Below are positions 1-50,580 of a stretch of 50,580 nucleotides of DNA, one piece after another (the first letter of the stretch is position 1; every line of letters starts with the position of its first letter). The notes below the pieces were generated by a model, which had not been told where the DNA came from, searched no databases, and saw nothing but the letters and a program-made list of their open reading frames with translations. The DNA comes from an uncultured Prevotellaceae bacterium (GTDB lineage Bacteria > Bacteroidota > Bacteroidia > Bacteroidales > Bacteroidaceae): contig ONTS01000016.1 of NCBI GenBank assembly GCA_900320845.1, positions 6,240 to 56,819 on the forward strand, given 5' to 3'. A program made the translations under genes and the position numbers.

Positions 1-2
1 AA

Positions 3-214
3 ATGAAGGTGTTCATTTTGTATTGTATTCCGCCTTGCACTCCTCTTCCTTGTTTTCTTGGCGAAGGTAGGCTGCGGCTCAACAATAAAAATGAAGGTGT
101 TCATTTTGTATTGTATTCGCCTTGCACTCCTCTGCCTTGTTTTCTTGGCGAAGGTAGGCTGCGGCTCAACAATAAAAATGAAGGTGTTCATTTTGTATTG
201 TATTCGCCTTGCAC
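3..214 (+). repeat. Tandem promoter-bearing repeat, two full copies and one partial copy
   Basis: A unit beginning ATGAAGGTGTTCATTTTG is repeated head to tail: copy 1 at 3-90 (88 bases), copy 2 at 91-177 (87 bases), and a partial copy 3 from 178. Copies 1 and 2 are nearly identical, differing by an extra C and by TCTTCC versus TCTGCC. Copy 3 follows the same text through GCCTTGCACT and then changes to ACCTTTGCCG, which creates a full -7 box. Copies 1 and 2 continue instead with a tail ending in CTGCGGCTCAACAATAAA. The repeat is open in several frames but does not look like protein. I read it as a duplicated upstream promoter module. Confidence 0.85.
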
Positions 215-222
215 TACCTTTG
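191..222 (+). promoter_or_regulatory. Bacteroidota-type promoter in the third repeat copy
   Basis: TTTTG at 191-195 and TACCTTTG at 215-222 are 19 bases apart, matching the -33/-7 pattern of the Bacteroidota primary sigma factor. Transcription would start near 229, almost at the ATG of the next gene (231), so that message would be nearly leaderless. Copies 1 and 2 of the repeat keep the -33 half but not the -7 half. Confidence 0.65.
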
Positions 223-230
223 CCGTTACT

Positions 231-434
231 ATGACACAACGTTCCTGTCTTCTATTATTTCTGGCAGTGCTCGTGGTGAGCACATGCGTGTACATTGTTA
301 CTCAGTCGATATGGATGTCGGCTGGTATCATGATTATCATCATGCTCATCGATGCCGCTCTGGCACAGTATGACCGTAAGCGGCAGCGCGAGAAAGCAGA
401 GAAAGAATTACACGAAAAAGAAAACAATGACTGA
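231..434 (+). CDS. Small membrane protein of unknown function
   Basis: A 67-residue protein starting at ATG 231. The frame is open further upstream, but only through the tandem repeat, so I chose 231. Residues about 5-25 and 27-44 are hydrophobic and look like two membrane segments. They are followed by a highly charged tail rich in Lys, Arg and Glu. Its last 8 bases overlap the start of the kinase gene, which suggests translational coupling. No motif reveals a function. The predicted transcription start lies within a few bases of the ATG, so initiation could be leaderless or could use a later codon. Confidence 0.5.
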   Translation: MTQRSCLLLFLAVLVVSTCVYIVTQSIWMSAGIMIIIMLIDAALAQYDRKRQREKAEKELHEKENND

Positions 435-1908
435 CCAACGCGCTATACTCGGACAATTATATAAATCGTATACGGGCAAGGAGGCCGTACGCATCGATGT
501 CATCACCGGGTCTGGCAGCAACAGGTTCTATTGCCGTCTGTTCGATGCCGAGGGACAATCGCTCATCGGGGTCATCGGCAACGATGCTGACGAGAACCAT
601 GCCTTCATCTACCTGGCACAACACTTTGCCGAGCGTGGACTACCGGTGCCACAGGTGTTGGCAGAGGACAAGGCCGCGAAAGCCTACCTGCAGACCGACC
701 TCGGCACCCTGTCCCTCTTCGATGCCGTGAGCACCGGGCGACAGCGAGGCGGACAGTACAGCGATGAAGAGATAAGCCTGCTTGCCGACACCATACGTCT
801 GCTGCCACGCATACAGTTGGAAGGGGCAGAAGGATTGGACTGGACGCAGTGCTATCCGCAGCATACCTTCGACCGCGAGGGGATGATGTTCGACCTCAAC
901 TACTTCAAATACTGCCTGCTTAAGTTGCAGGGCGTAGAGTTTAATGAGGTGAAACTCGAAGCCGAGTTCCGCCGTTTGGTCGACGATTTGTGTGCTGCCG
1001 ATGACCCGCGAGGGTTCATGTATCGTGACTTCCAGGCGCGCAACATCATGCTCACCACCGACGGCAAGCCGCAGCTCATCGACTTTCAGGGTGGACGCCG
1101 TGGACCCATCTACTATGATGTGGCATCGTTCTTATGGCAGGCGTCGGCGCAATATCCCGACACGTTGCGCGAAAGGCTCATCGACATCTACCGTCAGGAG
1201 GCAGCGCACTATGTGCCTTTGTCCGATGCTGACACCTTCCGCCAGCGGTTGCTGCTCTTCGTCTTTTTCCGCATGCTGCAGGTGCTGGGTGCCTATGGCT
1301 TCCGCGGACTCCATCAGAAGAAGGAACACTTCATAGCCAGTCTGCCACCGGCACTGAAACAGGCACTCGCCGTGGCACAACAGATTGATGCTCCCTATCC
1401 ATATATACGTCAGCTGCTCGAACACGTATCGGCAGACATGGCAGACAAGGATGCTGCAGGTGCCGACAACAGCAACGATGCTACACAACCGCAATGCCTT
1501 ACGGTGACGATATGGAGTTTCTCCTATAAGAAAGGCATACCCGCCGATACCTCCGGCAATGGTGGAGGGTATGTGTTCGACTGCCGAGGCTCGCACAACC
1601 CAGGCAGATATGAGCAGTATAAGAAACTGACCGGGCTCGACGATGCCGTCATGAAGTTCATAGAAGAAGACGGTGAGGTGCCGGCATTCCTGCAACAGGT
1701 ATACCGCCTCTCCGACGCACACGTCCAACGCTATATAGAGAGAGGATTTACCTCGCTTTTCTTCGCCTTCGGATGCACCGGAGGCCAGCACCGCAGTGTC
1801 TACTGCGCACAACATCTGGCAGAATATCTGCACGGAAGATATCCCGTTCGTGTCCGTCTCTGCCACCGCGAACAAGACATATACACCGAGTTGCCCCTAC
1901 AACCATGA
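427..1908 (+). CDS. AmgK-like amino-sugar kinase fused to a RapZ C-terminal domain
   Basis: A 493-residue cytoplasmic protein. Residues about 1-340 form an aminoglycoside-phosphotransferase-type kinase fold: a glycine-containing loop (TGSGSNRFY), the catalytic loop YRDFQARN with D201 and N206, and the metal-binding IDF at 218-220. Residues about 358-493 match the RapZ C-terminal domain, including SFSYKKGIP and GCTGGQHRS (from about 449). The kinase part resembles AmgK, which phosphorylates N-acetylmuramate or GlcNAc at C1 in peptidoglycan recycling. The RapZ C-terminal domain binds glucosamine-6-phosphate in enterobacteria. A MurU-like partner lies 22 kb away at 24054. The 8-base overlap with the preceding gene and 4-base overlap with tsaC suggest an operon. 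The substrate is inferred, not shown. Confidence 0.75.
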   Translation: MTDQRAILGQLYKSYTGKEAVRIDVITGSGSNRFYCRLFDAEGQSLIGVIGNDADENHAFIYLAQHFAERGLPVPQVLAEDKAAKAYLQTDLGTLSLFDAVSTGRQRGGQYSDEEISLLADTIRLLPRIQLEGAEGLDWTQCYPQHTFDREGMMFDLNYFKYCLLKLQGVEFNEVKLEAEFRRLVDDLCAADDPRGFMYRDFQARNIMLTTDGKPQLIDFQGGRRGPIYYDVASFLWQASAQYPDTLRERLIDIYRQEAAHYVPLSDADTFRQRLLLFVFFRMLQVLGAYGFRGLHQKKEHFIASLPPALKQALAVAQQIDAPYPYIRQLLEHVSADMADKDAAGADNSNDATQPQCLTVTIWSFSYKKGIPADTSGNGGGYVFDCRGSHNPGRYEQYKKLTGLDDAVMKFIEEDGEVPAFLQQVYRLSDAHVQRYIERGFTSLFFAFGCTGGQHRSVYCAQHLAEYLHGRYPVRVRLCHREQDIYTELPLQP

Positions 1909-2507
1909 CACATAGACAACCCACCCCCTCCATTCCTCCCTCTTACGCTGCCGACATTCGCGAGGCCGTGGAGGTGTTGCGCCGCGGCGGCATCATCCTC
2001 TATCCCACCGACACCATCTGGGGTATCGGTTGCGATGCCACCAATGAAGAGGCCGTGCAGCGCATCTATGCCCTGAAGCAGCGCCAGGACAGCAAGGCGA
2101 TGATATGCCTCGTCGACAGCGATGCCCGTCTGCAACGCTATGTGCGTGATGTGCCAGATGTGGCATGGCAGTTGTTCGACGCTGCCGTGCGCCCCACGAC
2201 AGTCATCCTCGATGGTGCCGTAGGACTGGCGCCCAACCTCCTTGCCGACGACGGCAGTGTGGCACTGCGCATCACGCAGGAGACGTTCTCTCGCGAGCTA
2301 TGCTACCGCTTTCAGCGTCCCCTTGTGTCCACCAGTGCTAACATCAGCGGACAACCTGCAGCCAATACATTCCACGACATCGACCCGTCGTTGCTGGAGC
2401 AGGTGGACTATGTGTGCCGAAGCCGACGCGGTGAACGCCAACGACAGAAGCCGTCGAGCATCATCAAACTCACCCGCCACGGCGAGGTGACCATCATACG
2501 CCCCTGA
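1905..2507 (+). CDS. tsaC: Threonylcarbamoyl-AMP synthase (TsaC/Sua5/YrdC family)
   Basis: A 200-residue YrdC-fold protein that makes threonylcarbamoyl-AMP from threonine, bicarbonate and ATP for t6A37 modification of ANN-decoding tRNAs. Family signatures visible are GGIILYPTDTIWGIGCDA near the N-terminus, the KQR..SKAM segment, and LVSTSANISGQPA in the C-terminal half. It lacks the extra C-terminal Sua5 domain, so it is the short TsaC-like form. The start ATG at 1905 overlaps the upstream stop (ATGA arrangement). A longer frame reaching back to 1773 only overlaps the kinase gene. It ends 4 bases before the channel gene. Confidence 0.9.
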   Translation: MTHRQPTPSIPPSYAADIREAVEVLRRGGIILYPTDTIWGIGCDATNEEAVQRIYALKQRQDSKAMICLVDSDARLQRYVRDVPDVAWQLFDAAVRPTTVILDGAVGLAPNLLADDGSVALRITQETFSRELCYRFQRPLVSTSANISGQPAANTFHDIDPSLLEQVDYVCRSRRGERQRQKPSSIIKLTRHGEVTIIRP

Positions 2508-2511
2508 CATC

Positions 2512-4305
2512 ATGCCTACAACCGATACTCCCACACTGTTCCAGCGTCTGCTCGCATGGCGCGAACGCAAGATGACCGACCGACAGCTCACCATCGTGCT
2601 GAGTTTCGTCATCGGAGTGTTGGCTGCATTGTCTGCCTATGTGTTACATACGCTCATCAGTTTCATAGCCCGATGGCTCACGCAGGGCTTCGACGACGAC
2701 AGCATCAACTGGCTCTACCTGCTGTTGCCCATGATCGGCATCCTGCTGACAATGCTCTTTGTGCGCTATGTGGTGAAAGACAACATCAGTCACGGCATCA
2801 CGCGCATACTCTATGCCATGAGTAGCAAGCAGGGACGGCTGAAGAGGCACAACTGCTGGAGCTCTATCTTCGCTTCTGCCATCACCATCGGCTTCGGTGG
2901 TTCGGTGGGAGCCGAGGCTCCTATCGTGCTGACAGGCTCGGCGATAGGCAGCAACATCGGAAGGCTGTTCGGGCTGGATGGCCGCCGTCTGCTCCTTCTC
3001 ATAGGCTGCGGTGCCACGGCTGCCATAGCAGGCATCTTCAAGGCTCCACTCGCAGGACTCGTCTTCACTGTTGAGGTGCTGATGATAGACATGACCATGT
3101 CGTCGCTGCTGCCTATCCTTGTTGCCAGTGTCACGGCAACGTGCACCACCTACCTGCTCACCGGCACGGAGTCGCTCTTCAGCGTACAGATAGCCGACTA
3201 CAGACTGATGGAATGTCTGCCTGCAGGAGCCGTGCTCGGCATATTGTGCGGACTGGTGAGCCTGTATTTCATCCGCACGATGAACCTCTGCGAGGGATTC
3301 TTCGCACGACTCAGCAACCATCCATACCTGAGATGGATGATAGGAGGACTCGTTCTCAGCGTACTCATCCTCTTCTTCCCATCACTCTATGGCGAAGGCT
3401 ACAACAGCCTGAACATACTGATGAGCGGCGACAGCAGTGCCTGGCATAACCTGATGGCCAATTCGCTCTTTTATGACTATGACCATCTGCTGCTACTCTA
3501 TGTAGGACTGGTCATTCTTACCAAGGTCTTTGCCACCTCAGCCACCAATGGCGGTGGCGGTGTGGGCGGAACCTTCGCACCTTCGCTCTTCGTGGGTGGC
3601 TTCGGCGGTTTCCTCTTTGCCCGCCTGTGGAACGTTTATGCTATAGGACCGGAACTGTCGGAAGCTAACTTCACCCTGCTCGGCATGGCAGGCGTGATGG
3701 CAGGCGTGATGCATGCCCCGCTAACAGGCATATTCCTCATTGCTGAACTCACTGGCGGCTATCAGATGCTGCTGCCACTCATGGTGGTAAGCATCTGCGC
3801 CTACCTCACCATCATCGTCTTTGAGCCCCATAGTATCTACGGCATGCGTCTGGCACGTGAAGGAAAACTCCTCACACATCACACCGATGAGTCGATACTG
3901 CGCCTGATGAATGTTGACGACATTATCGAAAACGAAGATGTGGCTGTGTTGCCCGACACTTCACTGGGAGACATCGTGCAATCCATCAGCCGCAGTTCCA
4001 AGAGCTATATCGCCGTGGTCGACCAAGGTGGACGACTGTTGGGAGAGTTAGACGTCATCCGTCTGCGTAAGGTGCTGTTCCGTGTGGAGCTCTATCAGCA
4101 TTTCACTGCCAATCAGCTTATGACACCGCCTGTGGCACAGCTCCTGCATACCGACCCTGTTCAGGAGGTGATGGACACCTTTGAGCGGACAGGTGCGCAC
4201 CAGCTTCCCGTAGTGGACGGCGACGGTGTGCTGAAAGGATATATCATCCGCAGCCGCCTGTACATCACCTACCGACAGATGGTGGCTGACTATAGCACAG
4301 AGTGA
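2512..4305 (+). CDS. ClC-family chloride channel/transporter with two CBS domains
   Basis: A 597-residue inner-membrane protein. The membrane part (about residues 20-450) carries the ClC anion-pathway signatures GSVGAEAP (from about 130, with the gating-type Glu retained) and GGGVGGTFAP (from about 346). Residues about 465-590 form two CBS domains (DIIENEDVAVLPDTSLGDIV and QLMTPPVAQLLHTDPVQEVM), which normally bind adenine nucleotides and control gating. The first motif differs from the canonical GxEGP (GAEAP here), so whether it is a channel or an H+/Cl- exchanger is unclear. It follows tsaC by 4 bases and is probably co-transcribed. Confidence 0.9.
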   Translation: MPTTDTPTLFQRLLAWRERKMTDRQLTIVLSFVIGVLAALSAYVLHTLISFIARWLTQGFDDDSINWLYLLLPMIGILLTMLFVRYVVKDNISHGITRILYAMSSKQGRLKRHNCWSSIFASAITIGFGGSVGAEAPIVLTGSAIGSNIGRLFGLDGRRLLLLIGCGATAAIAGIFKAPLAGLVFTVEVLMIDMTMSSLLPILVASVTATCTTYLLTGTESLFSVQIADYRLMECLPAGAVLGILCGLVSLYFIRTMNLCEGFFARLSNHPYLRWMIGGLVLSVLILFFPSLYGEGYNSLNILMSGDSSAWHNLMANSLFYDYDHLLLLYVGLVILTKVFATSATNGGGGVGGTFAPSLFVGGFGGFLFARLWNVYAIGPELSEANFTLLGMAGVMAGVMHAPLTGIFLIAELTGGYQMLLPLMVVSICAYLTIIVFEPHSIYGMRLAREGKLLTHHTDESILRLMNVDDIIENEDVAVLPDTSLGDIVQSISRSSKSYIAVVDQGGRLLGELDVIRLRKVLFRVELYQHFTANQLMTPPVAQLLHTDPVQEVMDTFERTGAHQLPVVDGDGVLKGYIIRSRLYITYRQMVADYSTE

Positions 4306-4379
4306 GTCCTATAGGACGAGAAATGTAGTGTCCGCTTCCTCTTTCCATTCCCCCTTCATGGCTTAAAAGAACATTTACA

Positions 4380-5354
4380 ATGAATAAATCCGACCTTCGT
4401 ATCGTCTTCATGGGCACGCCTGAGTTTGCCGTGGGCACCCTGCGCGCCTTGGTAGAAAACCAGTATCCAGTTGTAGGTGTCGTCACACAACCCGACCGTC
4501 CCGTCGGAAGACATGGCAATACGCTTCAGCCGCCGGCAGTGAAGCAGTATGCCTTGGAACATGACATCCCCGTATTGCAGCCCGAGAAGATGAAGGACGA
4601 AGCCTTCCTGGCGCAGCTGCGTGCCCTGCGCCCCAACCTGCAGGTAGTAGTCGCCTTCCGTATGTTGCCCGAAGTGGTATGGGCACTGCCAGAGTACGGC
4701 ACCTTTAATGTTCATGCCTCCCTGCTTCCACGCTATCGTGGCGCTGCACCCATAAACTGGGCCATCATCAATGGCGAGACAAAGACAGGTGTCACCACCT
4801 TCTTCCTCGACCACGAAATTGACACGGGACGTATCATCATGCAGCAGGAATTGCCCATACCGCCCCAAGCCGATGTGGAGACCATGTACAATCAGCTGAT
4901 GGAAGCAGGAGCACAGTTGGCACTGCGCACCATAGACAGTGTGTTGCAGCACGACGGATGCCCGCCGACAAGGGAGCAGAGCATCTCGGAAGAAGAGGAG
5001 ACGCTGCCCGCAGCACCGAAACTATTTAAGGAAACATGTCGCATAGACTGGCAACGTACGGCAACGGAGGTACACAACTTTATCCGTGGACTATCGCCTA
5101 TACCTGGAGCATGGGCTCCACTCATCCTACCCGACGGCAAAGATGCCACCATTAAAATATATCGCGCGCGCGTAATGGAGGAAGACCTGGGTGCCGAGAT
5201 GGGTACTCTGAGCGTGGAGAGCGGTCGTCTCTTTGCCGCATGTGGCGAAGGAACCATCGAAATTCTTGAGCTTCAGCTGTCAGGCAAACGCCGTATGACA
5301 GCCAAAGACTTCCTCAACGGCACACGAGGTGTCGAACAATGGCGGATGGAGTAG
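4380..5354 (+). CDS. fmt: Methionyl-tRNA formyltransferase
   Basis: A 324-residue enzyme, normal length for Fmt, that formylates Met-tRNA(fMet) from 10-formyl-tetrahydrofolate for translation initiation. The N-terminal formyltransferase domain begins RIVFMGTPEFAV and carries NVHASLLPRYRGAAPINWAI with the conserved Asn/His and the SLLP folate-binding loop, then DHEIDTGRI. The C-terminal half is the tRNA-binding barrel, with the usual IRGLSPIPGAW segment. It lies 74 bases after the channel gene and is followed by a strong bidirectional terminator, so it is probably the last gene of the left operon. Confidence 0.95.
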   Translation: MNKSDLRIVFMGTPEFAVGTLRALVENQYPVVGVVTQPDRPVGRHGNTLQPPAVKQYALEHDIPVLQPEKMKDEAFLAQLRALRPNLQVVVAFRMLPEVVWALPEYGTFNVHASLLPRYRGAAPINWAIINGETKTGVTTFFLDHEIDTGRIIMQQELPIPPQADVETMYNQLMEAGAQLALRTIDSVLQHDGCPPTREQSISEEEETLPAAPKLFKETCRIDWQRTATEVHNFIRGLSPIPGAWAPLILPDGKDATIKIYRARVMEEDLGAEMGTLSVESGRLFAACGEGTIEILELQLSGKRRMTAKDFLNGTRGVEQWRME

Positions 5355-5394
5355 GGTAGAAGAAAAGTTCTTTGCCGAAAGCTATTGGAGCTAT

Positions 5395-5440
5395 AAACAA
5401 GAGGCATGCCGTTTTACTAAAATGGCATGCCTCTTATTAT
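5395..5440. terminator. Bidirectional intrinsic terminator between fmt and the VanW gene
   Basis: AAGAGGCATGCC (5399-5410) pairs perfectly with GGCATGCCTCTT (5424-5435). A G-U pair and an inner TTTT/AAAA stem extend this to about 17 pairs with a 3-base loop. It sits between the two convergent genes and serves both strands. Confidence 0.85.
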
Positions 5441-5446
5441 GGGTGG

Positions 5447-6280
5447 CTATCGTATCTGTTCTTTAGGGATAAGGTCGTAGTCGAACATTACTTCCGAATG
5501 GTTTTTCCAGTTCAGGGTGCGCTCTATCTGTTCCCCGTTGGCGCGGTTGTACGTCTCGCGGTAGATGCGCGACACACGGTAGAACTTCCCATTCTCCTCC
5601 TTATGGAAGTGGTGGTCCTCTTCCGTTATCTTATAAGTGAAAGGATATTCCTCCGTTGTGCGCAGTTCGGCACGTAGGTCATCGCCCTCACACCATGTGT
5701 GAACCTGTACCGGCTGTCGGGTGTCGTTGCGGAAACGCAGGTCGATGAAGTTCCAGTTTACCGATGTTCCAGCGCTGTAGGGTACGCGCACGCCATTAGG
5801 GTCCGGAGCCAGCGCATCGGAGTGGTGATGCAACTCGGTAATTGTCATCGGACTATGCAGGAAGAGCAGACACAGCGTGTTGGCAAGGTTACACAACCCT
5901 CCGCCTACACCGGCAACTAATCGGCCGTTGACCAGTACGCGCCCGTCGGCAAAGCCGTTGCGCTTCGACGTCTTGCCCACCAGCTGCCAGAAGGAGAAAG
6001 TCTCACCAGGTTGTACCATGATGCCGTCGATGCGGCTGCATGCCAGTCGGATATTGTCCGCCTTGTTCTGCTGCAACACAGGGTCGATACCCGGTCCGCG
6101 CTTTATCATATTGCCCGCATGCGAACTCACCACTACAGGCAACATCTCCGTTTGTTTAGTACGGGCAAAGCGTTCCTTGCTCAAGGCATTCTTCACCTTG
6201 CGCTTCCAAATCTCTTTTTGCAGCGAAATGTAATACGTCGCCGGACTTATCTCGCAGAACAGTCGTCGTTGTTTAGGCAT
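5447..6280 (-). CDS. VanW-family protein
   Basis: A 277-residue protein whose central part has the VanW signatures: PGETFSFWQLVGKTS, a glycine run GVGGGLCNLANTL, then HSDALAP and a VNWNFIDLRFRN strand. VanW was named from vancomycin-resistance clusters, but family members are widespread and their biochemical role is unknown, so this is not evidence of resistance. No clear signal peptide or membrane segment is visible. The gene stands alone between a terminator and the restriction cassette, with a plausible promoter at 6351-6344 on its own strand. Confidence 0.85.
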   Translation of the reverse strand: MPKQRRLFCEISPATYYISLQKEIWKRKVKNALSKERFARTKQTEMLPVVVSSHAGNMIKRGPGIDPVLQQNKADNIRLACSRIDGIMVQPGETFSFWQLVGKTSKRNGFADGRVLVNGRLVAGVGGGLCNLANTLCLLFLHSPMTITELHHHSDALAPDPNGVRVPYSAGTSVNWNFIDLRFRNDTRQPVQVHTWCEGDDLRAELRTTEEYPFTYKITEEDHHFHKEENGKFYRVSRIYRETYNRANGEQIERTLNWKNHSEVMFDYDLIPKEQIR

Positions 6281-6343
6281 GGGAAATATAATAAAGATGA
6301 TAGGGTGGGGTGTATGTGTATGACCATTGCTTTATTGTCGCAA

Positions 6344-6351
6344 CAAAGGTA
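6344..6351 (-). promoter_or_regulatory. -7 box of a probable promoter for the VanW gene
   Basis: Read on the minus strand this is TACCTTTG, a perfect TAnnTTTG box, about 65 bases upstream of the start codon. No TTG is found at the ideal distance upstream, so the -33 element is weak or absent. Confidence 0.5.
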
Positions 6352-6499
6352 AACAACTTTGTGGCAATGAATATGTCTTCAACAATAAGAAAAAGTTAGT
6401 ATTTTTTCTGCTTTCATCTTTTATTATTTAATAATTCTTCATATCTTCGCAGTCAAGAAACAGCAAAAGATAGATAAAGAGGTCTATACAAGTAGTTTA

Positions 6500-6553
6500 G
6501 ATGAAAAATACACCCCGAAGTTTGTATAGATATGGACTTCGGGTAATTTCATC
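6500..6553 (+). promoter_or_regulatory. Two-part inverted repeat upstream of the restriction-modification cassette
   Basis: GATGAAA (6500-6506) pairs with TTTCATC (6547-6553), and inside it CCCGAAGT (6514-6521) pairs with ACTTCGGG (6536-6543) around a 14-base loop. The structure ends 46 bases before the first methyltransferase ATG. It could be an operator, an attenuator, or a site for methyltransferase autoregulation. TAGTATTTG at 6566-6574 is a poor -7 candidate just downstream. The rest of 6281-6599 shows no gene. Confidence 0.4.
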
Positions 6554-6599
6554 CAAATGTAGGAATAGTATTTGAAAAAAGAAAATCATCACAGTGAAA

Positions 6600-7586
6600 A
6601 TGAAAGTGATTAGTTTATTTTCTGGTTGCGGCGGACTTGATCTTGGTTTTGAGAAAGCTGGTTTTAAGATACCTGTTGCAAATGAGTTTGACCCAACCAT
6701 CTATGAAACATTTAAAATAAATCATCCTAAAACAAAACTGATAGAAGGTGATATAAGAAAGATAGCCGAAGATGATTTTCCAAAAGAAATCGACGGCATC
6801 ATTGGCGGTCCTCCTTGCCAATCATGGTCGGAAGCAGGTGCATTACGCGGTATTGAAGACCAGCGCGGTCAGTTGTTCTATGACTATATAAGGGTGCTGA
6901 GGAAGACCCAGCCCAAATTTTTTTTAGCAGAAAATGTGAGCGGAATGCTTGCAAACAGGCACTCTTCGGCTGTTCAAAACATTCTTTCGTTATTCGACGA
7001 ATGTGGTTATGATGTTACTATGACCTTGGTCAATGCCAAAGATTATGGTGTGGCTCAAGAAAGGAAGAGGGTTTTTTACATAGGATTTAGGAAGGATTTG
7101 AAGGTAGACTTTAAGTTTCCAGAAGGTTCTACAAAGGATGATGATAAGAAAATCACCCTTAGGGATATTATCTGGGATTTACAGTTTACAGTAGTTCCTG
7201 CAGGAGAAAGAAACACTCACAATCCCGATGCCATTAACAACAACGAATATTTCACAGGAGCATATTCCCCTATATTCATGAGTCGTAATCGTGTAAAATC
7301 GTGGGACGAGCAAGCATTTACGGTTCAGGCTTCTGGTCGTCAATGCCAATTGCACCCTCAAGCACCCAAAATGGTTAAGTTTGGAAAAAACGATTGCAGG
7401 TTTGTTGAAGGAAAAGAAAGCCTGTACAGAAGAATGTCTATAAGGGAAGTCGCAAGGGTGCAAGGGTTCCCAGACGACTTCAAGTTTATATATCATAGCA
7501 CCAATGATGCATATAAAATGATAGGGAATGCCGTTCCGGTAAATTTAGCGTACGAAATAGCACAACAAATTAAAACATATTTGTGA
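6600..7586 (+). CDS. DNA (cytosine-5) methyltransferase, M.HaeIII-like
   Basis: A 328-residue C5-cytosine methyltransferase. Motif I is [12 protein letters not shown], motif IV is GGPPCQSWS with catalytic Cys73, motif VI contains ENV, and the C-terminal motif is [15 protein letters not shown]. The target-recognition segment [17 protein letters not shown] is, as far as I recall, the same as in M.HaeIII, so GGCC with methylation of the internal C is the likely specificity. I chose ATG 6600 over GTG 6594 because the protein then starts MKVISLF, parallel to MEVISLF of the second methyltransferase. It overlaps no gene upstream and is followed at once by the endonuclease gene. The block is AT-rich compared with its flanks. 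Confidence 0.92.
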
Positions 7587-7588
7587 TT

Positions 7589-8542
7589 ATGAGTAGTCGT
7601 AGTAATGATCAAGGCAGAGCCTATGAGTATATCACTTTGATTGAGTTGTTCAATCAAATCAGCAAGACACGGCCTGTAAAAATCATAGAAAACAGTAGTT
7701 TGGAAGCTGCAAAATCATCGTGGGAAGGTATGACAGTCATGATGCAGAACGTATTGACAATAAGCGCCAAGTCATTTATTCCTACTATTTTTGAGTTGGA
7801 GCCCCTCATTCTTGAAAATGACAATGACATTGTAGAATTGCTGATACAAAAGGATGTTGAAGGTGAAAAGGGCGACGTCAGAGATATATTGATAGTTAGA
7901 AGCGGAATCCAATGGGAAATAGGGCTAAGTATGAAGCATAATCACTTCGCTGTAAAACATAGCCGATTGTCTCCGAATATAGATTTCGGCTCAAAATGGT
8001 ATGGACATGCTTGTTCGCAAAACTATTGGAATGCCGTCAAACCCATCTTTGATTCTTTGAAGCAGGAAAAGGCGGCAGGCAAAAAATGGTCAGAGTTACC
8101 AGATAAAGCCGGCGATGTCTATATTCCCTTATTAAATGCATTCATGGCGGAAATCAAAGAATCCTATCAGCAATATAAAGACATCCCGACGAAAATGGTC
8201 GAGTATTTGCTGGGGGAATATGATTTCTATAAGATTATCAGTATTGACAGGGCTAAGATTACCCAAATCAATGCCTTCAATTTACATGGGACATTAAATA
8301 GTGATGCAAAGAAAGAAAAGGCAAGTGTCAAAATAGAAAAGACTCTTTTGCCTACTCGTATCGTACACTTCGGCTTTAAGCCTGATAGCGACAATACATT
8401 GGAATTGTACTTGGATAACGGATGGCAGTTTAGTTTCAGAATCCATAATGCTTCTACAAACGTTGAAAACAGCCTCAAGTTTGATATTCAAATTATCGGA
8501 ATGCCTGCGACAATTATAACTATTGATTGTAAATGGAAGTAA
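7589..8542 (+). CDS. HaeIII-family type II restriction endonuclease
   Basis: A 317-residue protein that matches the HaeIII endonuclease family along its whole length: NDQGRAYEY at the start, NSSLEAAKSSW, GDVRDILIVRSGIQWEIGLS, KHNHFAVKHSRLS, DNGWQFSFRIHNAST and PATIITI at the end. The GDVRDI and WEIGLSMKHN segments contain the acidic and Lys residues of a PD-(D/E)xK-like site, although I cannot assign them one by one. Predicted cleavage is at GGCC. ATG 7589 lies 2 bases after the upstream stop. A GTG at 7583 is possible but less likely. The stop overlaps the next methyltransferase start by 10 bases, so the three genes are tightly coupled. Confidence 0.88.
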   Translation: MSSRSNDQGRAYEYITLIELFNQISKTRPVKIIENSSLEAAKSSWEGMTVMMQNVLTISAKSFIPTIFELEPLILENDNDIVELLIQKDVEGEKGDVRDILIVRSGIQWEIGLSMKHNHFAVKHSRLSPNIDFGSKWYGHACSQNYWNAVKPIFDSLKQEKAAGKKWSELPDKAGDVYIPLLNAFMAEIKESYQQYKDIPTKMVEYLLGEYDFYKIISIDRAKITQINAFNLHGTLNSDAKKEKASVKIEKTLLPTRIVHFGFKPDSDNTLELYLDNGWQFSFRIHNASTNVENSLKFDIQIIGMPATIITIDCKWK

Positions 8543-9903
8543 TCTCCCTATTTGCTGGTTGCGGTGGTCTTGATCTCGGATTTAGGAGAGCAGGTTTCAA
8601 TGTCGTCTGGGCAAATGAATTCGACAAAACCATTCATGATACCTATCGTCGTAACCATCCGCAAACGATTTTGAATACATCCGACATTCGTACACTTCAT
8701 GAGGATAGTATTCCTGATTGTGACGGCATCATTGGCGGTCCTCCTTGCCAGTCTTGGAGCCTGGGTGGGAAAAGCCTTGGACTTGATGACGAACGAGGGC
8801 AATTAGTATATGATTATATTCGTATCGTAAAAGCAAAGCAGCCGAAATTCTTTATTATGGAGAATGTTGCCGGAATGGTTTCTCCAAGACACATCAAGAG
8901 TTTTCAGGGCTTTTTGGAACTCTTTCGCAATGCAGGGTATAGAGTCAAGTTTGAACTAATCAATGCAGCAGATTTCCGCATACCGCAAGACCGTCTCCGG
9001 GTCTTTATCGTCGGAATACGCAAGGACATAAATTGTGAGTATTTCTTTCCCGTCATAAAACCAAGAAAGGCAATATCTTTATACAAAGCCATAGGCGATT
9101 TAAAAACACCTCCAAGAGCATATTGTACTGAAAAGGTTATACAAAAGGATGAAGTTATTCCTAATCATGATTACTATACAGGTCCTTTCGATGCAAAATT
9201 CATGGCGAGAAACAGAATCAAGTCATGGGAGGAAAAATCATACACGATACAGGCACAAGCAAAAAACGAACCTCTTCATCCACAGGCACCCAAGATGAAA
9301 TACATTAATGAAAATCAAAGGAGTTTTGTACCAGGAAATGAAAAATTATACAGGCGTTTAAGCGTTCGGGAATGTGCGAGAATACAAACCTTCCCTGATA
9401 GATTCTATTTTGTGTATAGTGATGTTAGAGACGGGTATAAAATGGTAGGAAATGCCGTTCCGCCACGGTTGGCAGAAGCTCTGGCAGTTTCCATAAGAGA
9501 CTGCTTATCTCTTCTTGGCACGTCGACTACTTTTCAAAATGTTCTAATCGGCTATATAAAAAACTTGAAGGACTTAGAAATTGTAAAAAGAAGCAAAGTA
9601 TATTATGTTCGAAGTGACAATCGCGTCGGGGCACTTCAATATGGCCAGATAGAAAAACCTATCAAGTTGTTGTTGTTACATCACGGGAACATGAAATGGC
9701 TTTTTGAATTGACTACTGGTGCAGCACTGCCTTGTAATAAGGAATACTTGAAAAAACTTGGATTTAATCCACATGGAAAAAGCTATTGGTCTTTTATCGT
9801 AGATAGAGAATTGGAAGTCACAAATTACTCTTCAATTGTCAATGCTAATATAAAACTAACGACATCACCACAAATTATTCAGATACAATCTGATAATGTT
9901 TAA
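8533..9903 (+). CDS. Second DNA (cytosine-5) methyltransferase with a C-terminal extension
   Basis: A 456-residue paralogue of the first methyltransferase. The N-terminal 330 residues carry [21 protein letters not shown] with Cys72, ENVAGM and MVGNAVPPRLAEAL. The recognition segment reads YTIQAQAKNEPLHPQAP, so it differs from the HaeIII-type sequence of the first enzyme exactly where base contacts are expected. Residues about 331-456 form an extra domain that I do not recognise, with YVRSDNRVGALQYGQ and HHGNMKWLFELTTGA. Its start overlaps the endonuclease gene by 10 bases. It may protect the same site, a relaxed or hemimethylated form of it, or a different site. Confidence 0.88.
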   Translation: MEVISLFAGCGGLDLGFRRAGFNVVWANEFDKTIHDTYRRNHPQTILNTSDIRTLHEDSIPDCDGIIGGPPCQSWSLGGKSLGLDDERGQLVYDYIRIVKAKQPKFFIMENVAGMVSPRHIKSFQGFLELFRNAGYRVKFELINAADFRIPQDRLRVFIVGIRKDINCEYFFPVIKPRKAISLYKAIGDLKTPPRAYCTEKVIQKDEVIPNHDYYTGPFDAKFMARNRIKSWEEKSYTIQAQAKNEPLHPQAPKMKYINENQRSFVPGNEKLYRRLSVRECARIQTFPDRFYFVYSDVRDGYKMVGNAVPPRLAEALAVSIRDCLSLLGTSTTFQNVLIGYIKNLKDLEIVKRSKVYYVRSDNRVGALQYGQIEKPIKLLLLHHGNMKWLFELTTGAALPCNKEYLKKLGFNPHGKSYWSFIVDRELEVTNYSSIVNANIKLTTSPQIIQIQSDNV

Positions 9904-10159
9904 AGATGCTTCAGGAAATGCAGGTGTGACTTTCAAAAAAAATAACTCTCACCGTATTTCACGACGTCTTTAATTCAATTATTTCTTAGAGTATATGCTA
10001 CAAACTTAACACAACTGCTATATAAAGTTCAAAGAAAGGATTAGAATCTTCAGGGGATGACACTCAAGCTTTTGGTACGAAAAATGAGAGATTGCTCATA
10101 CTTTTAGAACAAACGCGGTGAAAGGAAAGGGAAGTAGCTTTTTAGTCGTTGACAGTATA
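9904..10159. other. Intergenic stretch after the restriction cassette
   Basis: AT-rich sequence without a convincing gene, strong hairpin or promoter. It separates the restriction cassette from a decayed gene on the opposite strand and is probably the edge of an acquired block. Confidence 0.4.
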
Positions 10160-10490
10160 GAAGAATGCTTCTGCCATCTGGATTAAGGTTGTTCAGTCTG
10201 CGCAAGTGATGTGTCATTTTTCTCCATCATACTGCCAAGGTCTGAGGATGAGCAGTCGCACTTCCACCTAGGTGGTGAAGAGGAGTCGTCAGGCTTGTAG
10301 TAGTCACGAACGCCATTATCAGTCAGAAAAATGAAGGGATGCCGTTCGTTCAGCAGCGCTATCATTACTTGTTTCTCGTCCTTTGAGCAGAATGGCAAAA
10401 CTATCACTGCTCCTTTTCGGGCTTGCAAGATGCAGGAGTTCTTTCTTCTGTCATTATCTTTCTGGTTATTCGTTGCATTACCAGATATTA
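10160..10490 (-). pseudogene. Decayed remnant, resembling the C-terminal part of a Bacteroidota transposase-like protein
   Basis: The minus strand encodes ARKGAVIVLPFCSKDEKQ, then FIFLTDNGVRDYYKPDD (from 10428 down). After a frame shift it continues RLLILRPWQYDGEK, then a stop and HIT. From memory this order (RxGAVxVxP, EK, FLxxNG, YKP, RLLxLxPW) matches a conserved C-terminal region found in IS200-like transposase-type proteins of Bacteroidota. That attribution is uncertain. At least one frameshift and one in-frame stop show it is dead. The N-terminal part is missing, cut off by the end of the neighbouring methyltransferase gene. Its position suggests past mobile-element activity beside the restriction cassette. 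Confidence 0.5.
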
Positions 10491-10494
10491 TTCC

Positions 10495-11958
10495 TCAATT
10501 CTTCTTCACCAGTTTCAGTACTATATATGAGCTATACGGCTTCAGGAAGCTGTTTGCAAGGGTATAGTCCGTGCGCCGGAGGGGCTTGCGAAGCGATGTG
10601 GGTAGCTTGTGTACAGGCAACAGCATAATGCCGTGGGTGGAACTGAGGCTGAAGCGTCCTGCTGTCATGGTCTTCACGTCCTTCACCTTCAGGGTCGTTG
10701 CACCATGCCATGAAGATTGTTTGTGGCGGAGTAGGCGACGGCGTTGTTGTGAAGGGATGTCGAAGATGAGGCAGCCGCCAGGTTTCAGTATGCGGTATGC
10801 TTCGTTGATGATGTCGCTGATGACGTTGGTGTCGAGGTGCATCATGAGATGGAAGGCATAAACGGTGTCGAACATGTTGTCGTCAAAGCCCGTGTCAGTG
10901 GCTGATGCCTGTCGGAAATCCACATTTTGATGGCGTCTGCGTGCATGCTTCATCATCTCGTTGCTGGCATCGAGGGCATGCGTGGCATAGTTGGTGAGCC
11001 TGCCTGTTCCGCAAGCCATTTCCAACCGTTGTGTGCCGTGCGCAGTGTCGATGAGTTGGTCGAGTATGCGACGCTCCTCGTAGTCGATGAAGTGTCCGTA
11101 GCTGTTGCCGAAACGGCTGTCGTCGTATTGGTCGGCAATCGTGTCGTAGTAGTCCACGACGGAATCATTTGAGTGAGACGAGGGAGACGTATCTTTGTTG
11201 GCGTGGCGTTCACGGGACGAGTCGCATATCTCTACCGTAAGTATATTCCTTTCAGTCTCGTCTTCAGTCACTTTGGTATCACAGCAGGTTTCCTCTTTTC
11301 TTTGAAGATATCTGAACACGTTGTCTATCTGTTCGGGAAAGGTGTTGCCGAAGCGTTGGTTGAAAAATGCTCCTCCTATGGTGAACGCCCAAGCTCCTGC
11401 AGTGTCTATGATGTCTAATTTTTCATAGCTGTCTATGCTGCCAGCCACGCACACAGGGGCATCAACTTGGCTGCACAAACTATGTATCAGTGCTTCGGTA
11501 TCACCCGTGTAGCGGTATGCCAGCAGGTCGATGCCATAGGCACCGCACTCTATGTAGTGTTGTGCTTCACCCACCATGGCGCGTATGTCGCCATCAAGTG
11601 TTGACGGTCTGCCCGACACCAGTCCTACGAAAGGCATGTACTTGATGCCATGCTCTTGGCAGTAGGCGTTGATGTTATCGGTGAAGGTGGTGCCCATGAG
11701 AATGTCGCACTGACATTCCACAGCCATGTGTGCCGCCTCCATGCCCTCCTCTTCAGTGTAAGCCACCACCTCCAAGCACGTTGTCTTACCGCAGTCTTTC
11801 ATTTGTCGGTAGAGAGCTCTCATCTCGTCAAGGGGCAGCGGTTGCTCCTTGAAGCCCCAGTAATGTGCCGGCGAGTCTTTGCACTGCTGGAATATCTCCG
11901 CAGCGTTTGGTGCGGTGAGGTCGTCGTAGGTGAGCATCACTATGAGATGTGGGGACAT
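10495..11958 (-). CDS. Fusion of a TIM-barrel protein and a SAM-dependent methyltransferase
   Basis: A 487-residue protein. Residues 1-215 look like a TIM barrel of unknown function, with CLEVVAYTEEEG, CDILMGTTF, MPFVGLVSGRPS, AYGIDLLAYRYTGD, CVAGSIDS and FTIGGAFF. It is like conserved aldolase-like barrels but has no activity I can name. Residues about 216-265 are a low-complexity Ser/Thr/acidic linker. Residues 266-487 are a class I methyltransferase with YDTIADQYDD, motif I RLEMACGTGR (311-320), DASNEMM, and motif IV-like FDTVYAFHLMMHLD followed by LKPGGCLIFDIP. It lies 72 bases downstream of the PorE-like gene on the same strand. The substrate of either half is unknown. Confidence 0.7.
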   Translation of the reverse strand: MSPHLIVMLTYDDLTAPNAAEIFQQCKDSPAHYWGFKEQPLPLDEMRALYRQMKDCGKTTCLEVVAYTEEEGMEAAHMAVECQCDILMGTTFTDNINAYCQEHGIKYMPFVGLVSGRPSTLDGDIRAMVGEAQHYIECGAYGIDLLAYRYTGDTEALIHSLCSQVDAPVCVAGSIDSYEKLDIIDTAGAWAFTIGGAFFNQRFGNTFPEQIDNVFRYLQRKEETCCDTKVTEDETERNILTVEICDSSRERHANKDTSPSSHSNDSVVDYYDTIADQYDDSRFGNSYGHFIDYEERRILDQLIDTAHGTQRLEMACGTGRLTNYATHALDASNEMMKHARRRHQNVDFRQASATDTGFDDNMFDTVYAFHLMMHLDTNVISDIINEAYRILKPGGCLIFDIPSQQRRRLLRHKQSSWHGATTLKVKDVKTMTAGRFSLSSTHGIMLLPVHKLPTSLRKPLRRTDYTLANSFLKPYSSYIVLKLVKKN

Positions 11959-12030
11959 AGGGGAGGATTTTACTGTATGACAAGTTACAAAGTTTGGTTT
12001 ATCTCTTTAAGGATAGTTGTCCGTTGGCGG

Positions 12031-14100
12031 TCAGAATTCTATGTCAAAGAAGATTTCTTCGTCTTCTTCCTCTTCTTTCTTGGTCTTGGGTTTGGGCGGA
12101 TTCTTTAGGTTGCCGTCCTTGTCGAACATGCCGTAAGTGGTACGCAGCACAATGAACTCCGTGCGGCGGTTTATCTGGTTGCATATCTCTTGCTTTTCCT
12201 TGTCGAGCTTTCCGATGAACTCCTGTGTGAGCACGTCGCCCTCTTTCAGCCAATTGTACTGTGCTGCCAGTTTCTTTCTCACTGTCTTAGGCTTCTCCTT
12301 GCCGTATCCCACGGGTGTGAGTCGGTCGGTGGCAATGCCTTTGGATATGAGGTAGCGCACCACGCTCTCGGCGCGACGCTGTGCCAGTTTCTTGTTATAT
12401 GCCTGTGTGCCCTTGTAGTCGCAGTGGGCACTGAGCTCTATGGTCACGTTGGGATTCTCGTTAAGCAGCGTGACGAGCTCGTCGAGTGCCTTTTCGCTCT
12501 CTGGGCGTAGGGTGGCTTTGTCGAAGTCGTAGAAGATGTTATCTATCATCACAGGCACACTGATGGGCGCCAAGGGAAACTGTAGCACGTGTTCTTCAGA
12601 ATCGTCAACGATACCTACGCGCAATGACTGTTTATGGTTGAGGTATCCCTTACATGTTCCCATGAAGAGATATTCAACTCCAGGCTTCACTACCTGTTCG
12701 AAGGAGCCATCGCCCTTCACGCTGAGCTTTAGATTGGTGCCGTCGTTGCCCACCATGTACACTTGTGCCGCCGGCAACTCGTAGCCGTCCATCTCATACA
12801 CCCAGCCCTTTACCGTCTGAACAATCTCGTCGTACTCAAAGCTGTAGATGCTTTCCCATCCGCGTCCGTCGTTTCGGTTGGAGCAGAAGAAACCACGGTT
12901 CTTCACTCCCTCGAAGGTCATGCCAAAGTCATCACCTTGCGAGTTGAGCGGAAAACCGGGATGTTCGAGCTGGTATCTGCCATTTCTTCCTACTGTTGCA
13001 ATGAAGATATCAAGTCCGCCCAGTCCTGCATGTCCGTCGGAGGAGAAGTAGAGGTCGCCATTGGGTCGGAAGGTGGGAAACATTTCGTCGCCGGCAGTGT
13101 TGACAGGAGCACCCACGTTCTCAACTATGCCTATCCCTGCCGAGGTTAACTGTGCCCGCCATATATCGAGCCCACCAAGTCCTCCCGGTATGTCGCTCAC
13201 GAAGTAGAGCCACAGTCCGTCGGGGCTCACGGCAGGATGGGCGAACGATGACAGCGAGTCGCGGGTGATGAGTAAGTCGGTAGGTTTGCTCCAAGCTGCA
13301 TCAGCGCGGTTGGAAGTCACTATCTGTGCATAGCGTGGATACTGCGGGTCGGTCTTGCATTGTGTGAGATACATTACCCTCTGGTCAGGCGAGAAACTGC
13401 ATGCGCCCTCGTCCCATGAGGTGTTGAGACCGCTCTCTATCGCCTCAGGACGCGACCACACTCCTTTATCGTTCTTGGTGGAGAGGAATATGTCGCCGGC
13501 CTTGGCGCCAGTGATGCCCGACAGGTCGTCGCCCTGTGCCTGATTGCGGGTGGAGGTGAAGTAAAGTTGCTCATGTTGGTCGCCCTGGAGCATAGGACTG
13601 TAATCGGCGCGTTGCGAGTTGAATACATCCATCTTCTTCACTGTATAGCGTGATCCTGCTGCTTTCCACTCGGCTGCCTTACGCGCGGTGAGCAGACTCT
13701 GCCGCAGTAGCTCGTTGTCCTTCATCGAGTCGGCAGCAATGAGCAGTTCCTTCTCAGCTTCTTTGTAGTTGCCAGTGCGTAACAGTTGTCGTCCCAAGTG
13801 CAGATGTGTCTCTGGTGTGTCCTGTTTGTAACGGATGACATTGCGGTAGGCGCCGATAGCTTTCTGGTAAGCTCCATAGCGCTCGTAGCAGTACGCCATC
13901 TTGGCGGCTATCCGTCCTCGTTCGTCGCGCATCTTGGGAGGTGTCTTGCTGTAAGCCTGCCTGAACTGGCTGGCAGCATCGTAGTATTCGCCCAGGGCGA
14001 GGTGTTTCTCACCTTTCTTCAAGTTGCGCTCTGCCCCGCATGCCGTGAGCAACAGACAGGCAACGATGACTATATATATATAATGGTGTCTGCGTTTCAT
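12031..14100 (-). CDS. porE: PorE-like outer-membrane lipoprotein (TPR, PD40 propeller, OmpA-C) of the type IX secretion system
   Basis: A 689-residue protein. The lipoprotein signal ends LLLTACG, so it is predicted to be lipid-anchored at Cys19. After that come TPR repeats (about residues 25-150, with KAIGAYRNVIRY and EAEKELLIAA), a PD40/WD40-like beta-propeller (about 180-430, with FSPDQRVMYLTQ, AVSPDGLWLYFVSD and FRPNGDLYFSSDG), a carboxypeptidase-regulatory-like domain (about 440-530), and an OmpA C-terminal peptidoglycan-binding domain (about 545-660, with LSAHCDYKG and RRAESVVRYLISKGI). This order is that of PorE of the T9SS, which links the PorK/N ring to peptidoglycan. The tail is acidic. 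The frame is open up to 14379, but the signal peptide fixes the start at 14100. Confidence 0.75.
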   Translation of the reverse strand: MKRRHHYIYIVIVACLLLTACGAERNLKKGEKHLALGEYYDAASQFRQAYSKTPPKMRDERGRIAAKMAYCYERYGAYQKAIGAYRNVIRYKQDTPETHLHLGRQLLRTGNYKEAEKELLIAADSMKDNELLRQSLLTARKAAEWKAAGSRYTVKKMDVFNSQRADYSPMLQGDQHEQLYFTSTRNQAQGDDLSGITGAKAGDIFLSTKNDKGVWSRPEAIESGLNTSWDEGACSFSPDQRVMYLTQCKTDPQYPRYAQIVTSNRADAAWSKPTDLLITRDSLSSFAHPAVSPDGLWLYFVSDIPGGLGGLDIWRAQLTSAGIGIVENVGAPVNTAGDEMFPTFRPNGDLYFSSDGHAGLGGLDIFIATVGRNGRYQLEHPGFPLNSQGDDFGMTFEGVKNRGFFCSNRNDGRGWESIYSFEYDEIVQTVKGWVYEMDGYELPAAQVYMVGNDGTNLKLSVKGDGSFEQVVKPGVEYLFMGTCKGYLNHKQSLRVGIVDDSEEHVLQFPLAPISVPVMIDNIFYDFDKATLRPESEKALDELVTLLNENPNVTIELSAHCDYKGTQAYNKKLAQRRAESVVRYLISKGIATDRLTPVGYGKEKPKTVRKKLAAQYNWLKEGDVLTQEFIGKLDKEKQEICNQINRRTEFIVLRTTYGMFDKDGNLKNPPKPKTKKEEEEDEEIFFDIEF

Positions 14101-14117
14101 AAGTCTTTGATGATGAC

Positions 14118-14139
14118 TTGCTGTCGATAATGACAGCAA
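14118..14139 (-). promoter_or_regulatory. Hairpin just upstream of the PorE-like gene
   Basis: TTGCTGTC (14118-14125) pairs perfectly with GACAGCAA (14132-14139) around a 6-base loop, 17 bases before the start codon on the minus strand. It could influence translation of the lipoprotein mRNA or be a protein-binding site. The rest of 14140-14290 shows no gene. Confidence 0.35.
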
Positions 14140-14292
14140 CTGTTTCACTTTTAACGCAAAATCTTTCCGATTATTGCCATGAGACGATGAGAAGTTGGAG
14201 GGACGAGGAGGATGAAGCGAGGATGAAGCTATGTGTACGGAGGTGGAAATACCCGATAGCCCACGTCGTTCATGCCAGCAATTGTACATTGT

Positions 14293-14326
14293 TTGGCAGT
14301 GTTTATGCGTTTGGCACGCTTTTTGT
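14293..14326 (+). promoter_or_regulatory. Two tandem sigma-54-like -24/-12 boxes before groES
   Basis: TTGGCAGTGTTTATGC has GG at 14295-14296 and GC at 14307-14308, exactly 10 bases apart as in sigma-54 promoters. The next box, TTGGCACGCTTTTTGT, has GG at 14313-14314 and GT instead of GC at 14325-14326, with the same spacing. The first matches the TGGCAC-N5-TTGC pattern fairly well and the second has the better -24 half. Transcription from the second would begin near 14338, giving a leader of about 34 bases for groES. No TAnnTTTG box is seen here. Confidence 0.45.
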
Positions 14327-14371
14327 AGAATAAAAGGCGTAGAATAATCAACCAATAAAAACATACCTATT

Positions 14372-14641
14372 ATGAACATTCAACCTTTAGCAGACCGCGT
14401 GCTGGTGAGCCCGGCAGCGGCAGAAGAAAAAGTAGGCGGTATCATCATTCCCGACACCGCAAAAGAGAAACCCCTCCATGGTAAGGTGGTAGCAGCAGGC
14501 AATGGTACCAAAGACGAAGAAATGGTGCTCAAAGCGGGCGACGATATTCTCTACGGCAAGTATGCAGGAACTGAGATAGAACTCGAAGGCGAGAAATACC
14601 TCATCATGCGTCAGAGCGATGTGCTGGCAATACTGAAGTAA
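14372..14641 (+). CDS. groES: Co-chaperonin GroES
   Basis: An 89-residue protein, the standard GroES length. Signatures are [32 protein letters not shown] (positions 3-34, containing the mobile loop that binds GroEL), then VVAAGNG, a [15 protein letters not shown] strand and the C-terminal [10 protein letters not shown]. It caps the GroEL ring during ATP-driven folding in the cytoplasm. groEL follows after 35 bases, forming the usual operon. Confidence 0.98.
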
Positions 14642-14661
14642 TCATAAAATCAAAGCATTAA

Positions 14662-16305
<1,644 letters not shown>

Positions 16306-16343
16306 TTGATAATACGAAGCGAGACTGACGTCCGCTCCTAATA

Positions 16344-16390
16344 AAAGCGTGGTAACTGACCAATTCAGTTGCCACGCTTTCTTATTGATG
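16344..16390 (+). terminator. Intrinsic terminator after groEL
   Basis: AAAGCGTGG pairs with CCACGCTTT, and the inner AACTG pairs with CAGTT, giving about 15 pairs with a short loop (16344-16380). A T-rich stretch CTTATT follows. It closes the groES-groEL transcript. The rest of 16306-16557 holds no gene. Confidence 0.8.
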
Positions 16391-16514
16391 TGATGTTACT
16401 TCTGTGCTATTGTATTGTAGTTGTGAACGATGAGTTGACCATCATTGTTTAGACTTTCAAGGCTGTAATACAAGAAAATGCCATCCATTGTGTGTACATA
16501 TCAGAAAGAAATCC

Positions 16515-16522
16515 TACATTTG
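16515..16522 (+). promoter_or_regulatory. -7 box of a probable promoter for manC
   Basis: TACATTTG fits the -7 consensus, 35 bases before the manC ATG. The nearest upstream TTG is at 16488-16490, 24 bases away, slightly long for the -33 element. Confidence 0.5.
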
Positions 16523-16557
16523 TAGAATAAATTGACGCACAAAATTAGTCTTATATC

Positions 16558-17622
16558 ATGCAAACGTCTCACAATCATTTAGTTATTATGGCGGGCGGTG
16601 TAGGCAGCCGTTTTTGGCCGATGAGTACCGAAGAGCGCCCCAAACAGTTTATCGATGTGCTTGGCGTAGGCCGTAGCCTGTTGCAACTTACCTTCGACAG
16701 ATTCAAAGATGTGGTGCCGGCAGAGAATGTGTGGGTTGTGACCAATGCTCGCTATGCCGACATCGTAGCAGAGCAGCTGCCCGACATGCCGCGCGGAAAC
16801 ATCCTTCAGGAACCCTGTCGTCGGAATACTGCGCCATGTATAGCTTACGTGAGCTGCCGCATCAAGGCACAGGACGACAATGCCAACATCGTGGTGGCAC
16901 CCAGCGACCACATCGTTACCGACGTGGCAGAGTTTCAGCGCGTCATACGTCAGTGCCTCGACTTCGTCAACGACACCGATGCCATACTCACATTGGGTAT
17001 GAAACCCACACGTCCGGAGACGGGATATGGCTACATTCAGGCTGACCTCAGTGCCAGCAGCGTACGCAACAAAGAGATATTCCGCGTGTTCTCCTTCCGC
17101 GAGAAGCCCGACCTGGAAACCGCAGAAAAGTATATACAAGACAAGAGTTACTTCTGGAACTCCGGCATCTTCATCTGGAATGTGCACACTATCGTCAACG
17201 CCTTCCGTATCTATCAGCCTGCTATGAGCAGAATTTTTGAGCAGATGAAGTCATATTTCGGTACCGACAAAGAACAGGAGGTGCTCAACGAGCGTTATCC
17301 TGAATGCGAAAACATCAGTATCGACTACGCCGTGATGGAGAAAGCTGACGAAATCTATGTCTGTCCGGCAGACTTCGGATGGAGCGACCTTGGTACATGG
17401 GGCTCGCTGCTGATGCAGACACCGCGAGACTTGCAGGGAAACAGTCTCATCGGCGACAACATCAGAGTGTTCGATACCAACAACTGTATTATACACACCA
17501 CTGAAGAAAAGAAGGTGGTGGTGCAGGGACTCGATGGATATATCGTGGCAGAAAAGGATAACACCCTGCTCATCTGCCGACTCAGCGAGGAACAGCGCAT
17601 CAAGCAGTATACAGAAGAGTGA
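16558..17622 (+). CDS. manC: Mannose-1-phosphate guanylyltransferase
   Basis: A 354-residue nucleotidyltransferase converting mannose-1-phosphate and GTP to GDP-mannose. The N-terminal MAGGVGSRFWPMS with ERPKQF is the nucleotide-binding signature. VVAPSDHIV, ETGYGYIQA, FREKPDLETAEKYI and FWNSGIFIW follow in the expected order. It lacks the C-terminal phosphomannose isomerase domain of bifunctional enzymes. GDP-mannose is the substrate of the Gmd encoded 92 bases downstream, so this begins a GDP-fucose set. Confidence 0.95.
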   Translation: MQTSHNHLVIMAGGVGSRFWPMSTEERPKQFIDVLGVGRSLLQLTFDRFKDVVPAENVWVVTNARYADIVAEQLPDMPRGNILQEPCRRNTAPCIAYVSCRIKAQDDNANIVVAPSDHIVTDVAEFQRVIRQCLDFVNDTDAILTLGMKPTRPETGYGYIQADLSASSVRNKEIFRVFSFREKPDLETAEKYIQDKSYFWNSGIFIWNVHTIVNAFRIYQPAMSRIFEQMKSYFGTDKEQEVLNERYPECENISIDYAVMEKADEIYVCPADFGWSDLGTWGSLLMQTPRDLQGNSLIGDNIRVFDTNNCIIHTTEEKKVVVQGLDGYIVAEKDNTLLICRLSEEQRIKQYTEE

Positions 17623-17714
17623 CCAGGAAGGCTTCCTGCGCTATGGAAATGCTAGCATGCCTCAATCGTAAATAAATAGTACATAGTAAATCGTCAAATA
17701 ATTATTCCCCTTTC

Positions 17715-18782
17715 ATGTCTAAAAACATTGCATTGATTACCGGTATTACCGGTCAGGACGGCTCCTATCTCGCCGAGTTCCTTATTGAAAAAGGTTACGA
17801 AGTGCACGGACTGCTGCGTCGCAGTAGCTCGTTCAACACCGGACGCATTGAACATCTCTACCTCGATGAGTGGGTTCGCGACATGAAACAGAAGCGTCTT
17901 GTCGACCTCCATTGGGCAGATATGACTGACTCTTCGTCGCTCATACGCATCATAGGCGAGGTGAAGCCTACCGAGATTTACAATCTGGCAGCACAAAGCC
18001 ATGTGAAGGTGTCGTTCGATGTTCCCGAATATACCGCCGACACCGATGCCGTAGGAACGTTGCGTCTGCTCGAAGCGGTGCGTATCTGCGGACTGGAACA
18101 CCAGTGCCGTATCTATCAGGCAAGCACATCTGAACTTTTCGGACTCGTTCAGGAGGTGCCCCAAAAGGAGACGACGCCCTTCTATCCACGTTCACCTTAT
18201 GCCGTAGCAAAGTTATATGCGTACTGGATTATAAAGAACTATCGCGAATCGTATGGCATGTTCTGCGCCAATGGCATCCTATTCAATCACGAAAGCGAAC
18301 GTCGCGGCGAGACATTTGTGACCCGAAAGATTACACTTGCCGCAGCACGTATTGCTCAAGGGCATCAGAATAAGCTTTACCTCGGTAATCTCAGTGCCTT
18401 GCGCGACTGGGGATATGCTCCCGACTATGTGGAGTGTATGTGGCTTATCCTGCAGCAGCCGCAGCCCGACGATTTCGTCATCGCCACTGGTGAGTACCAC
18501 ACCGTTCGTGAGTTTGCTACACTTGCCTTCCGTGAGGTGGGCATAGAGCTGGAATGGCAGGGCGAAGGACTGGAAGAGAAAGGCATAGACAAGGCCACAG
18601 GACGTAGCTTAGTGGAGGTAGACCCGCGCTTCTTCCGTCCCGCTGAAGTGGAACAACTCCTCGGCGATCCCACCAAAGCAAAGGAAAAACTTGGCTGGAA
18701 CCCACGCAAGACTTCATTTGAAAAGCTCATCAAACTCATGGTGGAGCATGATATGAAAAAGGTAAAAAAACTATACCTCTGA
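17715..18782 (+). CDS. gmd: GDP-mannose 4,6-dehydratase
   Basis: A 355-residue short-chain dehydrogenase/reductase of normal Gmd length that makes GDP-4-keto-6-deoxymannose. NADP binding is shown by [14 protein letters not shown]. The catalytic region contains STSELFG and [15 protein letters not shown] with the YxxxK pair. [19 protein letters not shown] is a typical Gmd segment. It lies between manC and a secreted protease gene, with fcl about 2.4 kb further on. Confidence 0.96.
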
Positions 18783-18828
18783 CAGCATATATCGGTCACA
18801 GATTAGTAATTAGATAATTCAAACAACT

Positions 18829-21015
18829 ATGACGACGATGAAACGATTTCTTTTACTCTCCGCAATGTTGCTTTCGCTATCGTTCTTCGCTATAGCTCAA
18901 GGCAATAAAAAAATGTCGCCACATCTGCAGCAGATGTTAAAAACGTACACTACATCAGCCACAGCAAAAACTCCTCTTAAGGGCTCGGTATTGACACTGA
19001 TGACCACACAAGGTGGACATTCTATCCATGCAGTATCTGCCGACTATGGACTAGAAGTGCAAGATAGTATCGGGCGCATATATATCGTGCGCATACCTTT
19101 CACTATGCTGTCACGTGTGGCGGACGACTTCCGTGTGGAACGCATCGAAGCTGAGCCCATAGCAATGCAACCGGCTATGGACGTTACACTAGGACAGATA
19201 AATGCTACCAACGTATATACTGGTACTAATCTTCCACAGGCATTTACAGGTAAAGGTGTGGCGGCAGGTGTATTCGACAATGCCTACGACTTCACTCATC
19301 CTGCTTTTCGAGATGCCAACGGTCAGTCACGCATGCGCTATTATTATGACTTCTACTACGACAACGGCGATGGAACACAAGGACGGAGCTGGAATAACGC
19401 TGCCGACATATTAGCCTTAGGTGGTACACAATATGAAGGTATCACACTGCATGGCACTCATGTCATGGGTATTATAGCAGGACAAGCCGTTAACGGAAAG
19501 TATCAAGGAATGGCACCCGAAGCTGATATATATGCTGTACACTTTAATTCCATGCCTGAAGACTTCAACAATCCCAATGCACCTACCTCAGCCAATTCCA
19601 TCCTTGGCTTCAAATATATCTTCGACGAAGCAGAGCGTGCAGGACAACCCTGTGTGATCAATTTCAGTAGTGGAGAAAGTTTTACTATCAATAGACAGCG
19701 CATTCTTGAGAGTGAAGCCCTGATAGGACTCACAGGTCCGGGGCGCATCATCGTAACATGTGCAGGCAATGATGGTTTCCGATCATCTTACATGGAAAAG
19801 AAAGCAACAGAATATAATGCTGGTGCAGGACTCACCAATGGTGTGGGGGGAGGTAATATCATCGATATGGACATCGTGACACGTGATAATCAGCGCGTGC
19901 GTTTCGACTTCCTCAGCATACGTCTGATAGATTCAAAAATAGAGAAAACCATCATATTCAATACCGATAGCGTAGCAGCTCTCAATGACACCTGTCGACT
20001 CTCCACTGCAACGAGCTTCAGTGACATTAGTTTGAAGATTTGGAAGACCGACTATCAGGATCCTCGTGGCTCAGTATTTCATATCAGAGCAGACATGTCG
20101 TCGCCTGTTTATATGGTACTATGTGGAGCTTTGTGCCTGCTGACAAGCAATAGTCCCGCATGGGTTTATACTGATATCAAATACTCGCCACTGGTAAACA
20201 TTGAGGGTGTGGACAGTTATAGCAAGGCTGCTCCAGGACATTCGTTGTGGTGGCCAGGCACTGTCGACGGGCTCATTACCGTGGGAGCTACAGGGTATAA
20301 ATCATCGTTTACAGATATTGATGGCAATACCAATACCCAGATGAACGAGTTTGCTGCAGAACAACCAGGACGCATAACAAAATTCTCCTCACAAGGACCG
20401 ACATTCGACGAGCGTATCAAACCCGACGTGACAGCGCCCGGCATGAGCATTAATGCACCGTTCAATAGCTACGTGGAAATTGACAATAGCCGACGCAAGG
20501 AATTGACAGATCAAGTAAACTACAATGGTAAGACCTATTACTACACGGCACAGAGTGGTACCTCCATGGCAACGCCTGTTGTGACAGGTGCCATAGCCTT
20601 GTGGTTACAGGCAAACCCATCACTCACCACCAAGCAGATTCTTGAAGTTTTTGAACACACATGTACCAAACCAGACCCTACTCTGACCTATCCCAACAGT
20701 GTTTATGGCTATGGACAGATTGACGTGTACAACGGATTGCTCTACATTCTGAATATCCCCACGAAAATACCTGGCCTCAGCACGCATCAGCCTGCTAAGG
20801 TGACGTTCAGCCTTCAGGGAAGTATTCTCACCGCAGAGTTCGCGGGACGCGATACATCGGGGGCCCATATCACAGTGTATGACCTCGAAGGACGTCCTGT
20901 AGCATCGGCATTAAATTATACCATCGACCTATCCATGCTGCCCAAGGGGGTTTATGCCGTGCAGCTAAAGACGAATAGCTCGTCAACGACGGGGTCAACA
21001 CTCATACGCCTGTAA
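18829..21015 (+). CDS. Secreted subtilisin-like (S8) protease with a T9SS sorting tail
   Basis: A 728-residue protein. The N-terminal signal peptide ends about SFFAIAQG. The S8 catalytic triad is D150 (GVFDNAYDFTHP), H208 (LHGTHVMGI) and S579 (SGTSMATPVVTGA), with the oxyanion Asn in TCAGNDG. A long insert separates His and Ser, as in many Bacteroidota subtilases. The last 70 or so residues (ITVYDLEGRPV ... LPKGVYAVQLK) have the form of a type A T9SS C-terminal sorting domain, so the protein should cross the outer membrane through T9SS and be anchored or released there. ATG 18829 and ATG 18838 are both possible starts. Confidence 0.9.
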   Translation: MTTMKRFLLLSAMLLSLSFFAIAQGNKKMSPHLQQMLKTYTTSATAKTPLKGSVLTLMTTQGGHSIHAVSADYGLEVQDSIGRIYIVRIPFTMLSRVADDFRVERIEAEPIAMQPAMDVTLGQINATNVYTGTNLPQAFTGKGVAAGVFDNAYDFTHPAFRDANGQSRMRYYYDFYYDNGDGTQGRSWNNAADILALGGTQYEGITLHGTHVMGIIAGQAVNGKYQGMAPEADIYAVHFNSMPEDFNNPNAPTSANSILGFKYIFDEAERAGQPCVINFSSGESFTINRQRILESEALIGLTGPGRIIVTCAGNDGFRSSYMEKKATEYNAGAGLTNGVGGGNIIDMDIVTRDNQRVRFDFLSIRLIDSKIEKTIIFNTDSVAALNDTCRLSTATSFSDISLKIWKTDYQDPRGSVFHIRADMSSPVYMVLCGALCLLTSNSPAWVYTDIKYSPLVNIEGVDSYSKAAPGHSLWWPGTVDGLITVGATGYKSSFTDIDGNTNTQMNEFAAEQPGRITKFSSQGPTFDERIKPDVTAPGMSINAPFNSYVEIDNSRRKELTDQVNYNGKTYYYTAQSGTSMATPVVTGAIALWLQANPSLTTKQILEVFEHTCTKPDPTLTYPNSVYGYGQIDVYNGLLYILNIPTKIPGLSTHQPAKVTFSLQGSILTAEFAGRDTSGAHITVYDLEGRPVASALNYTIDLSMLPKGVYAVQLKTNSSSTTGSTLIRL

Positions 21016-21128
21016 TATTCGGTTTGGACAGTTAATATATCAAATATACAATAACAGATTATCGATTCAGCAACAATATGCAACCAGTGTAAGGGTTACA
21101 TATAATTAATATAGTGCTGTTGACCGAT

Positions 21129-21136
21129 TATCTTTG
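21129..21136 (+). promoter_or_regulatory. -7 box of a possible promoter for fcl
   Basis: TATCTTTG is a perfect TAnnTTTG box about 98 bases before the fcl ATG. No TTG lies at the ideal -33 distance. The resulting leader of about 90 bases holds no obvious structure. A ribosome-binding AAGGAG lies at 21220-21225. Confidence 0.45.
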
Positions 21137-21233
21137 CAATTCAATCTTGTTCGTCCTGCAAGTGTTTTGTCATCAGGCTCGCCACATGTCCTATGTGCAG
21201 CTTTACATTTATATTATATAAGGAGACTCTCTT

Positions 21234-22406
21234 ATGTTAGATAAGCAATCAAAGATCTATGTTGCCGGTCACCGCGGTCTTGTGGGCTCCGCCATCTGGA
21301 ACAATCTTCTTCAACGTGGATACACCCATCTCGTGGGGCGCACACATCAGGAACTCGACCTCACCGACCAACGTGCCGTCAAAGCTTTCTTCGACGAGGA
21401 GCGTCCGCAGGCAGTGGTGTTGGCAGCAGCCTTCGTAGGAGGCATCATGGCAAACTCACTCTATCGCGCCGACTTTATCATGCAGAACCTGTTGATACAG
21501 TGTAATGTCATAGGCGAGAGCTATCGCCACGGCGTCGAGAAGCTCCTCTTCCTCGGTTCAACATGTATTTATCCGAAGAATGCACCGCAACCGATGAAGG
21601 AAGATGCCCTGCTTACATCACCTTTAGAGTATACCAATGAGGAATATGCCATCGCGAAGATTGCTGGGCTGAAGATGTGTGAGAGTTATAACCTGCAGTA
21701 TGGCACCAACTATATTGCAGTGATGCCCACTAACCTCTATGGTCCTAACGACAACTTCCACCTAGAGAACTCCCACGTTATGCCTGCCATGATACGCAAG
21801 GTGTATCTCGCTAAGCTCATCCACGAAGGACAATGGGACACTATCCGTCGTGATCTTATGCTGCGTCCGGTAGAGGGCGTGAGTGGTGATGCCGACGAGA
21901 AGACCATCCGCGAGGTGCTCACCAAGTACGGCATAGGTGACAATAGGGTAGAGTTGTGGGGCACCGGAACACCCTTGCGTGAATTTCTATGGAGTGAAGA
22001 TATGGCAGATGCCAGTGTCCACGTGCTGCTCAACGTAAGCTTCAGCGACATCATCGGCATAGAGAAATACTCTTCCGTACACTATGGTCAGGCTGCCGAC
22101 GGACAGGTGGACCGCAACCACAGCGAAGGCCGCGGTGGTGCCATACCATCCTTGGGCGAAATACGCAACTGTCATATCAATGTTGGCACTGGTAAAGAAC
22201 TCTCCATCCGTCGTCTCTCCGAACTCGTGGCGCAGACAGTAGGCTTCGAGGGCGATATCGTTTTCGACAGTACAAAGCCCGATGGAACACCGCGCAAACT
22301 CATCGACGTGGAAAAACTGCACAGTCTGGGATGGACACATAAAGTGGAAATTGAAGATGGAGTTCAACGCTTATACCGGTGGTATCTCGATGATTTGAAA
22401 CAGTAA
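21234..22406 (+). CDS. fcl: GDP-L-fucose synthase, long form
   Basis: A 390-residue epimerase/reductase producing GDP-L-fucose from the Gmd product. It begins [18 protein letters not shown] (NADP site), with [33 protein letters not shown] (YxxxK) and [13 protein letters not shown]. It is about 70 residues longer than the Escherichia coli enzyme. The extra sequence lies after [10 protein letters not shown] (about residues 255-320) and around the [11 protein letters not shown] segment. I believe this long form is common in Bacteroidota. GDP-fucose would feed surface polysaccharide or glycoprotein fucosylation. Confidence 0.93.
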
Positions 22407-22493
22407 GCCGACGGGCATAATTCCGCCTTTCCATATTCCCTGTCATTATCCCCTCACATATCATATATACTTCAAAACCAGTTATATACAATA

Positions 22494-24041
22494 ATGCCTT
22501 CGTCCAACACTTCAAGTAGAAAAAAAATATCCTCTTCTCAGATAGATAATACGTATGGTCATCTTCCGCCCCAAGCACTTGACGTGGAGCGCGACGTGAT
22601 AGGTGCCCTGCTCATTGACGTAGAAGCTTTCTTGCTCGTCAGCGAGATACTTACGCCTGATACGTTCTACGACCCGCGTCATCAGATGATATACCAAGCC
22701 ATACAGACGCTTGCCCTGCAGCAGTACCCCATCGATATTGCCACAGTCAGTGAGCAGCTGAAGCGCGATGGCAATTTTAAGGATATGGGTGGCAGCGCTT
22801 ATCTCGTTGAGCTCAGTTCGCACGTCACTTCGTCGGCACACATTGAGTACCACGCCCGCATACTGAAACAAAAGTGGCTCGCACGCCAACTGATAAGCTA
22901 TGCAGGACGTGTGGAGACCAGAGCTTTCGACGAGAGCGTAGATGTGGACAACCTCATGCAGGAAACAGAGAAAGAACTCTTTGAGCTGGCGAGGAAAAAC
23001 CAGCGTCAGGATTATAAACACATCTCTCTGGTGCTCGACGAAGCCATCAACGTCATTCAGGAACTAAAAGGCAAGGACGGAGGATTGACGGGTATACCCA
23101 CCGGTTTCGGCAAACTGGATAAGCTTACTTCTGGTTGGCAGAAGAGCGACCTTGTCATTGTTGCTGGACGCCCCGCCATGGGTAAGACTACCTTTGCCCT
23201 GTCGCTAGCCAAGAATGCCGCTGTCGATAACCAGATACCTGTTGCCATCTTCTCATTGGAGATGACCAATGTGCAGCTTGTCAATCGACTCATCTCTAAT
23301 GTGTGTTCTATTGAGGGAAACAAGATACTCAGCGGTCAGCTCGATGAGGCTGAGTTTGCACGCCTCGACAAGTACCGCGCCCGACTGGGAAACGCGCCTA
23401 TCTATATCGATGAGACCCCATCCTTGCGTATCTTTGAGTTGCGATCCAAGGCACGCCGCCTCGTTCAGGATAAAGGAGTGCAACTCATCATCATTGACTA
23501 TCTCCAGCTCATGACGGCACGTACCAACAACTATGGTAGCCGACAGGAAGAAGTGGCTACCATCAGCCGTCAGCTCAAAGGACTTGCAAAGGAACTCAAC
23601 GTTCCCGTCATCGCACTCTCACAGCTTAACCGTGGTGTAGACAATCGCATGACCGATAACCCTGAGAATAACGAAGCAAAGGAACCGAAACTCAGCGACT
23701 TGCGCGAGTCGGGCGCCATTGAGCAGGATGCCGACATGGTACTCTTTGTACATCGTCCCGAAGTGTACAAAATCTTCAAAGACCAGAATGGATTTCCCTT
23801 GCATGGTAAGGCTAAGATCATCATTGCTAAACACCGTAAGGGCGCTATCGATGATGTGTGGTTGAAGTTCGAAGGCAAATACACACGCTTTGCCAACCTC
23901 AGCGACATACCCGGCAAACCTTTCCCGGCAGACAATAAAAACATTGTGCGTTCCAAGGCCGACACACTCAATGATGCCGACAGCGGTGATGAAGACATCA
24001 ATAAACAATTTGCACCCGACAACGAACAACCGATGTACTAA
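22494..24041 (+). CDS. dnaB: Replicative DNA helicase DnaB
   Basis: A 515-residue hexameric helicase. The N-terminal domain begins PPQALDVERDVIGALLID and the C-terminal RecA-like domain starts at the TGIPTGFGKLDKLTSGW signature. Walker A is AGRPAMGKTTFALS and Walker B is LIIIDYLQLM. LSQLNRGVD and LRESGAIEQDADMV complete the family set. There is no intein. It unwinds DNA at the replication fork. It is separated from fcl by 87 bases and from the nucleotidyltransferase gene by 12 bases. Confidence 0.97.
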   Translation: MPSSNTSSRKKISSSQIDNTYGHLPPQALDVERDVIGALLIDVEAFLLVSEILTPDTFYDPRHQMIYQAIQTLALQQYPIDIATVSEQLKRDGNFKDMGGSAYLVELSSHVTSSAHIEYHARILKQKWLARQLISYAGRVETRAFDESVDVDNLMQETEKELFELARKNQRQDYKHISLVLDEAINVIQELKGKDGGLTGIPTGFGKLDKLTSGWQKSDLVIVAGRPAMGKTTFALSLAKNAAVDNQIPVAIFSLEMTNVQLVNRLISNVCSIEGNKILSGQLDEAEFARLDKYRARLGNAPIYIDETPSLRIFELRSKARRLVQDKGVQLIIIDYLQLMTARTNNYGSRQEEVATISRQLKGLAKELNVPVIALSQLNRGVDNRMTDNPENNEAKEPKLSDLRESGAIEQDADMVLFVHRPEVYKIFKDQNGFPLHGKAKIIIAKHRKGAIDDVWLKFEGKYTRFANLSDIPGKPFPADNKNIVRSKADTLNDADSGDEDINKQFAPDNEQPMY

Positions 24042-24053
24042 ACATTCTCTCTC

Positions 24054-24806
24054 ATGCAAGCCATGATATTTGCTGCAGGTCTCGGCACCCGTCTGCAACC
24101 CCTCACCGACCATTGTCCAAAGGCACTCGTTTCCCTCGCAGGAAGGCCGCTCATCGACCATGTCATCAACAAACTGCGGGCTGCCGGTGCCACACGCATC
24201 GTCGTCAATGTACACCACTTTGCCGACATGCTCTGTCAGCATCTGCAGCAGAGCCGTCATGCCGATGTCGAAGTACTCGTAAGCGATGAGCGTAAACAGT
24301 TGCTTGATACGGGTGGTGGAGTACGTAAGGCCTTGACACTCATCGACGAACAACAGCCTCTATTGCTGCACAATGTCGACATTGTCAGTGCAGTGTCCCT
24401 CACCGACTTTATTAGCGAGGCAGAGCGTCAGCACAGTGCCGTAGGCTGCGATGCCGCCTTGATGGTGAGTCCCCGTTCTTCTACGCGTTACCTCCTTTTC
24501 AACAACGACAATCGTATGGTAGGATGGACCAATACCAAGACGGGTGAGATGCGTCCAGCAGAGCTTGCTGGTTTAGCAGCAAGATACACCTTCTGGCGCT
24601 TTGCCTTCTCTGGCATACACATGCTCTTCCCCGACATCTATCCCCTGTTGAAAGACTACCCGCAGCGTTTCGGCATCACAGATTTCTACGTACAGACCTG
24701 TCAGCAGCGCACTTATGTCGCTGTCAACACCCCCAAGGATCATCTCATTGACGTAGGTACACCCGAACGCCTGGCAACAGCAGAACAACTGCTATACAAG
24801 TCTTAA
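24054..24806 (+). CDS. Nucleotidyltransferase, MurU-like
   Basis: A 250-residue sugar-phosphate nucleotidyltransferase of the short, single-domain class. The N-terminus reads MIFAAGLGTRLQPLTDHCPKAL, the classic NTP-binding loop. HNVDIVS holds the metal-binding Asp, and DVGTPERL is the usual C-terminal motif. Its size and sequence resemble MurU, which makes UDP-MurNAc from MurNAc-1-phosphate in cell-wall recycling. The AmgK-like kinase at 427-1908 would supply that substrate, but the substrate cannot be read from the sequence. It lies 12 bases after dnaB. Confidence 0.75.
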   Translation: MQAMIFAAGLGTRLQPLTDHCPKALVSLAGRPLIDHVINKLRAAGATRIVVNVHHFADMLCQHLQQSRHADVEVLVSDERKQLLDTGGGVRKALTLIDEQQPLLLHNVDIVSAVSLTDFISEAERQHSAVGCDAALMVSPRSSTRYLLFNNDNRMVGWTNTKTGEMRPAELAGLAARYTFWRFAFSGIHMLFPDIYPLLKDYPQRFGITDFYVQTCQQRTYVAVNTPKDHLIDVGTPERLATAEQLLYKS

Positions 24807-24910
24807 TAGATAGGGCTGACGCCCTCAGCAAAAGCGGAAGAACAGTCTGACGCTTAGATTCTTATAGTTTCTTTTTAAATGTGAAGAAAGTTTAACGTTG
24901 CACCCACATT

Positions 24911-24941
24911 TTGCCACATCCGAAGGAAACACTTACCTTTG
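24911..24941 (+). promoter_or_regulatory. Promoter for the MORN-repeat gene
   Basis: TTG at 24911-24913 and TACCTTTG at 24934-24941 are 20 bases apart, a good -33/-7 pair. The start would be near 24948, leaving a short leader before ATG 24967. Confidence 0.65.
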
Positions 24942-24966
24942 CCTCTACAACCAATAGAATTTCATT

Positions 24967-26094
24967 ATGAATTTACACAGATATTCCCTCTTCCTTATCC
25001 TCTCCTTCTTCACCCTTCTTGCATCAGCACAGAAGGTTACTATCGGTTCGCTCACCGTCAAGGAAGACAACCGTGTGGGACAGTACAAAGGCGAGATTGT
25101 TGCCAATCGTCCGCACGGCAAAGGTCGTGTAGTATTCGAAAATGGTGACACCTACGAGGGCGAATATGTCAAGGGCAAGCGTCAAGGTCATGGCATCTAC
25201 ACCTTTTCCGACGGAGAGCGCTATGAAGGCGATTGGCTGCAGAACAAGCAACATGGCCGCGGCACCTTCTACTTTCAGAACGACAACCGCTATGAAGGAT
25301 TGTGGTATAAGGACTTTCAGCAGGGGCATGGCGTCATGTACTACTACAACGGCGACATCTACGACGGCAACTGGCAGCAAGACAAGCGTAGCGGAGAAGG
25401 CAAGTACACCTACAGCAGCGGTGCCTTCTATGTAGGACAGTGGCGCAACGATATGAAAGACGGCAAGGGAACTTTCAACTGGGGTGACGGCACAGAGTAC
25501 ACCGGACAGTGGAAAGAAAACAAATGCCACGGTAAAGGACAGTACAAATATGCCAACGGCGACAGCTATTACGGCGACTGGAAGGACGACGAGCAGGACG
25601 GAAAAGGCATATATCGCTTCAAGAATGGCGATGTATACGAAGGCGACTACCAGCAGGGTGAGCGCGAAGGCATAGGCATATTCAAATACTTTAACGGCGA
25701 CCGCTACACCGGACAGTTCCACGAAGGACTGATGGAAGGTCAGGGTACCTTTGTGTGGAGTAACGGGGACCGATACGAAGGACAGTGGAAAACCGATAAG
25801 ATGCACGGCAAGGGACGACTCGTCAAACGCAACGGTGACATCTTTGACGGCAACTTCAAGAACGGAGCCATCGAGGGTGAAGTCATCGTACACTACCACG
25901 ACGGAGCCAAGTTCCGCGGCACATACATCAACGGCGAACGTCACGGCAAGGTTATCGAGGTAGACAAGGACGGCAAACGCTTCGAAGGTACTTACAACGA
26001 CGGCGAGCGCGATGGCGACTTTGTGGAGAAAGACCGCAACGGACATATTACTGCACGCGGACGCTACGTCAACGGACGACGCATTGAAGAGTAA
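24967..26094 (+). CDS. Exported protein made of 14 MORN repeats
   Basis: A 375-residue protein. An N-terminal signal peptide (about residues 1-20, ending LLASAQ) is followed by about 14 consecutive MORN units of 23 residues, each of the form YxGxW...GxGxYxxxNGD. The first unit is GQYKGEIVANRPHGKGRVVF and the last degenerate ones are FRGTYI and FEGTYN. MORN repeats form an elongated beta-sheet used for scaffolding or lipid contact. The cargo here is unknown. The gene is followed after 16 bases by the branching enzyme gene, probably on the same transcript. The 69-base period also makes the antisense frames open, which is not evidence for a gene there. Confidence 0.88.
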   Translation: MNLHRYSLFLILSFFTLLASAQKVTIGSLTVKEDNRVGQYKGEIVANRPHGKGRVVFENGDTYEGEYVKGKRQGHGIYTFSDGERYEGDWLQNKQHGRGTFYFQNDNRYEGLWYKDFQQGHGVMYYYNGDIYDGNWQQDKRSGEGKYTYSSGAFYVGQWRNDMKDGKGTFNWGDGTEYTGQWKENKCHGKGQYKYANGDSYYGDWKDDEQDGKGIYRFKNGDVYEGDYQQGEREGIGIFKYFNGDRYTGQFHEGLMEGQGTFVWSNGDRYEGQWKTDKMHGKGRLVKRNGDIFDGNFKNGAIEGEVIVHYHDGAKFRGTYINGERHGKVIEVDKDGKRFEGTYNDGERDGDFVEKDRNGHITARGRYVNGRRIEE

Positions 26095-26110
26095 CCACAC
26101 CCCTCCATGC

Positions 26111-28222
26111 ATGCTTACACTCAAAGACCCTTGGCTGACACCCTATAAAGAATACCTGCAGCAACGTCTCGACAATGTGACACGTTGTTGCAACCGACTC
26201 ACGGATAACGGCACCATCTCGTTATCCGATTTTGCTAACGGACACCAATATTTTGGCCTTCACCGCACCACCGACGGATGGGTGTTCCGCGAGTGGGCAC
26301 CCAACGCTACGGCACTCTATCTCGTCGGCGATGCTAACGACTGGCAGCCGCAAGATGCCTACAGAGCCAGCCGCATCGACGACAACGGCGTTTGGGAACT
26401 CCGCATGCCTTCTAACGCTATGAACCACGGACAACACTATAAGATGCTGGTGCGATGGCAGGGCGGTGAAGGACTGCGCATACCCGCCTGGTGCCGACGT
26501 GTGGTGCAAGACGTTGTCACAAAGCAGTTTTCAGCACAGGTATGGGACGACAGTAGCCCCTATCCATGGCAGCACGAAGCACCACAACAGCCCACCTGTC
26601 CCCTGCTCATCTACGAAGCACATGTCGGCATGGCACAAGAAGAAGAGCGCGTGGGAACCTACGTAGAATTTCGCGACAACATACTGCCCCGCATCGTAGC
26701 CGACGGATACAACGCCGTGCAGCTTATGGCGATACAAGAACATCCCTACTACGGCTCCTTTGGCTACCATGTAAGCTCTCCCTTTGCCCCATCCAGCCGC
26801 TTTGGAACACCCGAAGAGCTCAAGTCACTCATCGACACCGCTCACGGCATGGGACTGTGCGTCATCATGGACATCGTACATTCTCACGCAGTGAAGAACA
26901 TCGACGAAGGACTGGCGCAGCTTGCAGGCGACGCCACACAATATTTCCATGCCCCACCGCGCGGCAACCATCCCGCATGGGATAGCCTTTGCTACGACTA
27001 TGGCAAAAACGAAGTGATGCACTTCCTGCTCAGCAACTGTAAGTATTGGATGGAAGAATACCATTTCGACGGCTTCCGCTTCGACGGAGTCACCTCCATG
27101 CTCTACCTTTCCCACGGACTGGGCGAGGCATTTACCTCCTACGACGACTACTTCTCAGCGAATGCCGATGCCGATGCGTGGAACTATCTGGCACTAGCCA
27201 ACAAACTCATCCACACTCTGCGCCCCACAGCCGTCAGTATTGCCGAGGAAGTTAGTGGCATGCCGCTGCTCACCACTCCTGTCGACGAGGGTGGAGCAGG
27301 GTTCGACTACCGTATGGCTATGAACATCCCCGACTACTGGATACGCCAGGTCAAGGAGGTAAGCGACGACCATTGGCACATGGGTGACATGTTCCACCAG
27401 CTCACCAACCACCGTGCCGAGGAACGCACCATCAGCTATGTCGAAAGCCACGACCAGGCATTGGTTGGCGATAAGACTCTCATCCACCGACTGGCAGACG
27501 CCGACCTCTACTGGCATTTCAGCCGCGACAACCGCACCATGACAGTAGACAGGGCATTGGCATTGCATAAGATGATACGCCTCGCCACCTTCACTACTAT
27601 CAACGGCGGCTACCTCAACTTCATGGGCAACGAGTTCGGCCATCCCGAGTGGATCGACTTCCCCCGCGAAGGCAACGGATGGAGCCATCACTTCGCCCGC
27701 CGGCAGTGGCATCTGGCCGACGACGACAGCCTATGCTATCCCTTCCTCGGACAATTCGATAAAGACATGCTGCAGCTGGCACAGACCAAGCCATCACCCT
27801 TCGGCGACAGGCCACATGTGGTATGCTGCCACGATGGCGACCATGTGTTGGCATTCATGCGTGGAGAATACCTCTTCGTATTCAACTTCGCTCCACAACA
27901 GTCTTACACCGACTATGGCATCAGCGTTCCCGAAGGAGAATACCGCATCATCCTCGACACCGATGATACACACTATGGAGGCCTGGGACGCAACGATGTA
28001 GCCCTCACCCACTCTACACAGTCCGTAGTCGTGCAGCACGAGCAACCCGTTGAACTGCCATCTGCCGTTCAGGATACCACCGCAGCAAAGGCTTCAGCAA
28101 CCACTGAAAAAAAGAAAACTCCCGCCCCCGCACAGCAACGCAAAGAAGAAGTCATTTACCTATTGCGTCTTTACCTCCCCGCCCGCACAGCCATGGTCCT
28201 CCAACGAGGAGAAAGAAAGTAA
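26111..28222 (+). CDS. glgB: 1,4-alpha-glucan branching enzyme (GH13)
   Basis: A 703-residue enzyme that forms alpha-1,6 branches in glycogen. The N-terminal CBM48-like domain contains VFREWAPNATALYLVGDAN. The four GH13 regions are DIVHSHAV (about 254), GFRFDGVTSM (nucleophile about D325), AEEVSG (acid/base Glu about 379) and VESHDQ (about 444). The sequence resembles the eukaryote-like branching enzymes also found in Bacteroidota more than the Escherichia coli GlgB. After the beta-sandwich domain there is a Lys/Ala/Pro-rich linker and a tail ending YLPARTAMVLQRG. ATG 26111 is chosen because the open frame upstream lies inside the MORN gene. Confidence 0.93.
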   Translation: MLTLKDPWLTPYKEYLQQRLDNVTRCCNRLTDNGTISLSDFANGHQYFGLHRTTDGWVFREWAPNATALYLVGDANDWQPQDAYRASRIDDNGVWELRMPSNAMNHGQHYKMLVRWQGGEGLRIPAWCRRVVQDVVTKQFSAQVWDDSSPYPWQHEAPQQPTCPLLIYEAHVGMAQEEERVGTYVEFRDNILPRIVADGYNAVQLMAIQEHPYYGSFGYHVSSPFAPSSRFGTPEELKSLIDTAHGMGLCVIMDIVHSHAVKNIDEGLAQLAGDATQYFHAPPRGNHPAWDSLCYDYGKNEVMHFLLSNCKYWMEEYHFDGFRFDGVTSMLYLSHGLGEAFTSYDDYFSANADADAWNYLALANKLIHTLRPTAVSIAEEVSGMPLLTTPVDEGGAGFDYRMAMNIPDYWIRQVKEVSDDHWHMGDMFHQLTNHRAEERTISYVESHDQALVGDKTLIHRLADADLYWHFSRDNRTMTVDRALALHKMIRLATFTTINGGYLNFMGNEFGHPEWIDFPREGNGWSHHFARRQWHLADDDSLCYPFLGQFDKDMLQLAQTKPSPFGDRPHVVCCHDGDHVLAFMRGEYLFVFNFAPQQSYTDYGISVPEGEYRIILDTDDTHYGGLGRNDVALTHSTQSVVVQHEQPVELPSAVQDTTAAKASATTEKKKTPAPAQQRKEEVIYLLRLYLPARTAMVLQRGERK

Positions 28223-28468
28223 AGTGCAACAGCATCTCTGCATTTACACGTAGAAAATAGAATGCGCTTATGTGAACTCTTTATCTAAGGTTTTTAAAAA
28301 GAGTAAGTTGCTTCTCTTATGTTGGAGATTTTATAGTGGTCTGGTTTAACAGGACACTAATTAGAAAAAGCAGAATATGCGTTTCTGTAAGGAGACTATC
28401 TGTTGTTTATTTCAAATTTAAATTAGAACGTTATAGGTATCAACAACTCCAAAAACGATAGACTTTTC
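28223..28468. other. AT-rich intergenic stretch before the CRISPR block
   Basis: No gene is seen. AGTGGTCTGG at 28335-28344 recurs at 28494-28503 in the same orientation. The first copy is part of an imperfect palindrome with AGGACACT. ACTCTTT and AAAGAGT near 28274-28304 could form a weak terminator for the branching enzyme transcript. Base composition drops sharply here compared with the flanking gene. Confidence 0.4.
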
Positions 28469-28469
28469 G

Positions 28470-28577
28470 TACATTTGCGGACGTATAAATGACAGTGGTC
28501 TGGAATACAGAACGCTTCTGTTGTTCAGCAGTGGACTTACGCTTATATAAAGAGCAGCATTATTGTTGCTCTTTTTT
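28470..28577 (+). ncRNA. Candidate small RNA with its own -7 box and terminator
   Basis: TACATTTG at 28470-28477 is a perfect -7 box, though no -33 TTG is present. About 70 bases after it is a clear intrinsic terminator: AGAGCAGCA (28551-28559), loop TTAT, TGTTGCTCT (28564-28572), then a run of T to 28577. The region between has no open frame of note. It has a small internal hairpin, CAGAA-CGC-TTCTG (28508-28520). A transcript of about 94 nucleotides (28484-28577) is predicted, just upstream of the cas operon. Alternatively the terminator may simply isolate the cas operon from upstream transcription. Confidence 0.45.
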
Positions 28578-28768
28578 ATCTCAATCTCAAACACAATAAA
28601 TGCAGTCTTGTTCCGAGTGCAATAGAAAAATGCTCAATAGGTTTATTATTCCCTAATTTTTGTTTATGCTCATTTTTCAGTTTGACTACATTAATGGTAA
28701 GTTTGTTATTGGTTTGTAAGTGTTTTGTTCTCTGTAGGTTATGTGCTAGTATTTTTTTGTTTGTAAAG

Positions 28769-28799
28769 TTGGAGTAACCGGTGTTATTTTGTATATTTG
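28769..28799 (+). promoter_or_regulatory. Probable promoter of the cas operon
   Basis: TTG at 28769-28771 and TATATTTG at 28792-28799 are 20 bases apart. Transcription would begin near 28806, leaving a leader of almost 200 bases before cas6 (29002). Confidence 0.55.
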
Positions 28800-28813
28800 C
28801 AAAGGAGGACAAT

Positions 28814-28852
28814 AATGACAGTTCTTTTATATAAATCGTGCTTGACGACTTA
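28814..28852 (+). CDS. Possible 12-residue leader peptide before cas6
   Basis: ATG at 28814 opens a 12-codon frame (MTVLLYKSCLTT) and is preceded by AAAGGAGG at 28801-28808, a much stronger ribosome-binding site than those of the cas genes. The proposed transcription start falls in or near this site, which weakens the case unless transcription starts further upstream. Confidence 0.2.
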
Positions 28853-28943
28853 AATGATAATCGTGCATGCAGGCTGATTAAATGGGCAACGAAGCCTTTG
28901 ATGATGAAGTGGGAAACTTGTTGTTCATTTTTAATAATCCTCA

Positions 28944-28962
28944 ATAGCGTAAGAGGCGCTAT
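28944..28962 (+). promoter_or_regulatory. Hairpin in the cas leader
   Basis: ATAGCG (28944-28949) pairs with CGCTAT (28957-28962) around a 7-base loop and is followed by GTTTTAATAA. It is too weak for a confident terminator. It could be an attenuator or a protein-binding site 39 bases before cas6. Confidence 0.3.
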
Positions 28963-29001
28963 GTTTTAATAATAACACCCATTATTGACAACAATATTTT
29001 T

Positions 29002-29697
29002 ATGACAAAATACATTAGAACCTTATCTGTTATCTACGACTTGCCCATTGCCCATAGCGAAATACCCCTTTTCCGTGGTGCTGTGTTGAAAACCCTTGAG
29101 GGGAAAGCCGACCTTTTATTTCATAATCACACCGGAGAAAACAGCTTTCGCTATGCCTATCCGCTTATCCAGTACAAACGCCTTGGAGGTAAAGCAGCGA
29201 TTGTATGTGTGGACAAGGCTGTGGATATTATAGGTCAGTTTTTGACAAAGTTTTCTGGTGAGTTGACTATTGGAGAGAAAAAGGTGAATGCGACGGTCAG
29301 CCAAATTATTCCTAATCGTCTTTTAGTGCAAACGTGGCAGACAATGTTCCAGTATCATATAACAAATTGGTTAGCATTAAATACAAAAAACTATTTGTTA
29401 TACCAAAAGACTACGAATGATGTAGAACGTAGACTTTTACTTGAAGGAATTCTAAAAGGCAATCTACTATCTATGCTTAAAGGTTTGGATATCCATTTAG
29501 AGACGGAGTTGCAGTTAGAAATTATTAGATTGAGTATTCCTCATGTTCTATATAATAAAGGTGTGGGTTTTACGACGTTTAATGCAGATTTTCAATGCAA
29601 TTTGTCAATCCCTCGAAATGTGGGAATTGGTAAGAATGCAAGCATAGGATATGGAAAAATTGGTATAGTTAATAAAAAAGAAGCACATCAACAATAA
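29002..29697 (+). CDS. cas6: CRISPR RNA endoribonuclease Cas6
   Basis: A 231-residue Cas6-type RAMP protein. It is expected to cut the repeat in the array transcript and leave an 8-nucleotide 5' handle (ATTAAGAC for this array). The C-terminal glycine-rich loop of RAMPs is clear in NVGIGKNASIGYGKIGIV. The N-terminal HSEIPLFRGAVLKTL resembles that of Bacteroidota Cas6 proteins. The active-site His cannot be assigned by eye. It is the first gene of the operon, and cas10 starts 6 bases after its stop. Confidence 0.8.
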   Translation: MTKYIRTLSVIYDLPIAHSEIPLFRGAVLKTLEGKADLLFHNHTGENSFRYAYPLIQYKRLGGKAAIVCVDKAVDIIGQFLTKFSGELTIGEKKVNATVSQIIPNRLLVQTWQTMFQYHITNWLALNTKNYLLYQKTTNDVERRLLLEGILKGNLLSMLKGLDIHLETELQLEIIRLSIPHVLYNKGVGFTTFNADFQCNLSIPRNVGIGKNASIGYGKIGIVNKKEAHQQ

Positions 29698-29703
29698 TAC
29701 TAT

Positions 29704-31170
29704 ATGGAAGCAATATTTGATAAACTGTTTATAGGAGGTGACCTTTCTGGCATCCAGAAGTTCCTCTATAATATTTCATCTCGCAAGGCGGCAGTGAGTC
29801 TGAAAGGACGATCAGCTTATTTAAGTCGTTACATGGAAAATGTAAAAGATAGTATAATCCAGATTGCTAAAGTCGCGGGTGCTGAAGATAGCAAGGATGT
29901 CTATTGTTCAGGTGGTAAGTTTTACATCATTACAGATAATAAGCCTTCTGTAGTTAATGCCATACATGATTTTTCCCTACAGGCTATTTCGGATTTGTGG
30001 AAAGATCATTTTGGTCAACTTAGCCTATGTATAGCCTGCGAACCATTTACGGAAAATGAGGATGGTACGGTGCAAGTACGCGATTTAAATAATGCTCCAT
30101 CTAGTAACCTTTGGCGTTTTGTGAATAATGAATTTGCTAGACAGAAAACACAAAAGTTTAAACCTATTATAGAAACAGCATACAACGAGTTTTTTAATCC
30201 TCTTCCTGTTGGTGGAACAACTAAAGTGTGTGCGATAACAGGTGTAGAATCCGATCAATGCCTGTCTATTCGGTTTAAAGGAACAGATGAGCCTATATAT
30301 GTGTTGCCGTCTGTAAAAGAGCAAATAGAACTTGGCGAATCAATCAAAGAGAAAGAAGGCAATAACAAGACTTTTGAAGACTATGCAGGTAATAGTTATC
30401 TAGGTGTGTTACGCATGGATGTTGATGGACTAGGATCACGTTTTATCCAAGGTTTTAAGTCTATTGATAAGTATCAAGAATTTTCAAAACGTCTTAAAGA
30501 CTTCTTTGAGGATGGTGTAAAACAGATTCAACGAGGAACGAAATATAAGGACTATTCTGATGTTATATATGCGGGAGGAGACGACTTATTTATTGTAGGT
30601 AGATGGGATGTTCTTATTGATCTTGCAGAGGAAATACACGAGAAAACAAAAGAGAATTTTGCTGATGAGAACATCAGCATCTCTGGAGGAATGGTTGTTG
30701 TCAATCCTAAATATCCTATAGCCAAAGCTGCTGAAGGTGCAGGTGAAGCCGAAGAGGCTGCCAAATCATTTCGTAATGGAGAAAAGAACGCTTTCCATTT
30801 TCTTGGCAGAACAGTTTCTTGGGTTGATGAGTTCGAGACAGTAAAGGAATATCAGAAGCGTTTTTGTAGTTTGATAAACGAACACGATATAAGTAAAGGC
30901 ATTTTGCATAAGTTGATGCTGTATGCTGCAATGTCAGATGAGAACAAACGAAGAAAAGCAGACAAACAATCAGAAGACTATAGCTATCTTTGGCATGCCA
31001 GCTACTACCTGACAAGGTATATGAAGCGGTATGATAAAGATGAAGAAGTGCAAAAGTTTTGTCAGGAACTACGCGACAAAGTAGTTCCAAAAGATGAGAG
31101 CAAACTGCAACTCGTAGCATTGGCTGCGCGATGGGCAGAATTATTATTAAGAGAAAATACTAACAATTAA
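29704..31170 (+). CDS. cas10: Cas10 (Csm1) lacking the HD nuclease domain
   Basis: A 488-residue large subunit of the type III-A complex. It starts directly with the first Palm-like domain (FIGGDLSGIQKFLYNISS, residues 9-26), with no N-terminal HD domain and no upstream room for one. The second Palm has VLRMDVDGLG (residues 235-244) and YAGGDDLFIVG, with GGDD at 291-294, so cyclic oligoadenylate synthesis should be intact. The C-terminal part is the alpha-helical D4-like region. The usual Csm1 is about 750 residues. Without HD, this complex should not cut single-stranded DNA through Cas10, and defence would rest on Csm3 and the CARF effectors. Confidence 0.93.
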   Translation: MEAIFDKLFIGGDLSGIQKFLYNISSRKAAVSLKGRSAYLSRYMENVKDSIIQIAKVAGAEDSKDVYCSGGKFYIITDNKPSVVNAIHDFSLQAISDLWKDHFGQLSLCIACEPFTENEDGTVQVRDLNNAPSSNLWRFVNNEFARQKTQKFKPIIETAYNEFFNPLPVGGTTKVCAITGVESDQCLSIRFKGTDEPIYVLPSVKEQIELGESIKEKEGNNKTFEDYAGNSYLGVLRMDVDGLGSRFIQGFKSIDKYQEFSKRLKDFFEDGVKQIQRGTKYKDYSDVIYAGGDDLFIVGRWDVLIDLAEEIHEKTKENFADENISISGGMVVVNPKYPIAKAAEGAGEAEEAAKSFRNGEKNAFHFLGRTVSWVDEFETVKEYQKRFCSLINEHDISKGILHKLMLYAAMSDENKRRKADKQSEDYSYLWHASYYLTRYMKRYDKDEEVQKFCQELRDKVVPKDESKLQLVALAARWAELLLRENTNN

Positions 31171-31181
31171 ATACGAAGATT

Positions 31182-31592
31182 ATGACAGAAAATGAAATTA
31201 AAAACTTTCCGAAAACAGAAATCACAGAAAAAGTGACGGCAAAGTCTGTTGATTTTGCAAAACAATTTGCGTCTTATTTGGCGCCAAGTGACAGGAATGA
31301 TAGGGATGGACTTAAAACAAGTCAGTTGCGCAAATTCTTTGGCGAGGTTAAACGTCAGCAAATGCATGGATATCAGGAATCGGAATTCTTGATGTTAAAA
31401 CCCAAATTGGCCTATGCTGTAGGCAGGGCAAAAGCTAACAGGAAAGGTAAAAGGATAGAATATTTTTATATCTTTATATCTCTGTTAATAGATTATGTCA
31501 TAAATAGTTCAAATAAAGAGATGGCCTTTAAAAACTTCATTACAATATTTGAGGCTGTTGTGGCATATCATAAGGTTTTTGCTGAAAATTAA
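31182..31592 (+). CDS. csm2: Csm2 small subunit
   Basis: A 136-residue protein, mostly helical. It has the Csm2 pattern TSQLRKFFGEVKRQQ in the first half and LMLKPKLAYAVGRAK in the middle, which is typical of the III-A small subunit that lines the target RNA groove. Its place between cas10 and csm3 supports this. It starts 11 bases after cas10. Confidence 0.85.
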   Translation: MTENEIKNFPKTEITEKVTAKSVDFAKQFASYLAPSDRNDRDGLKTSQLRKFFGEVKRQQMHGYQESEFLMLKPKLAYAVGRAKANRKGKRIEYFYIFISLLIDYVINSSNKEMAFKNFITIFEAVVAYHKVFAEN

Positions 31593-31623
31593 TAAACAAT
31601 TTATTAAGAAATATCAAGGAATT

Positions 31624-32274
31624 ATGAAACAACTTATAAAGAAAATAAAGATAAACACGACTATTGAAGTGTTGACAGGTTTACATATTGGTGGCTCAAA
31701 AGAAAATGTTGAAATAGGAGGCATAGATACCCCTGTTATAAAACTAGCCACGAAGGATAACCAACCATATATACCGGGAAGCTCTTTGAAAGGTAAAATG
31801 CGTTGCCTCTTAGAACAGGTGGCAGGAGCAAACAATGTTGGTGATAATAATGAGATCAATAACCTGTTTGGTTTTTCCAATAACCAACCTTCTAAAATTA
31901 TTGTTCGTGATGCAATGCTTACTGAAAAATCGGTTATGGAACTTAAAAATGCGGATAATCTTGACATGCCCTTTACTGAAGGAAAATGGGAAAATGTCAT
32001 AGATCGTGTCGAAGGCATCGCTGATCCCCGTCAGATTGAACGAGTGCCAGCAGGAGCAGTTTTTGACGCAGAATTCGTTATTAATATATGGGATGATGAT
32101 AAAGAAAAAGAAGAGGTAATAATGCAAATGTTTAAAAAGGGTATAGCGCTCATAGAAAACGATTACTTAGGTGGATGTGGCTCACGAGGTTCTGGACAAG
32201 TCAAATTTGGGGAGTTGCACATACAGACACTTTCAAACGATAACAAATGGGGATTGGAACCAATAAATAAGTGA
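31624..32274 (+). CDS. csm3: Csm3 backbone subunit, target-RNA nuclease
   Basis: A 216-residue RAMP protein. TGLHIGGS, then GGIDTPVIK with D35 at the position of the catalytic Asp33 of Streptococcus Csm3, YIPGSSLKGKMRCLLE, RVEGIADPRQIERVPAG and LGGCGSRGSGQVKF are all present. It should form the filament on the crRNA and cut target RNA every 6 nucleotides. ATG 31624 gives the standard N-terminus. The frame is open 75 bases further up but overlaps csm2. csm4 starts 2 bases downstream. Confidence 0.95.
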   Translation: MKQLIKKIKINTTIEVLTGLHIGGSKENVEIGGIDTPVIKLATKDNQPYIPGSSLKGKMRCLLEQVAGANNVGDNNEINNLFGFSNNQPSKIIVRDAMLTEKSVMELKNADNLDMPFTEGKWENVIDRVEGIADPRQIERVPAGAVFDAEFVINIWDDDKEKEEVIMQMFKKGIALIENDYLGGCGSRGSGQVKFGELHIQTLSNDNKWGLEPINK

Positions 32275-32276
32275 TT

Positions 32277-33293
32277 ATGGCTACATTCAAATTATATAGA
32301 CTGCATTTCTTGTCCCCTCTACATATTGGTGACCAACGTGGGGATAATGATATAAGTCTAAAAACCATACACTCCGATACTTTGTATGCGGCCTTAATGT
32401 CATGTATGGTTAGGCAAGGGAAACCGATCCCTGATAATGGTGAATTAGGATTTACCATAAGTAGCCTGTTCCCATATTATCAGAAAACAGTTGAAGATGC
32501 TCCTACATACTTCCTTCCTTTACCTAAGTCATCTAACATAATGCATTCATCTATACGTAATGATTCTTCAGTCTTGAAAAAAATGAAGAAAGTTGCTTGG
32601 ATAGATGCAAAATACTATCGGCAATGTCTAGATGGCAAAGACTTATTATCTCTATCCACGGAGATAATGCATGGGGCATATTTTACCAGTACACCTTTGC
32701 CAACCGACAATGAAGGACATACTGACTTTATCGTATCGTCTGTCGTACAAAGGGCAACTATTCCTGATAGAACGGGAATAGAGAATACCAAACCATACTT
32801 TGTAGACAGGGTATTGTTTCGCAATCATGCAGGACTTTACTTTATTGCTTATGGCAATACAGATGTTATTGATGCGGTCCTTCCATTATTGGCACAAGAA
32901 GGATTAGGTACCGATAGAAATGTTGGGTATGGCTGTTTTGATTATAAAGTCGATACTTTGGAGATTGATCATCCGGAATCATCTGATTATTGTGTGTCTT
33001 TGTCAACCCTCATTCCGGAAAATGAGCAGCAGTTGAAAGAGATGCTGTCTGGTGATGAAGTCGCTTATGATCTTGCCCGACGTGGAGGTTGGATAACTAC
33101 ACCACCATATTCCACATTAAGAAAGAATGCAATTTACGCATTTTTACCGGGCAGTGTGTTCTCATTGCCATATTCAGAAGAAAAATCCGTAATTGGAAAA
33201 ATTGTTAATCTGCGACCTGAGTGTGGTGAGTTGACTCCCAAACACCCGATATGGCGAAATGGCAAATCAATCTTACTTCCGATTAAACGATAG
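32277..33293 (+). CDS. csm4: Csm4 subunit (Cas5-like RAMP)
   Basis: A 338-residue RAMP protein that binds the 5' handle of the crRNA next to Cas10. FLSPLHIGDQRG and HSDTLYAALMSC at the N-terminus, PYFVDRVLF, and GLGTDRNVGYGCFDY (a glycine-rich region at about residues 208-222) match Csm4. A GTG at 32271 is an alternative start, but ATG 32277 gives the cleaner MATFKLYRLHF beginning. It lies 2 bases after csm3 and 5 bases before csm5. Confidence 0.9.
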   Translation: MATFKLYRLHFLSPLHIGDQRGDNDISLKTIHSDTLYAALMSCMVRQGKPIPDNGELGFTISSLFPYYQKTVEDAPTYFLPLPKSSNIMHSSIRNDSSVLKKMKKVAWIDAKYYRQCLDGKDLLSLSTEIMHGAYFTSTPLPTDNEGHTDFIVSSVVQRATIPDRTGIENTKPYFVDRVLFRNHAGLYFIAYGNTDVIDAVLPLLAQEGLGTDRNVGYGCFDYKVDTLEIDHPESSDYCVSLSTLIPENEQQLKEMLSGDEVAYDLARRGGWITTPPYSTLRKNAIYAFLPGSVFSLPYSEEKSVIGKIVNLRPECGELTPKHPIWRNGKSILLPIKR

Positions 33294-33298
33294 AAAAC

Positions 33299-34405
33299 AT
33301 GGAAAATAAAAGGTATAAAATAAAATTGGAAGTTCTTACTCCATTGTGTGTAGGTGCTGGTAACGACAATGACTGGGTTGAGGGAATAGATTTTGTATGC
33401 GACAGAAATAGAGTGTACATTTTAGATATCAACAAGTTAACAGAATATGTTGAGGCCAAGGCGTTAACCAATCTCTTTCTTTCTCCAGATCGAAGATCAA
33501 TCTTAGCTCAGCTTGGCAACAATATTCAAAACGTATCTCGCTATGTTTTTGATAAACCTGCTGCATTTTCCCCGACAATAAAAAGTTTTTTGCGAACTCA
33601 ATTACACGACAAACCTATTGTTGCAGGTAGTTCGCTGAAAGGTGCTATTGATTCCGCATTGCTTTGGAATTTTCTGTTTGATGAAGATGACAAGTTAAAA
33701 CAAACATATAAACAGGGATCAAATAATAGACTGAATAGTGAATTGTTTGATAAGAATGAGAAAGATTTCAGACGATTTCTTAAAATAAGTGATATTGAAC
33801 TTGATTCTACCATCCTTGTCAATTCCAAGTTATTTAATTTGCGTAGCGTGATGAGAAATGAGTGGGAAGGAGGTTGGAAACATGGAAACGCCAACACTAC
33901 AGATAATTTTAGTCCAAAGGGCTTTAATACTTGGTATGAATGTGCAGAACCAGGAGCTAATGGTATAGGCTATATAAAGATTGATGCTAATGGCTTTTAT
34001 CGCTTACAACATACAAAGTTCTCAACTATAAAGCGAGAAATTGTTGATGGTGGAATTGAAAATCTTTTTAAAGTTATCAATGACCATACAATGGAATACT
34101 TGTATAAGGAATTGGACTTTTTTAAAAAGTATGAAGCGGATAAGACGGATGAAATCATTCGTAATATAAACACTTTACTTGATAAGTTCCCAGATAAAAA
34201 TAATTCCTATTGCATTTTAAAAATGTCAGCAGGTTCAGGTTTTCACTCTATAACAGGCGATTGGCAATACGATGACTATGATAAAACTGGTGTTTGGGAA
34301 ACAGGCAGAAATCGAGGTAAGAAAAAATATAAATCTCGTAAAACCTGTACGTACCAAGGTAAACAGCAATTGATGGGATTTGTAAAATTAAGTTGTATGG
34401 AATAA
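33299..34405 (+). CDS. csm5: Csm5 subunit
   Basis: A 368-residue RAMP protein that caps the 3' end of the crRNA and is involved in its maturation. The signatures are KLEVLTPLCVGAGND at the N-terminus, IVAGSSLKGAIDSALLW in the middle and the C-terminal QLMGFVKLS strand. The order csm4-csm5 and the 5-base gap agree with a III-A operon. The first CARF gene begins 8 bases after the stop. Confidence 0.92.
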   Translation: MENKRYKIKLEVLTPLCVGAGNDNDWVEGIDFVCDRNRVYILDINKLTEYVEAKALTNLFLSPDRRSILAQLGNNIQNVSRYVFDKPAAFSPTIKSFLRTQLHDKPIVAGSSLKGAIDSALLWNFLFDEDDKLKQTYKQGSNNRLNSELFDKNEKDFRRFLKISDIELDSTILVNSKLFNLRSVMRNEWEGGWKHGNANTTDNFSPKGFNTWYECAEPGANGIGYIKIDANGFYRLQHTKFSTIKREIVDGGIENLFKVINDHTMEYLYKELDFFKKYEADKTDEIIRNINTLLDKFPDKNNSYCILKMSAGSGFHSITGDWQYDDYDKTGVWETGRNRGKKKYKSRKTCTYQGKQQLMGFVKLSCME

Positions 34406-34413
34406 TCTTTATT

Positions 34414-35643
34414 ATGGCAAGAAAAGTTCTTATATCATTTCTCGGAACAGGACCACAAGGATCTGCTAATCGAGCAGAACGACAATACAGAGAGGCTGAC
34501 TATTATATAGGCAGTGACCATTTAGGCAAATACTCTTTTGTCTCTGCGGCATTGATAAAACATTATCATGTTGATACGCTGTTCCTCATTGGTTCTGTCC
34601 ATTCCATGTGGGAAAAGGTATACGAATGGTTTTGTGAGTTTCATGGAAAACCCATAGATGAAAATGTATGGACTGAGATTTTCGACTATTGTGATAAAGC
34701 GAATTATCAGTCACCATTAGAAATCCCACATAAGGATGTGATGGAGCAGGTTCTTGGGGGTGAGTCCCGAATCATACCCATTAAATATGGGCTTAACGAA
34801 GAGGATGTAAAAGATAATATCAATATAATTTTAGGCTTGCAGGCATTTCTCAAATGTGGTGATGAACTGATTGTAGATATTACGCATAGTTTTCGCTCAC
34901 TGCCTATGTTTATTATGAACTTGCTGATATATCTGCAAAATGCTAACCCGACAGTGAAAATATCACATATCCACTATGGCATGTTAGATGTGTCAAGTGA
35001 AATGGATTATAAAGTTCCTATTGTAGAACTAAAGTCTTTGATGGATGTAAGTCAATGGATTACAGGAATGTACACTTTTCGTGAATTTGGAAATGCTTAC
35101 AATATAGCCGAGTTGATAGAGGATGAAAACAAGAACACAAGCAATATGATGAAAGAGTTTTCTGACTTGATGAATCTCAATCACCTCTACGGAATACAAA
35201 AGATTTCGCAACGTTTAAGCTCTATAAAGAATAAGAAATACAACACGTTGTTGCCGCAGCTGACCATCAATCCTATAGTCAACGACTTTATAAAGCAGTT
35301 CCCGTCTGACGAAAAACGGCATTCCGTTTTTCAACTGAATGTCGCGCGATGGCAATATGAGCATAAGAAGTATGCGCAAGCCCTGCTCACAATCACTGAG
35401 ACGATAATTACATACGTGTGTGAATTGAATAAGTTCAACTGGGAGCATTATGATGATAGGGAAAAGGTGAAGGAGTTGTTACGTCAAAACAAAATAGTGG
35501 ATAATGGAGTTGGAAAAATCTATTTCAAACTTAATAGATTGCGTAACAATACCGCTCATGCAATATCTACTGATAATAATGTGCCCACTATGTTGAGCAA
35601 ATTGAAGCAAGGTTTAGAGCAACTGGAAAAAATAATTAAATAA
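34414..35643 (+). CDS. CARF-HEPN ribonuclease, TM1812/Csx1-like (first copy)
   Basis: A 409-residue type III effector. The N-terminal CARF domain starts MARKVLISFLGTG and carries the ligand-site motif DITHSFRSLP (155-164), as in the TM1812 family of CRISPR proteins. The C-terminal HEPN domain has the RNase motif RNNTAH (R377 to H382). Cyclic oligoadenylate made by Cas10 should bind the CARF dimer and switch on non-specific RNA cleavage. ATG 34414 is preferred to an upstream start inside csm5. It follows csm5 by 8 bases and precedes a paralogue by 9 bases. Confidence 0.9.
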   Translation: MARKVLISFLGTGPQGSANRAERQYREADYYIGSDHLGKYSFVSAALIKHYHVDTLFLIGSVHSMWEKVYEWFCEFHGKPIDENVWTEIFDYCDKANYQSPLEIPHKDVMEQVLGGESRIIPIKYGLNEEDVKDNINIILGLQAFLKCGDELIVDITHSFRSLPMFIMNLLIYLQNANPTVKISHIHYGMLDVSSEMDYKVPIVELKSLMDVSQWITGMYTFREFGNAYNIAELIEDENKNTSNMMKEFSDLMNLNHLYGIQKISQRLSSIKNKKYNTLLPQLTINPIVNDFIKQFPSDEKRHSVFQLNVARWQYEHKKYAQALLTITETIITYVCELNKFNWEHYDDREKVKELLRQNKIVDNGVGKIYFKLNRLRNNTAHAISTDNNVPTMLSKLKQGLEQLEKIIK

Positions 35644-35652
35644 TGCTACACT

Positions 35653-36993
35653 ATGGCAAGAAAGGTGTTTATGTCGTTTCTGGGAACGAACAACTATGTT
35701 GAATGCTATTATCGGATTCACGGAAAGTTGTCGCATCGTGTTAGGTTTGTACAAGAAGCATTGATAGCTGACATTTGTAAAGATTGGACAAACGATGATG
35801 CTATATATATATATTGTACTCCTGATGCACAAAAGGTGAACTGGGAGGATAACGGACAATCAAAAATATATGAAGATATAGAAAAAATAGGCTTAGAGCG
35901 TCGCTTACAAGAACTGAAGGAAAGTATGGGACTTGCTCCCACCATTGAGTCGGTTGAAATCAAAGAGGGTTTCAATGAAACAGAAATATGGGACATTTTT
36001 AATGTAGTATACAACACATTACAGGAGAATGACGAAATCCACTTTGACATGACTCATGCTTTTCGGTCAATACCACTATTCTCTATAGTTTTATTCAATT
36101 ACGCAAAGTTTATCAAGCACATTCTATTAAGTTCTGTCATGTATGGTGCCTTTGAGAAATTGGGACCGGCATATAAAGTACGTGGAATCCCCTTAGAAGA
36201 GAGGAAGGTAGATGTTATAGACTTGAATAATGTTGTTCGTCTACAAGAATATAACCAAGTGGCAAGCGGACTGCGAACATTTGGCAGGGTAGGAGAGTTG
36301 AGTGGTTTGGTGAATAATAACGATATCGAATCTAATAATGTCATAAAAGATTTTAGTGAGGCCATTTCCGAACTTGACCATAATATAAATACTATAAGCC
36401 TTCAAAAATTAAAAAAAGGGAAATATATCTATAAGTTCAAATCCAGCTATAAGAATATCCGTAAGCAGCAAGCATTGCCCAAACCCATCCAAAAAATCTG
36501 TGATGCACTGGATGAAGATATAAAAGACTTTGTGGAACAAGACGACTATGCCAATATTGAAGCAGCTATTCAATGGACTATTAAGTTTAAAATGCACATG
36601 CAGACTTTTTCTCTAACCGCAGAATATATAAAATTAGTAGGTGCTGAGAGATTTGATGATCTGTTACGCGAATGTTTAAATAAAAAACGTAAAGGCTTAA
36701 GCAACAAAGATAAGAGGGAATTTATCGGCGCTCTTTTAGGAATGGAGGATAAGGATTTTGATAACCCCACATCTTGGACAGGCAATCTTGCAAAAAATAT
36801 GGAAGTTGCCAAACGGATAGCGGATAAACCCTTTATAAGAGAATTAAGACCATTATACAAACCAATAGTATCCATTCGTAATAATATAGCACATGGCAAT
36901 GGTATTGATTCCGATAAATTAGAAGATGGAAATAATGCAGTTGCCAAATGTATCGAAAAGTTGAATGAGATTAATTCCAAAAATACACGTTGA
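35653..36993 (+). CDS. CARF-HEPN ribonuclease, TM1812/Csx1-like (second copy)
   Basis: A 446-residue paralogue of the previous protein. The start MARKVFMSFLGTN is almost the same, the CARF motif is DMTHAFRSIP (132-141) and the HEPN motif is RNNIAH (R409 to H414). Between them the sequences diverge strongly, and this copy has an extra helical, Lys-rich region (about 265-380). The different CARF pocket and linker suggest a different ligand ring size, RNA preference or dose response rather than plain redundancy. A hetero-dimer is also possible. It ends 5 bases before the small gene at 36999. Confidence 0.88.
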   Translation: MARKVFMSFLGTNNYVECYYRIHGKLSHRVRFVQEALIADICKDWTNDDAIYIYCTPDAQKVNWEDNGQSKIYEDIEKIGLERRLQELKESMGLAPTIESVEIKEGFNETEIWDIFNVVYNTLQENDEIHFDMTHAFRSIPLFSIVLFNYAKFIKHILLSSVMYGAFEKLGPAYKVRGIPLEERKVDVIDLNNVVRLQEYNQVASGLRTFGRVGELSGLVNNNDIESNNVIKDFSEAISELDHNINTISLQKLKKGKYIYKFKSSYKNIRKQQALPKPIQKICDALDEDIKDFVEQDDYANIEAAIQWTIKFKMHMQTFSLTAEYIKLVGAERFDDLLRECLNKKRKGLSNKDKREFIGALLGMEDKDFDNPTSWTGNLAKNMEVAKRIADKPFIRELRPLYKPIVSIRNNIAHGNGIDSDKLEDGNNAVAKCIEKLNEINSKNTR

Positions 36994-36998
36994 AAACT

Positions 36999-37355
36999 AT
37001 GCTCATCAATCTCTCCAATCATCCCTCTTCTTTGTGGTCGGCAGCGCAGATAGAGGCGGCACGGCAGTATGGAGTGATAGAGGATATGTCATTCCCCGTG
37101 ATAGATCCTGCCATGTCACATGACGAGATTCTGCAATGCGCACATGAGTATGCCGAACAGATAATGGCGAAAGCACGAAAATGTAATATCACCGTGCATG
37201 TCATGGGCGAGATGAATTTCGTTTATGCCTTGGTGGAAGAACTCAAAAATGATGGCATTACCTGTGTGGCATCTACCACAATTCGCAATGTGACAGAAGA
37301 AGCTAATGGCATGAAAACATCTACGTTCAACTTCGTACAGTTCCGCGAATACTAA
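36999..37355 (+). CDS. Small conserved protein, candidate ring nuclease or CARF-like regulator
   Basis: A 118-residue protein with an alternating strand-helix pattern like a compact Rossmann fold: MLINLSNHPSSLWSAAQIEA, then VIEDMSFPVIDP, VHVMGEMNFVYALVEELK, TCVASTTIRNV and FNFVQFREY. The MLINxSxHP beginning and overall size recall the small Csx15/Csx20-type proteins proposed to cleave cyclic oligoadenylate. That comparison is from memory and is not proven. Its position directly after the two CARF-HEPN genes fits a role in switching the signal off. A TTG start at 36990 is possible but would overlap the upstream gene. Confidence 0.6.
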   Translation: MLINLSNHPSSLWSAAQIEAARQYGVIEDMSFPVIDPAMSHDEILQCAHEYAEQIMAKARKCNITVHVMGEMNFVYALVEELKNDGITCVASTTIRNVTEEANGMKTSTFNFVQFREY

Positions 37356-37422
37356 TTGCACGTTTCGCCAGCATCACTCATAACCTTATCATAACCATAA
37401 AACTATTCAAACCCTGATTACA

Positions 37423-38406
37423 ATGGAGCTCATCCTCAACACATACGGAGTATCTCTTAATCGCGACAATGAAGGATTTGTCATTACATCAACTGATGGT
37501 AGACAACGCATACCGGCAGAAGGCATCAAGTCTATACAGATCAGTCGTGGTGCACAGATAACCAGTGATGCTGTCATGCTGGCTGTTGAACGTGAGATTG
37601 AAATCCTTTTCATGGACAGAGCAGGCAATCCTATCGGACGTGTCTGGAGTCCACGTTACGGTTCTATATCCACAATACGTAAAGGACAACTTAACTTTAC
37701 CTTTACTCACGATGCCGTTGATTGGATTAAGGGCGTCATTATGCAAAAGATGGAAAATCAACAAGCACTTATGTTATTGTTGCAGACCGACGATGAAGCA
37801 CACGAAGTGTTGGTTCAGAAAAACATCCGACGCATTGAAGACTATCGTAGCAAAGTTAACAGTATTGATGGTGAGGTGGTCAGTGATGTAGCACCTTCTC
37901 TGCGAGGTTGGGAAGGGCAGGCTTCAAAAATATACTTTGCCACTCTGAACCGTTTCCTGCCCGAAGAATACCGATTTGAACAACGCACACAACACCCTGC
38001 TACAGACGTGGCTAATGCATTCCTTAACTATGGTTATGGAATATTGTACAGCAAAATAGAAGGTGTATTGATAAAAGCTGGCATTGACCCTTATGTTGGC
38101 ATTATGCATCGCGATGACTATAACCGTCCCGTACTTGTGTACGATATCATAGAACTTTATCGCATATGGGTCGACTATGTGGTTTTCACACTATTGGCTC
38201 ACAATACCATTTCAGACGAGTTCTATTCTGTGCGGGACGGTGGTTCTTTTTGGCTTGAACCATTAGGACGACGTGTGCTGATACAATCACTAAATGATTA
38301 TCTCGAAGAAACAATAGAAAAAGATGGAACAGTTCGCTCACGAATGACACACCTCATGTTGTATGTTCAAGAATTTGCACAAAAATTAAAACAATTCGAC
38401 AAATGA
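37423..38406 (+). CDS. cas1: CRISPR integrase Cas1
   Basis: A 327-residue Cas1 of normal length. The catalytic residues line up as E164 (RGWEGQASKIYF), H229 (GIMHRDDYNRP) and D241 (VYDIIELYR), with the beta-sandwich N-terminal domain (ELILNTYGVSLNRD) and ITSDAVMLAVEREI ahead of them. There is no fused reverse transcriptase. With Cas2 it inserts spacers at the leader end of the array. It lies 67 bases after the small gene. The stop overlaps the prim-pol-like gene by 4 bases, which strongly couples the two. Confidence 0.96.
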   Translation: MELILNTYGVSLNRDNEGFVITSTDGRQRIPAEGIKSIQISRGAQITSDAVMLAVEREIEILFMDRAGNPIGRVWSPRYGSISTIRKGQLNFTFTHDAVDWIKGVIMQKMENQQALMLLLQTDDEAHEVLVQKNIRRIEDYRSKVNSIDGEVVSDVAPSLRGWEGQASKIYFATLNRFLPEEYRFEQRTQHPATDVANAFLNYGYGILYSKIEGVLIKAGIDPYVGIMHRDDYNRPVLVYDIIELYRIWVDYVVFTLLAHNTISDEFYSVRDGGSFWLEPLGRRVLIQSLNDYLEETIEKDGTVRSRMTHLMLYVQEFAQKLKQFDK

Positions 38407-39443
38407 TGATGTTAGGAACCAATATACAATCGACTGCCGATCCTTTGAGAAAGATACAAGTAGAAGATCTGTTCCGCAGTCTGACAATGCCGCAACCCGC
38501 ATTGAACAGTCTCATCCGTCAATTGCGTATAGCCTATCAGATAAATCCAAAACAGTATTCTTTCCTTAAACGCTCACTGCCATATGTCGTTTGCGGCAGT
38601 TTTAATCCACCTTATCGAAGGACAGAAAATTTCGGATTTGTCGAACAGTTTATTATTGATATCGATCACCTCAGCACCAAAGGCATTACTCCTTCCAATC
38701 TTCAACAACGGCTTAAGAACGATAAACGCATAGCACTTTGTTTTACTTCTCCCAGTGAGGATGGTCTCAAACTTTTGTTCAGACTTTCAGAGCGGTGTTA
38801 CGATGCAGGAATGTACTCGATATTCTATAAGGAATTTCTGCGTAAATTCTCTTTACAATACCACTTGGAACAAGTCGTTGATTCACGCACTTCTGATGTG
38901 ACAAGAGCATGCTTTTTAAGCGTGGACACCAATGCGTGGATGAATAAAAAAAGTGAACTTGTATGTATGAAGGAATACATCGATTTTGACAATCCCCTTA
39001 TTGTATCAGATATTAAAGCAGAACATACACAGGCGGAAAAGGATGATAAACAGCAAAAATTGTTACAAGTTCAAAAAGACACACCAAAGAACAATCCCGA
39101 TCCCGACAGGGAAACTATGGAACGTATAAAACAACAACTTAATCTGCGAAAGAAACCATCAGTAGAGAAAACTACCGCCTTCATCCCTGAACAGTTAAAG
39201 GAAATCATTGATGAACTTAAATCATACATTGAAAAGACTGGCATCGTCGTGACAGAAATAATCAATATTCAGTATGCAAAAAAGATAAGAATGCGGATGG
39301 GGATGAAAGAAGGCGAAATCAACCTATTTTTTGGAAAACGTGGTTTTTCTGTAGTGCAGTCACCGCGCTGTGGGACAAATGCAGAGTTTAACGAACTTTG
39401 TGCAGAATTGATTCAAAGTTATGTTGACACACTCTATGTCTGA
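38403..39443 (+). CDS. Primase-polymerase-like (VirE-N/BT4734-type) protein between cas1 and cas2
   Basis: A 346-residue protein. Residues about 60-185 look like an archaeo-eukaryotic primase (AEP) catalytic core of the BT4734/VirE N-terminal type. Motif I is FIIDIDHL (DxD at 86-88), motif II is TSPSEDGLKLLF (115-126), and motif III is DSRTSDVTRACFLSVD (160-175). A charged, Gln-rich linker (about 205-260) leads to a C-terminal domain of unknown fold (about 265-346). Prim-pols associated with cas1 and cas2 are known in other type III loci and are thought to help make or repair spacer DNA. ATG 38403 overlaps the cas1 stop, and cas2 follows after 5 bases. Polymerase activity here is inferred. 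Confidence 0.72.
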   Translation: MMMLGTNIQSTADPLRKIQVEDLFRSLTMPQPALNSLIRQLRIAYQINPKQYSFLKRSLPYVVCGSFNPPYRRTENFGFVEQFIIDIDHLSTKGITPSNLQQRLKNDKRIALCFTSPSEDGLKLLFRLSERCYDAGMYSIFYKEFLRKFSLQYHLEQVVDSRTSDVTRACFLSVDTNAWMNKKSELVCMKEYIDFDNPLIVSDIKAEHTQAEKDDKQQKLLQVQKDTPKNNPDPDRETMERIKQQLNLRKKPSVEKTTAFIPEQLKEIIDELKSYIEKTGIVVTEIINIQYAKKIRMRMGMKEGEINLFFGKRGFSVVQSPRCGTNAEFNELCAELIQSYVDTLYV

Positions 39444-39448
39444 ATGTC

Positions 39449-39928
39449 ATGACAAAAAAGAAAACAGCTCTCCACTATCTGGAAGTGTTGCACAAATTGA
39501 AAACTTCAGGCTTGGCATCATCTCCTCCTGTCAATCGACGTACAGGCAGGCTTGATGATATGCCTGGATTGAAAGAGCGGGTGAATCATATTCTCGGTAT
39601 AACTAAAAAAGCTAAAAAGAACAGTAGTAGCATGTTGTTTTTCGTAATGTATGACATTGAAAGTAATAAGGTGAGATACAATGTAGTAAAGTACCTTGAT
39701 CGAATGGGTTGCTATCGCATACAGAAATCCATATTTCTTGCAGATCTTTCCATAGACCGTTATGAAAAGATTAAAACGGACTTGGCAGAAATACAATCCC
39801 TCTATGATAATCACGACAGCATCATCGTTTGCCCTGTGTCTTCAGACCTCCTCCGAAGTATGAAGATAATAGGACAGAATATCAACCTCGACATCATTAC
39901 CCACAGCAAAAATACACTGTTCTTTTAA
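39449..39928 (+). CDS. cas2: Cas2 with an N-terminal extension
   Basis: A 159-residue protein, against 85-100 for most Cas2. The Cas2 ferredoxin-like core is residues about 62-159: MLFFVMYDIESN with D69 of the usual YDI motif, then YLDRMGCYRIQKSIFLADL and IIVCPVSSDLL. The first 60 residues (KKKTALHYLEVLHKLKTS and PGLKERVNHILGITKKAKK) are basic and partly helical, and I do not recognise them. Met62 could be a second start for the core alone. ATG 39449 lies 5 bases after the prim-pol-like gene, which favours the long form. Confidence 0.9.
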   Translation: MTKKKTALHYLEVLHKLKTSGLASSPPVNRRTGRLDDMPGLKERVNHILGITKKAKKNSSSMLFFVMYDIESNKVRYNVVKYLDRMGCYRIQKSIFLADLSIDRYEKIKTDLAEIQSLYDNHDSIIVCPVSSDLLRSMKIIGQNINLDIITHSKNTLFF

Positions 39929-39946
39929 AAACAAAAGAATTCGTTC

Positions 39947-39976
39947 TTTGACATTTTGAAACATTTACTACCTTTG
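39947..39976 (+). promoter_or_regulatory. Promoter in the CRISPR leader
   Basis: TTTG at 39947-39950 and TACCTTTG at 39969-39976 are 18 bases apart. Transcription would start near 39983 and read through the array on the plus strand, in agreement with the degenerate repeat at the far end. Confidence 0.7.
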
Positions 39977-40016
39977 CACTCCCAAAAACGAGACACTTTT
40001 TCACGTGTTTTTCGTA

Positions 40017-40059
40017 TGATATCAATGTTTCTTCTTTTTTATTCATCTTGATATCAATG
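40017..40059 (+). promoter_or_regulatory. Leader direct repeat next to the array
   Basis: TGATATCAATG occurs at 40017-40027 and again at 40049-40059, start to start 32 bases (about three helical turns). The second copy ends 16 bases before the first CRISPR repeat. The core TGATATCA is itself a palindrome. It may be a leader anchoring site for the integrase complex or a regulator. Confidence 0.5.
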
Positions 40060-40075
40060 CGTTATTTGATTTAGA

Positions 40076-40636
40076 GGCAAAGCCCATATTCCACTAAAAC
40101 AAGGATTAAGACGGTTGCACCGGCAGCTTTCGCGCGCGCGGTGATCACGTGGCAAAGCCCATATTCCACTAAAACAAGGATTAAGACGGTGCGTGCTGGA
40201 TGTGTGTGTGTCAACTTCCCATTCTTGGCAAAGCCCATATTCCACTAAAACAAGGATTAAGACTCTTGCCTGCCTGATGCCTTCGAGGATTGAACGGGCG
40301 GCAAAGCCCATATTCCACTAAAACAAGGATTAAGACAGTTCGGAGTGGAGCTGGGAAAAAAGCTCTTTGTTTGCGGGCAAAGCCCATATTCCACTAAAAC
40401 AAGGATTAAGACACGTGCAAAGCTGATGAGAGACATTGAGTTCTTGATTGGCAAAGCCCATATTCCACTAAAACAAGGATTAAGACGTCAGAGAACAGCC
40501 AACTCCCTAACAGTCATTTATTTTAGGCAAAGCCCATATTCCACTAAAACAAGGATTAAGACGCATACTGGAAGTCGTCGAGAGTTCCTGTTTCCATGGG
40601 GCAAAGCCCATATTCCACTAAAACAAGGATTAAAAA
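40076..40636 (+). CRISPR. CRISPR array, 8 repeats and 7 spacers
   Basis: The 37-base repeat runs from GGCAAAGCCC to GGATTAAGAC and starts at 40076, 40151, 40227, 40300, 40376, 40450, 40526 and 40600. The first seven copies are identical. The last departs in its final bases (AAA instead of GAC at 40634-40636), as expected at the leader-distal end. Spacers are 38, 39, 36, 39, 37, 39 and 37 bases and show no repetition among themselves. The array is transcribed on the plus strand from the leader promoter. Its last 8 bases, ATTAAGAC, would be the crRNA 5' handle. It is preceded by the complete cas operon on the same strand. Confidence 0.98.
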
Positions 40637-40830
40637 GAGACATATAACGCTTCCCTATTGCCGAGCATCCATAACGATAACCCAAATGTAATGAAAGGCA
40701 GATGATTTTTTTATGGGAAAAGTTTTCCTCAGTTTTAATTAGGATGAAGGTTGGGATTTGTGAATGCTCGGGGGTGAACATGTTTACACTTGCCAGGGGG
40801 GGGCTTTCAAATAAGGAGGTAGAGACACTA
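40637..40830. other. Stretch between the array and the helicase gene
   Basis: No gene is seen. It contains an 8-base inverted pair, CCGAGCAT (40661-40668) and ATGCTCGG (40764-40771), about 95 bases apart, and a run of eight G at 40796-40803. No clear terminator follows the array. Confidence 0.4.
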
Positions 40831-40858
40831 TTGTTCCTAAATGTTTTTGTTAACTTTG
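40831..40858 (+). promoter_or_regulatory. Promoter for the RecD-like helicase gene
   Basis: TTG at 40831-40833 and TAACTTTG at 40851-40858 are 17 bases apart. The predicted start is near 40865, about 22 bases before ATG 40887. Confidence 0.55.
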
Positions 40859-40886
40859 CATACACAAAAACATCAATCATATTGTC

Positions 40887-42350
40887 ATGTGTCCATCGTC
40901 AACATCTTCTATCAATCTCACAACCAGTCAGAAACAGGTTTTGGATAAGATGCTTCATTTTGTGAGTGACTCCTCCGACCGGGTGTTCATCTTGAAAGGT
41001 TATGCCGGAACGGGTAAAACTACGCTGATGCGATTCTTCATCCATGCTTTGAGTGAAGATAAAAAGTCTTTCCAGTTGTTGGCATCAACAGGCCGTGCGG
41101 CGAAGATACTGGCTAATCATACCCAGATGGTAACATCCACCATACATAGTATGATATACGAGTATAGTGGTTTCAATCAAGATGTGAATGCCAAGGATTT
41201 TACTAATGTTGATGCCAATGGGCAATTATATCTTGTTTTTGAAGAAAAGAGTGTTGAGGAGAATGACCCAGAGCGGGTGTATATTGTTGATGAAGCGTCG
41301 ATGGTGTCGGATGTAGAAGAAAAAGACATCACTCAGGCGCAGTTTGGTGGGGGATGGTTACTGAAGACTCTGTTGAAGTATGATTGTCGTCCTGGCAGCA
41401 AGTTTGTCTTTGTGGGCGACCCGTGTCAGTTGCCACCAGTGGGGCAGTACACGTCACCGGCATTGTCGGTGGATTATTTCCGCAGTATAGGTCAATCAGC
41501 ACAGGAGGCACAACTTACTGAGATCATGCGTCAAGATGATTCGAATGGTATTGTTCATGCTTCGAAAATAATTCGTGACCGTTATGAGCAGGCTCCTGAG
41601 ACGCAGTCGGCCTATGGCACACAACGTATATGGGCGAAGCTGCCTTTCCGTAATAATGCCAATATCGTGTTGCATTCCAGTCTGGAAGACATGCAGGCTG
41701 ATTATTTGCAACGCTATAATGTTGCAGGACCCAATAGTGTGGTGTTCATTAGTTACACTAACAAAGAGTGCCGTAGAAGGTCGGAGTCTATACGCGAGTC
41801 ACTGGGACTCAACGGTAACATTATAACAGAGAACGACCTGTTACTGATCATCCAGAACAATATCAATGTGGGATTGATGAATGGTGATATGGTACAGGTG
41901 TTAAAGGTGCAACCCAACACGCGCATCACGGCATCGTTGCGATTTAGGGAAGTGAGGCTGAGAGAGATCTTTACCAAGATAGAGTGTTCGACGTTGATGT
42001 TAGAAGACACATTGCGCCAACAAAGATTGAATCTTGACGCTTCACAGCAGCATGAGTTGTTTGTTGACTTCGTGATGCGAATGCGTAAGAAGGGGATAAC
42101 TCCTAAGGACGATAAGCAAAAGTTTGACAGTGCTCTGATGAACGATCCCTTCCTCAATGCCCTTCGTTGTGTGTACGGCTATTCGTTGACGTGCCACAAG
42201 GCTCAGGGTGGTGAGTGGGACCATGTGTACCTGAACGTGCCACGCAATATAACGTTTAACCCGACAAAGGCTTCTTACCAGTGGCTGTACACTGCCATGA
42301 CACGCGCCAGACATTATCTACACATGGTGGATGACTTTTACTTTGAGTAG
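40887..42350 (+). CDS. RecD-like superfamily 1 DNA helicase
   Basis: A 487-residue ATP-dependent helicase. Walker A is GYAGTGKTTLMRF (about residues 32-44), with LASTGRAAKIL (motif Ia). Walker B is VYIVDEASMVSD, then FVGDPCQLPPVGQ (motif III). The C-terminal UvrD-like part has YSLTCHKAQGGEWDHVYLN and YTAMTRARHYL. It is a short relative of RecD2 without the long N-terminal domain. It has its own promoter, so although it touches the CRISPR array I regard it as an ordinary chromosomal repair gene rather than part of the system. Confidence 0.85.
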   Translation: MCPSSTSSINLTTSQKQVLDKMLHFVSDSSDRVFILKGYAGTGKTTLMRFFIHALSEDKKSFQLLASTGRAAKILANHTQMVTSTIHSMIYEYSGFNQDVNAKDFTNVDANGQLYLVFEEKSVEENDPERVYIVDEASMVSDVEEKDITQAQFGGGWLLKTLLKYDCRPGSKFVFVGDPCQLPPVGQYTSPALSVDYFRSIGQSAQEAQLTEIMRQDDSNGIVHASKIIRDRYEQAPETQSAYGTQRIWAKLPFRNNANIVLHSSLEDMQADYLQRYNVAGPNSVVFISYTNKECRRRSESIRESLGLNGNIITENDLLLIIQNNINVGLMNGDMVQVLKVQPNTRITASLRFREVRLREIFTKIECSTLMLEDTLRQQRLNLDASQQHELFVDFVMRMRKKGITPKDDKQKFDSALMNDPFLNALRCVYGYSLTCHKAQGGEWDHVYLNVPRNITFNPTKASYQWLYTAMTRARHYLHMVDDFYFE

Positions 42351-42422
42351 GATGTTTTTCTTCGCAGCGCAGATAAGCCAATCGCTCGTTGGTATCTTTT
42401 TAGTAATAATTTGAGTTTTTCC

Positions 42423-42452
42423 TTGTCTTACCCGGGCATATTGTTATCTTTG
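42423..42452 (+). promoter_or_regulatory. Promoter for the prolyl oligopeptidase gene
   Basis: TTG at 42423-42425 and TATCTTTG at 42445-42452 are 19 bases apart, an excellent -33/-7 pair. Transcription would begin near 42459, about 46 bases before ATG 42505. Confidence 0.7.
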
Positions 42453-42504
42453 TACGTGGAATGTTTCCGTACAAGGCAATCAATATTATTTACCGAATAC
42501 GACT

Positions 42505-44613
42505 ATGAGAAAAAAACTTTGTTTGTGTATGACATTATGCTCCGTTCTTGCTGCTGAGGCACAGGTGCTGCCGTACCCTCAGACAGAGCGCGACTCTACC
42601 GTGGATACCTATTTTGGTACCGAAGTGAAAGACCCATACCGCTGGTTGGAGGACGACCGCAGCGCAAAGACCACCGCATGGGTGGAGGCTGAAAATGCTG
42701 TGACCAACGCCTACCTGTCGGCATTGCCCTTTAGAGCGCAACTGCTGAAAAGGTTGAAGGCTGTGTCCGATTACGAGAAAGTGGGCGCACCGTTCAAACG
42801 TCACGGGAAATGGTATTTCTATCGTAACGACGGCTTGCAGAACCAGAGCGTTCTCTACGTGATGGACGAGCTGGGAGGCACACCGCGCGTGTTCCTCGAC
42901 CCCAATAAGCTGAGCGACGACGGCACCGTGGCGCTGAAGAGCATCTCTTTCTCCCACGACGGCAAATATATGGCGTACAGCGTGTCGCGCAGTGGATCCG
43001 ACTGGACGGAGTTCTACGTGATGGATGTCGCCACAGGCACACTGCTCGACGACCATGTGGAGTGGACGAAGTTCTCGGGAGCTGCCTGGTATAAGGACGG
43101 ATTCTACTATTCCACCTACGACCGTCCTGAAGCGGGAAAGGAATACTCGCACATCAACGAGATACATAAGATTTACTACCATAAGATCGGCACTCCGCAG
43201 AGCCAGGACGAGCTGTTCTACCAGAACCCTGCCTACCCCAAACGCTTCTACAGCGTGAGCGTAAACAAGGAGGAGACGATGATGTTCCTCAGCGAGAGCG
43301 GCGAGGGAAACGGCAATGGTCTCTACGTGCGCGACCTGACGAAAGCCAACAGTCAGTTCATACAGATGACGCTGAACATGGACTACAACACGGGCGTGAC
43401 GGAGACAGTGGGTGACAAGATCTACCTGTTTACCAACGACGGCGCTCCCAACAACCGCGTGATGTACACCGACATAGCTCATCCTGGACGCAAGGACTGG
43501 AAGGAGTTTGTGCCGATGGAGGACCACCTGCTGCAGAGTGCAGGTCTCTACAACAACCAGTGGATACTGCGCTACAGTGTCGATGCCTCCAGCCATGCCT
43601 ATTTGTATGACGGCGACAAGCTACAGAAGCACGAGATAAAGTTGCCCGGCGTGGGCACAGCAGCATTCAGCGGCGACAAAGACCAGCAGGAAGTGTTCTA
43701 CACCTTCTCCTCGTTCACCGTGCCTGGCACCATCTACCGCTATGACATGGCACAAGACAAGAGCAGCGTCTATGCAGCACCGAAGGTGAACTTCGACCTC
43801 AACGGCTTTGAGAGCAAGCAGGTGTTCTTCACCAGCAAGGACGGCACACGCGTGCCGATGTTCATCACCTATAAGAAGGGAATGAAACTCAACGGCAACA
43901 ACCCCGTCTACCTATACGGCTACGGCGGCTTCAACATCGGCATGTACCCGGGCTTCTCCGCCACACGCATGCCCTTCCTGGAGAACGGAGGCATCTATGC
44001 TGTGGTGAACCTGCGTGGCGGCAACGAGTACGGCGAGCAGTGGCACGTGGCTGGAACGAAGATGCAGAAGCAGAATGTGTTCGACGACTTTATCTCGGCT
44101 GCCGAATACCTTATCGCCAACAAGTACACCAACAAGGGCAAGATAGCCATCGTGGGTGGCTCCAACGGCGGACTGCTCGTCGGCGCCTGCATGACACAGC
44201 GCCCCGACCTCTTCCGTGTTGCCATCCCGCAGGTAGGTGTGATGGACATGTTGCGATACCATAAGTTCACCATCGGCTGGAACTGGGCTCCCGACTACGG
44301 CACGAGCGCCGACTCGAAGGAGATGTTCGAGTACCTGAAGGGCTACTCACCCCTGCACAACCTGAAGCCCGGCGTGGAATATCCCGCCACCCTCGTCACC
44401 ACTGCCGACCACGACGACCGCGTGGTGCCTGCCCACTCGTGTAAGTTTGCCGCCATGCTGCAACACTGCCATAAAGGCGATCGCCCCGTGCTGATACGCA
44501 TCGACAGCAAAGCCGGTCACGGTGGAGGCAAGCCCATGAGCAAGGTGCTCGAGGAGCAGGCTGACATCTACGCTTTCATCATGCACAACCTGGGCATGAA
44601 ATACAAGCGCTGA
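42505..44613 (+). CDS. Prolyl oligopeptidase (S9A), exported
   Basis: A 702-residue serine peptidase. A signal peptide (LCLCMTLCSVLAAEA) is followed by the N-terminal segment YPQTERDSTVDTYFGTEVKD, a seven-bladed beta-propeller, and the alpha/beta-hydrolase domain from about residue 440. The catalytic residues are S553 in GGSNGGLL, an Asp in the TADHDDRVVP segment (about 635-638) and H672 in AGHGGG. It would cleave short peptides after proline in the periplasm. It has its own promoter, and the M3 peptidase gene follows after 43 bases, so the two may form a peptide-degradation unit. Confidence 0.93.
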   Translation: MRKKLCLCMTLCSVLAAEAQVLPYPQTERDSTVDTYFGTEVKDPYRWLEDDRSAKTTAWVEAENAVTNAYLSALPFRAQLLKRLKAVSDYEKVGAPFKRHGKWYFYRNDGLQNQSVLYVMDELGGTPRVFLDPNKLSDDGTVALKSISFSHDGKYMAYSVSRSGSDWTEFYVMDVATGTLLDDHVEWTKFSGAAWYKDGFYYSTYDRPEAGKEYSHINEIHKIYYHKIGTPQSQDELFYQNPAYPKRFYSVSVNKEETMMFLSESGEGNGNGLYVRDLTKANSQFIQMTLNMDYNTGVTETVGDKIYLFTNDGAPNNRVMYTDIAHPGRKDWKEFVPMEDHLLQSAGLYNNQWILRYSVDASSHAYLYDGDKLQKHEIKLPGVGTAAFSGDKDQQEVFYTFSSFTVPGTIYRYDMAQDKSSVYAAPKVNFDLNGFESKQVFFTSKDGTRVPMFITYKKGMKLNGNNPVYLYGYGGFNIGMYPGFSATRMPFLENGGIYAVVNLRGGNEYGEQWHVAGTKMQKQNVFDDFISAAEYLIANKYTNKGKIAIVGGSNGGLLVGACMTQRPDLFRVAIPQVGVMDMLRYHKFTIGWNWAPDYGTSADSKEMFEYLKGYSPLHNLKPGVEYPATLVTTADHDDRVVPAHSCKFAAMLQHCHKGDRPVLIRIDSKAGHGGGKPMSKVLEEQADIYAFIMHNLGMKYKR

Positions 44614-44656
44614 ACACCGAGAGAGAACAAATAACCAAACAAAAACATATACCATT

Positions 44657-46789
44657 ATGATTAAAAGAACCCGACTGTTTCTTACCCTCGGCCTCTCATC
44701 GCTGATGATGCAAGCCTCTGCCATGCCCTCGACAGGCGCTGGACCCGACGACAATCCGCTGATGAAGAAGAGCACACTGCTGTTCGGAGCCCCCGACTTC
44801 AGCAAGATTAAGGACACTGACTACCTTCCTGCTATAGAGTATGCCATCCAGCAAAACCGCCAGGAGATAGCAGCCATCGTGAACAACAAGCAGAAGCCCA
44901 CCTTCGCCAACACCATCTTGGCACTGGAGAAGAGCGGCGTGATGCTCGACAGAGTGACAAACATCTTCTACGGACTGACTAGTGCACACAAGACACCCGT
45001 CATAGCACAGACCGAACAGAAGGTGACACCGATGCTCACGGAGCTCGAGAACGAGATAAGCTTCAACCAAGCCCTCTTCGCGCGTATAAAATATGTGTAC
45101 GACAAGGAGTTCAAGAAGCTGAAGGGCGAAGACCGCCGACTCACCGAAGAGGTATACAAGCGTTTCGTGCGTGGCGGTGCGCTGTTGCCTGCTGACAAGA
45201 TGGAGCGCATGAAAGCCATCAACATGGAGATTTCCAAACTGCAACAGCAGTGGGGCGATATGCTGCCCGAAGCCACCAACGCCTCCATCGTGTGGGTGAA
45301 CAGCGAGGAAGAGCTCGCCGGACTCTCACCGGCCGACATCGCTCAGTGCAAGAAAGACGCTGAGAGCCGCGGCGGAAAAGCTCCCTACTGCATCGTCATC
45401 AGCAACACCACACAGCAGGCGCTGCTCACATACCTGGACAACCGCGCCCTGCGTAAACGTGTGTTTGAGGCTTCTATACACCGCGCTGACGGAACAAGAC
45501 AGTTCAATACCTTCCCCTTCGTAGTGAAGATTGCCAAGCTCAGAGCTGAGGCTGCACAGCTGATGGGATACCCCAACTATGCTTCCTACTCGCTGGAGAA
45601 GACCATGGCAAAGAATACCGACAACGTATATGCCTTCTTGCGCCAGCTCATCAAGGAATATATCCCTAAGGCAGAGGCTGAGACGAAAGCCATCGAGGCG
45701 TTTGCCCGCCGGCAGCAGGGAGCCGACTTCCAGCTGCAGCCCTACGACAGATTCTACTACTCTGCCAAGATGAAGCGCGAGGCGTATAACCTGTCCGACG
45801 ACGAGGTGAAACCCTACTTCGACATTGACAGCGTGCAGCGTAACGGCGTGTTCTATGCCGCCGAGCGCGTGTATGGTCTCACCTTCAAGGAGCGCAAAGA
45901 TATTCCCACCTATCACCCCGACATGAAGGTGTTTGAGGTGATTGACAAAGACGGCAAGCCCATGGCACTGTTCTACAGCGACTACTTCCGTCGTCCCACC
46001 AAGCGCGGTGGTGCATGGATGAGTGCCTTCCTCAAGCAGAGCGGAGAACGAGAGCAGAATCCCGTCATCTACAACTGCTGCAACTATGCCAAGGCACCGG
46101 AAGGACAGCCCACACTCATCACTTGGGACGAAGTGTGCACACTCTTCCATGAGTTCGGACACGCCCTCCACGGCATGCTCTCCGACTGCCAGTACAACAC
46201 CCTGAGCGGCACAGCCACAGCACGCGACTTCGTGGAGATGCCCTCACAGTTTAACGAGAGTTTTGCTTCTATCCCCGAGATATTCGACAACTACGCCAAG
46301 CACAGTGTCACCGGGCAGTCCATGCCTGCCGAAATGAAAGAGAAGATGCTATCGTCCATCAACTTCCACGCTGCCTATGCACTGGGCGAGAACCTCGCTG
46401 CCACCTGCCTCGACCTGGCATGGCACATGCTCAGCCCCGATCAGATTCCGACCGCTGAACAGGCTGCCGAGTTTGAGCGCAAAGCTCTTGAGGAGATAGG
46501 ACTGCTCAACACACAGATACCGCCACGCTATTCCACATCGTACTTCAACCACGTCTGGGGTGGTGGCTATGCTGCTGGCTACTACAGCTACCTGTGGACC
46601 GAGGTGCTCGCCGTGAATGTGGCTGACTGTTTCGAGAAGCGCGGCGCACTGAACCCCGCCGTGGGACAAGACTTCCGCGACAAGGTGCTCAGCCGTGGCA
46701 ACACCAAGGAACAGTCGGAACTCTTTACCGACTTCACAGGCATGAAGTCGCCCGACGCATCAGGACTGCTGAAGGCCAGAGGACTGTAA
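44657..46789 (+). CDS. M3-family zinc peptidase (peptidyl-dipeptidase Dcp-like), exported
   Basis: A 710-residue metallopeptidase. The signal peptide is LTLGLSSLMMQASA. The zinc site is HEFGH at 498-502, within TLFHEFGHALHGML, with the third ligand expected in the ESFASIPEIF region downstream. YFNHVWGGGYAAGYYSYLW near the C-terminus is typical of Dcp and oligopeptidase A. It would remove dipeptides from the C-terminus of peptides in the periplasm, complementing the prolyl oligopeptidase upstream. Confidence 0.92.
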   Translation: MIKRTRLFLTLGLSSLMMQASAMPSTGAGPDDNPLMKKSTLLFGAPDFSKIKDTDYLPAIEYAIQQNRQEIAAIVNNKQKPTFANTILALEKSGVMLDRVTNIFYGLTSAHKTPVIAQTEQKVTPMLTELENEISFNQALFARIKYVYDKEFKKLKGEDRRLTEEVYKRFVRGGALLPADKMERMKAINMEISKLQQQWGDMLPEATNASIVWVNSEEELAGLSPADIAQCKKDAESRGGKAPYCIVISNTTQQALLTYLDNRALRKRVFEASIHRADGTRQFNTFPFVVKIAKLRAEAAQLMGYPNYASYSLEKTMAKNTDNVYAFLRQLIKEYIPKAEAETKAIEAFARRQQGADFQLQPYDRFYYSAKMKREAYNLSDDEVKPYFDIDSVQRNGVFYAAERVYGLTFKERKDIPTYHPDMKVFEVIDKDGKPMALFYSDYFRRPTKRGGAWMSAFLKQSGEREQNPVIYNCCNYAKAPEGQPTLITWDEVCTLFHEFGHALHGMLSDCQYNTLSGTATARDFVEMPSQFNESFASIPEIFDNYAKHSVTGQSMPAEMKEKMLSSINFHAAYALGENLAATCLDLAWHMLSPDQIPTAEQAAEFERKALEEIGLLNTQIPPRYSTSYFNHVWGGGYAAGYYSYLWTEVLAVNVADCFEKRGALNPAVGQDFRDKVLSRGNTKEQSELFTDFTGMKSPDASGLLKARGL

Positions 46790-46902
46790 CGTCGACGATG
46801 AGGATGTGGAAAGATGACATGTATGGAGTCAGAACGTCCTCCGAAGATAGGGAAGAAGGCTGCCGCCCGATGAACGGCACGGACGCTTTCCTCCACAACA
46901 AG

Positions 46903-46935
46903 AAAAAGGGATGCCCGCAAGGGTATCCCTTTTCT
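46903..46935. terminator. Bidirectional terminator between the M3 peptidase and the cobalamin operon
   Basis: AAAAGGGAT-CCC pairs with GGG-ATCCCTTTT around a GCAA tetraloop (a G-U type mismatch sits in the middle). Runs of A before and T after make it functional in both directions, between convergent genes. Confidence 0.85.
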
Positions 46936-46963
46936 GTATGTGTCGTGGTATGACCGCTGCCTG

Positions 46964-47500
46964 TCAGCCTTCTATCTCTATCTGAACCAAGGTGCCGTGG
47001 TCGGGCTGATGGTCAAAGGCTTCTGCCTCGTCGAAGAGTCCCGCATAGAGCCCGGCACTGACGATGACGCCGGCATGGGTGAAGATAAGGACACGTCGGT
47101 AGGGGAGGGTGCGTAGGGAGTCAAGGAAGCTGCCTACACGCTGGCGCAGGTCTTGGAACGACTCGCCGCCAGTGGTACGCTCGTGCAGATAGTCGGCATA
47201 CCATGTCTGCAGGTGCGGGTCGTCAATGTCGTCGTAACGCAGCATCTCCCACTGTCCCATGTGCATCTCTTTGAGTCGCTCGTCGCGTCGGGCGTGGGCA
47301 AAGCCGCAACGTTCTGCAAGTAGGGTGCAGCGTGTCAGGGGCGAGGTGAACACAGCATCGAACGGTGCTTTGCGTTCAAGCAGGTCGGCGACGCGGGATG
47401 CTTCTTCCTCAAAGGTGGAAGCCACGGGCACGTCGCTCCAGCCGTAGCAGGTGCCAGGGGCGACACCGACGCGTGTGTGGCGGACAAAGATGAGTTGCAT
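46964..47500 (-). CDS. cobC: Histidine phosphatase, probable alpha-ribazole phosphatase (CobC-like)
   Basis: A 178-residue histidine-phosphatase-fold enzyme. It begins LIFVRHTRVG with the RHT catalytic signature, continues FTSPLTRCTLLAERCG and KEMHMGQWE, and ends with the second catalytic His in FTHAGVI. It would remove phosphate from alpha-ribazole-5'-phosphate (or from cobalamin phosphate) in the nucleotide-loop branch of cobalamin synthesis. The assignment relies on its place after cobS, because the fold itself is used for many substrates. Confidence 0.82.
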   Translation of the reverse strand: MQLIFVRHTRVGVAPGTCYGWSDVPVASTFEEEASRVADLLERKAPFDAVFTSPLTRCTLLAERCGFAHARRDERLKEMHMGQWEMLRYDDIDDPHLQTWYADYLHERTTGGESFQDLRQRVGSFLDSLRTLPYRRVLIFTHAGVIVSAGLYAGLFDEAEAFDHQPDHGTLVQIEIEG

Positions 47501-47551
47501 GGGGGTGAATGGATGGTTGATAGGAGAACTTTAGGTGTGCCGTTGCTGTCA

Positions 47552-48343
47552 TTAGGGGATGTGAATGGCAGCCGCCAGCAGGAAAGCGAGCTCGACGAGC
47601 AGGCAGACGGCGCCGCAGCAGTCGCCGGTGTAGCCCTGCAGACGGCTGGCGATGAGCCGATAGAGGAGGTACATGACCAGACAGGGCGCAAAGAGCATAT
47701 ATTCCCACTGCAGTTGGCTGCCGTAGTAGTAGAGTAGTGGAGCCAGGGGCAGCAGTCCCTGCACAGCGGTGAGCAGCGTGGCACTGAATGGAGGCTTACG
47801 GTAGACCACATGCGCCTTGGAGGTGTCGGCAGTGCGGGCATAGGGGAGCATCTGCACCAGCTGCCCGGCAACCATGCGGGCGAAGGGAGCAGCGGCAAAG
47901 AGGGCAAGGGATGCCTGAAGGGGGGACAAACTGACGAGGGTAAAGAATAGGAGAGCGTGGTATGCTGTCAGACTGAGGATGCCGTAGGTGCCTACGTGCG
48001 AATCTTTCATGATGCTCAGGATGCTTTCACGGTCGTGTCCGCCGCCACCGAAGCCGTCGAAGAAGTCTGCCAACCCGTCTTCGTGCAACGCTCCGGTGAG
48101 AAACAGACGCACTGTCATTGCCAATGCCACGGCGATGGGCATCGACCATAGCAGGGAGGCACCATAGAGTACGGCTGCCGTGATGCCGCCGGTGAGCCAG
48201 CCGGCGAGGGGCCACCACTCAACGACAGCGCGGAAACTGCCGGTGGGAGGATCGTACAGACGCCAGAAGGGCATACGGGTGAAGAAGATGAGGGCTGCCC
48301 AGGCATTCTGCCACCAACGGGTGGATGTGGGTGTAGTATTCAT
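47552..48343 (-). CDS. cobS: Adenosylcobinamide-GDP ribazoletransferase (cobalamin synthase)
   Basis: A 263-residue integral membrane protein that joins alpha-ribazole to adenosylcobinamide-GDP. It shows the family signatures FFTRMPFWRLYDP near the N-terminus, EWWPLAGWLTGGI and the metal-binding segment GALHEDGLADFFDGFGGG, plus several hydrophobic segments. It begins 108 bases after cobT and ends 51 bases before the phosphatase gene. Confidence 0.95.
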   Translation of the reverse strand: MNTTPTSTRWWQNAWAALIFFTRMPFWRLYDPPTGSFRAVVEWWPLAGWLTGGITAAVLYGASLLWSMPIAVALAMTVRLFLTGALHEDGLADFFDGFGGGGHDRESILSIMKDSHVGTYGILSLTAYHALLFFTLVSLSPLQASLALFAAAPFARMVAGQLVQMLPYARTADTSKAHVVYRKPPFSATLLTAVQGLLPLAPLLYYYGSQLQWEYMLFAPCLVMYLLYRLIASRLQGYTGDCCGAVCLLVELAFLLAAAIHIP

Positions 48344-48451
48344 GGGGTTGGATGATTGGTGTTTGTAGGGTGAGAGATGCGTACTCGGTCTCGAGTGAGA
48401 CGGTTGATAATCTATATAAATATGTTGTAGGCTTCAGCCGAGTGGGGAGTG

Positions 48452-49507
48452 TCAGAAGTATTTCGTGATGTGTGCGTTGGTGAAGTTGTTCATTTCGTTC
48501 ACCATCCTTACGGCGGTGTCCACCAACGGATAGGCAGCCAGGGCTCCTGTGCCTTCGCCCAGACGCATGCCGAGTTGCAACAGTGGCTGTGCATCCATCA
48601 GTTGGAGCATCTTGCGGTGCCCGCTCTCGTCGCCGCAGTGGGCAAAGATGGCATAATGGCGCACAGCAGGGTTGATGTGTATGGCAGCCAACATGCAGGC
48701 AGACATGATGAAACCATCGACAAGTAGCAACATGCCGTGTTCGGCACCGCGTAACATGGCACCTATAGCCGCAATCATCTCAAAGCCGCCGAAGTAGGAT
48801 AGGGGAGAGAGCGGTGACGAGAAACTCTCTTCTCCTTCTGTCTTGCAATAGCGAGCCACGGCTTCGCTCAGCACTTCGTATTTATGCCTGATGCCTGCTG
48901 TGTCGAGGCCCGCTCCTGCACCGATACAATCCTCCAGCGGGATGTTGCCGTACAGGTGCATCCAGATGCTCGACGGCGAGGTGTTGGCAATGCCCATCTC
49001 GCCGATGCTGAGGACGTTGCTGCCCTCCTTGGCACAATAGTCGACCATCTCTGCGCCTATAGCTATGGCACGGTCGAACTCCGCTGCGGTCATGGCAGGA
49101 CGGTAACGGAAGTTGTCAGTGCCGCGCCGTATCTTTCGGTTGAGTATGCGCGGGTGGTCGCTGAGGTCGTAGTCGACGCCGACATCAATAAGTCGCAGGT
49201 GGAATCCATGTTGTCTGCACAGCATGTTAACACCTCCGCCGCCTTGCGTGAAGTTTATCATTTGCTGCCATGTCACCTCGCGCGGACTCACACTCACCCC
49301 TTCTTGCTCTATGCCGTGGTCGGCACCGAACAGCAGATGGCAAGGATGTTGCAGGTGGGGCGTGAGGGTGTGTTGCACCATGCACACCTGCTCTGCCAAA
49401 GTCTCAAGCTGACCGAGGGAGCCTTTGGGCTTGTTGAGGTTGTCAATCTTGTTGCGAACGTCGCTGCGAAAGGCTTCGTCCGGAGTCTGTATATGAAATG
49501 TCTGCAT
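48452..49507 (-). CDS. cobT: Nicotinate-nucleotide-dimethylbenzimidazole phosphoribosyltransferase
   Basis: A 351-residue enzyme, normal length for CobT, that makes alpha-ribazole-phosphate from a lower-ligand base and nicotinate mononucleotide. It shows LNKPKGSLGQLETLA, FGADHGIEQEGVS, NFTQGGGGVNMLC, IGEMGIANTSPSS and GAGLDTAGI in the expected order. The catalytic Glu should lie in the LGMRLGEGTGA segment near the C-terminus. Its gene starts 5 bases after cobU. Confidence 0.96.
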   Translation of the reverse strand: MQTFHIQTPDEAFRSDVRNKIDNLNKPKGSLGQLETLAEQVCMVQHTLTPHLQHPCHLLFGADHGIEQEGVSVSPREVTWQQMINFTQGGGGVNMLCRQHGFHLRLIDVGVDYDLSDHPRILNRKIRRGTDNFRYRPAMTAAEFDRAIAIGAEMVDYCAKEGSNVLSIGEMGIANTSPSSIWMHLYGNIPLEDCIGAGAGLDTAGIRHKYEVLSEAVARYCKTEGEESFSSPLSPLSYFGGFEMIAAIGAMLRGAEHGMLLLVDGFIMSACMLAAIHINPAVRHYAIFAHCGDESGHRKMLQLMDAQPLLQLGMRLGEGTGALAAYPLVDTAVRMVNEMNNFTNAHITKYF

Positions 49508-49512
49508 AGCTA

Positions 49513-50058
49513 TTACTTTACAATTACGGGCAATCCGCTCACCATGAGCACTACGTTGTCGGCATGATGCGCCACATATTGGTTGACCATTCCCTGCAGG
49601 TCGGAAAACTGTCGTTGCATGGTGTTGGCGCTGATGCCGCCCATGCCAACCTCATTGGTGACGAAGATGAATGTGGCATCCTGTGCGAAGAGTCTGTCGA
49701 GCTCATCGTAGAGCGACTGTTGCAAGTCGGCAGTCGCCTCGGCACCATTGGGAAGGCTCGCATCGTGTGCTGCTCCAGCCTCTTTCATCATCATGTTGGC
49801 TATCCACGTCGTAAGGCAGTCTACCAGCACTACCTTACCTGTCATGTCGTGACGGCTGAGGTTGGTCTCTTCTTCGATGGTTGTCCAGATGTCGCCTCTC
49901 CGTTGCCTATGCTTTGCCACGCGTTTCTCCATCTCAGCGTCGCTGATATGGGCTGTGGCTAAGTATACGGGCTCTTCGGTAAGGCTCATGGCAAGATGCT
50001 CTGCATAGAGACTTTTGCCCGAACGCTGACCACCTGTGATAAGATAGATATTCTTCAT
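49513..50058 (-). CDS. cobU: Adenosylcobinamide kinase/guanylyltransferase
   Basis: A 181-residue bifunctional enzyme that phosphorylates adenosylcobinamide and transfers GMP to it. The P-loop is GGQRSGKS at the N-terminus. YLATAHISDAEMEKRVAKHR and VLVDCLTTWIANMM follow, and TNEVGMGGISANTMQRQF is typical of CobU. It is the first gene of the cob operon. A promoter lies only about 30 bases upstream, leaving no room for a cobalamin riboswitch. Confidence 0.96.
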   Translation of the reverse strand: MKNIYLITGGQRSGKSLYAEHLAMSLTEEPVYLATAHISDAEMEKRVAKHRQRRGDIWTTIEEETNLSRHDMTGKVVLVDCLTTWIANMMMKEAGAAHDASLPNGAEATADLQQSLYDELDRLFAQDATFIFVTNEVGMGGISANTMQRQFSDLQGMVNQYVAHHADNVVLMVSGLPVIVK

Positions 50059-50086
50059 GGTTTAAAGGAATTTTAACTATTGCATG

Positions 50087-50119
50087 CAAATGTACGAATA
50101 TTATTGGGCTGAGCCGCAA
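50087..50119 (-). promoter_or_regulatory. Promoter of the cob operon
   Basis: On the minus strand TACATTTG (50094-50087) is a perfect -7 box, and TTG (50119-50117) lies 22 bases further up. Transcription would start near 50080, giving a leader of about 22 bases before cobU. Confidence 0.6.
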
Positions 50120-50338
50120 GAATTGACAAAACAAACTTTTTGCACACTTTTGGCATCGTCGGTCTCCAGCGCCTCGACGAGCAGTGGTTGGCAAACAGCT
50201 CCTTTTATTTATATAATGGAGTGAAACCATTAGTTTCATTCACTCACTCTAAAGGTAAAAAATTCTTGCACACTTTCATGTTGGTGTGTGCAAAAAATGT
50301 AGTTTTTTGTCTTAAATCTCTAAATTTTCCTAAAATAA
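50120..50338. other. Intergenic stretch before the outer-membrane protein gene
   Basis: No convincing gene. TTGCACAC (50266-50273) pairs with GTGTGCAA (50286-50293) around a 12-base loop and is followed by AAAA and then TTTTTTG, so it could be a weak terminator or an operator. A related sequence, TTTTTGCACACTTTTG, lies at about 50138-50153. Confidence 0.4.
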
Positions 50339-50370
50339 TTTGGCGAGAATAAAACTATTCTTTTACTTTG
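50339..50370 (+). promoter_or_regulatory. Promoter for the outer-membrane protein gene
   Basis: TTTG at 50339-50342 and TTACTTTG at 50363-50370 (one mismatch to TAnnTTTG) are 20 bases apart. The start would be near 50377, giving a 50-base AT-rich leader, common for highly expressed outer-membrane proteins. Confidence 0.55.
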
Positions 50371-50427
50371 CATCATCTTAAAGTGACATCTAAACTTATT
50401 TAATAAATTAATTAATTTAGAGAGAAC

Positions 50428-50580
50428 ATGAAAAAGTTAGTTTTATTCTTTGCCGCTGCCACCATGGCACTGAGTGCAAATGCACAGACAGTAAAAGGCA
50501 GCAAGTTCACTGACAACTGGTGGATTGGCCTGCAGGGTGGCGTAATGACTAAGACCACGGGCAACCGTTGGCTCAGCAAC
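50428..50580 (+). CDS. Major outer-membrane protein, N-terminal fragment (cut by window end)
   Basis: Fifty-one residues are visible. The signal peptide (LVLFFAAATMALSANAQ) is followed by FTDNWWIGLQGGVMTKTTG, which reads like the first strand of an OmpA-type beta-barrel of Prevotella and relatives. The gene continues beyond the window, so length and domains after this point cannot be judged. The strong promoter and AT-rich leader fit an abundant surface protein. Confidence 0.7.
   Translation, partial: MKKLVLFFAAATMALSANAQTVKGSKFTDNWWIGLQGGVMTKTTGNRWLSN

What the first reader, a model, noticed from the sequence alone, without database searches (positions are those of the whole stretch)
37423..39928. 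cas1 / primase-polymerase / cas2 as one coupled adaptation unit without a reverse transcriptase
The AEP-like gene (motifs DID 86-88, SPSEDGLK, DSRTSDVTRACFLS) starts inside the cas1 stop and ends 5 bases before cas2. Such tight placement between the two integrase genes argues that a primase or polymerase works directly in spacer capture. Prim-pols linked to CRISPR adaptation are known in some other type III loci. Here the protein is of the VirE-N/BT4734 type with an unassigned C-terminal domain, and Cas1 carries no reverse transcriptase, so spacers may be built from DNA or gap-filled by this enzyme.
Basis: partly seen in the sequence, partly recalled or inferred. Interest (0 to 1): 0.8.

Follow-up and report, generated by a model that had tools for sequence, protein, structure and literature searches.

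The report
Known CRISPR primase-polymerase between cas1 and cas2
A bacterial CRISPR immune locus carries a small DNA-making enzyme between its two spacer-inserting genes; this is a published arrangement (CAPP class B), though a matching tail on its Cas2 protein and the kinship of the enzyme's end domain were not found in the papers searched.

Summary
cas1 (37423-38406), an AEP gene (38403-39443, ATGA overlap) and cas2 (39449-39928, 5-nt gap) form a tight unit in a type III-A locus with no linked reverse transcriptase. The idea is already in print. The AEP protein scores 406.7 bits against NCBIfam NF040562, 'CRISPR-associated primase-polymerase type B' (cut-off 200). Zabrady et al. 2021 (PMC8211822) described this class, with its VirE_N domain, place between cas1 and cas2, catalytic D86/D88, DNA priming and polymerisation, and binding to Cas1 and Cas2. 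What I add: (1) the unit is conserved: cas1 upstream in 27 of 28 relatives, cas2 downstream in 27 of 28; Cas1 and CAPP tree distances agree (r 0.81). (2) A ~60-residue N-terminal extension of Cas2 goes with CAPP_B: in 393 genomes, 20 of 21 extended Cas2 hits lie in CAPP_B loci, and 20 of 20 genomes over the CAPP_B cut-off have one. (3) The 'unassigned' C-terminal domain is a remote relative of the TBP-like domain of TOTE conflict-system helicases.

The parts
37423..38406 (+). cas1 integrase, 327 aa, no RT or other fused domain above cut-off
   Evidence: PF01867 9e-66; TIGR00287 231.8 bits
38403..39443 (+). CAPP_B: CRISPR-associated primase-polymerase type B, 346 aa
   Evidence: NF040562 406.7 bits, cut-off 200; PF08800 at residues 55-178
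39174..39440 (+). C-terminal domain of CAPP_B (residues 258-346), remote relative of the TBP-TOTE domain
   Evidence: PF22721 at 263-334, E 0.0033, below cut-off; profile-profile 94.5%, E 7.7e-8; reciprocal genome searches
39449..39928 (+). cas2, 159 aa
   Evidence: PF09827 at residues 62-132, 8.3e-13
39449..39631 (+). N-terminal extension of Cas2 (residues 1-61), found with CAPP_B
39929..40075 (+). leader region between cas2 and array (inferred from the degenerate last repeat at the far end)
40076..40636 (+). CRISPR array: 8 repeats of 37 nt (last one degenerate at its 3' end), 7 spacers of 36-39 nt
40887..42350 (+). RecD/PIF1-like SF1 helicase, 487 aa; a homologue lies upstream of cas1 in 13 of 28 relatives
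   Evidence: AAA_30, UvrD_C_2
29002..29697 (+). cas6
   Evidence: Cas6b_C, Cas6b_N
29704..31170 (+). cas10/csm1, 488 aa, GGDD at 291
   Evidence: TIGR02578 313.5 bits
31182..34405 (+). csm2, csm3, csm4 and a further RAMP gene, csm5 by position: type III-A effector genes
   Evidence: Csm2 and RAMP, Csm4, Csm3; 'csm5' is inferred from the RAMP hit and its place
34393..37355 (+). two CARF-HEPN (Csx1/Csm6-type) genes and csx20
   Evidence: PADLOC models; csx20 is below the NCBIfam cut-off (37.4 against 70); RxxxxH motifs

Best explanation
This is a CAPP_B adaptation cassette. The 38403-39443 protein is an AEP-type DNA-dependent primase-polymerase that binds Cas1 (and Cas2) and makes DNA for spacer acquisition. 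Most likely it turns single-stranded or nicked invader DNA into duplex prespacers and/or fills the repeat gaps left after Cas1-Cas2 integration, with the nearby RecD-like helicase supplying or unwinding strands. Shown here: family membership, conserved catalytic residues, operon conservation, co-divergence with Cas1, near-exclusive pairing with N-extended Cas2, and no linked RT. Shown for homologues in print: polymerase, primase and strand-displacement activity, Cas1/Cas2 interaction, and D86/D88 dependence. Inferred: the exact step, action in this organism, docking through the Cas2 extension, and nucleic-acid handling by the TBP-like C-terminal domain.
For: NF040562 406.7 bits against cut-off 200 over residues 2-340. 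Invariant motif I/II/III residues in 29 of 29. cas1 upstream, same strand, in 27 of 28 relatives (gap at most 35 nt in 24 of 27); cas2 downstream, same strand, in 27 of 28 (gap at most 49 nt in 23 of 27). CAPP-Cas1 tree distances correlate r = 0.81 in 27 loci (0 of 2000 permutations as high); in the 20 loci with a Csx20 row, CAPP-Cas1 0.87 against CAPP-Csx20 0.44. Of 31 genomes with a CAPP_B gene, 13 have an RVT_1 hit; only G335 has one on the CAPP contig, and the nearest is 28 kb away. Activities, interactions and proposed roles: PMC8211822, abstract and sections 6, 7, 8, 14, 15.
Against: No structure could be predicted. No spacer found a target (0 of 7 in viral contigs by one exact 22-mer each; none in phages for the array), so DNA origin of these spacers is untested. 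Contigs of many relatives are short, so RT absence is only local. Gene order is not fixed outside this order: Runella has CAPP-cas2-cas1, and Persicobacter has cas2 divergent and cas1 about 2.7 kb downstream of CAPP; in G035 a helicase-like ORF separates CAPP and cas2 by about 3 kb. Csx20 rows are short (about 117 aa), so their lower correlation is partly noise, and the CAPP-Csx20 correlation is itself above chance (2 of 2000 permutations as high).
Confidence: 0.85

Rival explanations
1. The enzyme is a passenger: a plasmid/transposon VirE_N primase gene lodged in the cas operon with no role in adaptation.
For: BT4734/VirE_N domains are common in other contexts: 79 of 393 genomes have some match at E <= 0.001 but only 20 pass the CAPP_B cut-off. 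CAPP_B also lies on plasmids.
Against: Conserved place beside cas1/cas2 and co-divergence with Cas1; near-exclusive pairing with extended Cas2; published Cas1/Cas2 binding.
Confidence: 0.05
2. It serves only post-integration gap repair, not prespacer synthesis.
For: Displacement synthesis that completes the integrated intermediate is one of the roles proposed in PMC8211822, section 15.
Against: De novo priming by the homologue DbCAPP is not needed for gap filling.
Confidence: 0.25
3. Spacers are captured from RNA, with CAPP copying RNA.
For: Type III effectors act on RNA targets (established knowledge); RT-Cas1 systems acquire from RNA and DNA (PMC11014452, start of abstract in the listing).
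Against: No RT linked; DbCAPP strongly prefers DNA templates and is weak on RNA (PMC8211822 section 7).
Confidence: 0.05

Closest known systems
CAPP_B / DbCAPP, NF040562 (Zabrady et al. 2021, PMC8211822)
   Same: VirE_N catalytic domain, D86/D88 numbering, place between cas1 and cas2, type III locus, RecD-like helicase nearby, simple architecture
   Different: Different genome; here the helicase lies beyond the array, whereas in 13 of 28 relatives it is upstream of cas1. The paper's main text holds no 'TATA' or 'TOTE' and no 'extension of Cas2' (find); it calls the end region a diverse smaller C-terminus.
CAPP_A (Marinitoga MpCAPP; CART-CAPP fusions)
   Same: CRISPR-linked Prim-Pol with cas1/cas2
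   Different: CAPP_A types have TPR, RT or helicase fusions; none here
TOTE conflict systems (PF22548, PF22721)
   Same: A distantly related C-terminal TBP-like domain, and a related RecD-like helicase
   Different: No AEP-TOTE domain in CAPP_B; the TBP-like domain sits on the primase here, on the helicase there
PADLOC RTasVirE-PriCT2 (labelled DRT)
   Same: The model matches residues 11-251, 89.1 bits
   Different: No RT beside it here; the match stops before the C-terminal domain. PADLOC also has a CRISPR-associated PrimPol model (73.4 bits, residues 55-178)

Membership tests
CAPP_B | Scores over the curated cut-off of NF040562 | tested here: met
   406.7 against 200 bits
CAPP_B | VirE_N/BT4734-like AEP catalytic domain with DxD | tested here: met
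   PF08800; D86, D88 invariant in 29 of 29
CAPP_B | Operonic with cas1 and cas2 in a type III locus | tested here: met
CAPP_B | Bacteroidota host | tested here: inconclusive
CAPP_B | DNA primase and polymerase activity; binding to Cas1/Cas2 | not testable with these tools
   shown for DbCAPP in PMC8211822
CAPP_B | AEP fold in a predicted structure | not tested
   tool unavailable
CAPP_A | TPR, RT or helicase domain fused to the Prim-Pol domain | tested here: not met
   no such Pfam hit
RT-Cas1 adaptation module | RT fused or adjacent to Cas1 | tested here: not met
TOTE conflict system | AEP-TOTE catalytic domain PF22548 | tested here: not met
   no hit at E <= 1; an L094 gene scores 1.6e-79 as a positive
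TBP-TOTE domain (PF22721), for the C-terminal domain only | Scores over the Pfam cut-off of 27 bits | tested here: not met
   17.4 bits; remote homology supported

The most novel reading that the evidence does not exclude
CAPP_B adaptation has a purpose-built Cas2: its ~60-residue N-terminal arm (R44 in 28 of 28 rows, L41 in 25, G21 in 25) docks the primase-polymerase onto the Cas1-Cas2 integrase, while CAPP's C-terminal TBP-like domain, shared with TOTE conflict-system helicases, grips DNA near the prespacer end. Integrase and polymerase would then act as one machine that makes and inserts spacers.
Probability: 0.35. Interest if true: 0.55.

Novelty: already known. Interest (0 to 1): 0.32.

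Why it matters
The locus itself is a further example of a published system. The useful additions are a testable docking element (the Cas2 extension that occurs with CAPP_B almost without exception in the sample) and a likely kinship for the C-terminal domain that the original paper called a diverse smaller C-terminus. Both turn 'which step does CAPP serve, and how is it recruited' into simple deletion experiments.

Tried and rejected
Structure prediction of CAPP was asked for three times and of Cas2 once; none was accepted, so the AEP-fold test is undone. PDB sequence searches with the protein, the full profile A1 and the C-terminal profile A3 gave nothing better than E 0.59, 0.12 and 1.6. The search for related loci in genome contigs found no relative. 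Spacer targets: none for 7 of 7 spacers (one exact 22-mer core each) and none in phages for the array. Promoter and terminator scans gave no excess to speak of (50 against mean 42.6, sd 6.9; 9 against 8.4, sd 2.9). The script translated minus-strand loci in the wrong direction; those rows were discarded and redone. Rows left out of the 29-row CAPP alignment: the second G171 copy (L032), G323 (cut by the contig end), G747 (stop inside). L051 was left out of the 27-row Cas2 alignment A2 (cut by the contig end). A5 holds 13 of the 15 over-cut-off TBP-TOTE places. Considered and rejected: RT-linked system, passenger gene, CAPP_A.

Full report
What is there. The window holds a type III-A CRISPR locus on the + strand: cas6, cas10/csm1, csm2-csm4 and a further RAMP gene (csm5 by position), two CARF-HEPN genes, csx20, cas1, an AEP gene, cas2, then an array of 8 repeats. 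The AEP start codon overlaps the cas1 stop (ATGA) and cas2 starts 5 nt after the AEP stop.

What it is. The AEP protein scores 406.7 bits against NCBIfam NF040562, CRISPR-associated primase-polymerase type B (cut-off 200), with BT4734-like_N at residues 55-178. In the 29 aligned proteins the DxD (D86, D88), motif II (S116, P117, G121, L122, K123) and D160/D165/R168/D175 are invariant (the motif names are recalled). In PMC8211822 (abstract and sections 6, 7, 8, 14, 15 read; passages searched), class CAPP_B is described as having this VirE_N domain and as found predominantly in type III operons and almost exclusively in Bacteroidetes. Its example DbCAPP lies between cas1 and cas2, is a DNA primase and polymerase that prefers DNA templates, loses polymerase activity with D86A/D88A, and interacts with Cas1 and Cas2 (yeast two-hybrid; Cas1 also by pull-down); DbCas1 also interacts with a RecD-like helicase. 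The finding's central proposal is therefore already published.

Conservation of the unit. 20 of 393 genomes of the order and 11 of 399 of the family (the window's genome is in both) hold a CAPP_B over cut-off. In 28 relatives examined, cas1 is upstream on the same strand in 27 (no cas1 was found in L049, where the contig gives only about 600 nt upstream), and cas2 is downstream on the same strand in 27 (none seen in L044, where only about 75 nt lie beyond CAPP). Gaps are at most 35 nt in 24 of 27 (the others 75, 130 and 412) and at most 49 nt in 23 of 27 (the others 134, 168, 210 and 2992); starts were chosen as the nearest Met. Patristic distances of CAPP and Cas1 (quick trees) correlate at r = 0.81 in 27 loci, 0 of 2000 permutations as high; in the 20 loci with a Csx20 row, CAPP-Cas1 is 0.87 and CAPP-Csx20 0.44, the latter reached by 2 of 2000. 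Outside the order the arrangement varies: Runella has CAPP-cas2-cas1 beside a III-B cmr6, and Persicobacter has cas2 divergent.

No reverse transcriptase. Cas1 is 327 aa with only the Cas1 domain above cut-off. In 31 genomes carrying a CAPP_B gene (30 over cut-off plus G323, cut by a contig end), 13 have an RVT_1 hit; in 12 of these all hits are on other contigs than CAPP, and in G335 the nearest is 28 kb away. Many CAPP contigs are short, so this is a local statement.

Cas2 extension. The window's Cas2 domain starts at residue 62. All 28 Cas2 rows have 52-65 residues before the Met that aligns with M62, with R44 in 28 of 28 and L41 in 25 of 28. A genome search with the whole profile found 53 places in 393 genomes, at most 9 candidates per genome being scored. 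21 match from profile position 12 or earlier: 20 are in the 20 genomes over the CAPP_B cut-off, in the CAPP locus (within about 0.4 kb in 19, about 3 kb off in G035), and the other is a cas2 with an internal stop in G062, with no cas1 or CAPP recognised in 20 kb (L095). The other 32 places start at position 30 or later (28 of 32 at 52 or later). Of 12 further stretches fetched, 10 hold cas1 and cas2 and no CAPP, and their Cas2 matches only from profile position 54 or later (L096-L102, L104-L106); the other two are L095 and the deleted locus L103. Some of these stretches are short (3-5 kb). Four genomes (G020, G149, G171, G249) hold both kinds of Cas2 hit. Both plasmid CAPP_B loci also have Cas2 residues before the domain, aligned from profile position 4 in Persicobacter and 29 in Runella. 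This could be a lineage marker of one Cas1-Cas2 branch; I take a docking role as a hypothesis.

The C-terminal domain. Residues 258-346 hold invariant I289, E305, N307, G311 and G314. PF22721 (TBP-like domain of TOTE conflict systems) matches 14 of 29 members at E <= 1, best 3.7e-4, the window's own below cut-off. The reciprocal tests agree. A profile of the CAPP domain, run on 295 genomes, finds 20 places: 18 in CAPP_B genes and 2 in RecD-like helicases, the latter weak (E 1.6e-4 and 3.7e-4). Pfam finds PF22721 in both helicases (G026 1.1e-29; G017 3.9e-5, below cut-off there but over it). The G017 gene lies on a contig with an AEP-TOTE gene and the G026 gene beside an S1CSD-TOTE gene. PF22721 itself, run on 295 genomes, gives 18 places: 15 over cut-off in ORFs of 605-1020 aa (the ORFs of two genomes examined) and 3 below it, all three CAPP_B C-termini; so it reaches only 3 of the 18 CAPP_B C-termini seen, but nothing else. 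Profile against profile, with 13 of the 15 places: probability 94.5%, E 7.7e-8. Against one single sequence the probability was only 60%. So the domain is a remote relative, not a Pfam member by cut-off.

Helicase. The RecD/PIF1-like gene at 40887-42350 matches genes upstream of cas1, within about 1.8 kb, in 13 of 28 relatives, one of them on the opposite strand; a fourteenth, weak match in L088 lies 5 kb downstream and is not counted. Several stretches were too short to tell. Here the gene lies beyond the array.

Mechanism. Most likely CAPP_B builds or completes DNA for Cas1-Cas2. The literature offers prespacer synthesis and post-integration displacement synthesis (section 15); I cannot choose between them from sequence. 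Spacer searches gave no targets (0 of 7).

Literature limits. Searches (open-licence PMC library) led to PMC8211822 (parts named above), PMC10415136 (passages) and PMC10345425 (passages). Other listed papers that mention CAPP or CRISPR-associated primase-polymerases were not opened. No paper held 'TOTE conflict systems', and the three papers listed for a Cas2 N-terminal extension (listing only) do not by title concern CAPP_B except PMC10415136. Subscription papers and supplements were not searched.

Noticed in passing
L093:9262-10017: G564 carries a csx1-type gene, then an 85-aa frame that matches only the CAPP C-terminal domain (63% identical), then extended cas2; no cas1 or AEP domain was recognised in the 20 kb: a partly deleted cassette.
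   Followed up: partly
L103:10266-10708: G159 has a III-A locus with helicase where only about the first 88 profile positions of cas1 and the last 51 of cas2 are matched; CAPP was not recognised.
   Followed up: partly
29704-31170: Cas10/Csm1 is short (488 aa; 853 aa in L086) and begins near the Csm1_B domain, so the N-terminal HD region seems absent (not tested directly); GGDD is kept at 291.
   Followed up: no
L094:3-11293: G017 holds a TOTE-like locus with a RecD-like helicase bearing a TBP-like domain, an RVT_1 reverse transcriptase, a conflict-type histidine kinase and an AEP-TOTE helicase in one stretch.
   Followed up: partly
L049:2184-4601: In G035 an 805-aa helicase-like ORF (family by eye, not scanned) lies between CAPP and cas2.
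   Followed up: no
34393-36993: Two different CARF-HEPN genes plus csx20 sit side by side before cas1; both keep an RxxxxH motif.
   Followed up: no
L146, L147: CAPP_B loci also sit on plasmids of Runella and Persicobacter, with altered gene order.
   Followed up: partly
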